DNA from: Clostridium thailandense | GTDB lineage: Bacteria; Bacillota; Clostridia; Clostridiales; Clostridiaceae | Reading direction: 5' to 3' | Length of the DNA stretch: 39,219 bases | NCBI RefSeq assembly: GCF_019207025.1 | Contig: NZ_JAEEGC010000027.1 | Location: 1 to 39,219 of the forward strand | Shown: positions 1 through 39,219 of the stretch, piece after piece | Position numbering within the stretch: position 1 is the first letter of the stretch | How the letters are laid out: every line of letters begins with the position of its first letter | The notes under the pieces: generated by a model | Told to the model about the DNA's origin: nothing | What the model saw: the letters and a program-made list of their open reading frames with translations, nothing else | Databases searched by the model: none | Program-made: the position numbers and the translations under genes

Positions 1-17
1 CTAAGTGCGACAGCCCC
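1..17. repeat. 17-base repeat, inverted copy at 38443-38459
   Basis: The first 17 bases, CTAAGTGCGACAGCCCC, are the exact reverse complement of 38443-38459. The flanks differ, so only this short motif is shared. It could be the end of an insertion sequence or MITE, or one arm of a repeated terminator hairpin. The left part of this copy lies outside the window. Confidence 0.5.
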
Positions 18-104
18 ATTATGTCAATTTGTATAAAATTGATGATATTTTTAAAACTCATATTGATTTACAATATAAAAAAGATGTGAATTATCAATGG
101 CACG

Positions 105-1583
105 CTAAAGCTCAAAAGTCTTTGTTGAAACATTTTTGCAAAATTCACTGTCATGCTCCACAAATAATAAGGTTGGTGAATATTCAAGCAATAAATGTTC
201 TATTTGCATACGAGAGATAACATCAATAAAATTAAGCGGTTCATCCCAAATATGCAAATGAACTTTCTCGCAAAGACTTTTTGCAATCAATACTTTTTTC
301 TTTTGACCGCCGCTAAAAGATGACATATCCTTTTCAAATTGAATTCTTGAAAAACCAAGTTTTCTTAAAATTGCTTTAAAAAGACTTTCATCAATATTGT
401 TTTCAAAAGCGTAGTCAGTTAAGTTACCCTTAAGATGCGATGTATCCTGTGATACGTAGGATATTTTAAGCTCATTTCCTTTTCTAAAAATGCCAGTATA
501 GTATATATCCTCGCCACAGATAAGCTTAATAATGCTTGACTTTCCTGATCCGTTTTTACCTTTAAGTGCAATTCGGTCACCTTGTTCAATACTAAAGTCA
601 ACATCTTTGCAAACCATAGTGTCACCGTAAAAGATTGAAACATTCTCAAGTTCCACAAGCTTATTTTTATGATAAGCAAGCTCAAAAATCTTCAAACTTT
701 CGGAACCTTCAATATTTTTAAGAAGCTTAGACTTTTCTTCAATAGCTGCCTGCTGTCTGTTTTCGATTGACTTGGAACGTTTCATCATTTTAGCAGCCTT
801 ATGCCCAACATAGCCTTTATCCAGTTTGGATCCAGAGTTTGTTGTTCCTTTTTTTGATTTTTCTACTTCATGTGACCAATTGGTTGTTCGTTTGGTAGAC
901 TCCGATAGACGATTAATATCTCTTCTAAGCTTTTCGTTTTCGGCCAGTTCAAAGCCATCCTGCCTTTTTTTATTTTCCCACCAGCTGGAAAAGTTACCTT
1001 TTTGTATTTCTATATTTGTCTTATTTATTGAAATAATATGGTCAACACAATTGTCTAAAAAAGACCTATCATGTGAAATCAGAATAAATCCTTTCTTTTT
1101 CCTCAGGTAATTACTGAGTTTTTTTCTAGCTTCAGCATCTAAATGATTGGTAGGCTCATCAATAAGCAGAAATGAATTCTCCTTTAAAAATATAGCAGCT
1201 AGCAATGCTTTGGTCTGTTCTCCTTTTGATAGTGTATAAAACTGTCTATATAAAACATAATCATCTATATTCAATAACGATAATTCTTTTATTATTTCCC
1301 AATCCATTGAATTCGGACTGATTTCCCTTATAATATCTATGGTGAAATTTTCTTGTTCCTGCGCCTCATAAGGAAAGTATTCAAAAGTTACATTAGCAGA
1401 AATCTTTCCAGTATACTCATATTTTCCAAGTAAAAGATTCAGAAAGGTAGTTTTTCCTCGTCCATTTCTTCCGGTAAAACCTAATTTCCAATCAGTATCA
1501 ATTTGAAAACTTACATTTTCAAAGATATTATCATAACTTCCTTCATAAGCGAAGGTTAGATTTGTAACATTTATTAAAGACAT
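105..1583 (-). CDS. ABC-F ribosomal protection protein (Lsa-like)
   Basis: 492-residue soluble protein with two ABC ATPase domains and no membrane segments. Domain 1 has Walker A GRNGRGKTT, signature LSKGEQTK and Walker B LLIDEPTNHLD. Domain 2 has Walker A GKNGSGKSS, signature FSGGQKKK and a degenerate IWDEPLNFID. The basic linker between them (around NWSHEVEKSKKG) is the part that reaches into the ribosomal exit/P site in ABC-F proteins. Family knowledge: these proteins displace lincosamide, streptogramin A and pleuromutilin-type drugs from the 50S subunit. The start is set at MSLINVTNL because AGGAGGA (1591-1597) lies 7 bases upstream; a longer in-frame start at 1622 has no comparable site. 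The gene sits behind a leader with an upstream ORF. Drug specificity cannot be read from the sequence. Confidence 0.9.
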   Translation of the reverse strand: MSLINVTNLTFAYEGSYDNIFENVSFQIDTDWKLGFTGRNGRGKTTFLNLLLGKYEYTGKISANVTFEYFPYEAQEQENFTIDIIREISPNSMDWEIIKELSLLNIDDYVLYRQFYTLSKGEQTKALLAAIFLKENSFLLIDEPTNHLDAEARKKLSNYLRKKKGFILISHDRSFLDNCVDHIISINKTNIEIQKGNFSSWWENKKRQDGFELAENEKLRRDINRLSESTKRTTNWSHEVEKSKKGTTNSGSKLDKGYVGHKAAKMMKRSKSIENRQQAAIEEKSKLLKNIEGSESLKIFELAYHKNKLVELENVSIFYGDTMVCKDVDFSIEQGDRIALKGKNGSGKSSIIKLICGEDIYYTGIFRKGNELKISYVSQDTSHLKGNLTDYAFENNIDESLFKAILRKLGFSRIQFEKDMSSFSGGQKKKVLIAKSLCEKVHLHIWDEPLNFIDVISRMQIEHLLLEYSPTLLFVEHDSEFCKNVSTKTFEL

Positions 1584-1634
1584 ATTTTTGTCCTCCTTTG
1601 TGATTAATAGTACAAATAACAAAGTCGGAACAAT

Positions 1635-1691
1635 AGGCGACTGGTATTACTCCATATAAATGTCGCCTGCAGTATCCGGCTCTATATGGAG
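1635..1691 (-). promoter_or_regulatory. Overlapping hairpins in the ABC-F leader
   Basis: Two perfect, mutually exclusive stems lie between the upstream ORF and the ABC-F gene. CTCCATATA (1650-1658) pairs with TATATGGAG (1683-1691), 9 bp. AGGCGAC (1635-1641) pairs with GTCGCCT (1662-1668), 7 bp, and its loop contains one arm of the first stem. Both overlap the 26-codon upstream ORF, so ribosome position would decide which forms. A third stem (GAGCTG 1771-1776 with CAGCTC 1796-1801), followed on the minus strand by TTGCTTTTT, looks like an early terminator. Confidence 0.6.
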
Positions 1692-1727
1692 ATTATCATG
1701 TGTCAGCAAAGTATCTTTATTATCCAT
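1647..1727 (-). CDS. Candidate 26-aa leader peptide of the ABC-F gene
   Basis: ATG at 1727 with GGGAGGA at 1739-1745 (about 11 bases upstream) opens a 26-codon frame starting MDNKDTLLTH and ending GDIYME, stop at 1647. It is too short to be a typical enzyme and its 3' half lies inside both arms of the competing hairpins, as expected for a regulatory leader peptide. The stop lies 63 bases before the ABC-F start. Translation is inferred, not shown. Confidence 0.55.
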   Translation of the reverse strand: MDNKDTLLTHDNLHIEPDTAGDIYME

Positions 1728-1826
1728 AATATTATCTATCCTCCCTATTCTCATCATTTATAAAAAGCAAGAGCTGCAAGAAACTATTATCCTCACAGCT
1801 CATAAATATACGTAGTTTAGCTAATC

Positions 1827-1832
1827 ATTATA
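1827..1832 (-). promoter_or_regulatory. Candidate -10 element for the ABC-F leader transcript
   Basis: TATAAT on the minus strand, about 100 bases upstream of the leader ORF. The -35 region (near 1850-1855, TAATGT) is poor. A start near 1820 would put the whole upstream ORF and all hairpins in the 5' UTR. Based on motif match only. Confidence 0.35.
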
Positions 1833-2011
1833 GCTTAACACAATAGTATACATTAAGAGAAAAAAGAACAAATTTCTTGCATAAGCACAACAAAATAAAC
1901 AGAACAAATCAGTTTATCTTTCTATACATATTGCACTTTAAAAATTAGCAAGAAAATTTAATCATCATTTCACCTCAAATTTTAAATTCATTGATATTGT
2001 ATCACTATGCA

Positions 2012-2040
2012 TTGAAAAAATCAACAACAACAGATACTAA
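2012..2040 (+). promoter_or_regulatory. Candidate sigma-A promoter for the DUF5667-type gene
   Basis: TTGAAA (2012-2017), a 17-base spacer, and TACTAA (2035-2040) lie 86 bases upstream of the ATG at 2127. Apart from this and the ABC-F promoter region, the gap 1833-2126 shows only AT-rich sequence with no supported gene. Confidence 0.4.
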
Positions 2041-2126
2041 GTTTACTATGCCCCCCTAAAAAATAAACCACTCACCGTAAATATATATAGAAAAACATGA
2101 TACATATTTTATGAGGGGGAAAAAAT

Positions 2127-3132
2127 ATGAAAAAGATAGCATTATTTGTAGCAGCTGCAGCTGTATCATTAAGTGTAGGAGGAAAGGCACTAGCAGATAC
2201 CAATACTATATCATTTACAGATAAAGCAGGAATAACTCCTGACAACGTTTTATTGTATCCTATTGATAAAGCTATAGATAATATAAGGATTAACTTAACA
2301 TTTGCAGACGATAAAAAAGCACAAGTTCTAATAGATGTGGCAAAAGAAAGACTTGGAGAAAGTGAAGTAATGGCTGATAAAGGCAAGACAGATCTTTCAA
2401 TTCAAGCTATGAATTCTTACAATGATAAAATGGCAGAATCTCAGAGTAACATAGAAAATGCAATTGACAATACTACTACTAACACTACTACTGACAGCAC
2501 TGCAAAGTCAGATAATTTAAATGCAGTGGAAACTACAATAGAGAATGCTCAAACAAATTCTATTGAGGTTTTAAAGAATATAGAAAAAAAGCTTTCTGGA
2601 AATGCAGACAAGAAAGAAAGCTGCAATAGAAGCAGTTATCAAAACGAGACAAGAAGCAGCTCAATATGTAACCGCGGTTAAAGATGCTAAAAAAGCTCTT
2701 GAAAAGGCTCAAAAATTTGGCGACACGCAGGCTATACAAACTTCCGAAAATACTCTAAAACAAGCTCAAGATGCTTTAAATACTGAAAATCAAAAACTAA
2801 GTCAGTCAATTGAGGCTAAGAAAGAGGCCATAAAAGGTGGAGTTGGTCAGCTTAAGAAACAATCTAGACAAGCTGGAAATAACCAAACTAATAGTACTGC
2901 AAACTCTACAGGTACTACTACCCAAACAGATAACAGCACAGCACCTGTAACTACAACACCAACATCTACAAATACAAGCACTGCAACTAATACTTCTAGT
3001 ACTGCAACTGACAATACTACTGTTACAAATAACACTAATACTGATACCATTGTATATAAAAATAAAGGACAGGAAATGAAGGCTCAGAAAGCTAATTCCG
3101 CATCACATGGAAGTAACTCTAAAGACCAGTAA
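2127..3132 (+). pseudogene. Secreted DUF5667-type protein, split by a +1 frameshift
   Basis: The first frame (2127-2681) begins with a signal peptide (MKKIALFVAAAAVSLSVGG, cleavage near ALA-DT) and a helical region starting TPDNVLLYPIDKAIDNIRI that resembles DUF5667 proteins. Around 2611-2620 the reading passes to the +1 frame, which continues in the same helical, Lys/Gln/Ala-rich style (KKAAIEAVIKTRQEAAQYV) and ends in a long Thr/Asn/Ser-rich tail to 3132. Removing one A from AAGAAAGAAAG restores one ~335-residue protein. The start has a strong site (GAGGGGG, about 6-8 bases upstream). It may be a true pseudogene, a phase-variable A-rich tract or a sequencing error. The function of this family in clostridia is unknown to me; a cell-surface role is inferred from the signal peptide and tail. 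Confidence 0.75.
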
Positions 3133-3218
3133 ATATAACAATCTTTACAATTTAACTACCAATACGGAAATATCCATTAGTATAGACACCCACGGCCGAC
3201 TCTTAACATCCTCATATA

Positions 3219-3246
3219 TTGAATTTTATGTTAACTATGGTATAAT
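3219..3246 (+). promoter_or_regulatory. Strong sigma-A promoter of the CD3324-type leader
   Basis: TTGAAT (3219-3224), a 16-base spacer, and a perfect TATAAT (3241-3246) preceded by TGG (extended -10). The predicted start near 3253 is only about 19 bases upstream of the leader ORF ATG, so the leader ORF would be the first thing translated. Confidence 0.65.
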
Positions 3247-3271
3247 GACATAATGTATTGGGGGTGTTTTT

Positions 3272-3367
3272 ATGAAGGTCTATGATACATTCAGCTATAA
3301 ATCAGCTTGCTCCTCGCAAAGACTACAACAAAGTCAGCTATGCTTTGTTTGGAGCCTAAGCTGTTAA
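3272..3367 (+). CDS. Candidate 31-aa leader peptide upstream of the CD3324-type gene
   Basis: ATG at 3272 preceded by GGGGGTG (3260-3266) opens a 31-codon frame (MKVYDTFSYK... ending VWSLSC) with TAA at 3365-3367. The frame runs through the 5' arms of two hairpins (GCTATG 3337-3342 and GAGCCTAA 3352-3359) whose 3' arms lie just before a T-run. This is the arrangement of a regulatory leader peptide. I do not recognise the peptide sequence. Confidence 0.6.
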   Translation: MKVYDTFSYKSACSSQRLQQSQLCFVWSLSC

Positions 3368-3418
3368 ATTAGCTGAAATGCGCACATGTTTTAGGCTCTG
3401 CGACACATAGCCTTTTTT
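3337..3418 (+). promoter_or_regulatory. Attenuator-like hairpins with T-run, upstream of 3464
   Basis: GAGCCTAA (3352-3359) can pair with TTAGGCTC (3391-3398). GCTATG (3337-3342) can pair with CATAGC (3406-3411), and GGCT (3394-3397) with AGCC (3409-3412); the last two would form directly before TTTTTT (3413-3418), giving an intrinsic terminator. The alternatives share segments and overlap the leader ORF, so a stalled ribosome could switch the structure. The downstream gene starts 46 bases after the T-run. Confidence 0.6.
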
Positions 3419-3463
3419 GTATTCTTTGTTTTGATACTTTCATAAAAGTGGAGGAGTAAGGAA

Positions 3464-3769
3464 ATGAACTATGTAAAGGCACAAGATGTGTTACCAGAGG
3501 AAATTCTTAAAATAATACAAGAATATGTAGACGGAAAATATCTTTATGTACCCAGAAAAAATGAAAATCATAAAGCCTGGGGAGAAAAGAGTGGTATAAA
3601 GAACAGTCTTAAGGCGAGAAATAATGAGATTTATAAAAAGTACATTAATGGAGCTACTATTAATATACTAACTCAAGAGTATTACCTGTCAGACAAGAGT
3701 ATAAGAAGAATAATAGGTCAACAAAGACTCATGTGCTCACAATCATTACAGAATTATTCATTAGATTGA
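3464..3769 (+). CDS. CD3324-family small protein, probable HTH
   Basis: 101 residues. The N-terminal half (YVKAQDVLPEEILKIIQEYV... YVPRK... WGEKSG) and the helix-turn-helix-like C-terminal half (NNEIYKKYINGATINILTQEYYLSDKSIRRII) match my recollection of the uncharacterised 'CD3324 family' found widely in Firmicutes, in which a Mor-like helix-turn-helix is suspected. The start follows GGAGGAG about 7 bases upstream. The gene is preceded by an attenuator-type leader and followed by the FusB-like gene, whose promoter overlaps its stop codon. A regulatory role in antibiotic response is an inference from context only. Confidence 0.7.
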   Translation: MNYVKAQDVLPEEILKIIQEYVDGKYLYVPRKNENHKAWGEKSGIKNSLKARNNEIYKKYINGATINILTQEYYLSDKSIRRIIGQQRLMCSQSLQNYSLD

Positions 3770-3820
3770 ATGCTTATTTTAAACCATGTTATACTTTCAT
3801 TGAGGAAATCCAATGAAAGT
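3766..3820 (+). promoter_or_regulatory. Promoter with overlapping inverted repeat, upstream of FusB-like gene
   Basis: TTGAAT (3766-3771), 18-base spacer and TATACT (3790-3795) with TGT before it (extended -10). A perfect 10-bp inverted repeat, ACTTTCATTG (3793-3802) and CAATGAAAGT (3811-3820), covers the end of the -10 and the likely start site, so it may be an operator rather than an RNA hairpin. Confidence 0.5.
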
Positions 3821-3839
3821 TATCATATATCTAATTTAA
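3813..3839 (+). CDS. Candidate 8-aa leader peptide of the FusB-like gene
   Basis: ATG at 3813 with GAGG at 3802-3805 (7-base spacing) encodes MKVIIYLI then TAA. It would be nearly leaderless on a transcript starting near 3802. A second frame from ATG 3859 (20 codons, MIVSICYVLN...) lacks a clear ribosome site but ends inside the terminator stem at 3919-3921. Either could couple translation to the terminator. Confidence 0.35.
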   Translation: MKVIIYLI

Positions 3840-3894
3840 AACAAGATTCAAAAGTAAAATGATTGTGAGTATATGTTACGTTTTAAATCAGGAT

Positions 3895-3941
3895 GATTAT
3901 TGTTACTTTAAGTTGGAGTAACAATAATCTTCTTTTTGTTT
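3895..3941 (+). terminator. Perfect-stem terminator in the FusB-like leader
   Basis: GATTATTGTTACT (3895-3907) and AGTAACAATAATC (3917-3929) form a 13-bp perfect stem with a 9-base loop, followed by TTCTTTTTGTTT. It lies downstream of the promoter at 3766-3795 and about 95 bases before the FusB-like start. It is therefore either a leader attenuator or, for readthrough from 3464-3769, an ordinary terminator. Confidence 0.8.
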
Positions 3942-4036
3942 GTGATCTTAATATAAAATGAAACTGGAAGTAACGTCATATTTATTTACATGAATACTGA
4001 AAAATAGTACATGATAGAAAAGAGGTGCTTGATTTT

Positions 4037-4696
4037 ATGAAGGCTTTTATGAAAAAGCATGAGTATAATTATATAAGAAAGTGTTTAGATGATTTAAACA
4101 ATGCTTTTAAAGGTTGTGTAGATATTAATATTATTGAAGCTACTAAAGCATATATACAAGAGAAAATATTATATATTTTTACTAATTTATCTGAAGAAGA
4201 AAAAGAACTACTTAATATTAATAAAATAACTGATTCATCTCACCTTGATAGATATTTAGCTGAATTGAATCAATATGTATATGGTATGCCAAACATTACA
4301 AATGCACAAATTAGTAGATTGTTTAAAAAGGAAAAGAAGCTTAAATTACCAAACCTAAATGCACAGGATTCAAAAAATGTATATCTAGGCTGGATTGATA
4401 AATCCACTAGAAAATTATTTGTAACTTACAATATGAATGATAAGCTTATAGGTATGGCATGTAGAATTACAAATCATGTTTCTAATAATTCCCATAGATG
4501 CGTGCTTTGCAATCGTATAGGTGGTGAAAATGAAGTAGCCTTTGTTTCACCTATCTGTAAAACATCTAATACTGCGGAAGGTGCTTATAGGTCAATAGGC
4601 TTTGATATGTGTTTAGATAGCGAGAAGTGTAATGAGCGAATTGCATCTATCGAAATGCTTGAAAAACTTTTAAAGGATGTTAATAATATAAAATGA
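4037..4696 (+). CDS. FusB/FusC-family EF-G-binding protein
   Basis: 219 residues, close to the ~213 usual for FusB. The N-terminal half is helical; the C-terminal half carries a four-cysteine zinc-finger pattern (HRCVLCNRIGG and FDMCLDSEKCNERI) typical of the FusB/FBP C-terminal domain. Family knowledge: FusB-type proteins bind elongation factor G on the ribosome and release it from fusidic acid stalling. ATG 4037 is preferred with GAGGTG about 11 bases upstream; a GTG at 4025 is inside that site. It follows a promoter, short leader ORFs and a terminator, suggesting drug-inducible attenuation. Whether it gives resistance or has a housekeeping role (as many chromosomal homologues may) is not known. 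Confidence 0.8.
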   Translation: MKAFMKKHEYNYIRKCLDDLNNAFKGCVDINIIEATKAYIQEKILYIFTNLSEEEKELLNINKITDSSHLDRYLAELNQYVYGMPNITNAQISRLFKKEKKLKLPNLNAQDSKNVYLGWIDKSTRKLFVTYNMNDKLIGMACRITNHVSNNSHRCVLCNRIGGENEVAFVSPICKTSNTAEGAYRSIGFDMCLDSEKCNERIASIEMLEKLLKDVNNIK

Positions 4697-4766
4697 TGGG
4701 AGTATGCATATTCAGACCATATTGAAAGATGAAAAAATCAAGAAATAAGTACAATTGAGATTTCCG

Positions 4767-4798
4767 AGCCTAAAGCGCCTTATATTATGCTTTAGGCT
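4767..4798 (+). terminator. Hairpin after the FusB-like gene
   Basis: AGCCTAAAGC (4767-4776) pairs perfectly with GCTTTAGGCT (4789-4798), 12-base loop. The tail is T-rich only after some bases (GTTATCTATTATACAGTTTTTC), so termination is likely but not textbook. Its arm resembles GAGCCTAA in the 3352 hairpin. Confidence 0.5.
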
Positions 4799-4870
4799 GT
4801 TATCTATTATACAGTTTTTCTTTTTGTATATAGTTTTAATTTATTCTCTTATGTTCTCCTCAATATAATG

Positions 4871-5563
4871 CTATTCTGCGTAAAAAGAAACACCGTCTGT
4901 CTCATAGCACTTGATATTACCATCAAAACGTTCTTCAGGTCTTCCACTAACTTTGTTCTCCATCACCTTACCTGCTGCCACATAAAGCAAATTAACTGTA
5001 TTTGCTTCCACCGAAAGTACATTATGCGATGCGTATACAGTATCAAACTCCTTTAATCTACTTTGCAACTTCTTCATACTTGCACGATAAGAATGGAAAT
5101 TGCGACCATTTCCAAACATAAATATGCTTCCAATCTGTATACTATCTCCGCCTATCAAAAAACGTTTCTCTTTTTCAAGCAGTGCAATGCTTCCGGGAGT
5201 ATGACCTGGCAAGAGTATAACCTCAAAGCGATAGCTTCCAAGATCAATAATATCACCTTCCCAAACTGACTCCATTGGTACTGTCTTTTCATTCTTGCTC
5301 TTATAATAATCAAATTCACATGGGTGCATAAAACGTCTCTCAAACTGCCCTGCAGCTCCTACATGGTCACCATCTGCATGTGTAAAAATTACTGTTACCG
5401 GGAGCTTCGTAATTTCTTCTACATACTTTTTTAAATTGATATCACCAATTCCCGTATCGATAAGTAACGCTTCCTTATCGCCCTCAATCAAAAAACTGCG
5501 GACAAATCCCAGTTCTATACTATAAAAACCTTCTCTAATCTTATTTGTTGTGTAATTTGACAT
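4871..5563 (-). CDS. MBL-fold metallo-hydrolase
   Basis: 230 residues. The metal-binding signature reads THADGDHVG, where the second His of HxHxDH is replaced by Asp, followed by LPGHTPGSIALL and a GGDS motif, all typical of glyoxalase-II-like MBL-fold enzymes. The substrate cannot be predicted. The start at MSNYTTNK is chosen because GGGGAG lies 7 bases upstream; the longer frame to 5602 has no ribosome site. It is convergent with the FusB-like gene. A second MBL-fold protein with a similar HxDxDH variant is at 30760-31500. Confidence 0.8.
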   Translation of the reverse strand: MSNYTTNKIREGFYSIELGFVRSFLIEGDKEALLIDTGIGDINLKKYVEEITKLPVTVIFTHADGDHVGAAGQFERRFMHPCEFDYYKSKNEKTVPMESVWEGDIIDLGSYRFEVILLPGHTPGSIALLEKEKRFLIGGDSIQIGSIFMFGNGRNFHSYRASMKKLQSRLKEFDTVYASHNVLSVEANTVNLLYVAAGKVMENKVSGRPEERFDGNIKCYETDGVSFYAE

Positions 5564-5864
5564 ATGTATCTCCCCTAACTCTTCTCTATTATTGTTTACC
5601 ACACTTGTCCTTTAAAATTACATACACTATATCATCCGTTTACTCATCATTTTACTTTTTTTGTTTAAAAATGCATAATAGGCATTTCTATAAATATGCC
5701 CAATCAAGCCTTCCATAAGCGCGAAATAAAAATTCATATAATCATAATAAACATTATACTTTATTGTCACTTATTATTTCAAATCTATTTTAACTAAACC
5801 TTCGGCTCTTTCATTAGATATCTATGCCAATACGACATAAAAACACTAATCTAAAATACCTACT
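5564..5864. other. Gap with no supported gene
   Basis: AT-rich sequence between the MBL-fold gene and the 3' end of the TetR gene. I see no convincing ORF, RNA gene or strong terminator; a weak GGCAT/ATGCC pair lies near 5690-5700. Confidence 0.5.
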
Positions 5865-6443
5865 TTAATTCTGAATTATCCCTTTAAATACATAACTTAC
5901 AAGCTTTTTTATAAAATCCTCATCAACCACATCCCCTGTTATTAACAGTCTATAGAATAGTGGTCCAAAAATTAAATCTATAATTAATTCTATATCTAGA
6001 TCTTCCTTTAGTTCTCCTCTTGAAATTCCACGTTCTAAAATATATCGCGAATCAAGTCGGCGAGGTCTAAAATATATTGTGCGATATGTTTTAGCTAGCT
6101 TTTGATCATATTGACCTTCTGCTATTATCTCATTAATTACTCTACCCTCTCGACTAACTAAAAATTTTGATAAATTATTCACTTGAATTATCATATCATT
6201 AATAGTTGACCCTGTATCCGGTATTGGAAGCCTCACAACAGCAGCATCAAAAAAACCATCCATAATAACAGCAGCTTTGTTGGGCCACCATTTATAAATA
6301 GTAGCTTTACTAACTCCAGCTTTTTTAGCAATTTTTTCAATTGTAACCGTCCCAAAACCTTTTTCAAGCAATAACTCGTATGCAGCTGTAAGGATAGCTT
6401 TTTTAGTTTTCTCACTTCGTGGACGTCCTAATTTTTTCTCCAT
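5865..6443 (-). CDS. TetR/AcrR-family transcriptional repressor
   Basis: 192 residues. N-terminal helix-turn-helix (KKAILTAAYELLLEKGFGTVTIEKIAKKAGVSKATIYKWWPNKAAVI) is a classic TetR DNA-binding domain. The C-terminal region (LIFGPLFYRLLITGDVVDEDFIKKLVSYVFKGI) resembles the TetR C-terminal ligand domain of the TetR_C_11/C_33 type. GGAGGTA lies 9 bases before the ATG. It is divergent from the MFS gene at 6648, with two palindromic operators in the shared intergenic region, so it most likely represses both itself and the transporter until an unknown ligand binds. Confidence 0.9.
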   Translation of the reverse strand: MEKKLGRPRSEKTKKAILTAAYELLLEKGFGTVTIEKIAKKAGVSKATIYKWWPNKAAVIMDGFFDAAVVRLPIPDTGSTINDMIIQVNNLSKFLVSREGRVINEIIAEGQYDQKLAKTYRTIYFRPRRLDSRYILERGISRGELKEDLDIELIIDLIFGPLFYRLLITGDVVDEDFIKKLVSYVFKGIIQN

Positions 6444-6547
6444 CTATAATTACCTCCATTTATAATCAATTCAAAATAATACACTTAATAAACTATACGT
6501 GTATTATACTATATATTTTTTTATTTTAAAAACAAAAACTATTTACA

Positions 6548-6596
6548 ATACTAAACGTTTAGTATATTATATATTTATAAACTAACCGTTCAGTTT
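6548..6596. promoter_or_regulatory. Two TetR-type operators between TetR and MFS genes
   Basis: ATACTAAACGTTTAGTAT (6548-6565) is a perfect 18-bp palindrome. AAACTAACCGTTCAGTTT (6579-6596) is an imperfect version with the same CTAA/CGTT core. Their centres are 31 bp apart, about three helical turns, so two dimers could sit on the same face. Confidence 0.75.
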
Positions 6597-6647
6597 TTAT
6601 TTTTAATTACTATACATATTATTATAATTTAAAGGAGTGTTTTATAA

Positions 6648-7865
6648 ATGTATCAATCTAATAGTACCATTATAAAGACAAATTCAATTTTAACTAATGT
6701 AGAGGTTAAACCCGTATTGAGTAATTTATTAATTTTCGTCATGGCCATAGCCTGTGGACTTACTGTCGCAAATTTATATTATATTCAGCCATTACTAGCT
6801 GATATAGCAAAAACATTTCATGTTAATCAATTAAGCATAGGTTTTGCAGCTATGCTTACACAAATAGGCTATGCATTCGGTATGATATTTATTTTGCCTT
6901 TAGCCGACATAAAAGAAAAAAGGAAATTAATAATGATAATGCTTTTATGTTCAATAATTTCACTCATGAGTATGTTTTTTTCTTCCAATATATTTGCTAT
7001 AACAATTTCTTCTTTTGCAGTTGGATTTACTTCCATTATTCCACAACTTATTATTCCTTTAGCAGCTCAGTTATCGAATCCAACGCAAAGAGGACAAACA
7101 ATTGGGACAATTATGAGTGGTTTATTAATTGGAATATTACTTTCCCGCACAGTCAGCGGAATCTTAGGTGAATCCTTTGGTTGGAGGACGGTTTATCTTA
7201 TTGCTGCAATTATGATGCTTGCTCTCATGATTATTCTCAGAAAGTTAATACCCTTATGTAAACCTGTCACTGATATTAAATATACCGAATTATTAAAATC
7301 AATGATATATTTGATAAAAACTGAACCTGTTTTAAGAGAAGCCTCTATTAATGGTGCTTTAATGTTTTCAGCCTTTAGTGCATTTTGGACATCCCTTATC
7401 TTTCTACTTGAGAGTCCTCATTACAATATGGGAGCTGAAGCAGCGGGCTTATTTGGATTAGTTGGTATTAGTGGTGCTCTTGCTGCACCACTAGTTGGAA
7501 AAGTTGCTGATAGGAGAGGTTCAAGATTTGCTATAGGTATATGTATAATTGTAGTTATTCTTTCTTATTTATTTTTCTTTATATTTGGCTTTAAAATTTG
7601 GGGACTTATTTTAGGAATTATTCTTCTTGATTTAGGAGTTCAATCCTGCAATGTATCTAATCAAGCGAGGGTCCATTCTTTAAATGAAAAAACTCGTAAT
7701 AGGCTTAACACTATTTATATGGTCAGCTTTTTCCTTGGAGGAGCATTAGGATCCTTCTTAGGTTCCTATAGTTATTCCCACTTTGGATGGTATGGAGTTT
7801 GTATCTTCGGAATGACTACTCAAATTATAGCAATTATTTTTCATAGTTCAGGAAAAAAATTATAA
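6648..7865 (+). CDS. MFS efflux transporter
   Basis: 405 residues with about 12 hydrophobic segments. The first reads LSNLLIFVMAIACGLTVANLYYIQPLL, followed by the loop LPLADIKEKRKLI between TM2 and TM3, the usual MFS A-motif place. The match is to DHA1-type drug efflux or sugar efflux proteins; the substrate is unknown. AAAGGAG is about 10 bases upstream of the ATG. It is the likely target of the divergent TetR regulator. A 13-bp terminator follows, but only just before the next gene. Confidence 0.85.
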   Translation: MYQSNSTIIKTNSILTNVEVKPVLSNLLIFVMAIACGLTVANLYYIQPLLADIAKTFHVNQLSIGFAAMLTQIGYAFGMIFILPLADIKEKRKLIMIMLLCSIISLMSMFFSSNIFAITISSFAVGFTSIIPQLIIPLAAQLSNPTQRGQTIGTIMSGLLIGILLSRTVSGILGESFGWRTVYLIAAIMMLALMIILRKLIPLCKPVTDIKYTELLKSMIYLIKTEPVLREASINGALMFSAFSAFWTSLIFLLESPHYNMGAEAAGLFGLVGISGALAAPLVGKVADRRGSRFAIGICIIVVILSYLFFFIFGFKIWGLILGIILLDLGVQSCNVSNQARVHSLNEKTRNRLNTIYMVSFFLGGALGSFLGSYSYSHFGWYGVCIFGMTTQIIAIIFHSSGKKL

Positions 7866-7976
7866 GCCATGAACTAAGAATTGTGCCATTTAAAAAAGAC
7901 TATACAAATATCAATATAATTGATATTATAATATTAAATAAAATAATTTTATATTTTCACAAATCAGTGTCGAGTT

Positions 7977-8018
7977 AACCACTTTGAATATACTCATTCA
8001 AAGTGGTTTTTTATTTTT
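7977..8018 (+). terminator. Perfect 13-bp terminator directly before the amidohydrolase
   Basis: AACCACTTTGAAT (7977-7989) pairs with ATTCAAAGTGGTT (7996-8008), loop ATACTC, followed by a T-rich tail to 8018. The ribosome site AGGAGG (8021-8026) of the next gene begins 2 bases later, leaving no room for a promoter between them. It can terminate the MFS transcript, but it also sits in the leader of the amidohydrolase gene. Confidence 0.9.
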
Positions 8019-8035
8019 TTAGGAGGTTTTTATAA

Positions 8036-9406
8036 ATGAACACATTACTTTTAAAAAATGTTGAAACTGTAGTAACATTTAATGACAGAGAAGAAATCTT
8101 AGAAAATGTAGACATATTAATAGAAGGCCCAAAAATCACCTCAATAGGTAAAGAGCTGAACATACCTGATAATACAAAAATAATAGATTGCACTGGCCTT
8201 ATAGCTTTACCTGGATTTGTAAATACTCATCACCATTTATATCAAACCCTATTTAGAGGCATAAAAGAAGTCCAAGAACAGCCACTTTTTCCATGGCTTA
8301 TTGGATTGTATGAATTTTGGAAAAATATAACTCCTGATGCAGTATATTATGGTGCTTTAGTAGGCTTCAGTGAACTACTAAGAACTGGATGCACTCTAAC
8401 CTCAGATCACCACTATGTTTTCCCACACAATCAGCCTCAAACTTTAATAGACGATGAAATCAGAGCAGCAAATCAAATAGGAATTCGTTTTACTGCTACA
8501 AGAGGTTCCATGTCTTTAGGCAGGGATCAAGGTGGACTTCCTCCAATGACAGTTGTTCAAGAAGAATATAAAATATTAGAAGATAGTGATAGACTTATAA
8601 GCAAGTACCATGAAATAAATGATTTTGCAATGACAAGAATTGCACTAGCACCTTGCTCACCATTTTCAGTTACAAAAAAGTTAATGCTTGAAACTAAAGA
8701 TTTAGCCAGGAAAAGAGGAGTTATGATGCATACTCATCTTGCAGAAACACTGGATGAGGAGAGATTTTGCATTGAAAAGTATGGAAGAAGACCTTTTGAA
8801 CTTATGGAAGAACTTGAATGGGTTGGTCCTGATGTTTGGTACGCACATGGTATATATTTTAGTGATGCAGAAATAGATAGATTAAACGGATCCGGCATTG
8901 CACACTGCCCTTCCTCTAATATGAAGCTAAACAGCGGAATCTGTAGAACTTCTGAAATCGTTCAAAAAGGCGGAAAAATAAGTATAGCTGTAGACGGAAG
9001 TGCTAGTAATGATGGATCTAATATGTGGGAAGAAGTTAGACGTGCCTACCTGCTAAATCATTTAAAGTATGGAACAGAAGGACTTAATGCTTATGAAATA
9101 TTAAAAGTTGCAACAAGAGGTGGCGCAGATGTGCTTGGAAGATCCGATACTGGAAGGCTAGATGCTGAAAAAGCTGCAGATATAATATTATTTGATCTTA
9201 GTGGGGTTGAATATGCAGGCTGTCATGATCCACTTGTTTCATTAGTATGTCTTGGAAACTCAAGCTATACAAAAATGACCATTGTTAACGGAAAGATAGT
9301 TTCAATAGATGGCAAGCTTACTACTATGGATACTAATGAAATAGGAAAGACTGCTCATAAAATTGCTCAGGATATAGTTAAATATGAAAGAGAAAATAAA
9401 AAATAA
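8036..9406 (+). CDS. 8-oxoguanine deaminase-like amidohydrolase
   Basis: 456-residue zinc amidohydrolase of the COG0402 (AtzB/TrzN/guanine deaminase) group. Metal-binding HxH occurs in GFVNTHHHLYQTLFRG; further ligands are in HTHLAETLDEE, YAHGIYF and AVDGSASND. The segment TRGSMSLGRDQGGLPP is one I associate with 8-oxoguanine deaminases (8-oxoguanine to urate plus ammonia) and related hydroxyatrazine hydrolases. AGGAGG is 9 bases upstream of the ATG. The upstream MFS transporter could be a partner but has no purine-transporter signature. Substrate is inferred from family resemblance. Confidence 0.8.
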   Translation: MNTLLLKNVETVVTFNDREEILENVDILIEGPKITSIGKELNIPDNTKIIDCTGLIALPGFVNTHHHLYQTLFRGIKEVQEQPLFPWLIGLYEFWKNITPDAVYYGALVGFSELLRTGCTLTSDHHYVFPHNQPQTLIDDEIRAANQIGIRFTATRGSMSLGRDQGGLPPMTVVQEEYKILEDSDRLISKYHEINDFAMTRIALAPCSPFSVTKKLMLETKDLARKRGVMMHTHLAETLDEERFCIEKYGRRPFELMEELEWVGPDVWYAHGIYFSDAEIDRLNGSGIAHCPSSNMKLNSGICRTSEIVQKGGKISIAVDGSASNDGSNMWEEVRRAYLLNHLKYGTEGLNAYEILKVATRGGADVLGRSDTGRLDAEKAADIILFDLSGVEYAGCHDPLVSLVCLGNSSYTKMTIVNGKIVSIDGKLTTMDTNEIGKTAHKIAQDIVKYERENKK

Positions 9407-9591
9407 ATTATAGAGTAAGAAATTTGCTCTATGTATGTAAATTGGATATAGTACGGATAAGTCCAGTTCACTTTATACAATAATAAAAGGTGGCGGAATC
9501 ATTTCAATGTTAAAGATATCTTTAGTTACACTTGTAGAATCTGCATTTGCGAGTATTGTCGAAGAAACCAAAATGTTAAATTTAATGAATA

Positions 9592-9630
9592 AAACGGAAG
9601 AAAGCTGCCAGATTGCAGTTTCCTCCGTTT
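9592..9630. terminator. Bidirectional terminator between convergent genes
   Basis: AAACGGA (9592-9598) pairs with TCCGTTT (9624-9630) with an inner GAAA-GCTGC/GCAG-TTTC stem. On the minus strand it is followed by TTTTATTCATT, so it can end the GT39 transcript; on the plus strand the tail TATATATTTCTT is weaker. The rest of 9407-9726 has no supported gene; a 56-codon frame at 9507-9677 runs through this hairpin and lacks a good ribosome site. Confidence 0.7.
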
Positions 9631-9726
9631 ATATATTTCTTAGGCGCTTAACCCTATTACTCAAAGGATGCAGTTAAATTATATCCGCCAGAACTTTTTC
9701 CATAAAACTTTATATTTAATTATTCT

Positions 9727-11883
9727 TTATTTTGCTCCAGTAGTAGTAACTCCTTTTAAATCGTATAGCTGTTCAGAATTTCCTCCTCCAAAGCCTTGGA
9801 AATTGGAACTTGAATCCTTCCATTCGCTTTCTGAAATAACTTTACCCTTTGACTTAACCCAGTTCATAATTTCATTGTTACCACCTTGACCACCTACCAT
9901 AACATATCTTACTTCACCTTTATTCACTAATTCCTTAAATTGACTTAGTGTAATTGCATTATCAGTTCCAAAGAACCCTGAGGTCATTACGGCTTCACCA
10001 GTTTTAATTATTATATCTGAAGCATAACCATTAGTAGATTGCGTCACAAGGATATATTTTTCATTTGTTTTATTTTTTTGTAAAAATTCTATCAACTTTG
10101 AATTACTGCTGTTCGAAGAGCTTGTACCCGATCCACCCATTTGTTTGTTAGTCATTAATGACAAGCTAGCAGATGGGAAACTTCCAGACATCTTGCAAAA
10201 CACAGCAGTACTTGACCAAACTGCAGGTGCTGCTAAAAGTCCTGTAAGTGCAGTAGCTAATATTATTTTCTTTAACTTTACATTTTTATTTTTTAGTAAA
10301 TTAGCAACAATCAGTATAGCTGAAGATGCAAAGCATAAAACTGACATTATTATCATTATAATCTTTGCCACATTTGATGTACTATAGTAATAAGATATCA
10401 GAAGCATTTGAACTAATCCATCTGCAATAATTGCTACTGGTAAGATCCATGATTTCCATCCGCTTTCTTTATAAAACTCCCACATTGATACAACTCCAAT
10501 TCCTGTTAAAGCTGCAATTGGTGCAGAAAGCATAGTTAAATAGTATGGATGAAACAATCCTGTTGTGAAACTAAAGTATATAAATTCAGGAAGCATCCAT
10601 GTAAACCATAGTGCCAGGGATATTTTTCTTTTATTATCAGCAGATTTTTGTATTTTTTCTTTTATACCCGCTGCTATGAATCCAAATATCGCAAGCGGAA
10701 AAAACCAAATTATTTGATCTGATAAACTATTATTGGAGAATAATCTTGTAATACTTGATTTTTCCTGCCCTCCAAAAGTTCCTCCACCTTGGCCTCCGCC
10801 ATTACCTCCTTGTCCTGAGCCACCACTAGGAGGTGTACCTTGACCTTGTCCCGAACCTCCTCCATTAGGAGGTGCGCCCTGTCCTGAACCATTATTACCA
10901 TTAGGCGCTCCACTCGGCATTCCTTGTCCAGAAGTATTACCAGAAGAACTTTGTGTGCTATTGTCTTGAACAGATTGTACTTTCGTTGTGCTAGTTGTAC
11001 TAGAAGTAGTATTGTCTTGATTTTGTGATTTCTGCCCTTTGCTGTTTTGTCCTGGATCATTAGCACCTGAATTGCCACTCGAGCTTGATGTACTACTAAT
11101 GCCAAGCCTTTCCAAGCCATTATGTTGAACTATTAGTTGTATAACTGAATTGCTTCCACTACTCCCTACATAAGGCCTATTAGCAGCAGGTATTAAATCT
11201 ACAGCTACAGCCCAAGAGAATGATATTGCTAGAAGAATAACTGTCCCTGCAATAAGATGCACTATTCTCTTTTTTATAGAAACTGTATTAAAAAGAAGAT
11301 AAGTTATATATAAAGCTGGTGCTATCATATATGCCTGCAGCATCTTTATATTAAAGCCAACTCCTACAAGTGCTAAACTTATTAAAAGATATTTTAATTT
11401 TCCTTTTTCAGCTGCTATAGAAAGTGCTGAGCATGCTAAAAGTAATGTTAAAACAAGCAAGTTATCACAAGTATTATTTCTGCTTACTGCAACAAAAACT
11501 GGTGTAACTGCAAGACATAATGCCGAAATTAGACCTGCAGCAGCTCCAAAGGATCTTTTTACAACACGATATATAACCCAAACTGAAATCACTCCTGCAA
11601 TAGCCTGTGGAAGAATTATACTCCATCCACTATATCCAAATATCTTGGCGGATATAGTTTGTATCCAAAAGCCTAGCGGTGGTTTATCAATAGATACAAA
11701 CCCTGCAGGATCAAAGGATACAAAGAAGAAATTTTTGAGGCTCATGGTCATACTCTTTACACCTGCAGCATAATATTCATTTCCATATCCTTCTATATTT
11801 AAATTTACCAAATTCAACACAGAAGATATTATTAAAATTATTACCAATCCAAAAGTTTCTTTTGTAAATTTTATCTTTCTCAT
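9727..11883 (-). CDS. GT39/PMT-like membrane glycosyltransferase
   Basis: 718-residue multi-spanning protein of the ArnT/PMT (GT39, GT-C) type. The N-terminal region has the first-loop acidic motif (EGYGNEYYAAGVKSM) and FVSIDKPPLGFW, characteristic of lipid-linked sugar transferases using polyprenyl-phosphate sugars. A long low-complexity Gly/Gln/Ser/Pro/Asn insert lies roughly at residues 260-375, in an extracellular loop. The C-terminal ~130 residues are soluble (YILVTQSTNGYASDIII). ATG 11883 is chosen; a TTG at 11895 overlaps the weak ribosome site. It is second in an operon after a GtrB-like GT2 gene (53 bases apart), which likely makes its polyprenyl-phosphate sugar donor. The acceptor is unknown. 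Confidence 0.85.
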   Translation of the reverse strand: MRKIKFTKETFGLVIILIISSVLNLVNLNIEGYGNEYYAAGVKSMTMSLKNFFFVSFDPAGFVSIDKPPLGFWIQTISAKIFGYSGWSIILPQAIAGVISVWVIYRVVKRSFGAAAGLISALCLAVTPVFVAVSRNNTCDNLLVLTLLLACSALSIAAEKGKLKYLLISLALVGVGFNIKMLQAYMIAPALYITYLLFNTVSIKKRIVHLIAGTVILLAISFSWAVAVDLIPAANRPYVGSSGSNSVIQLIVQHNGLERLGISSTSSSSGNSGANDPGQNSKGQKSQNQDNTTSSTTSTTKVQSVQDNSTQSSSGNTSGQGMPSGAPNGNNGSGQGAPPNGGGSGQGQGTPPSGGSGQGGNGGGQGGGTFGGQEKSSITRLFSNNSLSDQIIWFFPLAIFGFIAAGIKEKIQKSADNKRKISLALWFTWMLPEFIYFSFTTGLFHPYYLTMLSAPIAALTGIGVVSMWEFYKESGWKSWILPVAIIADGLVQMLLISYYYSTSNVAKIIMIIMSVLCFASSAILIVANLLKNKNVKLKKIILATALTGLLAAPAVWSSTAVFCKMSGSFPSASLSLMTNKQMGGSGTSSSNSSNSKLIEFLQKNKTNEKYILVTQSTNGYASDIIIKTGEAVMTSGFFGTDNAITLSQFKELVNKGEVRYVMVGGQGGNNEIMNWVKSKGKVISESEWKDSSSNFQGFGGGNSEQLYDLKGVTTTGAK

Positions 11884-11936
11884 TTTATTACCCAACCTTT
11901 TCTACTTACTGAAGTTTCTCATCAACATTTACTCTA

Positions 11937-12902
11937 CTAACAAGCTTTATATTTTTTATCTAATCTCCCATAATTTATTGTGCTATCAATTATATAAATA
12001 GGTCTTCCTTTACTTTCATCAAAGATTCTTCCGATATATTGACCCATTATTCCGATACTCCCAAGCATAATACCAAACATCATAATTGTAGTTGACATTA
12101 TTAATCCAAGATTTAATATTTCAGTTTTTCTAATTAGGCTTTTTACAATACCAGCAAACATTGAAATCATTCCTACTAAAAAGGTTGAGCCTCCAAAATA
12201 TCCTGCAAATACAAGTGGTTTGTATGATAGTGCTGTTATGCCATCGAAAGCTAATTTTATCATTTTTTTCAAAGGATATTTTGTATCACCAGCAAATCTC
12301 TCTTGTCTTTCAAATTCCACAGAGGTTTGCTTATATCCAACCCAGCTAACAAGTCCTCTTACATATCTATTCTTTTCTGAAAGAGAAACTAATGCATCAC
12401 ACACTTTCCGATCTATAAGTCTAAAATCACCTGTATCTACAGGAATATCTACACTTGTCATACTCTTTAATAACCTGTAATACATCTTTGATGTAAATTT
12501 TTTAAAAAATGTTTCTCCCTCTCTCTTTGTTCTCTTTCCATATACAACTTCATAGCCTTCTTTCCATTTTTCAATCATTTTTAGGATAACTTCCGGAGGG
12601 TCTTGAAGATCTGCATCTATTACAACAACAGCATCTCCACTAGCTAAATCCATTCCTGCAGTTATTGCTGCTTGATGACCGAAATTTCGTGAAAAATTAA
12701 TGAGTTTTACGTTCTCATCATTTCTACATATCATTTCTGCTATTTCTCTTGTTTTATCTTTGCTTCCATCATTTACAAATATAATTTCATAACTTTCCCT
12801 AGTACTATCCATAATCTTTTTTAATCTTCTATAACTTTCACATGTAACAAGCTCTTCATTATATAAAGGAACTACTATTGAATACACTATACCATTACGC
12901 AT
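11937..12902 (-). CDS. GtrB/DPM1-like polyprenyl-phosphate glycosyltransferase (GT2)
   Basis: 321 residues. GT-A fold start YSIVVPLYNEE, FVNDGSKDKT, and the metal-binding DADLQDPPE are standard for dolichol/undecaprenyl-phosphate mannose or glucose synthases. Two C-terminal membrane helices (VFAGYFGGSTFLVGMISMFA and LIMSTTIMMFGIMLGSIGIMGQYI) and the tail GRIFDESKGRPIYII are typical of GtrB. It would charge undecaprenyl phosphate with a sugar at the inner face of the membrane for the GT39 enzyme encoded next. GAGGTGG lies about 5-8 bases before the ATG. The sugar type cannot be read from sequence. Confidence 0.9.
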   Translation of the reverse strand: MRNGIVYSIVVPLYNEELVTCESYRRLKKIMDSTRESYEIIFVNDGSKDKTREIAEMICRNDENVKLINFSRNFGHQAAITAGMDLASGDAVVVIDADLQDPPEVILKMIEKWKEGYEVVYGKRTKREGETFFKKFTSKMYYRLLKSMTSVDIPVDTGDFRLIDRKVCDALVSLSEKNRYVRGLVSWVGYKQTSVEFERQERFAGDTKYPLKKMIKLAFDGITALSYKPLVFAGYFGGSTFLVGMISMFAGIVKSLIRKTEILNLGLIMSTTIMMFGIMLGSIGIMGQYIGRIFDESKGRPIYIIDSTINYGRLDKKYKAC

Positions 12903-12999
12903 TTACGCCACCTCATTTTATTCATATTTTTTATATCTATTCTCAAAGTTGTTTTTCAATATTTAGCTTATGTATGTATCTTACCGTTTAATTGTTACA

Positions 13000-13017
13000 A
13001 TTTAGTTGCAACTAAAT
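13000..13017. promoter_or_regulatory. 18-bp palindrome upstream of the glycosylation operon
   Basis: ATTTAGTTGCAACTAAAT is a perfect palindrome about 100 bases upstream of the GT2 start. The AGTTGCAACT core resembles operators of MarR-family regulators. A minus-strand TATAAT is nearby (TTTATAATTTG). No MarR gene is present in this window. Confidence 0.5.
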
Positions 13018-13052
13018 CACAAATTATAAACAATTTTAATATGGACACACAT

Positions 13053-13083
13053 AAAAAAATAAACCTTAACTTTTTGTTCAAGG
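13053..13083 (-). terminator. Terminator of the cyclodeaminase-family gene
   Basis: CCTTAAC (13064-13070) and GTTCAAGG (13076-13083) form a short stem with one bulge; on the minus strand it is followed by TTTATTTTTTT. It lies about 27 bases after the stop of the gene at 13110. Confidence 0.7.
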
Positions 13084-13109
13084 CTTACTTTAAATAAATA
13101 TGTTATTTA

Positions 13110-13694
13110 TTAAATTTCCAATCCTGCTTCTAATTCATCAATTTTTTGTGAAATATAACTTTGAAACTCCTGATCATGTATAAAAACAAGGTTTGATTTT
13201 ATAAGAAAAATTGATGAACGGACTGCAGATTCTGCCAGGATATAAGCTTGCTTTACGTCCGATGCTGATGTACTACATCCATGTTTATCTACAAACTTTA
13301 TAATATAAATTAACTCTACAATATTGTCTGCCATACTTAGAGGTATCTCTATAGCTGTTCTAAAATTATCTTGCAATTCCTTTTGTTTAATTTCTTTTTG
13401 AGCTTCTGTATCTGCCTTCATTAAATAGGAATCTATTACTTTCTTAAAGGCTTTTGTATCTTTATCAATATCATTAAGAAAAATCTCCCTATAGGAAGAA
13501 CATTCCTCGGCTATTTCTTTCATTTTATCTGAAATATCCTGATATTCATCTTTTCTTGAGGTAAGGTTAGCCGCCATTTCAGTTAATGCTGCTGCAGAAG
13601 CTGCACTCAAGGCGGCTATACTTCCTGCAGCTGGAGTTAACGGTTTAGAAGCTATATTCTCTAAGAAAGAATTGATTGATTTATCACTTAGCAT
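13110..13694 (-). CDS. Cyclodeaminase/cyclohydrolase family protein
   Basis: 194 residues matching the formimidoyltransferase-cyclodeaminase C-terminal fold (PF04961-type): all-helical with the conserved PLTPAAGSIAALSAASAAAL near the N-terminus and the region AIEIPLSMADNI. In clostridia, such stand-alone proteins can act as methenyl-tetrahydrofolate cyclohydrolase (FchA) or as formimino-THF cyclodeaminase. FchA would connect to formate and one-carbon metabolism, but this gene is not beside folate genes. The usual PGGGS motif reads PAAGS here, which makes activity uncertain. AGGTGA is 5 bases before the ATG. Confidence 0.75.
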   Translation of the reverse strand: MLSDKSINSFLENIASKPLTPAAGSIAALSAASAAALTEMAANLTSRKDEYQDISDKMKEIAEECSSYREIFLNDIDKDTKAFKKVIDSYLMKADTEAQKEIKQKELQDNFRTAIEIPLSMADNIVELIYIIKFVDKHGCSTSASDVKQAYILAESAVRSSIFLIKSNLVFIHDQEFQSYISQKIDELEAGLEI

Positions 13695-13899
13695 TTAATC
13701 ACCTGCCTTTTATGAGTCAATATTTAAGAAGAAAAATATTGTATTTTATCTAATTAGTATACCCATGAAAGATTTTTTTAGAGATTAACATATCATACTC
13801 TTAACTATAAACATCATCAAATTCTCCATTTTCTCTTGAATTAGCAGAATATTAAAATTATAATAATTATATTATTATTTTCAGAAAGGACGTAATATA

Positions 13900-15186
13900 A
13901 TGAAAAATTATAAAATGAATACAAAATGTGTACAAGCCGGTTACAGACCTGGCAACGGAGAACCTCGTCAAGTTCCTATTATCCAGAGTACAACCTTCAA
14001 ATATGATACCAGTGAAGATATGGGAAAGCTGTTTGACCTAGAAGCCACTGGATATTTTTATACCAGACTTCAGAACCCAACAAATGACTATGTTGCTGCC
14101 AAAATTGCCGATATGGAAGGTGGTACCGCTGCAATGTTAACTTCCTCTGGGCAGTCTGCCAATTTCTATGCCCTGTTTAATATCTGTAACTGTGGAGATC
14201 ACATTGTTGCTTCTTCTAGCATTTACGGAGGTACTTTCAACCTAATTTCCGTAACCATGGCCAAAATGGGCGTTACCGCTACATTCGTTTCTCCTGATTG
14301 TACGGAAGAAGAATTAAATGCTGCTTTTAAGTCTAATACCAAGGCAGTTTTTGGTGAAACAATTGCTAATCCTGCCCTTACCGTACTAGATATCGAAAAA
14401 TTCTCAAAGGCTGCCCATGCACATGGTGTTCCACTTATCGTGGACAATACTTTTGCAACACCTATTAACTGTCGTCCTTTTGAATGGGGTGCTGACATTG
14501 TTACCCATTCCACTACGAAATACATGGATGGACATGGTGCTGCCGTAGGTGGAGCTATTGTAGATTCTGGAAATTTTGATTGGATGGCTCATGCTGACAA
14601 ATTTCCGGGGCTTTGCACCCCTGATGACAGCTACCACGGTATTACCTATGCCGAAAAGTTTGGTAAAGAAGGCGCTTTTATTACCAAATGTACCTCTCAG
14701 CTAATGCGTGATCTTGGTTCTATTCAGTCCCCACAGCATGCATTTATCCTAAATTTAGGACTAGAAAGCCTTCATGTCCGCATGCCTCGTCATTGTGAAA
14801 ATGGTCAGGCTGTTGCAGAATTTCTCCAAAGCCATCCAAAGGTTTCCTATGTTAATTACTGCGGTCTGCCAGGTGATAATTATTATGAGGTTGCAAAGAA
14901 ATACTTGCCAAAGGGTTCCTGTGGTGTTGTCTCCTTTGGTTTAAAAGGTGGACGTGAGGCGGCTGAAATCTTCATGAAAAACCTTAAACTTGCAGCTATT
15001 GAAACCCACGTAGCAGATGCCCGTACCTGCTGTCTTAATCCTGCAACAAGTACACACCGCCAGATGAATGACGAGCAGTTAAAGGAAGCTGGTGTTCCAG
15101 CAGAATTAATCCGCATCAGCTGTGGTATTGAAGACAAAGAAGATTTGATTTCTGATATTTCACAAGCACTAGCTTATATTGGATAA
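13900..15186 (+). CDS. metY: O-acetylhomoserine sulfhydrylase (Cys/Met PLP family)
   Basis: 428 residues, the length usual for MetY. PLP-enzyme features: YTRLQNPTNDYVAAKIADMEGG, the SGQSANFYAL loop, VDNTFATP, and the PLP lysine in THSTTKYMDGHG (Lys207). MetY makes homocysteine from O-acetylhomoserine and sulfide; methionine gamma-lyase is the main alternative but is usually shorter. AGAAAGGACG precedes the ATG. Codon use looks richer in C/G at third positions than its neighbours (by eye), suggesting acquisition from a different clostridial lineage. No SAM riboswitch or T-box is evident in the 205-base upstream gap. Confidence 0.85.
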   Translation: MKNYKMNTKCVQAGYRPGNGEPRQVPIIQSTTFKYDTSEDMGKLFDLEATGYFYTRLQNPTNDYVAAKIADMEGGTAAMLTSSGQSANFYALFNICNCGDHIVASSSIYGGTFNLISVTMAKMGVTATFVSPDCTEEELNAAFKSNTKAVFGETIANPALTVLDIEKFSKAAHAHGVPLIVDNTFATPINCRPFEWGADIVTHSTTKYMDGHGAAVGGAIVDSGNFDWMAHADKFPGLCTPDDSYHGITYAEKFGKEGAFITKCTSQLMRDLGSIQSPQHAFILNLGLESLHVRMPRHCENGQAVAEFLQSHPKVSYVNYCGLPGDNYYEVAKKYLPKGSCGVVSFGLKGGREAAEIFMKNLKLAAIETHVADARTCCLNPATSTHRQMNDEQLKEAGVPAELIRISCGIEDKEDLISDISQALAYIG

Positions 15187-15192
15187 ATTTAA

Positions 15193-15231
15193 TTAAGGGG
15201 ATGTTCCCACATAAGTGTAACATCCCCTTAA
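15193..15231. terminator. Terminator between metY and the GntP gene
   Basis: TTAAGGGGATGTT (15193-15205) pairs perfectly over 13 bp with AACATCCCCTTAA (15219-15231). The tails are only moderately T-rich on either strand, and the genes are convergent, so it probably serves both. Confidence 0.75.
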
Positions 15232-15266
15232 CCATAACATTAAAATCTACTGAGTTTAATTAAACC

Positions 15267-16661
15267 TTATCCGAAAAAGAAGTTTAAAGCTAATAATGCA
15301 ACTAGTCCAGTAGCCCATGCTAGAGTAGTAGTAACGGACCATACTCTCATCTGTTCCTTAACATCCTTTATACCAATTGATTCATTGATAACCCAGAAAT
15401 AAGAATCATTAAAGTAAGAGAATACCATCGAACCCACACATGCTGCTAAACCTGCAAATACCGGATCAAGATGTAGTCCTGGAACCATTGGTGCTGTAAC
15501 TGAAGCAGCAGTCATTGAAGAAACAGATCCTGATCCTTGTACCAATCTTAATAAACTAGCTATAAGGAAAGGTATAAGAATTGGAGGAATACTTGTTTTA
15601 GAAATGCTTGTTGCAATAAAAGCTCCTAGACCGCTGTTTTGTATTATCATTCCTAGAGCTCCACCACCACCAACTAATAGCATCAACTTACCACTAGCTT
15701 TAAGTCCATCTTCCATAGAATTTAATGCATCAGACTTGGATTGTGTTTTTGTAAGTCCAAAAATAGCAATTAATAATCCTATGGATAGAGCAACTACTGG
15801 TGCTCCTAAGAAAGATAAGAACGAACTTGCAGTACCAGCTTTTAAACCTAATGACTTTGAAATAGTATTTATTAATATAAGTATTATTGGAATTAAAATT
15901 GGAGCAAAACACATAAATGGTGACGGTAAATTTTTATCTTGTTCCACAGCTATAGTTGCAGCTATTTCATCTTGTTCATCTTTTTCAAAGGATTCATTTT
16001 TATCTGGTCTAATCCATCCATCCTCTGTTTCATTAGGTATTTGATGTATCTGTTTACCTAAATATCTTGCATATAAAAGTATTACAATTATAATTGGAAT
16101 AGCAGTAATAGTTCCAAATAACATAAATCTTCCAATGTTCGCATTTAGGATTCCTGCCACACCTATTGGTCCAGCAGCAGGAGGAACTAAGCAGTGACTC
16201 ATCAATAGTCCCCCAGCTAGTGCTACTCCCAAAGAAACCACAGATTTTCTTGTTTTTCTAGATAATCCCTTAACTAAAGGTGCTAGAATGATAAATCCAG
16301 ATGTACAAAATATAGATAGTGATGTAACAAAACCTGAAGCAGCTAAAGCCTCTTCTTCTTTTCCACGCCCAAATATTTTAATAAAAGTATTTGCCATTAC
16401 TTTTGTTGCACCAGATGTCTCCAGAAGCTTTCCAAGCATAACACCAAAACCTATTATTATACCAATACTACTTAAGGAGTTACCAAAACCTTTAGTAATT
16501 GAATCAACAACTTTTGATTGATCCATTCCTCCAATAAGACCTATAGTTATAGCACAGATAATTACTCCAAGAAACACATGCACTTTTGTCTTTGTAATTA
16601 AAAATATTAGTAAAGACATACCTATGATTAAACCTATTATAGTTTGCATTCCTGTACTCAT
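15267..16661 (-). CDS. GntP-family acid-sugar permease
   Basis: 464 residues, highly hydrophobic, about 12 membrane segments. It matches the gluconate:H+ symporter (GntP/DsdX) family by features such as GGALGMIIQNSGLG, the FIMP-like region SFFLIASLLRLVQGSGSVSSMTAASV and the C-terminal VFSYFNDSYFWVINES. In this locus the cargo is most likely D-threonate or a related four-carbon acid sugar, because the adjacent kinase and dehydrogenase act on those. It is 42 bases downstream of the DUF1537 kinase gene, the last gene of the operon. GAGGG precedes the ATG. Confidence 0.88.
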   Translation of the reverse strand: MSTGMQTIIGLIIGMSLLIFLITKTKVHVFLGVIICAITIGLIGGMDQSKVVDSITKGFGNSLSSIGIIIGFGVMLGKLLETSGATKVMANTFIKIFGRGKEEEALAASGFVTSLSIFCTSGFIILAPLVKGLSRKTRKSVVSLGVALAGGLLMSHCLVPPAAGPIGVAGILNANIGRFMLFGTITAIPIIIVILLYARYLGKQIHQIPNETEDGWIRPDKNESFEKDEQDEIAATIAVEQDKNLPSPFMCFAPILIPIILILINTISKSLGLKAGTASSFLSFLGAPVVALSIGLLIAIFGLTKTQSKSDALNSMEDGLKASGKLMLLVGGGGALGMIIQNSGLGAFIATSISKTSIPPILIPFLIASLLRLVQGSGSVSSMTAASVTAPMVPGLHLDPVFAGLAACVGSMVFSYFNDSYFWVINESIGIKDVKEQMRVWSVTTTLAWATGLVALLALNFFFG

Positions 16662-16703
16662 TTTTTTCCCTCTTTCCTTATAATCTTAATTTTTCTAATA
16701 CTA

Positions 16704-17999
16704 TTATTCAGCTATCCTCGCCTTCAAATAATCAACGCACTTAATTAAGGTGTCCTTTGTTCCTACTAATCCGCCCTTAGTTACTATTGGCATTCCTTCA
16801 AAAACTCCACCAATTATTCTTGAATATATAGCTAGTGGAATAACTTCATCCTTTACATCAAATCCAACTGCCTTTATCTTATTACAAAAATCCGCTGAAA
16901 CATCACCACCTGAAGCATAAATGCCTCCGATTTTATCTCCTAACTTATCTGTTACTTTATAAATTATTGAGGCAATAGCATCTGTTACTATGTTAGCGCA
17001 TTCTTTTTTACTTAAACCATATGTATTTTTGACCTCTGAAAAATCTATTACGTCCTTTTCATCAAGAGTTGTTGTAACAACTAAAACACTATAATCCTTT
17101 TCCTTTTCTAGAATTTCATTTACAACACGATCAATTTCTTTTTCTTTAAGTTCATTGTTTAAGAAATCAACTGTATTTGTTTTTACAACTAGAGGATCGC
17201 TTTTTGCTTTTAAAAAGTTTACCTGTTCTCTTGTTAAGTTACTTGCACTACCGATACCGCATAGTACCTTACCTATATTTTTTACTTTCTCATCCTTTTT
17301 ACAAATTACTTTTGCAACGGATGCAGTAAATGTGCCTGGGTCAATAGCTACAAATTTTAATTTACTTTCAACGCATCCCTTTGCAATTTCATCAATATCA
17401 TTTATTGTCTGAGCATCCATTACGATAACCCTGTTATTTTTCGCCTTTTCTAGAACTTCATCTTTTATAACACTTGAACCTTTTAATACCTTATCTAAAG
17501 AAATATATGCTACAGAATATTTGCTTTGTTTTTCAACTATTTCTGTTATTTTAGAAGTTTTAACAGGTGAAGTGGGATCTTTTGCAACTTCTGTTTTTTC
17601 AACAGGCACTCCATTAACTAATAAAATATTTCCTATGCTTACACGACCTGAATTTGGAAAAGAAGCAACTACGATAGCTACAGTTCCGTCACCTAAAGTT
17701 TCAATAATACTATCAATTTCCGCACCAACATTTCCTCTCAAAGTTGAATCAATTCTTTTGCTGAAGAATATTCCTTCTTTATTTTCAAATAGGTTTGCAG
17801 CATTTTTAACTCTTTCATAAGCATCAGCAGGTAAAATTCCTCTGCTATTTGTACTAATGCATAGCACATCAAAATTATCAAATTTATCCATATCTGAAGT
17901 TTTTAATATTGTTCCTACTTTTAGACCATCTTGCGCTAATATCGCACCTGTATCATTAGCTCCAGTTAAATCATCCGCAATAATTACTGTTCTTAACAT
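16704..17999 (-). CDS. dtnK: DUF1537 four-carbon acid-sugar kinase, probable D-threonate kinase
   Basis: 431 residues with the two-domain DUF1537 architecture. The N-terminal substrate domain begins VIIADDLTGANDTGAILA; the C-terminal nucleotide domain has YASGGDVSADFCNKI and PIVTKGGLVGTKDTL. Established work assigned DUF1537 kinases in acid-sugar catabolism; a DtnK partnered by PdxA2 phosphorylates D-threonate at C4. The pairing with a PdxA2-like gene upstream supports that role over OtnK (D-erythronate), which would be accompanied by OtnC/OtnI. AAGGAG precedes the ATG and a cre-like site lies 53-66 bases upstream, suggesting carbon catabolite control. Confidence 0.85.
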   Translation of the reverse strand: MLRTVIIADDLTGANDTGAILAQDGLKVGTILKTSDMDKFDNFDVLCISTNSRGILPADAYERVKNAANLFENKEGIFFSKRIDSTLRGNVGAEIDSIIETLGDGTVAIVVASFPNSGRVSIGNILLVNGVPVEKTEVAKDPTSPVKTSKITEIVEKQSKYSVAYISLDKVLKGSSVIKDEVLEKAKNNRVIVMDAQTINDIDEIAKGCVESKLKFVAIDPGTFTASVAKVICKKDEKVKNIGKVLCGIGSASNLTREQVNFLKAKSDPLVVKTNTVDFLNNELKEKEIDRVVNEILEKEKDYSVLVVTTTLDEKDVIDFSEVKNTYGLSKKECANIVTDAIASIIYKVTDKLGDKIGGIYASGGDVSADFCNKIKAVGFDVKDEVIPLAIYSRIIGGVFEGMPIVTKGGLVGTKDTLIKCVDYLKARIAE

Positions 18000-18051
18000 A
18001 TAGATTTCTCCTTTTCATAATAATCACTTAATTTTAAATACATTGTTAAAT

Positions 18052-18065
18052 TTTAAACGCTTACA
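18052..18065 (-). promoter_or_regulatory. cre-like CcpA site upstream of the acid-sugar kinase
   Basis: On the minus strand TGTAAGCGTTTAAA matches the cre consensus TGWAANCGNTNWCA at 13 of 14 positions by my alignment. It is the only clear motif in the 381-base gap 18000-18380, which holds no supported gene. The long gap suggests kinase and permease have their own promoter, separate from pdxA2. Confidence 0.55.
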
Positions 18066-18380
18066 TTACTTTTCAAATAAATGTCTTGCAGATTAGTCAT
18101 TATTTTTTAATTACTTAAAATCTATTATCAAGTTCTAACCTGAAGACATATATTGGGGCTTTTCCTAGGCTGTAAAAACACAATGATATATTTACAATTA
18201 CACTTTATCTGTGCTAAACTGTTTATGTTAAATAATTATTTATCCATCTGGATAGGCCTCTTTTTGTTTAGTAGATTAGATTGGGAGTCTTTTCTATTCT
18301 AACAAATGGAGGTTTTTGTTTGCCTAAAAACTTATTTAAGATTAAAAACAAACCACTCATTTCTTTTTTACAAAACAATA

Positions 18381-19397
18381 TTAATTGTTTTTATCACTTT
18401 CAATTAAAAATTTTGGTCCATACTTAGCAGCAAGTAGAATAGCTTCTATCATGCTGATAGCACTTACTTTTCCTGTTCCAGCTATATCAAAAGCTGTTCC
18501 ATGGTCTACAGAAGTACGTAAGAATGGCATATTATTAGTTAATGAGATTGTTCTTTCAAAATCTACAGTTTTTGTAGCAATATGTCCTTGATCATGGTAA
18601 AGAGAAAGAACTGCATCATATTTTCCATTTAGTGCTTGAGAGAAAACTGAGTCAGCACCAACTGGTCCATTAATATCAATACCTTTTTTACGACAATTTT
18701 CAACTGCTGGATATATGTATTTAACTTCTTCATCACCGAAAAGACCATGTTCTCCACAATGAGGATTAAGACCTGCAATAGCCATATGAGGTTTTTCAAT
18801 TCCTAATACTCTTAATGCCTCTTCACAACGAACAATAAAGTTCTCAACTCCCTCTTGTGTAATTAAATCGCAAGCATTTCTTAAAGAAACATGTCTGCTG
18901 TAAAAGAATGTTCTTAAACCTTTTACCTCAAACATTGTTAAAGGATCCGAAACCTTAGTTAAGCCTTCTAAAACCTCTGTATGTCCTATGTAAGGAACAC
19001 CTGCTGCTTTAAAGGATTCTTTATTTAAAGGTGTTGTTGCAATAGCTGCTACTTCCTTATTTAATGCTAACTTTATTGAATAAGCAAGATAATCGTAGGC
19101 GGCTTGTCCGCATTGTGCTTGAACTTTACCATATTCTAACGTCGACATATCAATGTTTTTTAAATCGATAAAGTCTAAAGTTCCAAAGGTATACTTACCT
19201 TCGCTGGGTTTAGAAACAGCATTTAGCTCTAGTGCAACATTTGTTATCTCTATTGCCTTGCTTAAAACTCCCTTATCTCCTACTACAAGTGGATTGCATA
19301 CATCATAAACTTCTTTACTTTTTAAAGCTTTAACTACAATTTCAGGTCCTACACCTGCTGGATCTCCTAGTGTAACTGCAATAATTGGTTTAGTCAT
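18381..19397 (-). CDS. pdxA2: PdxA2-type 4-phospho-D-threonate dehydrogenase
   Basis: 338 residues of the PdxA family: [17 protein letters not shown] at the N-terminus, [26 protein letters not shown] and the metal site [17 protein letters not shown]. PdxA of vitamin B6 synthesis usually reads YHDQGLIPLK, while the HIATK form and the linkage to a DUF1537 kinase mark PdxA2. It oxidises 4-phospho-D-threonate with NAD; the 3-keto product decarboxylates to dihydroxyacetone phosphate. GAGGAG precedes the ATG. It follows the DeoR regulator by 74 bases, with a small inverted repeat between them. Confidence 0.85.
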
Positions 19398-19437
19398 CTT
19401 ATCTCCTCTTTCTTAACTTATATTTTATATATTAATC

Positions 19438-19454
19438 AACCGGTTTTGCCGGTT
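19438..19454. repeat. Inverted repeat between deoR-type gene and pdxA2
   Basis: AACCGG (19438-19443), loop TTTTG, CCGGTT (19449-19454). On the minus strand the following bases (GATTAATATATAAAATA) are not a T-run, so it may be an operator or a processing hairpin rather than a terminator. Confidence 0.4.
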
Positions 19455-19471
19455 AACTAACCTAACGTTGT

Positions 19472-20233
19472 TTATACAAATACACAATTATCAACATCAA
19501 TTTTATCAAAGTCTTTAATTAATTTTGGCGATTGTTTGTCAATAATTATCCCTGTTAACTTATGGGCAGTAGTTACTTTTATCATGCTTTTCTTACCATA
19601 TTTATCGCTGGTAGCTAACATAAAGGACTTTTCACTAATTTCCATAAAAGTATGTTTTAAATACATTTTTTCAATACTAGTTGTCATGAAGTTACCATTT
19701 CCATCGAAAGCATCACAGCATAAAAAACAAGCATCTGCATTATATTTTTCAACAATATTGCAGGTTTCAACACCGATGCATTCCTTTGACTTTACGGAAA
19801 CCTTTCCACCAATTAGAGTAACTTCTATATTGGAAAAATCACTTAAAAAAAGAGCAATTTTTAAATCAGTAGTAATAACCTTTAAATCTTCAATATTCAC
19901 TATATTCTTAGCCAGTTCCATTATAGTTGTTCCAGCATCTAATATAATTGTGGAACTTGGCTTTACAAATCCAGCAGCTTTTTGTCCTACTAAATTTTTT
20001 TCATTAATCATATATTTTTCTTTTTCTAAATAATTTTGTTCTTTGATTATTGGACTTTTAACCATTGCCCCACCAAAAGTCCTATCTATAAGGCCTTTTT
20101 TTTCTAGAAAAGATAAATCTTTTCTAATTGTTACTTCGGAAACTTCTAATTTTTTTGATAACTCTAACACAGTTACATTTCCATTTCTTAAAATATAGTC
20201 ATAAATTTTTTCTCTTCTTTCCAAAGCAAACAT
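19472..20233 (-). CDS. DeoR-family transcriptional regulator of the acid-sugar locus
   Basis: 253 residues, standard DeoR/GlpR layout. N-terminal winged helix (ERREKIYDYILRNGNVTVLELSKKLEVSEVTIRKDLSFLEKKGLIDRTFGGAM) and a sugar-phosphate-isomerase-like sensor domain starting at NLVGQKAAGFVKPSSTIILDAGTT. DeoR repressors usually respond to phosphorylated sugars; here 4-phosphothreonate or a downstream triose-phosphate is a fair guess. GGAGG is 6 bases before the ATG. Four phased GAAAC repeats cover its own promoter, pointing to autoregulation. Confidence 0.9.
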   Translation of the reverse strand: MFALERREKIYDYILRNGNVTVLELSKKLEVSEVTIRKDLSFLEKKGLIDRTFGGAMVKSPIIKEQNYLEKEKYMINEKNLVGQKAAGFVKPSSTIILDAGTTIMELAKNIVNIEDLKVITTDLKIALFLSDFSNIEVTLIGGKVSVKSKECIGVETCNIVEKYNADACFLCCDAFDGNGNFMTTSIEKMYLKHTFMEISEKSFMLATSDKYGKKSMIKVTTAHKLTGIIIDKQSPKLIKDFDKIDVDNCVFV

Positions 20234-20285
20234 AATATCCTCCGCTGATGATTAATTTGTGAAAATCTTTTTTTAATGTAGTTTA

Positions 20286-20332
20286 ATAGTATCATATGTT
20301 TCAATTAGTTTCAATATGTTTCAATTAGTTTC
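20286..20332 (-). promoter_or_regulatory. Promoter overlapped by four 10-bp-phased GAAAC repeats
   Basis: GTTTC (GAAAC on the minus strand) occurs at 20298, 20308, 20318 and 20328, exactly one helical turn apart, as GAAACTAATT/GAAACATATK decamers. A minus-strand promoter with TTGAAA (20309-20314), 17-base spacer and TACTAT (20286-20291, TGA before it) is embedded in them. DeoR-type regulators commonly bind tandem GAAA-containing repeats. Confidence 0.7.
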
Positions 20333-20811
20333 TTTTATAAGAACAATAAAAATTTCTAAATAATTTAAAAAATAGCCATATTATAATCACTATAAATCAA
20401 ATAAAATACTGTTATTCAATTTATTTTTACACGTATTATATAAAACCTTACTTTAAATTTTCCTAAAGCTAGCCTTCTGTATAACAAAAATATTAATTTT
20501 CCAAAATGTTTTATTACACCTGCATTTTATCAATAAAATAAGCCTCACAAATTGTGAAGCTTATGGATGTATTTTTATAATTTCTTATCTAATTAATGGA
20601 TATATTCTTTCAATTGATTTCGAGTTATTAATTCCATTTGTATTGTTACAATATAAATATCTTTAGAAATTGGGTTGATTACAATTCGTATATATCCCTG
20701 CTGACTCTAATGAATACCGCAGCATTTTTTACTGATTTAAGTAATGCGTCAGCGAGATTATTTTTATCTTCTCTACTAAAGCATTAAATTAGTTTTACAT
20801 TAATCTTAATA
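20333..20811. other. Gap with remnants only
   Basis: No intact gene. A hairpin AAGC-TCACA/TGTGA-GCTT (about 20550-20572) with a minus-strand TTATTTTATTG tail looks like a terminator. On the minus strand around 20690-20800 a decayed frame reads FSREDKNNLADALLKSVKNA after an in-frame stop; it may be a gene remnant but I do not recognise it. Confidence 0.3.
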
Positions 20812-20910
20812 TCATCCTTTTTTATGCTTCTTAACAGCTTTAGTTCCAGAGCCATTTTCTTTTTTTTGCTTTTTTCCTTGATTTGTAGAAGAATCATCAT
20901 TCCTGCTCAT
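20812..20910 (-). CDS. Small Lys-rich hydrophilic protein, 32 aa
   Basis: ATG 20910 with AGGAGG ten bases upstream encodes a 32-residue peptide starting MSRNDDSSTNQGKK and ending KKHKKG; about a third of its residues are Lys. No hydrophobic segment, no Cys. Such tiny basic proteins occur in clostridia, some spore-associated, but I cannot assign this one. It stands alone between the DeoR regulator and the FDH operon. The good ribosome site is the main support. Confidence 0.45.
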   Translation of the reverse strand: MSRNDDSSTNQGKKQKKENGSGTKAVKKHKKG

Positions 20911-21464
20911 AACATTTATTCCTCCTTAAATTAAAATTATTTCATAATTTAACCTTATTATTTTGTTCAATGTACATATTATAATGCTAGGAAATTGATA
21001 ACAAAAATAAAAGATTTATATACGTCAAAGATTAATATTTTAATTTTTCTATTAAAATTTAATACATTTTCATCCGGAATTATTCATTACAAAAAGTCTT
21101 TTCTATATGTTTATTTGATTTTTTAATAAAATATAACAAATTTAAAACTTTTTGTATTCATTTTTCATTTCTTTTAGGTGAAATCTAAAACTTTATAAAT
21201 TTAATGCTTTAGCCACATTCAACATAACTTTTAGTATATTGTGAATAATGCAGATTTAAAGCATTTATAATTGCATATCCATATAATTATAAAATAATAT
21301 TTTTTTACAAACATCCCCACTTTATCACTTATTTAATTTTATATATTTAGATTTTTATAATAATTCTACAAAATTTTCAGAATAAAACAATTTATTTTCT
21401 TGATATATGTAAATTTAATAATATGCAACGCACAAAAAGACAAATTTTTTCTTCAAAAATATGC
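20911..21464. other. AT-rich gap upstream of the FDH operon
   Basis: Very AT-rich with many in-frame stops in all frames; no gene, RNA or clear hairpin terminator recognised before the candidate promoter at 21462-21470. Confidence 0.5.
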
Positions 21465-21623
21465 TACAATAAAGATGTATTAAAAATAAAATCATTTCTT
21501 GTAGAAATCAAAGTTAGATCCGCACACAATTGTTCATTCATACCATCTCTTTAATTAATAACTTTAAAGTTAATAGCACTTTAAAATATTTGATAGAAAT
21601 TTATACGTCACGATACAAGAAAT
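21462..21623 (+). promoter_or_regulatory. Candidate promoter and structured leader of the FDH operon
   Basis: TGC-TACAAT (21462-21470) is an extended -10; the -35 is weak. About 25 bases downstream, ATTTCTTGTA (21494-21503) is perfectly complementary to TACAAGAAAT (21614-21623), which would close a 110-base domain like a riboswitch P1 stem. The perfect palindrome TAACTTTAAAGTTA (21559-21572) lies inside. The total leader before the first gene is about 270 bases. I do not recognise a Moco or other known riboswitch consensus. Confidence 0.35.
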
Positions 21624-21744
21624 ACCAGATAGGATGATCCTAAATTTAAGAACAGCATTAAAAAGCTTACAAGTAATGTTCTATAGGGAATAAATACGTT
21701 TTCTATTAAATGTTACAAAATAATATTAACTAGGAGGTAGAATT

Positions 21745-22230
21745 ATGTCATGCAATAATTGTAAATGTATGCAGGAAAAATTCGATGAACTAAAAGAAAC
21801 TATTGAAGAACTTAGAAATGTAGATGGAAATCTAATGCCTGTTCTGCAAAAATCTCAAGAAATATTCGGATGTGTAGACAGCGATGTACAAGATTTCATA
21901 TCTAAAGAGCTTAATATCCCTAAGGCAGAAATATACGGTGTTTCTACATTCTATTCATTATTTTCATTAGAGGCAAAGGGAGAAACTGTTATAAGAGTTT
22001 GTCTAGGAACTGCCTGCTATGTTAAGGGTTCAAAAGCAATACTTGACAGACTTAGCGAAGAACTTAACATTGATGTTAACAAAACATCAGCAGATGGAAA
22101 ATTCACATTAGAAGCAACAAGATGCCTTGGAGCTTGTGGCCTTGCTCCAGTTATTACTATAAACGACAAAGTATATGGAAGACTTGTTCCAGACGATGTT
22201 CCAAAAATACTGAAAGAGTACAGAAAATAA
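21745..22230 (+). CDS. NuoE-like [2Fe-2S] subunit of an NAD(P)-linked FDH/hydrogenase module
   Basis: 161 residues with the NuoE/HydC/HylC thioredoxin-like fold: N-terminal helical part (QKSQEIFGCVDSDVQDFIS, YGVSTFYSLF) and four [2Fe-2S] cysteines in CLGTACYVKG and CLGACGLAP. An extra Cys-rich N-terminus (MSCNNCKCM) is notable. AGGAGG lies about 8 bases before the ATG. It is first in an operon with the NuoF-like, short FdhA-like and FDH genes. Inferred role: relays electrons between the flavin subunit and other clusters in a cytoplasmic complex. Confidence 0.9.
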   Translation: MSCNNCKCMQEKFDELKETIEELRNVDGNLMPVLQKSQEIFGCVDSDVQDFISKELNIPKAEIYGVSTFYSLFSLEAKGETVIRVCLGTACYVKGSKAILDRLSEELNIDVNKTSADGKFTLEATRCLGACGLAPVITINDKVYGRLVPDDVPKILKEYRK

Positions 22231-22245
22231 TTGGAGGTGGATGAA

Positions 22246-24114
22246 TTGAAGAGTAGATTAGAGCTTGAACAAATTAGAAAAGAAGTTTTTGAACAAATAA
22301 AAGCTAGAAACGGAAGTGAAGATGGAGGCAAAAGGCAAATTTTGATTTGTGGTGGTACTGGATGTACATCATCAGAATCAATGAGCATTCTTAATTGCTT
22401 CAATGAAGAAATCGAAAAGAATGGAATACAAGACAAGGCCGTTACAGTAAGAACAGGATGCTTTGGTCTTTGTGAACTTGGGCCAATAGTAATCGTATAT
22501 CCAGAAGGTTCCTTCTATAGTAGAGTTAAAATAGAGGACGTTCCTCAAATTGTTGCAAAACACCTTGTAAATGGAGAACCTGTAAAGGAGCTTCTTTGCC
22601 CAGAAACAGTTGATGATGGTGAAATAAAACCTTTCAGAGAAATGGGCTTCTATAGAAGTCAAAACAGAGTGGCACTTAGAAATTGTGGCGTTATCGATCC
22701 AGAGTGCATTAATGAATATCTAGCTCGTGATGGATATGAAGCACTAGAAAAAGCTTTACTTGAAATGAAACCTCAAGAAGTTATTGATACAATAAGAGAA
22801 TCTGGTCTTAGAGGTCGTGGAGGCGGAGGTTTCTTAACAGGTGTTAAGTGGCAATTTGCTGCAAGTCAAGTTGCAAATCAAAAGTATATAATATGTAATG
22901 CTGACGAAGGAGATCCCGGTGCCTTCATGGACAGATCAATACTTGAAGGAGATCCTCAAGCTGTTGTGGAGGCTATGGCTATAGCTGGATATGCTATAGG
23001 AGCTACTCAAGGTTTTATCTATGTTAGAGCTGAGTATCCAATAGCTGTAGGAAGACTTAAAATAGCAATAAAGCAAGCAAAAGAATATGGAATTCTTGGA
23101 GAAAACATATTTGGAAGTGGGTTTAATTTTGATTTAGATGTAAGACTTGGATCAGGAGCCTTTGTATGCGGAGAAGAAACCGCTCTTTTAAACTCAATCG
23201 AAGGTAAAAGAGGTATGCCAAGGCCTAGACCACCATTCCCAGCGGTTAAGGGTCTATGGGGTAAGCCAACTATTATAAACAATGTTGAAACACTAGCTAA
23301 TATTCCTCAAATAATATTACAGGGAAAAGACTGGTTTAAATCAATGGGAACTGAGAAAAGTACAGGTACAAAAGTATTTGCACTTGGCGGTAAAGTAAAA
23401 AATACTGGTCTTGTTGAAATTCCAATGGGAACAACGCTAAGACATGTTATATATGATATAGGCGGAGGAATCCCAAAGGGAAAAGAATTCAAGGCTGTTC
23501 AAACAGGAGGGCCTTCCGGCGGATGTTTAACTCAAGATCATCTTGATACTCCAATCGAATATGACACACTAATAGCTCTTGGATCAATGATGGGTTCAGG
23601 TGGAATGATCGTTATGGATGAAGATAATTGCATGGTTGACATTGCAAGATTTTTCCTGGAGTTTATAGTTGATGAATCCTGTGGTAAGTGTACTCCTTGT
23701 AGAGAAGGTACAAAGAGAATGCTTGAGCTTCTTCAGAAAATTACTGAAGGAAAAGGTGAAGAAGGAGATATTGAAAGACTTGAATCACTTGCGAATACTA
23801 TCAAGTCAACTTCTCTTTGCGGACTTGGACAAACTGCTCCAAATCCTGTTCTTTCAACAATTAAATTTTTTAGACATGAATATGAAGCTCACATTAATGA
23901 AAAGAGATGTCCTGCAGGAGCTTGCAAATCACTTGTTAGATACGAGATCACCGAAGATAAGTGCAAAATGTGCGGAATATGTGCAAAAGCTTGCCCAATT
24001 GGCTGTATCCAGGGAGAAGTTAAAAAGACACCATTTGTAATAAGCCAGAAAGATTGTGTAAAATGTGGAACTTGTTTTGAAAAGTGCCCATTCAAAGCAA
24101 TAAAAAAAGGTTAG
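22246..24114 (+). CDS. NuoF-like flavin/iron-sulfur subunit (HydB/HylB type)
   Basis: 622 residues. Order of domains: N-terminal [2Fe-2S] thioredoxin-like domain (CGGTGCTSS, CFGLCELGP), NADH/FMN-binding core (GLRGRGGGGFLTGVKW, NADEGDPGAFMDRS), SLBB region, the N3 cluster SCGKCTPCREG, and a C-terminal two-[4Fe-4S] ferredoxin domain (CKMCGICAKACPIGC, CVKCGTCFEKCP). This is the architecture of electron-bifurcating hydrogenase HydB and of HylB in the FdhF2-Hyl formate dehydrogenase. The start is taken as TTG 22246, 8 bases after GGAGG (22233-22237); the TTG at 22231 overlaps the preceding stop and lies before the ribosome site. Confidence 0.92.
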   Translation: MKSRLELEQIRKEVFEQIKARNGSEDGGKRQILICGGTGCTSSESMSILNCFNEEIEKNGIQDKAVTVRTGCFGLCELGPIVIVYPEGSFYSRVKIEDVPQIVAKHLVNGEPVKELLCPETVDDGEIKPFREMGFYRSQNRVALRNCGVIDPECINEYLARDGYEALEKALLEMKPQEVIDTIRESGLRGRGGGGFLTGVKWQFAASQVANQKYIICNADEGDPGAFMDRSILEGDPQAVVEAMAIAGYAIGATQGFIYVRAEYPIAVGRLKIAIKQAKEYGILGENIFGSGFNFDLDVRLGSGAFVCGEETALLNSIEGKRGMPRPRPPFPAVKGLWGKPTIINNVETLANIPQIILQGKDWFKSMGTEKSTGTKVFALGGKVKNTGLVEIPMGTTLRHVIYDIGGGIPKGKEFKAVQTGGPSGGCLTQDHLDTPIEYDTLIALGSMMGSGGMIVMDEDNCMVDIARFFLEFIVDESCGKCTPCREGTKRMLELLQKITEGKGEEGDIERLESLANTIKSTSLCGLGQTAPNPVLSTIKFFRHEYEAHINEKRCPAGACKSLVRYEITEDKCKMCGICAKACPIGCIQGEVKKTPFVISQKDCVKCGTCFEKCPFKAIKKG

Positions 24115-24127
24115 TAGGTGAAATGAT

Positions 24128-25057
24128 ATGAGTATAAGTTTAACTATCAATGGTAAACAAACCAAGGTTAAAGAAGGCACTACAATTCTTGTAGCTGCAG
24201 CAGAACTTGGGTTTGATATTCCTACATTTTGTTATGACCCTTCCCTTGAGCTTTATGGAGGATGCAGAATCTGCGTGGTTGAGGTTGAAGGCGCAAGAAA
24301 TCTTGTAGCCTCTTGTACAACTCCAGTTTCTAATGGAATGGTTGTTCACACTGAAAGTGAAAAGGTAGTTGAAGCAAGAAGAAATATATTAAGACTTCTT
24401 CTTGCTAACCATCCGAATGACTGCCTGACTTGCCAAAAAGCTGGTTCATGCAAGCTTCAAGAATATGCTTATAAATACGTTGTAAATTTCCAGGATCACG
24501 ATGGTGAGAGGCACAATTATGCCATAGAAGACAAGAATCCATATATAGTACGAGATATGAACAAGTGCATACTTTGTGGAAAATGTGTGAGAAGCTGCAG
24601 TCAAGTAAGCGAAAGGCGAGTTCTTACCTTTGCCAATAGAGGAATTGCTACAAAGGTCGTTACCTCTTTCGATATTCCCTACGAAGACTCATCCTGTGTT
24701 CATTGCTACAGGTGTGTAACTGTATGTCCAGTTGGAGCCTTAATGGATAAAAGGGCTCTAGGTACAGGAAGGTCTTGGGACATTGAGACTAAAACTATAA
24801 CTTGTGCTTTCTGTGACAATGGCTGCAATTTTGAAGTTGGAATGAGGGGTAAAAAAGTTGTCTATGTTACTGCTAAAAGCCCTGACAAAGGCAGACCATT
24901 ATGCCTAAAGGGTAAGCTTGGAAATGAACTTAAATATCTTGATGATCCTAAAAAGCCGTATATTAAAAAAGATGGTAAATTCGTAGAGTCAACTTGGTCC
25001 GAAGCATTAGAATTAAATGAAATAGTCGAAAAGATTATATCCCTAGAAAAAAGATAG
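24128..25057 (+). CDS. Short iron-sulfur protein, N-terminal FdhA/NuoG-like (truncated paralogue or HylA-like)
   Basis: 309 residues, closely similar to the first third of the FDH that follows. [2Fe-2S] ligands Cys35, Cys46, Cys49, Cys63; a His/Cys cluster (HPNDCLTCQKAGSC); two [4Fe-4S] motifs (CILCGKCVRSC, CVHCYRCVTVCP); then the first [4Fe-4S] of the molybdopterin domain (CAFCDNGC... PLCLKG). It ends at about residue 309, just after STWSEALE where the FDH continues into the Mo domain, with an unrelated short tail. It may be a deliberate electron-transfer subunit or a partial gene duplicate; intact cluster motifs and an in-operon position (13 bases after the previous gene) favour a functional protein. 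Confidence 0.8.
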   Translation: MSISLTINGKQTKVKEGTTILVAAAELGFDIPTFCYDPSLELYGGCRICVVEVEGARNLVASCTTPVSNGMVVHTESEKVVEARRNILRLLLANHPNDCLTCQKAGSCKLQEYAYKYVVNFQDHDGERHNYAIEDKNPYIVRDMNKCILCGKCVRSCSQVSERRVLTFANRGIATKVVTSFDIPYEDSSCVHCYRCVTVCPVGALMDKRALGTGRSWDIETKTITCAFCDNGCNFEVGMRGKKVVYVTAKSPDKGRPLCLKGKLGNELKYLDDPKKPYIKKDGKFVESTWSEALELNEIVEKIISLEKR

Positions 25058-25264
25058 AAATATTTCTTTTAAGCAGATATCCCAAATCTGTGATTTTGTG
25101 ATAGTCGCTTACTCATCTGACGTAAGGAAGAGGAGTTTCATTTATGCTAAAGTAACTTAAATATTTAACAACTCAACTTTTTAGAGGACAGAGGACAATT
25201 GTCTTCTCATAAAAATTTTGTATGTGCGAAATTTGAGTTAACAATTTACTAGAAGGAGGAAAAA
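25058..25264 (+). other. Gap between the short FeS gene and fdhF
   Basis: 207 bases without a gene. It contains the palindrome GACAATTGTC near 25194-25203 and TTAAATATTTAACAA (25157-25171), whose right half fits the Rex operator TTAACAA while the left half is poor. A three-codon frame (ATG CTA AAG TAA) follows GAGGAG near 25131. The length of the gap suggests that fdhF may have its own control. Confidence 0.3.
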
Positions 25265-27991
25265 ATGATGGTTACACTAATTATTAACGACAAAAGTGTA
25301 ACAGTTCCAAAGGGTACCACAATTATGCAGGCTGCCCAAGGAATTGATATAGATATTCCTAACCTATGTTATGACAAAGATCTTACGATATTTGGCGGAT
25401 GTAGAATTTGTGTAGTTGAAGTTGAAGGTTCAAGAACTCTTGTTGCATCATGCTCAACAGAAGTAAAAGACGGAATGGTTGTTCAAACTGAATCTCCAAA
25501 GGTTATTGAGTCAAGAAGAAACATTCTAGATCTTCTTTTGGCTAATCATCCTATGGATTGTCTTACCTGTGAAAAGGTTGGTAAGTGCAAGCTTCAGGAA
25601 TACAGTTATCGTTATGATGTAAAAGGAACTACCTTTAAAAATGGTGCAAAAAAGAACCTTCCAATCGACAGTGAAAATCCTTGCTATGAAAGGAATCCAA
25701 ACAAATGCATTCTATGTGGAAAATGCGTAAATGTATGCAAGGAAATTCAAGTTAGTTCAGTAATTGATTTTACTGGAAGAGGTTTTGATACAAAAATAAC
25801 TACAGCTTTTGATAAGCCTATAAGCACTGATAACTGCCGACTCTGCGGACAGTGTGTTGAAATATGTCCAACGGGAGCACTTGTTCATAAACAATTAAAA
25901 GGAACTCGACCTTGGGAAATTAAAAAGGTTCGAACAACATGTCCTTTCTGCGGAACAGGCTGCACTTTCGATTTAAATGTAAAGAATGGAAAAGTAATTG
26001 GAGTAACCGCTACTGATGAAGCGGTTGTAAACGGGCGTTCACTTTGTGTTAAGGGACGTTATCATGCAGATTTCATGTATCATAAGGATAGAATAACAAC
26101 TCCACTTATAAAGAAAAATGGAAAATTTGCTCAGGCAACCTGGAAAGAGGCTCTAGACCTTGTGGGCAGTAAGTTCAAGGAAATAAAAGAAACCTTTGGC
26201 CCTAATGCCCTTGCCGGATTAAGCTCAGCACGCTGTGTAAATGAAGATAACTATATATTACAAAAATTATTTAGAGTTTCAATAGGTACCAATAATGTAG
26301 ACCACTGCGCCCGAACCTGACATGCTCCTACAGTTGCCGGTCTGGCAACTTCATTTGGAAGCGGAGCTATGACTAACTCTATTGGTGAAATAGAAGGTAA
26401 TGATGTACTATTTATAATAGGATCAAATACTACAGAAGCGCATCCTATAATCGGAAACAAAATGAAAAGAGCAGCTAGAAATGGTAAGAAACTTATTGTT
26501 ATAGATCCAAGACGTACAGAGATTGCTGATTATGCCACTTATTTCCTTCAGTTAAATCCTGGAACAGACGTTATATTGGTAAATGGACTTATTAATATAA
26601 TTATTGAAAACAACTGGCAAGCTACTGAGTATATCAAGGAAAGATGTGAAGGCTATGAAGAAATGGCTGAAAATGTTAAGAAATATCCTCCTGATTATGT
26701 CAGCAAAATGACTGGAATATCAGAGGATATGTTATATAAAGTTGCAAAACTTTATGCTACTACTGAAAAAGCGGGTATATTCTACACACTTGGTATAACT
26801 GAGCATACTCATGGTACTGACAATGTTATGAGCCTTGGAAACCTTGCGATGGTTACAGGTCATGTTGGTATCGAAAATGCTGGTGTTAATCCTTTAAGAG
26901 GACAAAACAATGTTCAAGGAGCATGTGATATGGCAGCCCTTCCAAACAACTTTCCTGGATACAAAAATGTTTTTGATCCTGTTGCTAATGAATTTTTCAG
27001 AAATGCATGGGGAGTTGAAAAGCTTGATGATAAAGTAGGTTTGAAGATTCCTGAAATGTTCCAAGCAGCTGTAGAAGGAAAGCTTAAAGGAATGTATATA
27101 ATGGGAGAAGATCCTGTTCTTACTGACCCTGATGCCAATCATGTAAAGCACGGATTGAAGTCTCTTGATTTTCTTGTTGTTCAAGATCTTTATATTTCAG
27201 AAACAGCAAAGCTTGCAGATGTATTCCTACCTGCTACCTGCTATGCTGAAAAGGATGGTACTTTCACTAATACTGAAAGAAGAGTTCAGAGGGTAAGAAA
27301 AGCTGTAGATGCTCCTGGTGAGTGTAGACTTGATTGGGAGATAGTTCAAGATATAGCCAACCGCATAAGTGACTATAAATTTAATTATAAATGTGTTGAA
27401 GACATTTGGAATGAAATTAGAGAAGTTGCTCCTAATTTTGCTGGTATATCTTATGATAGGATAGATAAGGATGGTATTCAATGGCCATGTCCAACAACTA
27501 GCCATCCTGGAACTAAGTTCCTTCACCAGGGAAAGTTTACACGTGGGCTAGGTAAGCTTCAAGCGATTGAATACAGACCTTCAGCAGAGACTCCTGATGA
27601 AGAGTACTCAATGCTGCTTAATACAGGTAGAATGCTATTTCATTATAATATTACCACTAGATTTTCAAAGACTCTTGATACTTTGAGACCACACGAACTT
27701 GCTCAAATCAACCCTGTTGATGCTGTAAAACTTGAGCTTAAAGAAGAAGATGAAATCAGAGTAACTTCAAGGAGAGGTTCTGTTGTTACAAAAGTTACGA
27801 TAACAGATAGAGTAAAGCCTGGGACTTTGTTTATGACTTTCCATTACTGGGAATCGCCTGTTAACGAACTTACAAATGGCGAAGGTGACCCTATAACAAA
27901 GACCGGAGAATATAAGATTGCAGGAATAAAGGTAGAAAAGGTTCCAAGTGGAACATTAGCTCAAGAAATGTCAGAAAGATTAAATGCTTAA
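25265..27991 (+). CDS. fdhF: Selenocysteine-containing formate dehydrogenase
   Basis: 908 residues when the in-frame TGA at 26318-26320 is read as selenocysteine (position 352). N-terminal NuoG-like region: [2Fe-2S] Cys35/46/49/63, DCLTCEKVGKC, and two [4Fe-4S] motifs (CILCGKCVNVC, CRLCGQCVEICP). The molybdopterin domain starts at Cys226 (CPFCGTGC). The active site reads HCART-U-HAPTVAGLA, as in FdhH-type enzymes, followed by GSNTTEAHPI and the C-terminal dinucleotide-binding domain (NTGRMLFHYN, LTNGEGDP). Frames on both sides of the TGA are collinear, so this is not a frameshift. It catalyses CO2/formate interconversion and, with the upstream NuoE/F-like proteins, probably couples to NAD(P) and ferredoxin. 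GGAGG precedes the start. Confidence 0.95.
26318..26349 (+). promoter_or_regulatory. Bacterial SECIS element directing Sec at UGA
   Basis: The UGA (26318-26320) is followed by the hairpin GTTGCC (26333-26338), loop GGTCT, GGCAAC (26344-26349). The loop starts with GG and is 18 bases after UGA, the same GGUCU loop and distance as I recall for the E. coli fdhF SECIS. It requires SelB and tRNA-Sec, which are not encoded in this window. Confidence 0.9.
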
Positions 27992-28007
27992 AAATAATTG
28001 AAATGTC

Positions 28008-28039
28008 GGGGTGAGAGACTAACTAAGGTCCTTCACCCC
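28008..28039 (+). terminator. Terminator after fdhF
   Basis: GGGGTGA (28008-28014) pairs with TCACCCC (28033-28039); an inner GAC/GTC pair is possible. It is followed by AACTTTATTTAC and lies 17 bases after the fdhF stop. Confidence 0.75.
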
Positions 28040-28145
28040 AACTTTATTTACAACAGTGTTATACAAAATAAATATTAAATTTTCCATAATTTTCTTCGAA
28101 TCTATCTTAGAACAGAAAAAAAGAGGTACAATTCTCCTTCTAATT

Positions 28146-28153
28146 CATACAAT
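28146..28153 (+). promoter_or_regulatory. Possible sporulation-type -10 before the spore enzyme
   Basis: CATACAAT, 37 bases upstream of the ATG at 28190, resembles the -10 of sigma-E/sigma-K promoters. The -35 part is not convincing. It fits the predicted spore role of the gene but is only a motif match. Confidence 0.25.
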
Positions 28154-28189
28154 AGTAATGGATAGATTCCGCACGTGAAAGGAGATATT

Positions 28190-29473
28190 ATGCAAATTCA
28201 TGTTGTTCAAGCAGGGCAATCTCTATTTGATATTGCACGAACATATAATTCAACAGTTGGTGCAATTGTGGGAGCAAATGAACTTCCAAATCCTAACCAG
28301 CTAGTAGTAGGTCAAGCGTTGGTAATTCCTATTATAGGAAGCTTCTATACGGTTCAACCAGGAGACAGTTTATACAGTATTGCAAAAAGCTTTGGAGTAA
28401 ATTATATGACTCTTGCGAGGATTAACGGAATATCACCCAACACTCCCCTCTCCGTTGGATTTAGATTATATATTCCTCCAACGCCCAGAAGAAGTGCAGA
28501 GATAAACGCATATGTAGAGCCAATAGCTGGAAGAGTTTCCCCTCAATTGGAACAGTCTGCTCGAAGCGCAGCACCACATTTAACTTACCTAGCACCTTTT
28601 AGCTTCCAGATTCAAAGGGATGGAACCTTAAAAGAGCCTCCTCTAAATAATTTTGAACGAATTGCAGAGAATAGCGGCGCAACTCTATTGATGGCAGTTA
28701 CTAATCTTGAGCAAGGTCAATTTAGTACAGATTTAGGAAGACTTATTCTAACAAACGAACAATTACAAAATACTCTACTTGACAATATAATCGCCACAGC
28801 AAAGCGACTTAACTTTAAAGATATACATTTCGATATGGAACATTTGCCTCGTGAACTAAGAGTAAGCTATAATGCTTTCTTAAGAAAAGCTAAAGCAAGA
28901 TTAAGTGCACAGGGTTTATTAATGTCTACTGCCTTGGCACCAAAAACAAGCTCAACACAAGTAGGTGAATGGTATGAAGCCCATGATTATAAGGTTCATG
29001 GGCAGGTTTCTGATTTCGTTGTCATAATGACCTATGAATGGGGCTACAGTGGCGGTCCGGCAATGCCCGTATCTCCACTGCCTCAAGTTAGACAGGTTAT
29101 TGAATATGCCTTAACAGAAATGCCTGGTTCCAAAATTATGATGGGACAAAACTTATATGGATATGATTGGACACTTCCTTTTGTACCAGGAAGTATTGCA
29201 AAGGCAATAAGTCCTCAGGATGCCATTCTACTCGCAGCAGATCATAATGTACCAATAAGCTATGATACTACTGCGCAAGCTCCTCATTTTGATTATACAG
29301 ATGAAAGTGGAAAACGTCATACTGTATGGTTTGAAGATGCTAGATCAATTCAAGCGAAATTTGACCTTGTAAAGGAACTTGGTCTCAGAGGCGTAAGTTA
29401 TTGGAAACTTGGGATTCCTTTCCCACAAAACTGGCTGCTGATCGAAAATAATTTTAATGTTGTGAAACGATAA
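28190..29473 (+). CDS. LysM-GH18 spore cortex-lytic enzyme, SleL/YaaH-like
   Basis: 427 residues. Two N-terminal LysM repeats (IHVVQAGQSLFDIARTY..., FYTVQPGDSLYSIAKSF...) are followed by a glycoside hydrolase 18 domain with the catalytic region DIHFDMEHLP and the C-terminal LGLRGVSYWKLG strand. This is the arrangement of SleL/YaaH, N-acetylglucosaminidases that cut cortex fragments during germination. There is no signal peptide, as in the Bacillus homologues that are deposited from the mother cell. ATG 28190 is chosen with AAGGAG 6 bases upstream; the GTG at 28175 precedes the ribosome site. Confidence 0.88.
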   Translation: MQIHVVQAGQSLFDIARTYNSTVGAIVGANELPNPNQLVVGQALVIPIIGSFYTVQPGDSLYSIAKSFGVNYMTLARINGISPNTPLSVGFRLYIPPTPRRSAEINAYVEPIAGRVSPQLEQSARSAAPHLTYLAPFSFQIQRDGTLKEPPLNNFERIAENSGATLLMAVTNLEQGQFSTDLGRLILTNEQLQNTLLDNIIATAKRLNFKDIHFDMEHLPRELRVSYNAFLRKAKARLSAQGLLMSTALAPKTSSTQVGEWYEAHDYKVHGQVSDFVVIMTYEWGYSGGPAMPVSPLPQVRQVIEYALTEMPGSKIMMGQNLYGYDWTLPFVPGSIAKAISPQDAILLAADHNVPISYDTTAQAPHFDYTDESGKRHTVWFEDARSIQAKFDLVKELGLRGVSYWKLGIPFPQNWLLIENNFNVVKR

Positions 29474-29559
29474 TTTATGAAACATTTCAAAGTCTTCATA
29501 ACCTTACGCTAGGAAATGTTATTTTCTCCACGTGTTTGTATTTTTATTAATTCCATTAC

Positions 29560-29600
29560 AAGGAAGGAAAATTAACGTGTACTTTTAATTTTCCTTCCTT
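29560..29600. terminator. Bidirectional terminator, 15-bp stem
   Basis: AAGGAAGGAAAATTA (29560-29574) pairs perfectly with TAATTTTCCTTCCTT (29586-29600), followed by TTGTTTATAG on the plus strand. It lies between the convergent SleL-like and esterase genes. Confidence 0.85.
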
Positions 29601-29622
29601 TGTTTATAGTTTATATATATTA

Positions 29623-30414
29623 TTAGCATCCATAAAATTTTAGATATTTTTCAATATTTAATTGTATATATCGAGCACTGTGATTACCAGAGAATACATG
29701 ATTTTGAGAATTTATCCCTTTTTCTTTTAATATTTTATGTAAAATTGAGCAGCCTTCATAAAATTTACCTTCGTCCTTATCCCCAGCATCAAGATAGACA
29801 TCAATACCAGAAGAAATATTATTATTTCTTGCAATATATATTGGATCATATTTTTCCCATGCACCCATGTCTTTATAATACGGCTTGTCTTCCTCTTCAA
29901 GTTTCAGCTCCAAAGCAGGCATATGTCCTCCTACTTTTGAAAACATATGCTGATGTCTTAGTGTATTGTGAAGAGCTACATACCCTCCAGCAGATGCCCC
30001 TCCTATATATCTTCCTCTTCTATCTTTTATAGTATTGAAAGTTTTATCCGTTAAAGGTACTATCTCTTTCATAAAGTAATCTTCATACATTCCTAAATTT
30101 ATGATTCTATTATTATCTTCAGAATCAATCATCTCCTTGCAGATTAAGGACGAGTTCACTCCCCTACTATTTTCAATTCTTGGACATGCAATTATCATGG
30201 GCTTAATTTTTCCATCTTTTATCATTCGATCAGCTTTAGTGTTTATCTCCATCTCAAACATTATATTTTCACTTCCACTTCTTCCATGTAGAAAATATAA
30301 TACAGGTAAAGGAGTGAGACTATTATAACCTTCAGGTAAATACACTAACATTGGCATTTCTTTACCAAGTATATTGCTATAAAAATTCACTTTTTCTATT
30401 TTTGATTTATTCAT
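29623..30414 (-). CDS. Esterase D/S-formylglutathione hydrolase-like esterase
   Basis: 263 residues, alpha/beta hydrolase of the putative-esterase family (PF00756-type). PVLYFLHGRSGSE is the oxyanion-hole region, GGASAGGYVALH contains the nucleophile serine, DAGDKDEGKF holds the likely acid, and the catalytic His is in FSGNHSARY. The substrate is unknown; members include enterochelin and feruloyl esterases. No signal peptide. GGGGTGG precedes the ATG. Confidence 0.8.
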   Translation of the reverse strand: MNKSKIEKVNFYSNILGKEMPMLVYLPEGYNSLTPLPVLYFLHGRSGSENIMFEMEINTKADRMIKDGKIKPMIIACPRIENSRGVNSSLICKEMIDSEDNNRIINLGMYEDYFMKEIVPLTDKTFNTIKDRRGRYIGGASAGGYVALHNTLRHQHMFSKVGGHMPALELKLEEEDKPYYKDMGAWEKYDPIYIARNNNISSGIDVYLDAGDKDEGKFYEGCSILHKILKEKGINSQNHVFSGNHSARYIQLNIEKYLKFYGC

Positions 30415-30595
30415 TTTTATACCACCCCATTTAAAATTTTGAGCTTAATTAGTAGAATAATTTTGCTGTTTACAATAGAACGTACTTGTATTATGATAAT
30501 TATATTTGCAATATAATTCAAGAATTGTATTGTTAAAATTCAGCATAATTTTAAAGAAACTAATTTCAAACAACAATAAGTTTTTTAAAATACTT

Positions 30596-30629
30596 AACTG
30601 CCCATTATTAATTAACCTACTGGGCAGTT
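30596..30629 (-). terminator. Terminator downstream of the second MBL-fold gene
   Basis: AACTGCCCA (30596-30604) pairs perfectly with TGGGCAGTT (30621-30629). On the minus strand it is followed by AAGTATTTT. The gap 30415-30759 contains no supported gene; a further inverted repeat CACTGTA/TACAGTG lies at 30677-30708. Confidence 0.6.
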
Positions 30630-30759
30630 GTACTAGAATTTATTAATCCCTTTATGCATATGTTATGATGTAAAGACACTGTAAAATTCAAATTTAAATA
30701 ATACAGTGCTTTATAATTTTAGAATGCGACTGTACTTTACTGAGAGTAAGGAATCATTG

Positions 30760-31500
30760 TTATAGGTCGTTTACCAATTCTGCTATACGTTTCTTGACAT
30801 CACCTTTATAGATACCTCCATGATAGCAAATTACTGTTTCAATATCATATTTCATTAATTTTTTTATGGATTTTATATTTAATTCATTATCAAAATTAAT
30901 ATCTTGGTCTGCTCTAACAAGCAAACCTTCTTTTACACTAAGGATATCTCCAGCAATTAGAATCTTCCACTGTTTAATGTATAAGCAAATATGTCCCGGT
31001 GTATGCCCCGGTGTATAAACAACTGTGATTCCTCCACAAAACGGTAGTTCCTGCCCATCAATTAACGTTTTATCTACATTTACTCTACTGTTTTCAAAAC
31101 CTGATTTTAATTTTTCATATATTATCTTCATATTATCAGGCAAATACTCCAATCTGTCTTTAAGCTTAGCAAGTTTAACAGGCTTTTTTTCACCGTTTAT
31201 ATATGCTTTTTCTTCCTCATGAGCAAAAACTTTAACCCTGCCAGGCAGCTCTTTCAAAATGTCAGAAACACTTCCAATGTGGTCAATATCTTGATGGGTT
31301 AAAATTACCATATTTAATTTGCTAAATGGTATACCTTCTTTCTCAAATGATTCGCGAATTTGATTTAACTGACCTGGAAATCCAGTATCAATCAAAACCA
31401 ATGAATCTTTATCCCAAATCAGTGTTGGATTAATGACACTCGCCATTCCCATTATATTAGCAGGTATTTCAAGCATATAAATTCCACTTTCAATTTTCAT
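30760..31500 (-). CDS. MBL-fold metallo-hydrolase
   Basis: 246 residues. Metal motif THQDIDHIG (second His replaced by Asp, as in many clostridial members), YTPGHTPGHICLY, and IAGDIL follow the glyoxalase-II-like order. C-terminal histidine in ICYHGGIY. Substrate unknown. GGAGGG precedes the ATG. It is upstream of the esterase on the same strand but 345 bases away, so co-transcription is doubtful. Confidence 0.82.
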   Translation of the reverse strand: MKIESGIYMLEIPANIMGMASVINPTLIWDKDSLVLIDTGFPGQLNQIRESFEKEGIPFSKLNMVILTHQDIDHIGSVSDILKELPGRVKVFAHEEEKAYINGEKKPVKLAKLKDRLEYLPDNMKIIYEKLKSGFENSRVNVDKTLIDGQELPFCGGITVVYTPGHTPGHICLYIKQWKILIAGDILSVKEGLLVRADQDINFDNELNIKSIKKLMKYDIETVICYHGGIYKGDVKKRIAELVNDL

Positions 31501-31610
31501 TTATTATTTCCCTCCACAAAATTAAAATAAATTAATTACTCTAAACTATAAAGCAAAAATAATTATTTTTGGACATCTTAATATTCTCCCCAATACTTTC
31601 TCTTTTCATT

Positions 31611-32381
31611 TTAAGACTTAATATTCTTAATTATATCTTTATAGGCATTAATATACACTCTAGTATCCATATCATAAGCCACACCGTCGAAACCCTCTTG
31701 AAAATATTTTTTTGCCGATTCTTTACTTCCTGCGTAAATTAGTGCAAATTTTCCTGATGATTTGCAAGCTTTTACAACACGATCAATAGCATTAACAACC
31801 ACCGGATCACTAAATTGTCCAGGTTTATTAAGTGAAATAGAAAGATCATAAGGACCTATAAAAATGCCATCTACTCCTTTAATTGCAGTAATTTCTTCAA
31901 TATGTTCTAGACAGCCTAATGTCTCACATTGTGGAATAATCATGGTATGACTATTACAAAAATCAAAATAATTATTAATATCTTCAGCAAAATCCTCAAA
32001 GCCAAATCCACCTGCACGAGTAGGAGCAAACCCACGCATTCCGACAGGATAATACTTTCCGTACTCAACCAATTTTCTAACCTCTTCCACTGAATTAATA
32101 CAAGGAATAATTAGAGCCTGGGCACCTATATCCAACATTTTCAAGACAGAAGGTCTTGTTGCATCCTTAATACGAACAAAAGGTGCAATTTTACGCAATT
32201 CAGCAGCACGAATAAAATCCATTGAACTTTCAACCTCAAAGGGACCATGCTCAGTGTCTATTATAAAAAAGTCAAGGCCTGCAAGTCCTAGACACTCCAC
32301 AGCAGTGGACCCTCCTAGTTCTAGGAAAGTTCCTAGAATTTTTTCACCATTTTCTAGTTTTTGTATTATTTCATTATTCAT
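31611..32381 (-). CDS. HpcH/HpaI-family class II aldolase
   Basis: 256 residues. Characteristic strands DFFIIDTEHGPFEVE (catalytic His), FVRIKDATRPSVLKMLDIGAQALIIPCINS (metal/phosphate region), MRGFAPTRAGGFG, PQCETLGCLEHIEEI (metal-binding Glu) and DGIFIGPYDLSISL. These enzymes cleave or form 4-hydroxy-2-oxo acids using a divalent metal and pyruvate. The natural substrate (for example 2-dehydro-3-deoxy-glucarate type) cannot be decided. It is alone on its transcript, not with the acid-sugar locus at 15-20 kb. GGGGGA precedes the ATG. Confidence 0.85.
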   Translation of the reverse strand: MNNEIIQKLENGEKILGTFLELGGSTAVECLGLAGLDFFIIDTEHGPFEVESSMDFIRAAELRKIAPFVRIKDATRPSVLKMLDIGAQALIIPCINSVEEVRKLVEYGKYYPVGMRGFAPTRAGGFGFEDFAEDINNYFDFCNSHTMIIPQCETLGCLEHIEEITAIKGVDGIFIGPYDLSISLNKPGQFSDPVVVNAIDRVVKACKSSGKFALIYAGSKESAKKYFQEGFDGVAYDMDTRVYINAYKDIIKNIKS

Positions 32382-32647
32382 TTGTATTCCCCCTATTTAA
32401 ACCTATTAATATTTTCACATTTTAGATATAATTTGAGTATTACAACCTTTACCTTATTGTACTAAATTGGAAATACCTGTGTCAAAATTTAATATATTTT
32501 ACAATATTGAAATTCTCATGCTATAAATGTGAATTTTTTATTAACATTATTCGTTTAATTCTTAATTCGTTAACAAATATATTAAAATATTGTAACAATA
32601 CTTTTGTATAATAATAAAGAAATATTATTATGCAAAGGAAGTTTCAT

Positions 32648-33640
32648 ATGAATTTAGAAAAACGTAGAAATTATTATTTTGACAACTTAAAATTATTATT
32701 AATTATTTTGGTAGTTATGGGACATGTTATAGAGCCCCTAATTGATTCAAATAAAAATATTAAAGCAGCATATATGTTTATATATGCCTTTCATATGCCT
32801 CTTTTTGTTTTTGTTTCGGGATACTTTTCCAAAAACATAAATGATAATAAAAAATTTTTTTTCAAAATAAACAATATTCTTGTACCATATATTATTTTTC
32901 AACTGCTATATTCCATATTCAATATATATGTACTTAAAACACAAGATTTTGAAGTTACTCTCATCTATCCGTATTGGACTATGTGGTATCTTCTTTCACT
33001 TTTTACTTGGAGTATAACACTTCCGTATTTCTCCAAAATAAAATATTCAGTATTAATAGTATTTGTTATTTCTATAATAAGTGGATACGATAATAATATT
33101 GGGTACTATTTAAGCTTATCAAGAACCATAACATTTTTTCCATATTTTTTAATGGGATACTTTTGCAAACAGGAATACATGGATATTATAAGAGTACATA
33201 TTAAAAAAGTACATGCACTATTGGGGGTATTAACAGTTTCGTTACTTATATATTTAATGAATTCTAAAATTGACTATAGATGGTTTTATGGTAGTTATCC
33301 ATACTCACAATTAGATGGCTTTGGCTGTCCTAAATTTATAATAGATATATTAACGTATATACTAGCAATAATCACATCTGTTTGTGTGTTAGCTTTAATT
33401 CCAAATAAAAAATTAATTTTTACAAAGTTAGGTTCAAGAACTATGAGTGTATATATATTTCACGGATTTATTGTTAAGTTATTAGTTAAATATAACTTTT
33501 TTAATTATATAGATTCTTTTACAAGTAAAATATTCATTATGTTAATTTCATTGTTTATAGTTGTGATACTTTCTTCCAAAAAGATAAATGAAATTGCTAA
33601 TATGATAATTTACCCTAAAATATTGAAGCAGGTAAGCTAA
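32648..33640 (+). CDS. Membrane acyltransferase (acyltransferase 3/NolL-like)
   Basis: 330 residues with about ten membrane segments. The N-terminus RRNYYFDNLKLLLIILVVMGHVIEPLI carries the family His in TM1; FHMPLFVFVSGYFSKN and PYWTMWYLLSLFTWSITLPYF are standard features of the acyltransferase-3/fucose 4-O-acetylase-like group that O-acetylates sugars on surface polysaccharides. ATG 32648 has AAAGGAAG about 8 bases upstream; the ATG at 32630 lies before it. The next gene is in the same direction. The acceptor is unknown. Confidence 0.82.
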   Translation: MNLEKRRNYYFDNLKLLLIILVVMGHVIEPLIDSNKNIKAAYMFIYAFHMPLFVFVSGYFSKNINDNKKFFFKINNILVPYIIFQLLYSIFNIYVLKTQDFEVTLIYPYWTMWYLLSLFTWSITLPYFSKIKYSVLIVFVISIISGYDNNIGYYLSLSRTITFFPYFLMGYFCKQEYMDIIRVHIKKVHALLGVLTVSLLIYLMNSKIDYRWFYGSYPYSQLDGFGCPKFIIDILTYILAIITSVCVLALIPNKKLIFTKLGSRTMSVYIFHGFIVKLLVKYNFFNYIDSFTSKIFIMLISLFIVVILSSKKINEIANMIIYPKILKQVS

Positions 33641-33809
33641 GGTTTATTATCTAAAAATTGTCCATTGAAATTCTATAAGAGCATAGATTAATAATTTAAA
33701 ACCCCTAGGAATCATTGCGAAACTTTCTAATCATTTATCAAAATAAAGCAAATAATTCTTATTCAGCATATTATGATTAGAAATAATGTAATTCATTGGG
33801 GGGAATCAA

Positions 33810-34955
33810 ATGATAGAAATGAAAACACGCCAGTATATACTTAGCTCTATAAGTTTTGATGATTTTTTCAAACTGTTAAATCAGGAACAGATTAAATATA
33901 TTATATTGAGATGGTTTGATAAATTTCCTAAAATTAGAAAAGGAGAAGCTATTGATTTACTTGTTCATGATGATGATTTATTTAAGATTAGTAAGCATGT
34001 TTCTCCCCATTGCAAAAATAATTCTATTGCATGTAATATTTATAGTATTAATGGCATGACTGGAACTGATTACAATGAACTACCTTATTATCCTAGTCAC
34101 TGTGCACAAGAAATGCTTAATGAAAGAATTCTATGGGATAATAAATATTTTGTGCCTAGCACTAAACATTACCTACTAAGTATAGCCTATCATGCTGTTT
34201 ATTATAAAGCAGAAAATTCAGGTTTGCCTCGAGGTATCAGAGAAGAAGATAGTGAATTAGTCCACAATAATAAATATACAAAAGCTCTCCGTACTATGAT
34301 TAATCAGTGCGGCATAAACGTGGAATTGACGTGGGTTGGTTTACAAAAATTTTTGGATGAGAACAACTGGACTCCAGAATTATTAGTACTAAAAAAGCTT
34401 TCTAAAAAAAGCAATTGGGTAAAAAATTTATATTATTTAAAGCTCCATGACAGGCAAAATACAGGTGAAATTATGGCATTTATCATTAGAGAATGGGCTC
34501 ATGAAAACAACTTAACTGATTGGATAATAAAGTGGTTAGAGAACCACGGTTTACACATACTAAATATTTATGAACTTGATGAAAGTCGTAAGAAAAAGGC
34601 AACATGTAATTTGCGAGGAGGCGATTGGGGATATAACAAATGGAGAAAACATGGAGGAAGCGGAAAACCAGCTGTTCTAATTATAGCTTATGATTTCTAT
34701 CCAATTCCTTTAGACAAGATGTATAAAAAGTATTATCCTTATGTGTCAAACGGAAATTTCCTTTTGAAAATAAAGCTTCGAAATGAACTGAATAAGAATC
34801 AACCTCCAAACAAAAGAAGGAGTATCATCCACTCAAGTGACAATACTTTAGATGCTTTAGAATTCATTAATACTTTATATCCAAAGGAAATTCCTAAAAT
34901 TCTAAACAAAATTAACTTAGCTAAAGAAAAGATGAAAATCACGGCCGACACTTAA
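33810..34955 (+). CDS. Uncharacterised protein: nucleotidyltransferase-like N-terminus, NDK-like C-terminal motif
   Basis: 381 residues, no signal or membrane segments. The N-terminal part (KYIILRWFDKFPKIRKGEAIDLLVHDDDL) resembles a nucleotidyltransferase core with an acidic strand. The middle has YYPSHCAQEMLNERILWDNKYFVPS. The C-terminus contains RRSIIHSSDNTLDALEFI, reminiscent of the H-G-S-D segment of nucleoside diphosphate kinases. I do not recognise a named family; surface-glycan modification is a guess from the neighbouring acyltransferase. GGGGGG precedes the ATG. The last codons (TADT, stop) lie at the left end of a foldback element, so the 3' end may have been changed by its insertion. 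Confidence 0.6.
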   Translation: MIEMKTRQYILSSISFDDFFKLLNQEQIKYIILRWFDKFPKIRKGEAIDLLVHDDDLFKISKHVSPHCKNNSIACNIYSINGMTGTDYNELPYYPSHCAQEMLNERILWDNKYFVPSTKHYLLSIAYHAVYYKAENSGLPRGIREEDSELVHNNKYTKALRTMINQCGINVELTWVGLQKFLDENNWTPELLVLKKLSKKSNWVKNLYYLKLHDRQNTGEIMAFIIREWAHENNLTDWIIKWLENHGLHILNIYELDESRKKKATCNLRGGDWGYNKWRKHGGSGKPAVLIIAYDFYPIPLDKMYKKYYPYVSNGNFLLKIKLRNELNKNQPPNKRRSIIHSSDNTLDALEFINTLYPKEIPKILNKINLAKEKMKITADT

Positions 34956-35175
34956 CTTATGCTTCGGGATATATTAGCATTCTTCCGACACAATAAACAC
35001 TTTTTATAAGTCTAAAGTTCAGTATTTTGAAAGTCTAAGAACCATTGATAAACTCGTACCCCAAACACATAAATAGTCCTAGGACTTTCTAAAATACTTA
35101 GCTAAGACTTATAGCAAAAGTATTTAAATGTGCCTTCCAGAATATCAATATATCCCTGCACATAAGTTAAATGTC
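34947..35175. repeat. ~229-bp foldback (palindromic) element
   Basis: Long inverted arms of about 95 bases. Outer: GACACTTAACTTATG (34947-34961) with CATAAGTTAAATGTC (35161-35175), one mismatch; then GGGATATATT (34966-34975) with AATATATCCC (35147-35156). Inner: TATAAGTCT (35005-35013) with AGACTTATA (35105-35113), and AGTATTTTGAAAGTC (35021-35035) with GACTTTCTAAAATACT (35083-35098). The central loop is about 45 bases. No ORF of note inside. It fits a MITE-like mobile element or a large structured RNA. Confidence 0.75.
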
Positions 35176-35291
35176 TGGTGTAGATATCTATAAGTGTAAC
35201 AACTCCTTGCTATAAAATAATTTTACATGATGGAGTTCTCCACGAAGGTTCTCCAATTTGATTGTTACTATCAGTTAAATAATGTTTAGGT

Positions 35292-35471
35292 TTATAAATT
35301 AATATTTAATTTTTCCTTATATCGTTTCCCCCATGCCCACATCGAGTCAAGTATAGGTTTTAGGCTCATCCCGTCTTCTGTAAGAGAGTATTCAACCCTT
35401 GGTGGGATTTCAGCATAAGCTTTTCGAGTAACTAAACCATCTTCCTCCATCTCTCTTAGCTGCTGGGTCAG
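35292..35471 (-). pseudogene. HxlR-family regulator remnant
   Basis: A 59-codon frame reads [20 protein letters not shown], then [12 protein letters not shown] and [11 protein letters not shown], clearly the C-terminal half of an HxlR-type winged helix regulator. An in-frame stop lies directly upstream of CTG 35471 and the first half of the gene, including the start, is missing. HxlR regulators are often divergent to the gene they control; the broken MFS gene beside it could have been its target. Confidence 0.75.
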
Positions 35472-35523
35472 CTATTATATGAGTGATATTCTTAATTACT
35501 CATGTGAAAAGGTGTTTAAAATA

Positions 35524-35561
35524 AGCCGGTTAAAGTGACTCATTCATCACTTTAACCGGCT
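35524..35561 (-). terminator. 15-bp terminator of the broken MFS gene
   Basis: AGCCGGTTAAAGTGA (35524-35538) pairs perfectly with TCACTTTAACCGGCT (35547-35561). On the minus strand it is followed by TATTTTAAACACC. Confidence 0.8.
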
Positions 35562-35580
35562 CTATAAAATCTTCTCTATA

Positions 35581-36248
35581 CTAGTTAACTTGACCTTCTA
35601 CATTTATTTTTTGGCTCTCCTTTTTCCTATAGACAAACAATAATGCGTAAGCGCAAACACACATAGCTGTACAAGTTATAAATGCTGATGTCGTAGAAAT
35701 ATCTGCTGTCTTACCAATAATTACATTAACTCCTGCACTAGTTAAATCTCCAAAAATAGCGAACACTGATAAAAGAGTCGCCCTATCAGTAGTCTTAATG
35801 CTTTTATTTTCAATATCCAAAACTATAGGAGAAATCATAGCTCCGCAGCCACATATCTGCCAAATACCTTTTCACTCTCTTCTTGCTTAACTGATGAATA
35901 TATTAGAGCTACATCGCATCCTGAGATTCCTGCTAAAGATACTGATAATAGTATTCGTTCTAGAAGGAACATTTCAAAGGAATACGCTTTATAAAAAACT
36001 ATTTTTGATATGAAGTATATAAAATTTGAAATAACAAGTGACTTCTTATACCCAATTTTATCTGCAGCCCATCCCCATGGGATTTCAAAAATAATCATTA
36101 ATACCCATGATATTGACTCTATTAAAAACATATTAGATAAAGATAAATTTCTATTTTGCCTATACACCGTCGCAATAGGTCCATAAAAAACAAATCCCTG
36201 TAAAAATACGATAATGTACATTAAATAAACGTTAACTTTTCTATTCAA
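35581..36248 (-). pseudogene. MFS transporter with internal deletion
   Basis: The 5' part (36248-35835, TTG start with GGGGGTG 8 bases upstream) encodes the first ~137 residues of an MFS protein (TM1-4, with GWAADKIGYKKSLVI as the A-motif). It ends at GRYVAAEL with a stop. The 3' part (35838-35581) encodes the last ~85 residues (LLSVFAIFGDLTSAGVNVIIGKTAD...) in another frame. About half of a ~400-residue transporter is missing, and the two parts overlap by 4 bases. It is probably non-functional. Confidence 0.8.
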
Positions 36249-36559
36249 TTTTAATACACCCCCAAAATTACATAGGAAAAAAACCTTGTTATAAAGGCTA
36301 ATTTAAAAATATACTATAATTTGAGGTGTATTAAATCGGTCTGAACATTTATTTTTTTCTCCTTTAAGATATAGTTCATAATACTAACTTACTTATTATT
36401 GTAAGTTTCTTCAGTTAAGCTTATTAAAGATAATTATCTATAATTTATAGTATACAATACATTGAAAATTAGAACAATTTTGTAATATCCGTAACTGCCT
36501 TTATATTTTCAATTTATCTTTAATGAATCCTATTTGTACATGTATTATGGCAACGAATC
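36249..36559. other. Gap with no supported gene
   Basis: AT-rich region between the MFS remnant and dut. The MFS ribosome site is at its left edge; no RNA gene, repeat or strong terminator was recognised. Confidence 0.5.
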
Positions 36560-36994
36560 TTACCTAACCCCTGTAGATCCAAAGCCACCTTCTCCTCTTG
36601 ATGTATCTGTAAGTTCTTCTATTTCCTTTATGGTAACACGAAACACAGGTTTAACAACCATTTGTGCAATCTTCATGCCTTTTTCTACATGGAACTCCTG
36701 CTTTCCATGATTAATCAATATAACACCTATTTCACCTCTATATCCTTCATCTATTGTTCCAGGGGTATTTAGCACTGTTATTTGATTCTTTAAAGCTAAT
36801 CCACTTCTTGGTCTTATTTGAGCTTCAGTTTCCTTAGGCAGTTCTATTTGTATTCCTGTTTTAACAAGTTTTGATTCTCCAGGTAATATTACTAAATCAT
36901 CTACTGAAAACAAATCTAGTCCAGCATCTCCCTCATGGGCATACTCTGGCATCCTAGCTTCCTCATTTATTCTCTTAACCTTTAATTCAATCAT
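36560..36994 (-). CDS. dut: dUTP diphosphatase
   Basis: 144 residues with all five trimeric dUTPase motifs in order: [11 protein letters not shown] (I), [11 protein letters not shown] (II), [20 protein letters not shown] (III), [13 protein letters not shown] (IV) and [10 protein letters not shown] (V). It hydrolyses dUTP to dUMP and pyrophosphate, keeping uracil out of DNA. GGAGAG precedes the ATG. Flanked by long AT-rich gaps, it looks monocistronic. A prophage origin is possible for dUTPases, but no phage genes are nearby. Confidence 0.95.
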
Positions 36995-37138
36995 GTCTAA
37001 CTCTCCATTCTGTAATTTTAAATTTAATGCAGTATTATTATAACATATCGTTTTTATTCTTTATTATATTTCTATATAATTTGTTCTCCATATTTTATAT
37101 ATAAAATTAAATTTAGAAACTTTATTCTATACATATAA

Positions 37139-37181
37139 AAGCGATACTTGAATATTACAATCTTTAATTCAAGTATCGCTT
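37139..37181 (-). terminator. 15-bp terminator after the Crp/Fnr gene
   Basis: AAGCGATACTTGAAT (37139-37153) pairs perfectly with ATTCAAGTATCGCTT (37167-37181); on the minus strand TTTATATG follows. Confidence 0.85.
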
Positions 37182-37231
37182 AAATCTATTTTTTGTTCTC
37201 TAGTTATATTGCCAGAAATGAATTCTAATCA

Positions 37232-37918
37232 TTATTCGAATGTATGCCTACAAAGGCATGGATCTTTTTTTAAAGTATAATATCTTTTTTCTCGTCCTAT
37301 AATATTTGATGTTATCAATTCTTTAATTGCCTGTCCCACCATTACTCGCGAAGCTCCAATCATATCTGCCAATTCTTGTTGAGTAATGATAATATCAATT
37401 AATAATTCTTCTCCTTTGCTTTCCCCATATTCTTTAGCAAAATGATAAAAGAGATATAAAAGTTTTTCTTTTACAGTTTGTCGTGTATCTTCTCCGTATT
37501 TTTGTAAACTATCATAACGTTTTTTACCAAGATAGCTGATTATTCTTAAAGCAAAAGAGGAATTCTCTTGAATTAACGTTCTAAACTGCTGTCTGCTAAA
37601 ACAACAGATTTTTGCCTCTTCCATAGCAATAGCACTAGATACCTCTTTCTGCTCTTGATATAAAGATAGTTCACCGAGGATCTCGCCAGGGCCACAAACA
37701 TCCAAAATAGCTTCATGACCATCTTCAGTTATTTGCACTAATTTAAGCTTACCCGACTTAATGAGATAAACTGCATTTGAAAATTCATCCTGATGGAAAA
37801 GTGACTCACCTTTTGATAATTTTTTCTTTACTGTACAATTGCAAAGTTTTATACACTGCTCACTTTCAAGTCCACGAAATAAATCTAATTCTGCTAAGCA
37901 AACTATGCATCTTTTCAT
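37232..37918 (-). CDS. Crp/Fnr-family regulator with N-terminal cysteines
   Basis: 228 residues. Cyclic-nucleotide-binding-like beta barrel (GESLFHQDEFSNAVYLIKSGKLKLV, GPGEILGELSLY) and a C-terminal HTH (TQQELADMIGASRVMVGQAIKEL). Cysteines cluster at the N-terminus (Cys4, Cys7, Cys22, Cys26, Cys28) and at the C-terminus (CLCRH), so an iron-sulfur or thiol redox sensor is plausible. The usual cAMP-contact residues are not evident. ATG 37918 has GGAGG 8 bases upstream; the TTG 15 bases earlier is inside that site. It lies 68 bases after a PNPOx-like gene, likely one operon. Confidence 0.85.
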   Translation of the reverse strand: MKRCIVCLAELDLFRGLESEQCIKLCNCTVKKKLSKGESLFHQDEFSNAVYLIKSGKLKLVQITEDGHEAILDVCGPGEILGELSLYQEQKEVSSAIAMEEAKICCFSRQQFRTLIQENSSFALRIISYLGKKRYDSLQKYGEDTRQTVKEKLLYLFYHFAKEYGESKGEELLIDIIITQQELADMIGASRVMVGQAIKELITSNIIGREKRYYTLKKDPCLCRHTFE

Positions 37919-37986
37919 GTAAATTACCTCCAAAAATAAGTCGGGTTACCTTTCGATAAATAAAATCATTTGAGATTATCTAAGTA

Positions 37987-38295
37987 TTAAATCATTGGCT
38001 CAGCTTTGTCTGCCTTAAATAAAACAGAAGAATCTCTTATACAAGCTTTGCCAGTAAGACGAAATCCTTTTGGTCCACCTTCTGTAGTAGCAACCACTAC
38101 TTGCATTATATCATTATTTTTGATGTTTTGCTGAGTCTTTTCCATTTTATAAATTCCAAAGCTTAACATATCTTCATCCACGATTTCTCCCTTTCCTACA
38201 ACAATCATATGCGGCTCGCCTTTTGGTGACATAGTAGTAATAGAAATAAACGGTGATTTTGTAACTACATTTTTGATTTCATCAGTAATAATCAT
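37987..38295 (-). CDS. PNPOx-like flavin-binding fold protein
   Basis: 102 residues, short for the pyridoxamine 5'-phosphate oxidase-like split barrel (about 120-150 residues) but with the expected start (FISITTMSPKGEPHMIVVGKGEIV) and strands (MQVVVATTEGGPKGFRLTGKA). Members bind FMN, F420 or haem; ligand not predictable here. AAAGGGG precedes the ATG. It is upstream of the Cys-rich Crp/Fnr gene on the same strand. Confidence 0.75.
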   Translation of the reverse strand: MIITDEIKNVVTKSPFISITTMSPKGEPHMIVVGKGEIVDEDMLSFGIYKMEKTQQNIKNNDIMQVVVATTEGGPKGFRLTGKACIRDSSVLFKADKAEPMI

Positions 38296-38415
38296 TTTTT
38301 CTTACCCCTTTACATTTTATTTTATTGATTATATTTGCCATTATACTTCTGACTGGTTAGATTATAGCATAGTAGGGTGGAATAAAATGCTAAATACTTT
38401 ACAAAATTAAAATTT

Positions 38416-38476
38416 AGTGCAACAGAGCCTTACTTTTAAAAAGGGGCTGTCGCACTTAGGTAAGTACGGCAGACCC
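38416..38476. repeat. Three-armed inverted repeat/terminator region
   Basis: AGTGCAACAGAGCC (38416-38429) pairs imperfectly with GGGGCTGTCGCACT (38443-38456). The latter arm, extended to 38459, also pairs with GTAAGTACGGCAGACCC (38460-38476). The first pairing, read on the minus strand, is followed by AAATTTTAATTTTG and can terminate the MFS gene. The middle arm is the exact inverse of bases 1-17. It may be a terminator built from an IS end. Confidence 0.55.
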
Positions 38477-38577
38477 TCTACGCTTATGATTTTATATATA
38501 ATATATTTTAATTATTTACTTACTTTTAATAACTATTTATTATTACATACCTATTATGAACTTGGTATTACAAAAAA

Positions 38578-39119
38578 TCAAATTCGCTGTGCTTGTCTTT
38601 GTAATCTAGCTGATGGGCGATTCTTCATGAAAATACCTGTAAACCCTGCAATTATTGGTAATATAAATAGTATAGAAACTGCAGAAGTCAATCCAAAAAC
38701 ATCTCCAATACGACCTATTACAATAACCACTAATCCACCTAAACCATTAGCAAATCCCATTGTTAATCCCGCAGCTAATGCCTTGTTTTCTGGTATAGCT
38801 TCCTGCGCCGCTACTACAGTAACAGAAAAGCTTGATAAAAGTGCAGAGCCAGCTAATGCAAGAAATATTGTGCTTATCATACCCTTTGTAAGCAGAAAAG
38901 TAAAAAATAATGGTGTAGAAAGTATAAGCGAACCAATAATAAGCTTCTTTCGACCAAAGTAGTCTGATATAAAGCCTCCAATTATGCCTCCAAATGCACC
39001 AGCCGCAAGCATAATCGTAACAAGATGACTGGCTTGGATGTTAGATAAATTTTTATATTTAAAATAAAGTGGAAGTATTGTCAATAACCCAGTATATGCT
39101 AAACAGGGCAAACGCATGA
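38578..39119 (-). pseudogene. C-terminal half of an MFS transporter
   Basis: 179 codons encode only the second half of an MFS protein: AYTGLLTILPLYFKYKNLS (TM7-like), GFISDYFGRKKLIIG (repeat of the A-motif), and about five more membrane segments, resembling fosmidomycin-resistance-type efflux proteins. The first half is absent: homology-like sequence stops near 39117 and an unrelated AT-rich stretch with a terminator begins. Probably 5' truncated by deletion or insertion, and not expressed as a full transporter. Confidence 0.7.
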
Positions 39120-39155
39120 GTTAACAAAATGTGAATAAGCCCTTTTAATCAAGGA

Positions 39156-39198
39156 TTTGTTGTATAATCATTTTGAAGGGATTATACAACAAATTTTT
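39156..39198 (+). terminator. 14-bp terminator at the right edge
   Basis: TTTGTTGTATAATC (39156-39169) pairs perfectly with GATTATACAACAAA (39180-39193), followed by TTTTT. It reads on the plus strand although no plus-strand gene ends here, so it probably belongs to sequence brought in where the MFS gene was cut. Confidence 0.7.
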
Positions 39199-39219
39199 AG
39201 CTGCAAAATAAAATCTTCA

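Follow-up and report, generated by a model that had tools for sequence, protein, structure and literature searches.

Why should a small gene of the CD3324 family in Clostridium thailandense stand behind a short open reading frame (ORF) and a set of competing hairpins, with a FusB-type gene next to it? An earlier note, made from the sequence alone, had proposed ribosome-mediated attenuation and had assigned this family to a translation-stress or antibiotic response. We addressed the question in the window (the whole stretch of DNA analysed, 39,219 nucleotides) and in relatives of the locus, and consider it probable that leader, gene and neighbours form one circuit, in which a ribosome pausing on the leader ORF would allow CD3324 to be translated and CD3324, likely a Mor-type activator, would switch on fusB and other genes through a promoter box. 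The leader and its gene comprise the following elements.

3219..3246, + strand: leader promoter, TTGAAT, a 16-nt spacer and TATAAT, with TG before TATAAT (10 of 12 bases match)
3260..3266, + strand: ribosome-binding site of the leader ORF, GGGGGTG, read from the sequence
3272 to 3367, + strand: leader ORF from ATG to TAA, 31 codons plus stop, peptide MKVYDTFSYKSACSSQRLQQSQLCFVWSLSC
3309..3326, + strand: segment 1, made up of GCTCC, which complements the CD3324 ribosome site, and GCAAAGACTAC, which complements segment 3
3344..3355, + strand: segment 2, TTTGTTTGGAGC, with segment 1 as its pairing partner
3391..3398, + strand: TTAGGCTC, whose partner GAGCCTAA lies at the end of segment 2; antiterminator-like in the window's class
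3393..3418, + strand: terminator-like hairpin and T run (3413–3418), the latter weakly conserved
3419..3428, + strand: segment 3, GTATTCTTTG, with segment 1 as its pairing partner
3450..3461, + strand: CD3324 ribosome-binding site, covered by segment 1 in the predicted fold
3464..3769, + strand: CD3324 family protein of 101 aa (ATG 3464), Mor/C-type helix-turn-helix (HTH) (NF040785, PF08765)

The extended −10 promoter and the 31-codon ORF with its ribosome site are as the earlier note described them, and 28 of 61 leaders have an extended −10 element upstream of them, where shuffles would give 5.1. The leader RNA (3253–3463) has a predicted fold of −62.8 kcal/mol (z −3.1), a value reached by none of 200 shuffles, and Rfam at gathering cut-offs gave no match within the window. 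A DNA search with 3219–3463 returned matches in 15 of 57 genomes (own included), with long leader matches of 84–91% nucleotide identity in 10 of the 56 other genomes. In nine of these ten the leader immediately precedes CD3324, and fusB follows. The remaining one, L042, has decayed: truncation and loss of frame affect both CD3324 and fusB, so its reading as a leader driving fusB directly was rejected.

A contig scan for CD3324 gave at least 575 confirmed relatives and 79 loci with named organisms, mostly Clostridium but also Romboutsia, Paraclostridium, Anaerocolumna and others. Together with the loci of close relatives these provided 107 upstream regions, of which 92 remained after removal of near-duplicates. 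A strict regular expression found both segments in 52 of the 92 and missed true variants, and was replaced by consensus scoring (segment 1 GCTCCnnGCAAAGACTnn, segment 2 TTTGCnnGGAGC, segment 3 nnAGTCTTTGC, sought 40–58 nt before the start codon), by which all three segments are present in 68 of 92 regions, with GCTCCnnGCAAAGACT as the general form of segment 1 across the 68 leaders. The 24 regions lacking the full consensus include the class E leaders described below and, by eye, seemingly compensated variants (L004, L089 and L129); the region upstream of L024 holds nothing resembling the leader. An RNA model (R1) built from class A6 gave 39 matches in 18 of 57 genomes, 35 of them directly before a CD3324 match, the other four being remnants by eye (G001:C9, G001:C14:75959, G012 and G019:C2); leaders without a full CD3324 in L226–L228 also look like remnants. 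By these comparisons, the leader element belongs to CD3324. Since a Bacillaceae plasmid carries a diverged leader (by eye), then CD3324, then FusB, the module is not confined to Clostridia.

The ORF was counted in 67 of the 68 leaders, one being too short. An ORF led by a ribosome site and open into segment 1 is present in 63 of 67, compared with 24% of dinucleotide shuffles, and under a stricter count (ATG plus a site of at least 5) in 42 of 67, compared with 3% of shuffles. The distance from start codon to segment 1 is 33–37 nt in 46 of the 63, while the peptides differ widely. Within the window's class, length changes before segment 1 come in multiples of three (by eye), and L044/L054 (one locus), L052, L062, L063 and L102 lose the frame within segment 1 or beyond it; since the frame is kept before segment 1 and broken inside or after it, the ORF seems to be needed only up to that point. 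The locus therefore has a translatable leader ORF that overlaps the switch, as Erm-type attenuators do. Alignment of CD3324 upstream regions, which the earlier note had proposed in search of conserved leader ORFs and terminators, thus bore out the ORF (63 of 67) and found terminators poorly kept (21 of 68). A second leader class (class E: L019, L020, L032, L107, L109, L120 and L122) has ORFs of 8–9 aa that end at segment 1 (MRRYIIYA, MRKYVIYA, MRNKLVICA and MSVEIIYA); the ribosome-mask model described below was not supported for class E leaders.

Segment 1 pairs either with the nearby segment 2 or with segment 3 and the CD3324 ribosome site, giving two mutually exclusive pairings of which one covers the next ribosome site, again as in Erm-type attenuators. 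Among 57 distinct leaders, 88.5% of cells keep the 1:2 pairing, compared with 84.8% in shuffles (highest of 1000, 86.5%) and no more than 52.2% in slid registers; for the 1:3 pairing the figures are 94.1%, 89.1% (highest of 1000, 90.9%) and no more than 46.7%. The shuffles overstate significance, however, because the leaders are related to one another. Double-change pairs number 7 for 1:3, against 3.3 in shuffles, and 5 for 1:2, against 4.3. In class A6 (24 leaders), the 1:3 pairing with the ribosome site and a small local hairpin (3:4) reaches 97.3% with 6 double-change pairs, and none of 500 shuffles did as well on any measure; for the 1:2 helix of A6 the figure is 94.8%, with 8 double-change cells (0 of 500 shuffles), and its number of double-change pairs is not above shuffles (343 of 500). 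RNAalifold predicted 1:2 plus 3:4 for A6 and 1:3 plus ribosome site for A7, the window's class. The competing hairpins overlapping the leader ORF that the earlier note reported are thus confirmed as two rival pairings conserved across leaders. Conservation in close relatives, which that note had named as the point on which its idea could fail, was found for the ORF as far as segment 1 and for the pairings. A duplex-energy scan of 92 leaders (best 1:3 duplex at least as good as 59 of 60 shuffles in 42 leaders, best 1:2 duplex in 7) was set aside because its duplexes spanned the whole length and did not isolate the segments.

How translation might act on these pairings was modelled by sliding a 28-nt ribosome mask along the 68 leaders and computing the openness of the CD3324 ribosome site. 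This openness averages 0.12 with no ribosome on the leader, 0.30–0.34 with the front edge 3–6 nt into segment 1 and about 0.17 beyond, the maximum falling at edge +3 or +6 in 54 of 68 leaders. In 14 window-class leaders openness rises from 0.03 to 0.24 and is still about 0.18–0.20 up to +30. Masking the whole of segment 1 was rejected as the open state, having no mean effect on the ribosome site (54 leaders). The opening at +3 to +6 arises because segment 1 is split, GCTCC covering the ribosome site and GCAAAGACT holding segment 3, which, if free, helps to close the CD3324 site through the 3:4 hairpin (folding prediction). The opening of the CD3324 site is thus predicted to depend on the ribosome. 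Without one, the site would be closed by segment 1 (1:3), or by the local 3:4 hairpin when 1:2 forms; a ribosome with its edge 3–6 nt into segment 1 would cover GCTCC and leave GCAAAGACT free for segment 3, and the site would open. At the typical start distance, arithmetic places this position at about codon 8–10 in the P site. Further along, the predicted opening falls, sharply over all leaders and only mildly in the window's class, where a pause before or on segment 1 would also favour the antiterminator-like pairing over the terminator-like hairpin.

These predictions bear on three other accounts of the leader. The window does contain the hairpin and six T's reported in the earlier note, and a classical transcription attenuator alone, with a terminator and T run opposed to an antiterminator and with incidental ribosome-site pairings, would draw support from it, from nine long-class leaders with strong terminators and from the 21 of 68 leaders (9.7% of shuffles) that have a terminator-like hairpin between segments 1 and 3. 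It would also suit 10 window-class leaders in which the terminator-like stem gives way (to about 0) to segment-2 pairing while the ribosome edge is at −3 to +27 and returns to about 0.3 once the edge has passed +33. However, 47 of the 68 leaders have no such hairpin there, the T run is poorly conserved (at least five consecutive T in 7 of 18 close leaders, alignment A7, by eye), the stem of the window's leader has a value of 0.00 in each of the four states listed (predicted ensembles), the long-class terminators are insensitive to the ribosome, and segment 3 with its covariation lies downstream of the terminator. We regard this account as unlikely; among possible control points it is the CD3324 ribosome site, not the terminator, that looks the most widely conserved. 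A ligand-binding riboswitch with no need of a translated ORF would fit the very high nucleotide conservation and the loss of the peptide frame after segment 1, but the excess of ribosome-site-led ORFs over shuffles, their near-constant start distance and the lack of an Rfam match within the window make it extremely improbable. Little more can be said for a leader that senses amino acid or tRNA shortage in place of antibiotics: ribosome-mediated attenuation serves amino acids too, according to part of PMC13236596, yet leader peptides differ widely between classes with no common codon run by eye, and the neighbours are of resistance rather than biosynthetic type, so that we give it a very low probability.

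Comparison thus supports ribosome-mediated attenuation, as the earlier note proposed, through an ORF that runs into the switch and two rival conserved pairings. Among the long leaders, L018, L022, L073, L076, L077, L081 and L084 have a textbook intrinsic terminator just before segment 3. Long-class terminators are predicted to be stable at every ribosome position, and an antiterminator for this class was not supported (terminator 0.82–0.85 under every ribosome mask).

The protein behind the leader matches the CD3324 family model NF040785 at 116.2 bits (cut-off 65) and the Mor transcription activator family PF08765 at 27.0 bits (cut-off 24.9), which bears out the small probable HTH protein of the earlier note. 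Foldseek placed Mu C and Mor as its top two matches; a PDB sequence search with the CD3324 profile gave nothing below E 0.16, Mor appearing at 0.68. Only the CD3324 and Mor families match the window's protein, which is not of WhiB type. Of 194 genomes from the window's family, 115 have CD3324, as do 5 of 72,556 plasmids; tblastn found no match in 50,697 phage records, and none was confirmed in viral contigs. The window's genome has four CD3324 genes, beside fusB, an alpha/beta hydrolase, an ABC-F gene and a methyltransferase-like gene (the last three by eye). In the open-licence literature we found nothing on the CD3324 family or on a WhiB7-type system with ABC-F genes and attenuation in Firmicutes, and one general review on a clostridial activator under attenuation.

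Which genes, then, might CD3324 serve? Downstream of its start codon the window holds four further features.

3747..3769, + strand: predicted activator box TACAGAATTATTCATTAGATTGA
3790..3795, + strand: TATACT, −10 element of a predicted promoter for fusB, 24 nt past the box's 19-nt core
3895..3929, + strand: terminator-like hairpin between the box promoter and fusB
4025..4696, + strand: FusB-type EF-G-binding protein, likely start ATG 4037, predicted target (PF07299 91.0 bits, PF16571 33.9 bits)

The FusB-type gene named in the earlier note is borne out by its EF-G-binding N domain and FBP zinc finger, both above cut-off, while the NCBIfam fus resistance models match below theirs. The neighbour survey covered 76 of the 79 loci, those with a callable CD3324 frame (three had no ORF in a simple gene call), and 62 of the 76 have a same-strand next gene. 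By Pfam these 62 comprise 15 GNAT (Acetyltransf_1), 10 EF-G-binding (FusB), 9 with the ABC-F extension domain, 5 ABC exporters, 5 with a metallo-beta-lactamase fold and 2 hexapeptide transferases, among others, and the NCBIfam ribosomal-protection ABC-F model matches 9. Among 55 second genes, 8 are GNAT, and FusB and the ABC-F extension are absent from the 25 commonest families; 7 of 73 preceding genes are FusB, 5 of these divergent. A further gene of this kind, an Lsa-family ABC-F ribosomal protection gene (105–1622, − strand; 761.6 bits, cut-off 750), lies near the CD3324–fusB module, and no site at this gene was among those listed by a box search of the own genome.

The spaces after CD3324 often contain a terminator followed by TACAGAAnnATTTATnAnnTnGA, with a −10 element 23–24 nt past a 19-nt core, and this box pattern (TACAGAA-n2-ATTTAT...) often stands after CD3324 and before fusB, ABC-F or vat genes. 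A box score of at least 13 of 16 was found in 32 of 62 regions (one of 63 was left out as too short), against 1.9% of shuffles, and 29 of these 32 regions have the −10 element at 23–24 nt. A box also occurs in five of 27 divergent regions, which are exactly those of the five divergent FusB genes. Since the consensus was read from the scored regions themselves, a genome search served as the independent test of the box. With at most one mismatch it gave 73 sites in 55 of 194 family genomes, against 1 site for the reversed pattern; with three mismatches the own genome has 5 sites against 2 reversed, and many others are near parity. All 55 box genomes have CD3324 and none of the 79 genomes lacking CD3324 has a box (comparison by eye). 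When the 73 sites were sorted by eye, at least 52 had a CD3324 gene no more than 1 kb away, and 14 showed no CD3324 motif over the 700 nt upstream; of the 7 left unplaced, one (L166) looks like a chance match.

Behind the 14 remote sites stand 7 alpha/beta hydrolases, of which one is annotated and six resemble it by eye, together with 2 CatA, 2 Vat, 1 CatB, 1 ABC-F and 1 beta-lactamase-fold gene, and the 13 genomes that contain them all have CD3324, an outcome with a chance of about 0.1% (0.593 to the 13th). Best values among seven scanned box-driven acetyltransferase and ABC-F proteins were 1.3e-60 (chloram_CatA), 1.5e-73 (Vat), 4.1e-117 (ribo_prot_ABC_F) and, for CatB, 8e-91 (gene beside CD3324) and 1.1e-85 (remote CatB); of these, ABC-F passes its curated cut-off, while CatA, Vat and CatB score below theirs. 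The box-driven proteins have close sequence relatives among solved chloramphenicol and streptogramin acetyltransferases. The proposed role of CD3324 in a translation-stress or antibiotic response is thus supported by comparison, through the FusB and ABC-F genes among its next genes and through the box promoter before catA, catB and vat elsewhere. One alpha/beta hydrolase is found repeatedly behind boxes, with no CD3324 just upstream in L187, L199, L200, L204, L205, L206 and L210, and beside CD3324 in the own genome (C51), and is a candidate new resistance enzyme.

In a change from the earlier note, CD3324 itself is best read, from these comparisons, as the activator of its neighbours. It might instead be a small attenuated gene leading an operon, with the box used by another regulator, as the frequent same-strand next gene and, by eye, the overlap of the box with a weak TTGA −35 could suggest. 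By eye, though, gaps to the next gene mostly exceed 100 nt and often hold a terminator and then a separate box promoter; the box stands at all five divergent FusB genes; every one of the 13 genomes with remote boxes has CD3324, which 41% of the 194 genomes lack; and PF08765 is above cut-off. We consider a passive role for CD3324 improbable. With CD3324 as activator, a ribosome slowed on the leader ORF, by an antibiotic as we infer, would open the CD3324 site; CD3324 would bind the box at about −55 to −33 and recruit RNA polymerase; and the products of its targets (fusB and other resistance genes) would protect the ribosome or destroy the drug.

In Erm/ErmCL systems a short leader ORF, on which the ribosome pauses near codon 8–10, precedes a gene whose ribosome site is covered by rival hairpins. 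The CD3324 leader resembles them in its short ORF, its predicted pause at about codon 8–10 and its covered ribosome site, and differs in a segment 1 of two halves, one covering the ribosome site and one holding segment 3, and in controlling a probable regulator rather than a resistance gene. Opening of a ribosome site by a precisely placed ribosome on a split segment would, as predicted, be a new attenuation geometry. In staphylococci a leader peptide is described before fusB itself (aj1-LP-fusB; part of PMC12561750), whereas the present leader stands before CD3324, and fusB is served by a box promoter of its own. With Mu Mor and C, which are its top two Foldseek matches, CD3324 shares a Pfam family above cut-off; Mor binds at −43.5, replacing the −35 element (part of PMC4390567), and the predicted CD3324 box is centred near −44. 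Unlike Mor and C, CD3324 was not found in phage records, and its box has no clear inverted repeat by eye.

The closest parallel in logic is with WhiB7/WblC of actinobacteria. WhiB7 is induced by ribosome stalling in an upstream ORF (uORF) and drives a programme that includes intrinsic resistance factors (part of PMC13236596); the CD3324 architecture and predicted regulon fit a transcription factor under uORF attenuation, although CD3324 is Mor-like rather than WhiB, has another RNA and another box, and occurs in Clostridia and some Bacilli. Judged by sequence comparison, this is probably a WhiB7-like alarm built from unrelated parts, a clostridial counterpart of mycobacterial WhiB7. That CD3324 is the WhiB7 of Clostridia in the full sense, a ribosome-gated Mor-type master activator with a box programme of FusB, ABC-F, Vat, Cat, hydrolases and acetyltransferases, is a reading that we favour slightly; if true, the box would mark undiscovered resistance enzymes. 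The proposed circuit would assign a function to a family found in more than half of the genomes of the window's family, would show how a single circuit could let clostridia sense many ribosome drugs, and would make leader plus box a sequence rule for predicting intrinsic resistance genes, the recurrent alpha/beta hydrolase included.

Several minor features of the locus were also observed. Two box subtypes can be told apart by eye: ...TTTATTAGATTGA, chiefly in front of fusB, and ...TTTATGAACTnGA, in front of other genes; they perhaps reflect CD3324 paralogues of different specificity. The 5′ region of fusB past the box promoter (3813–3929) holds an 8-codon ORF (MKVIIYLI), preceded by GAGGA, which resembles a ribosome site, and then a strong terminator-like hairpin, possibly a second attenuator before fusB; by eye, this mini-ORF is not kept in several relatives. 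At 2127–3132, the overlapping frames 2127–2681 (DUF5667) and 2602–3132 look like one low-complexity protein split between frames.
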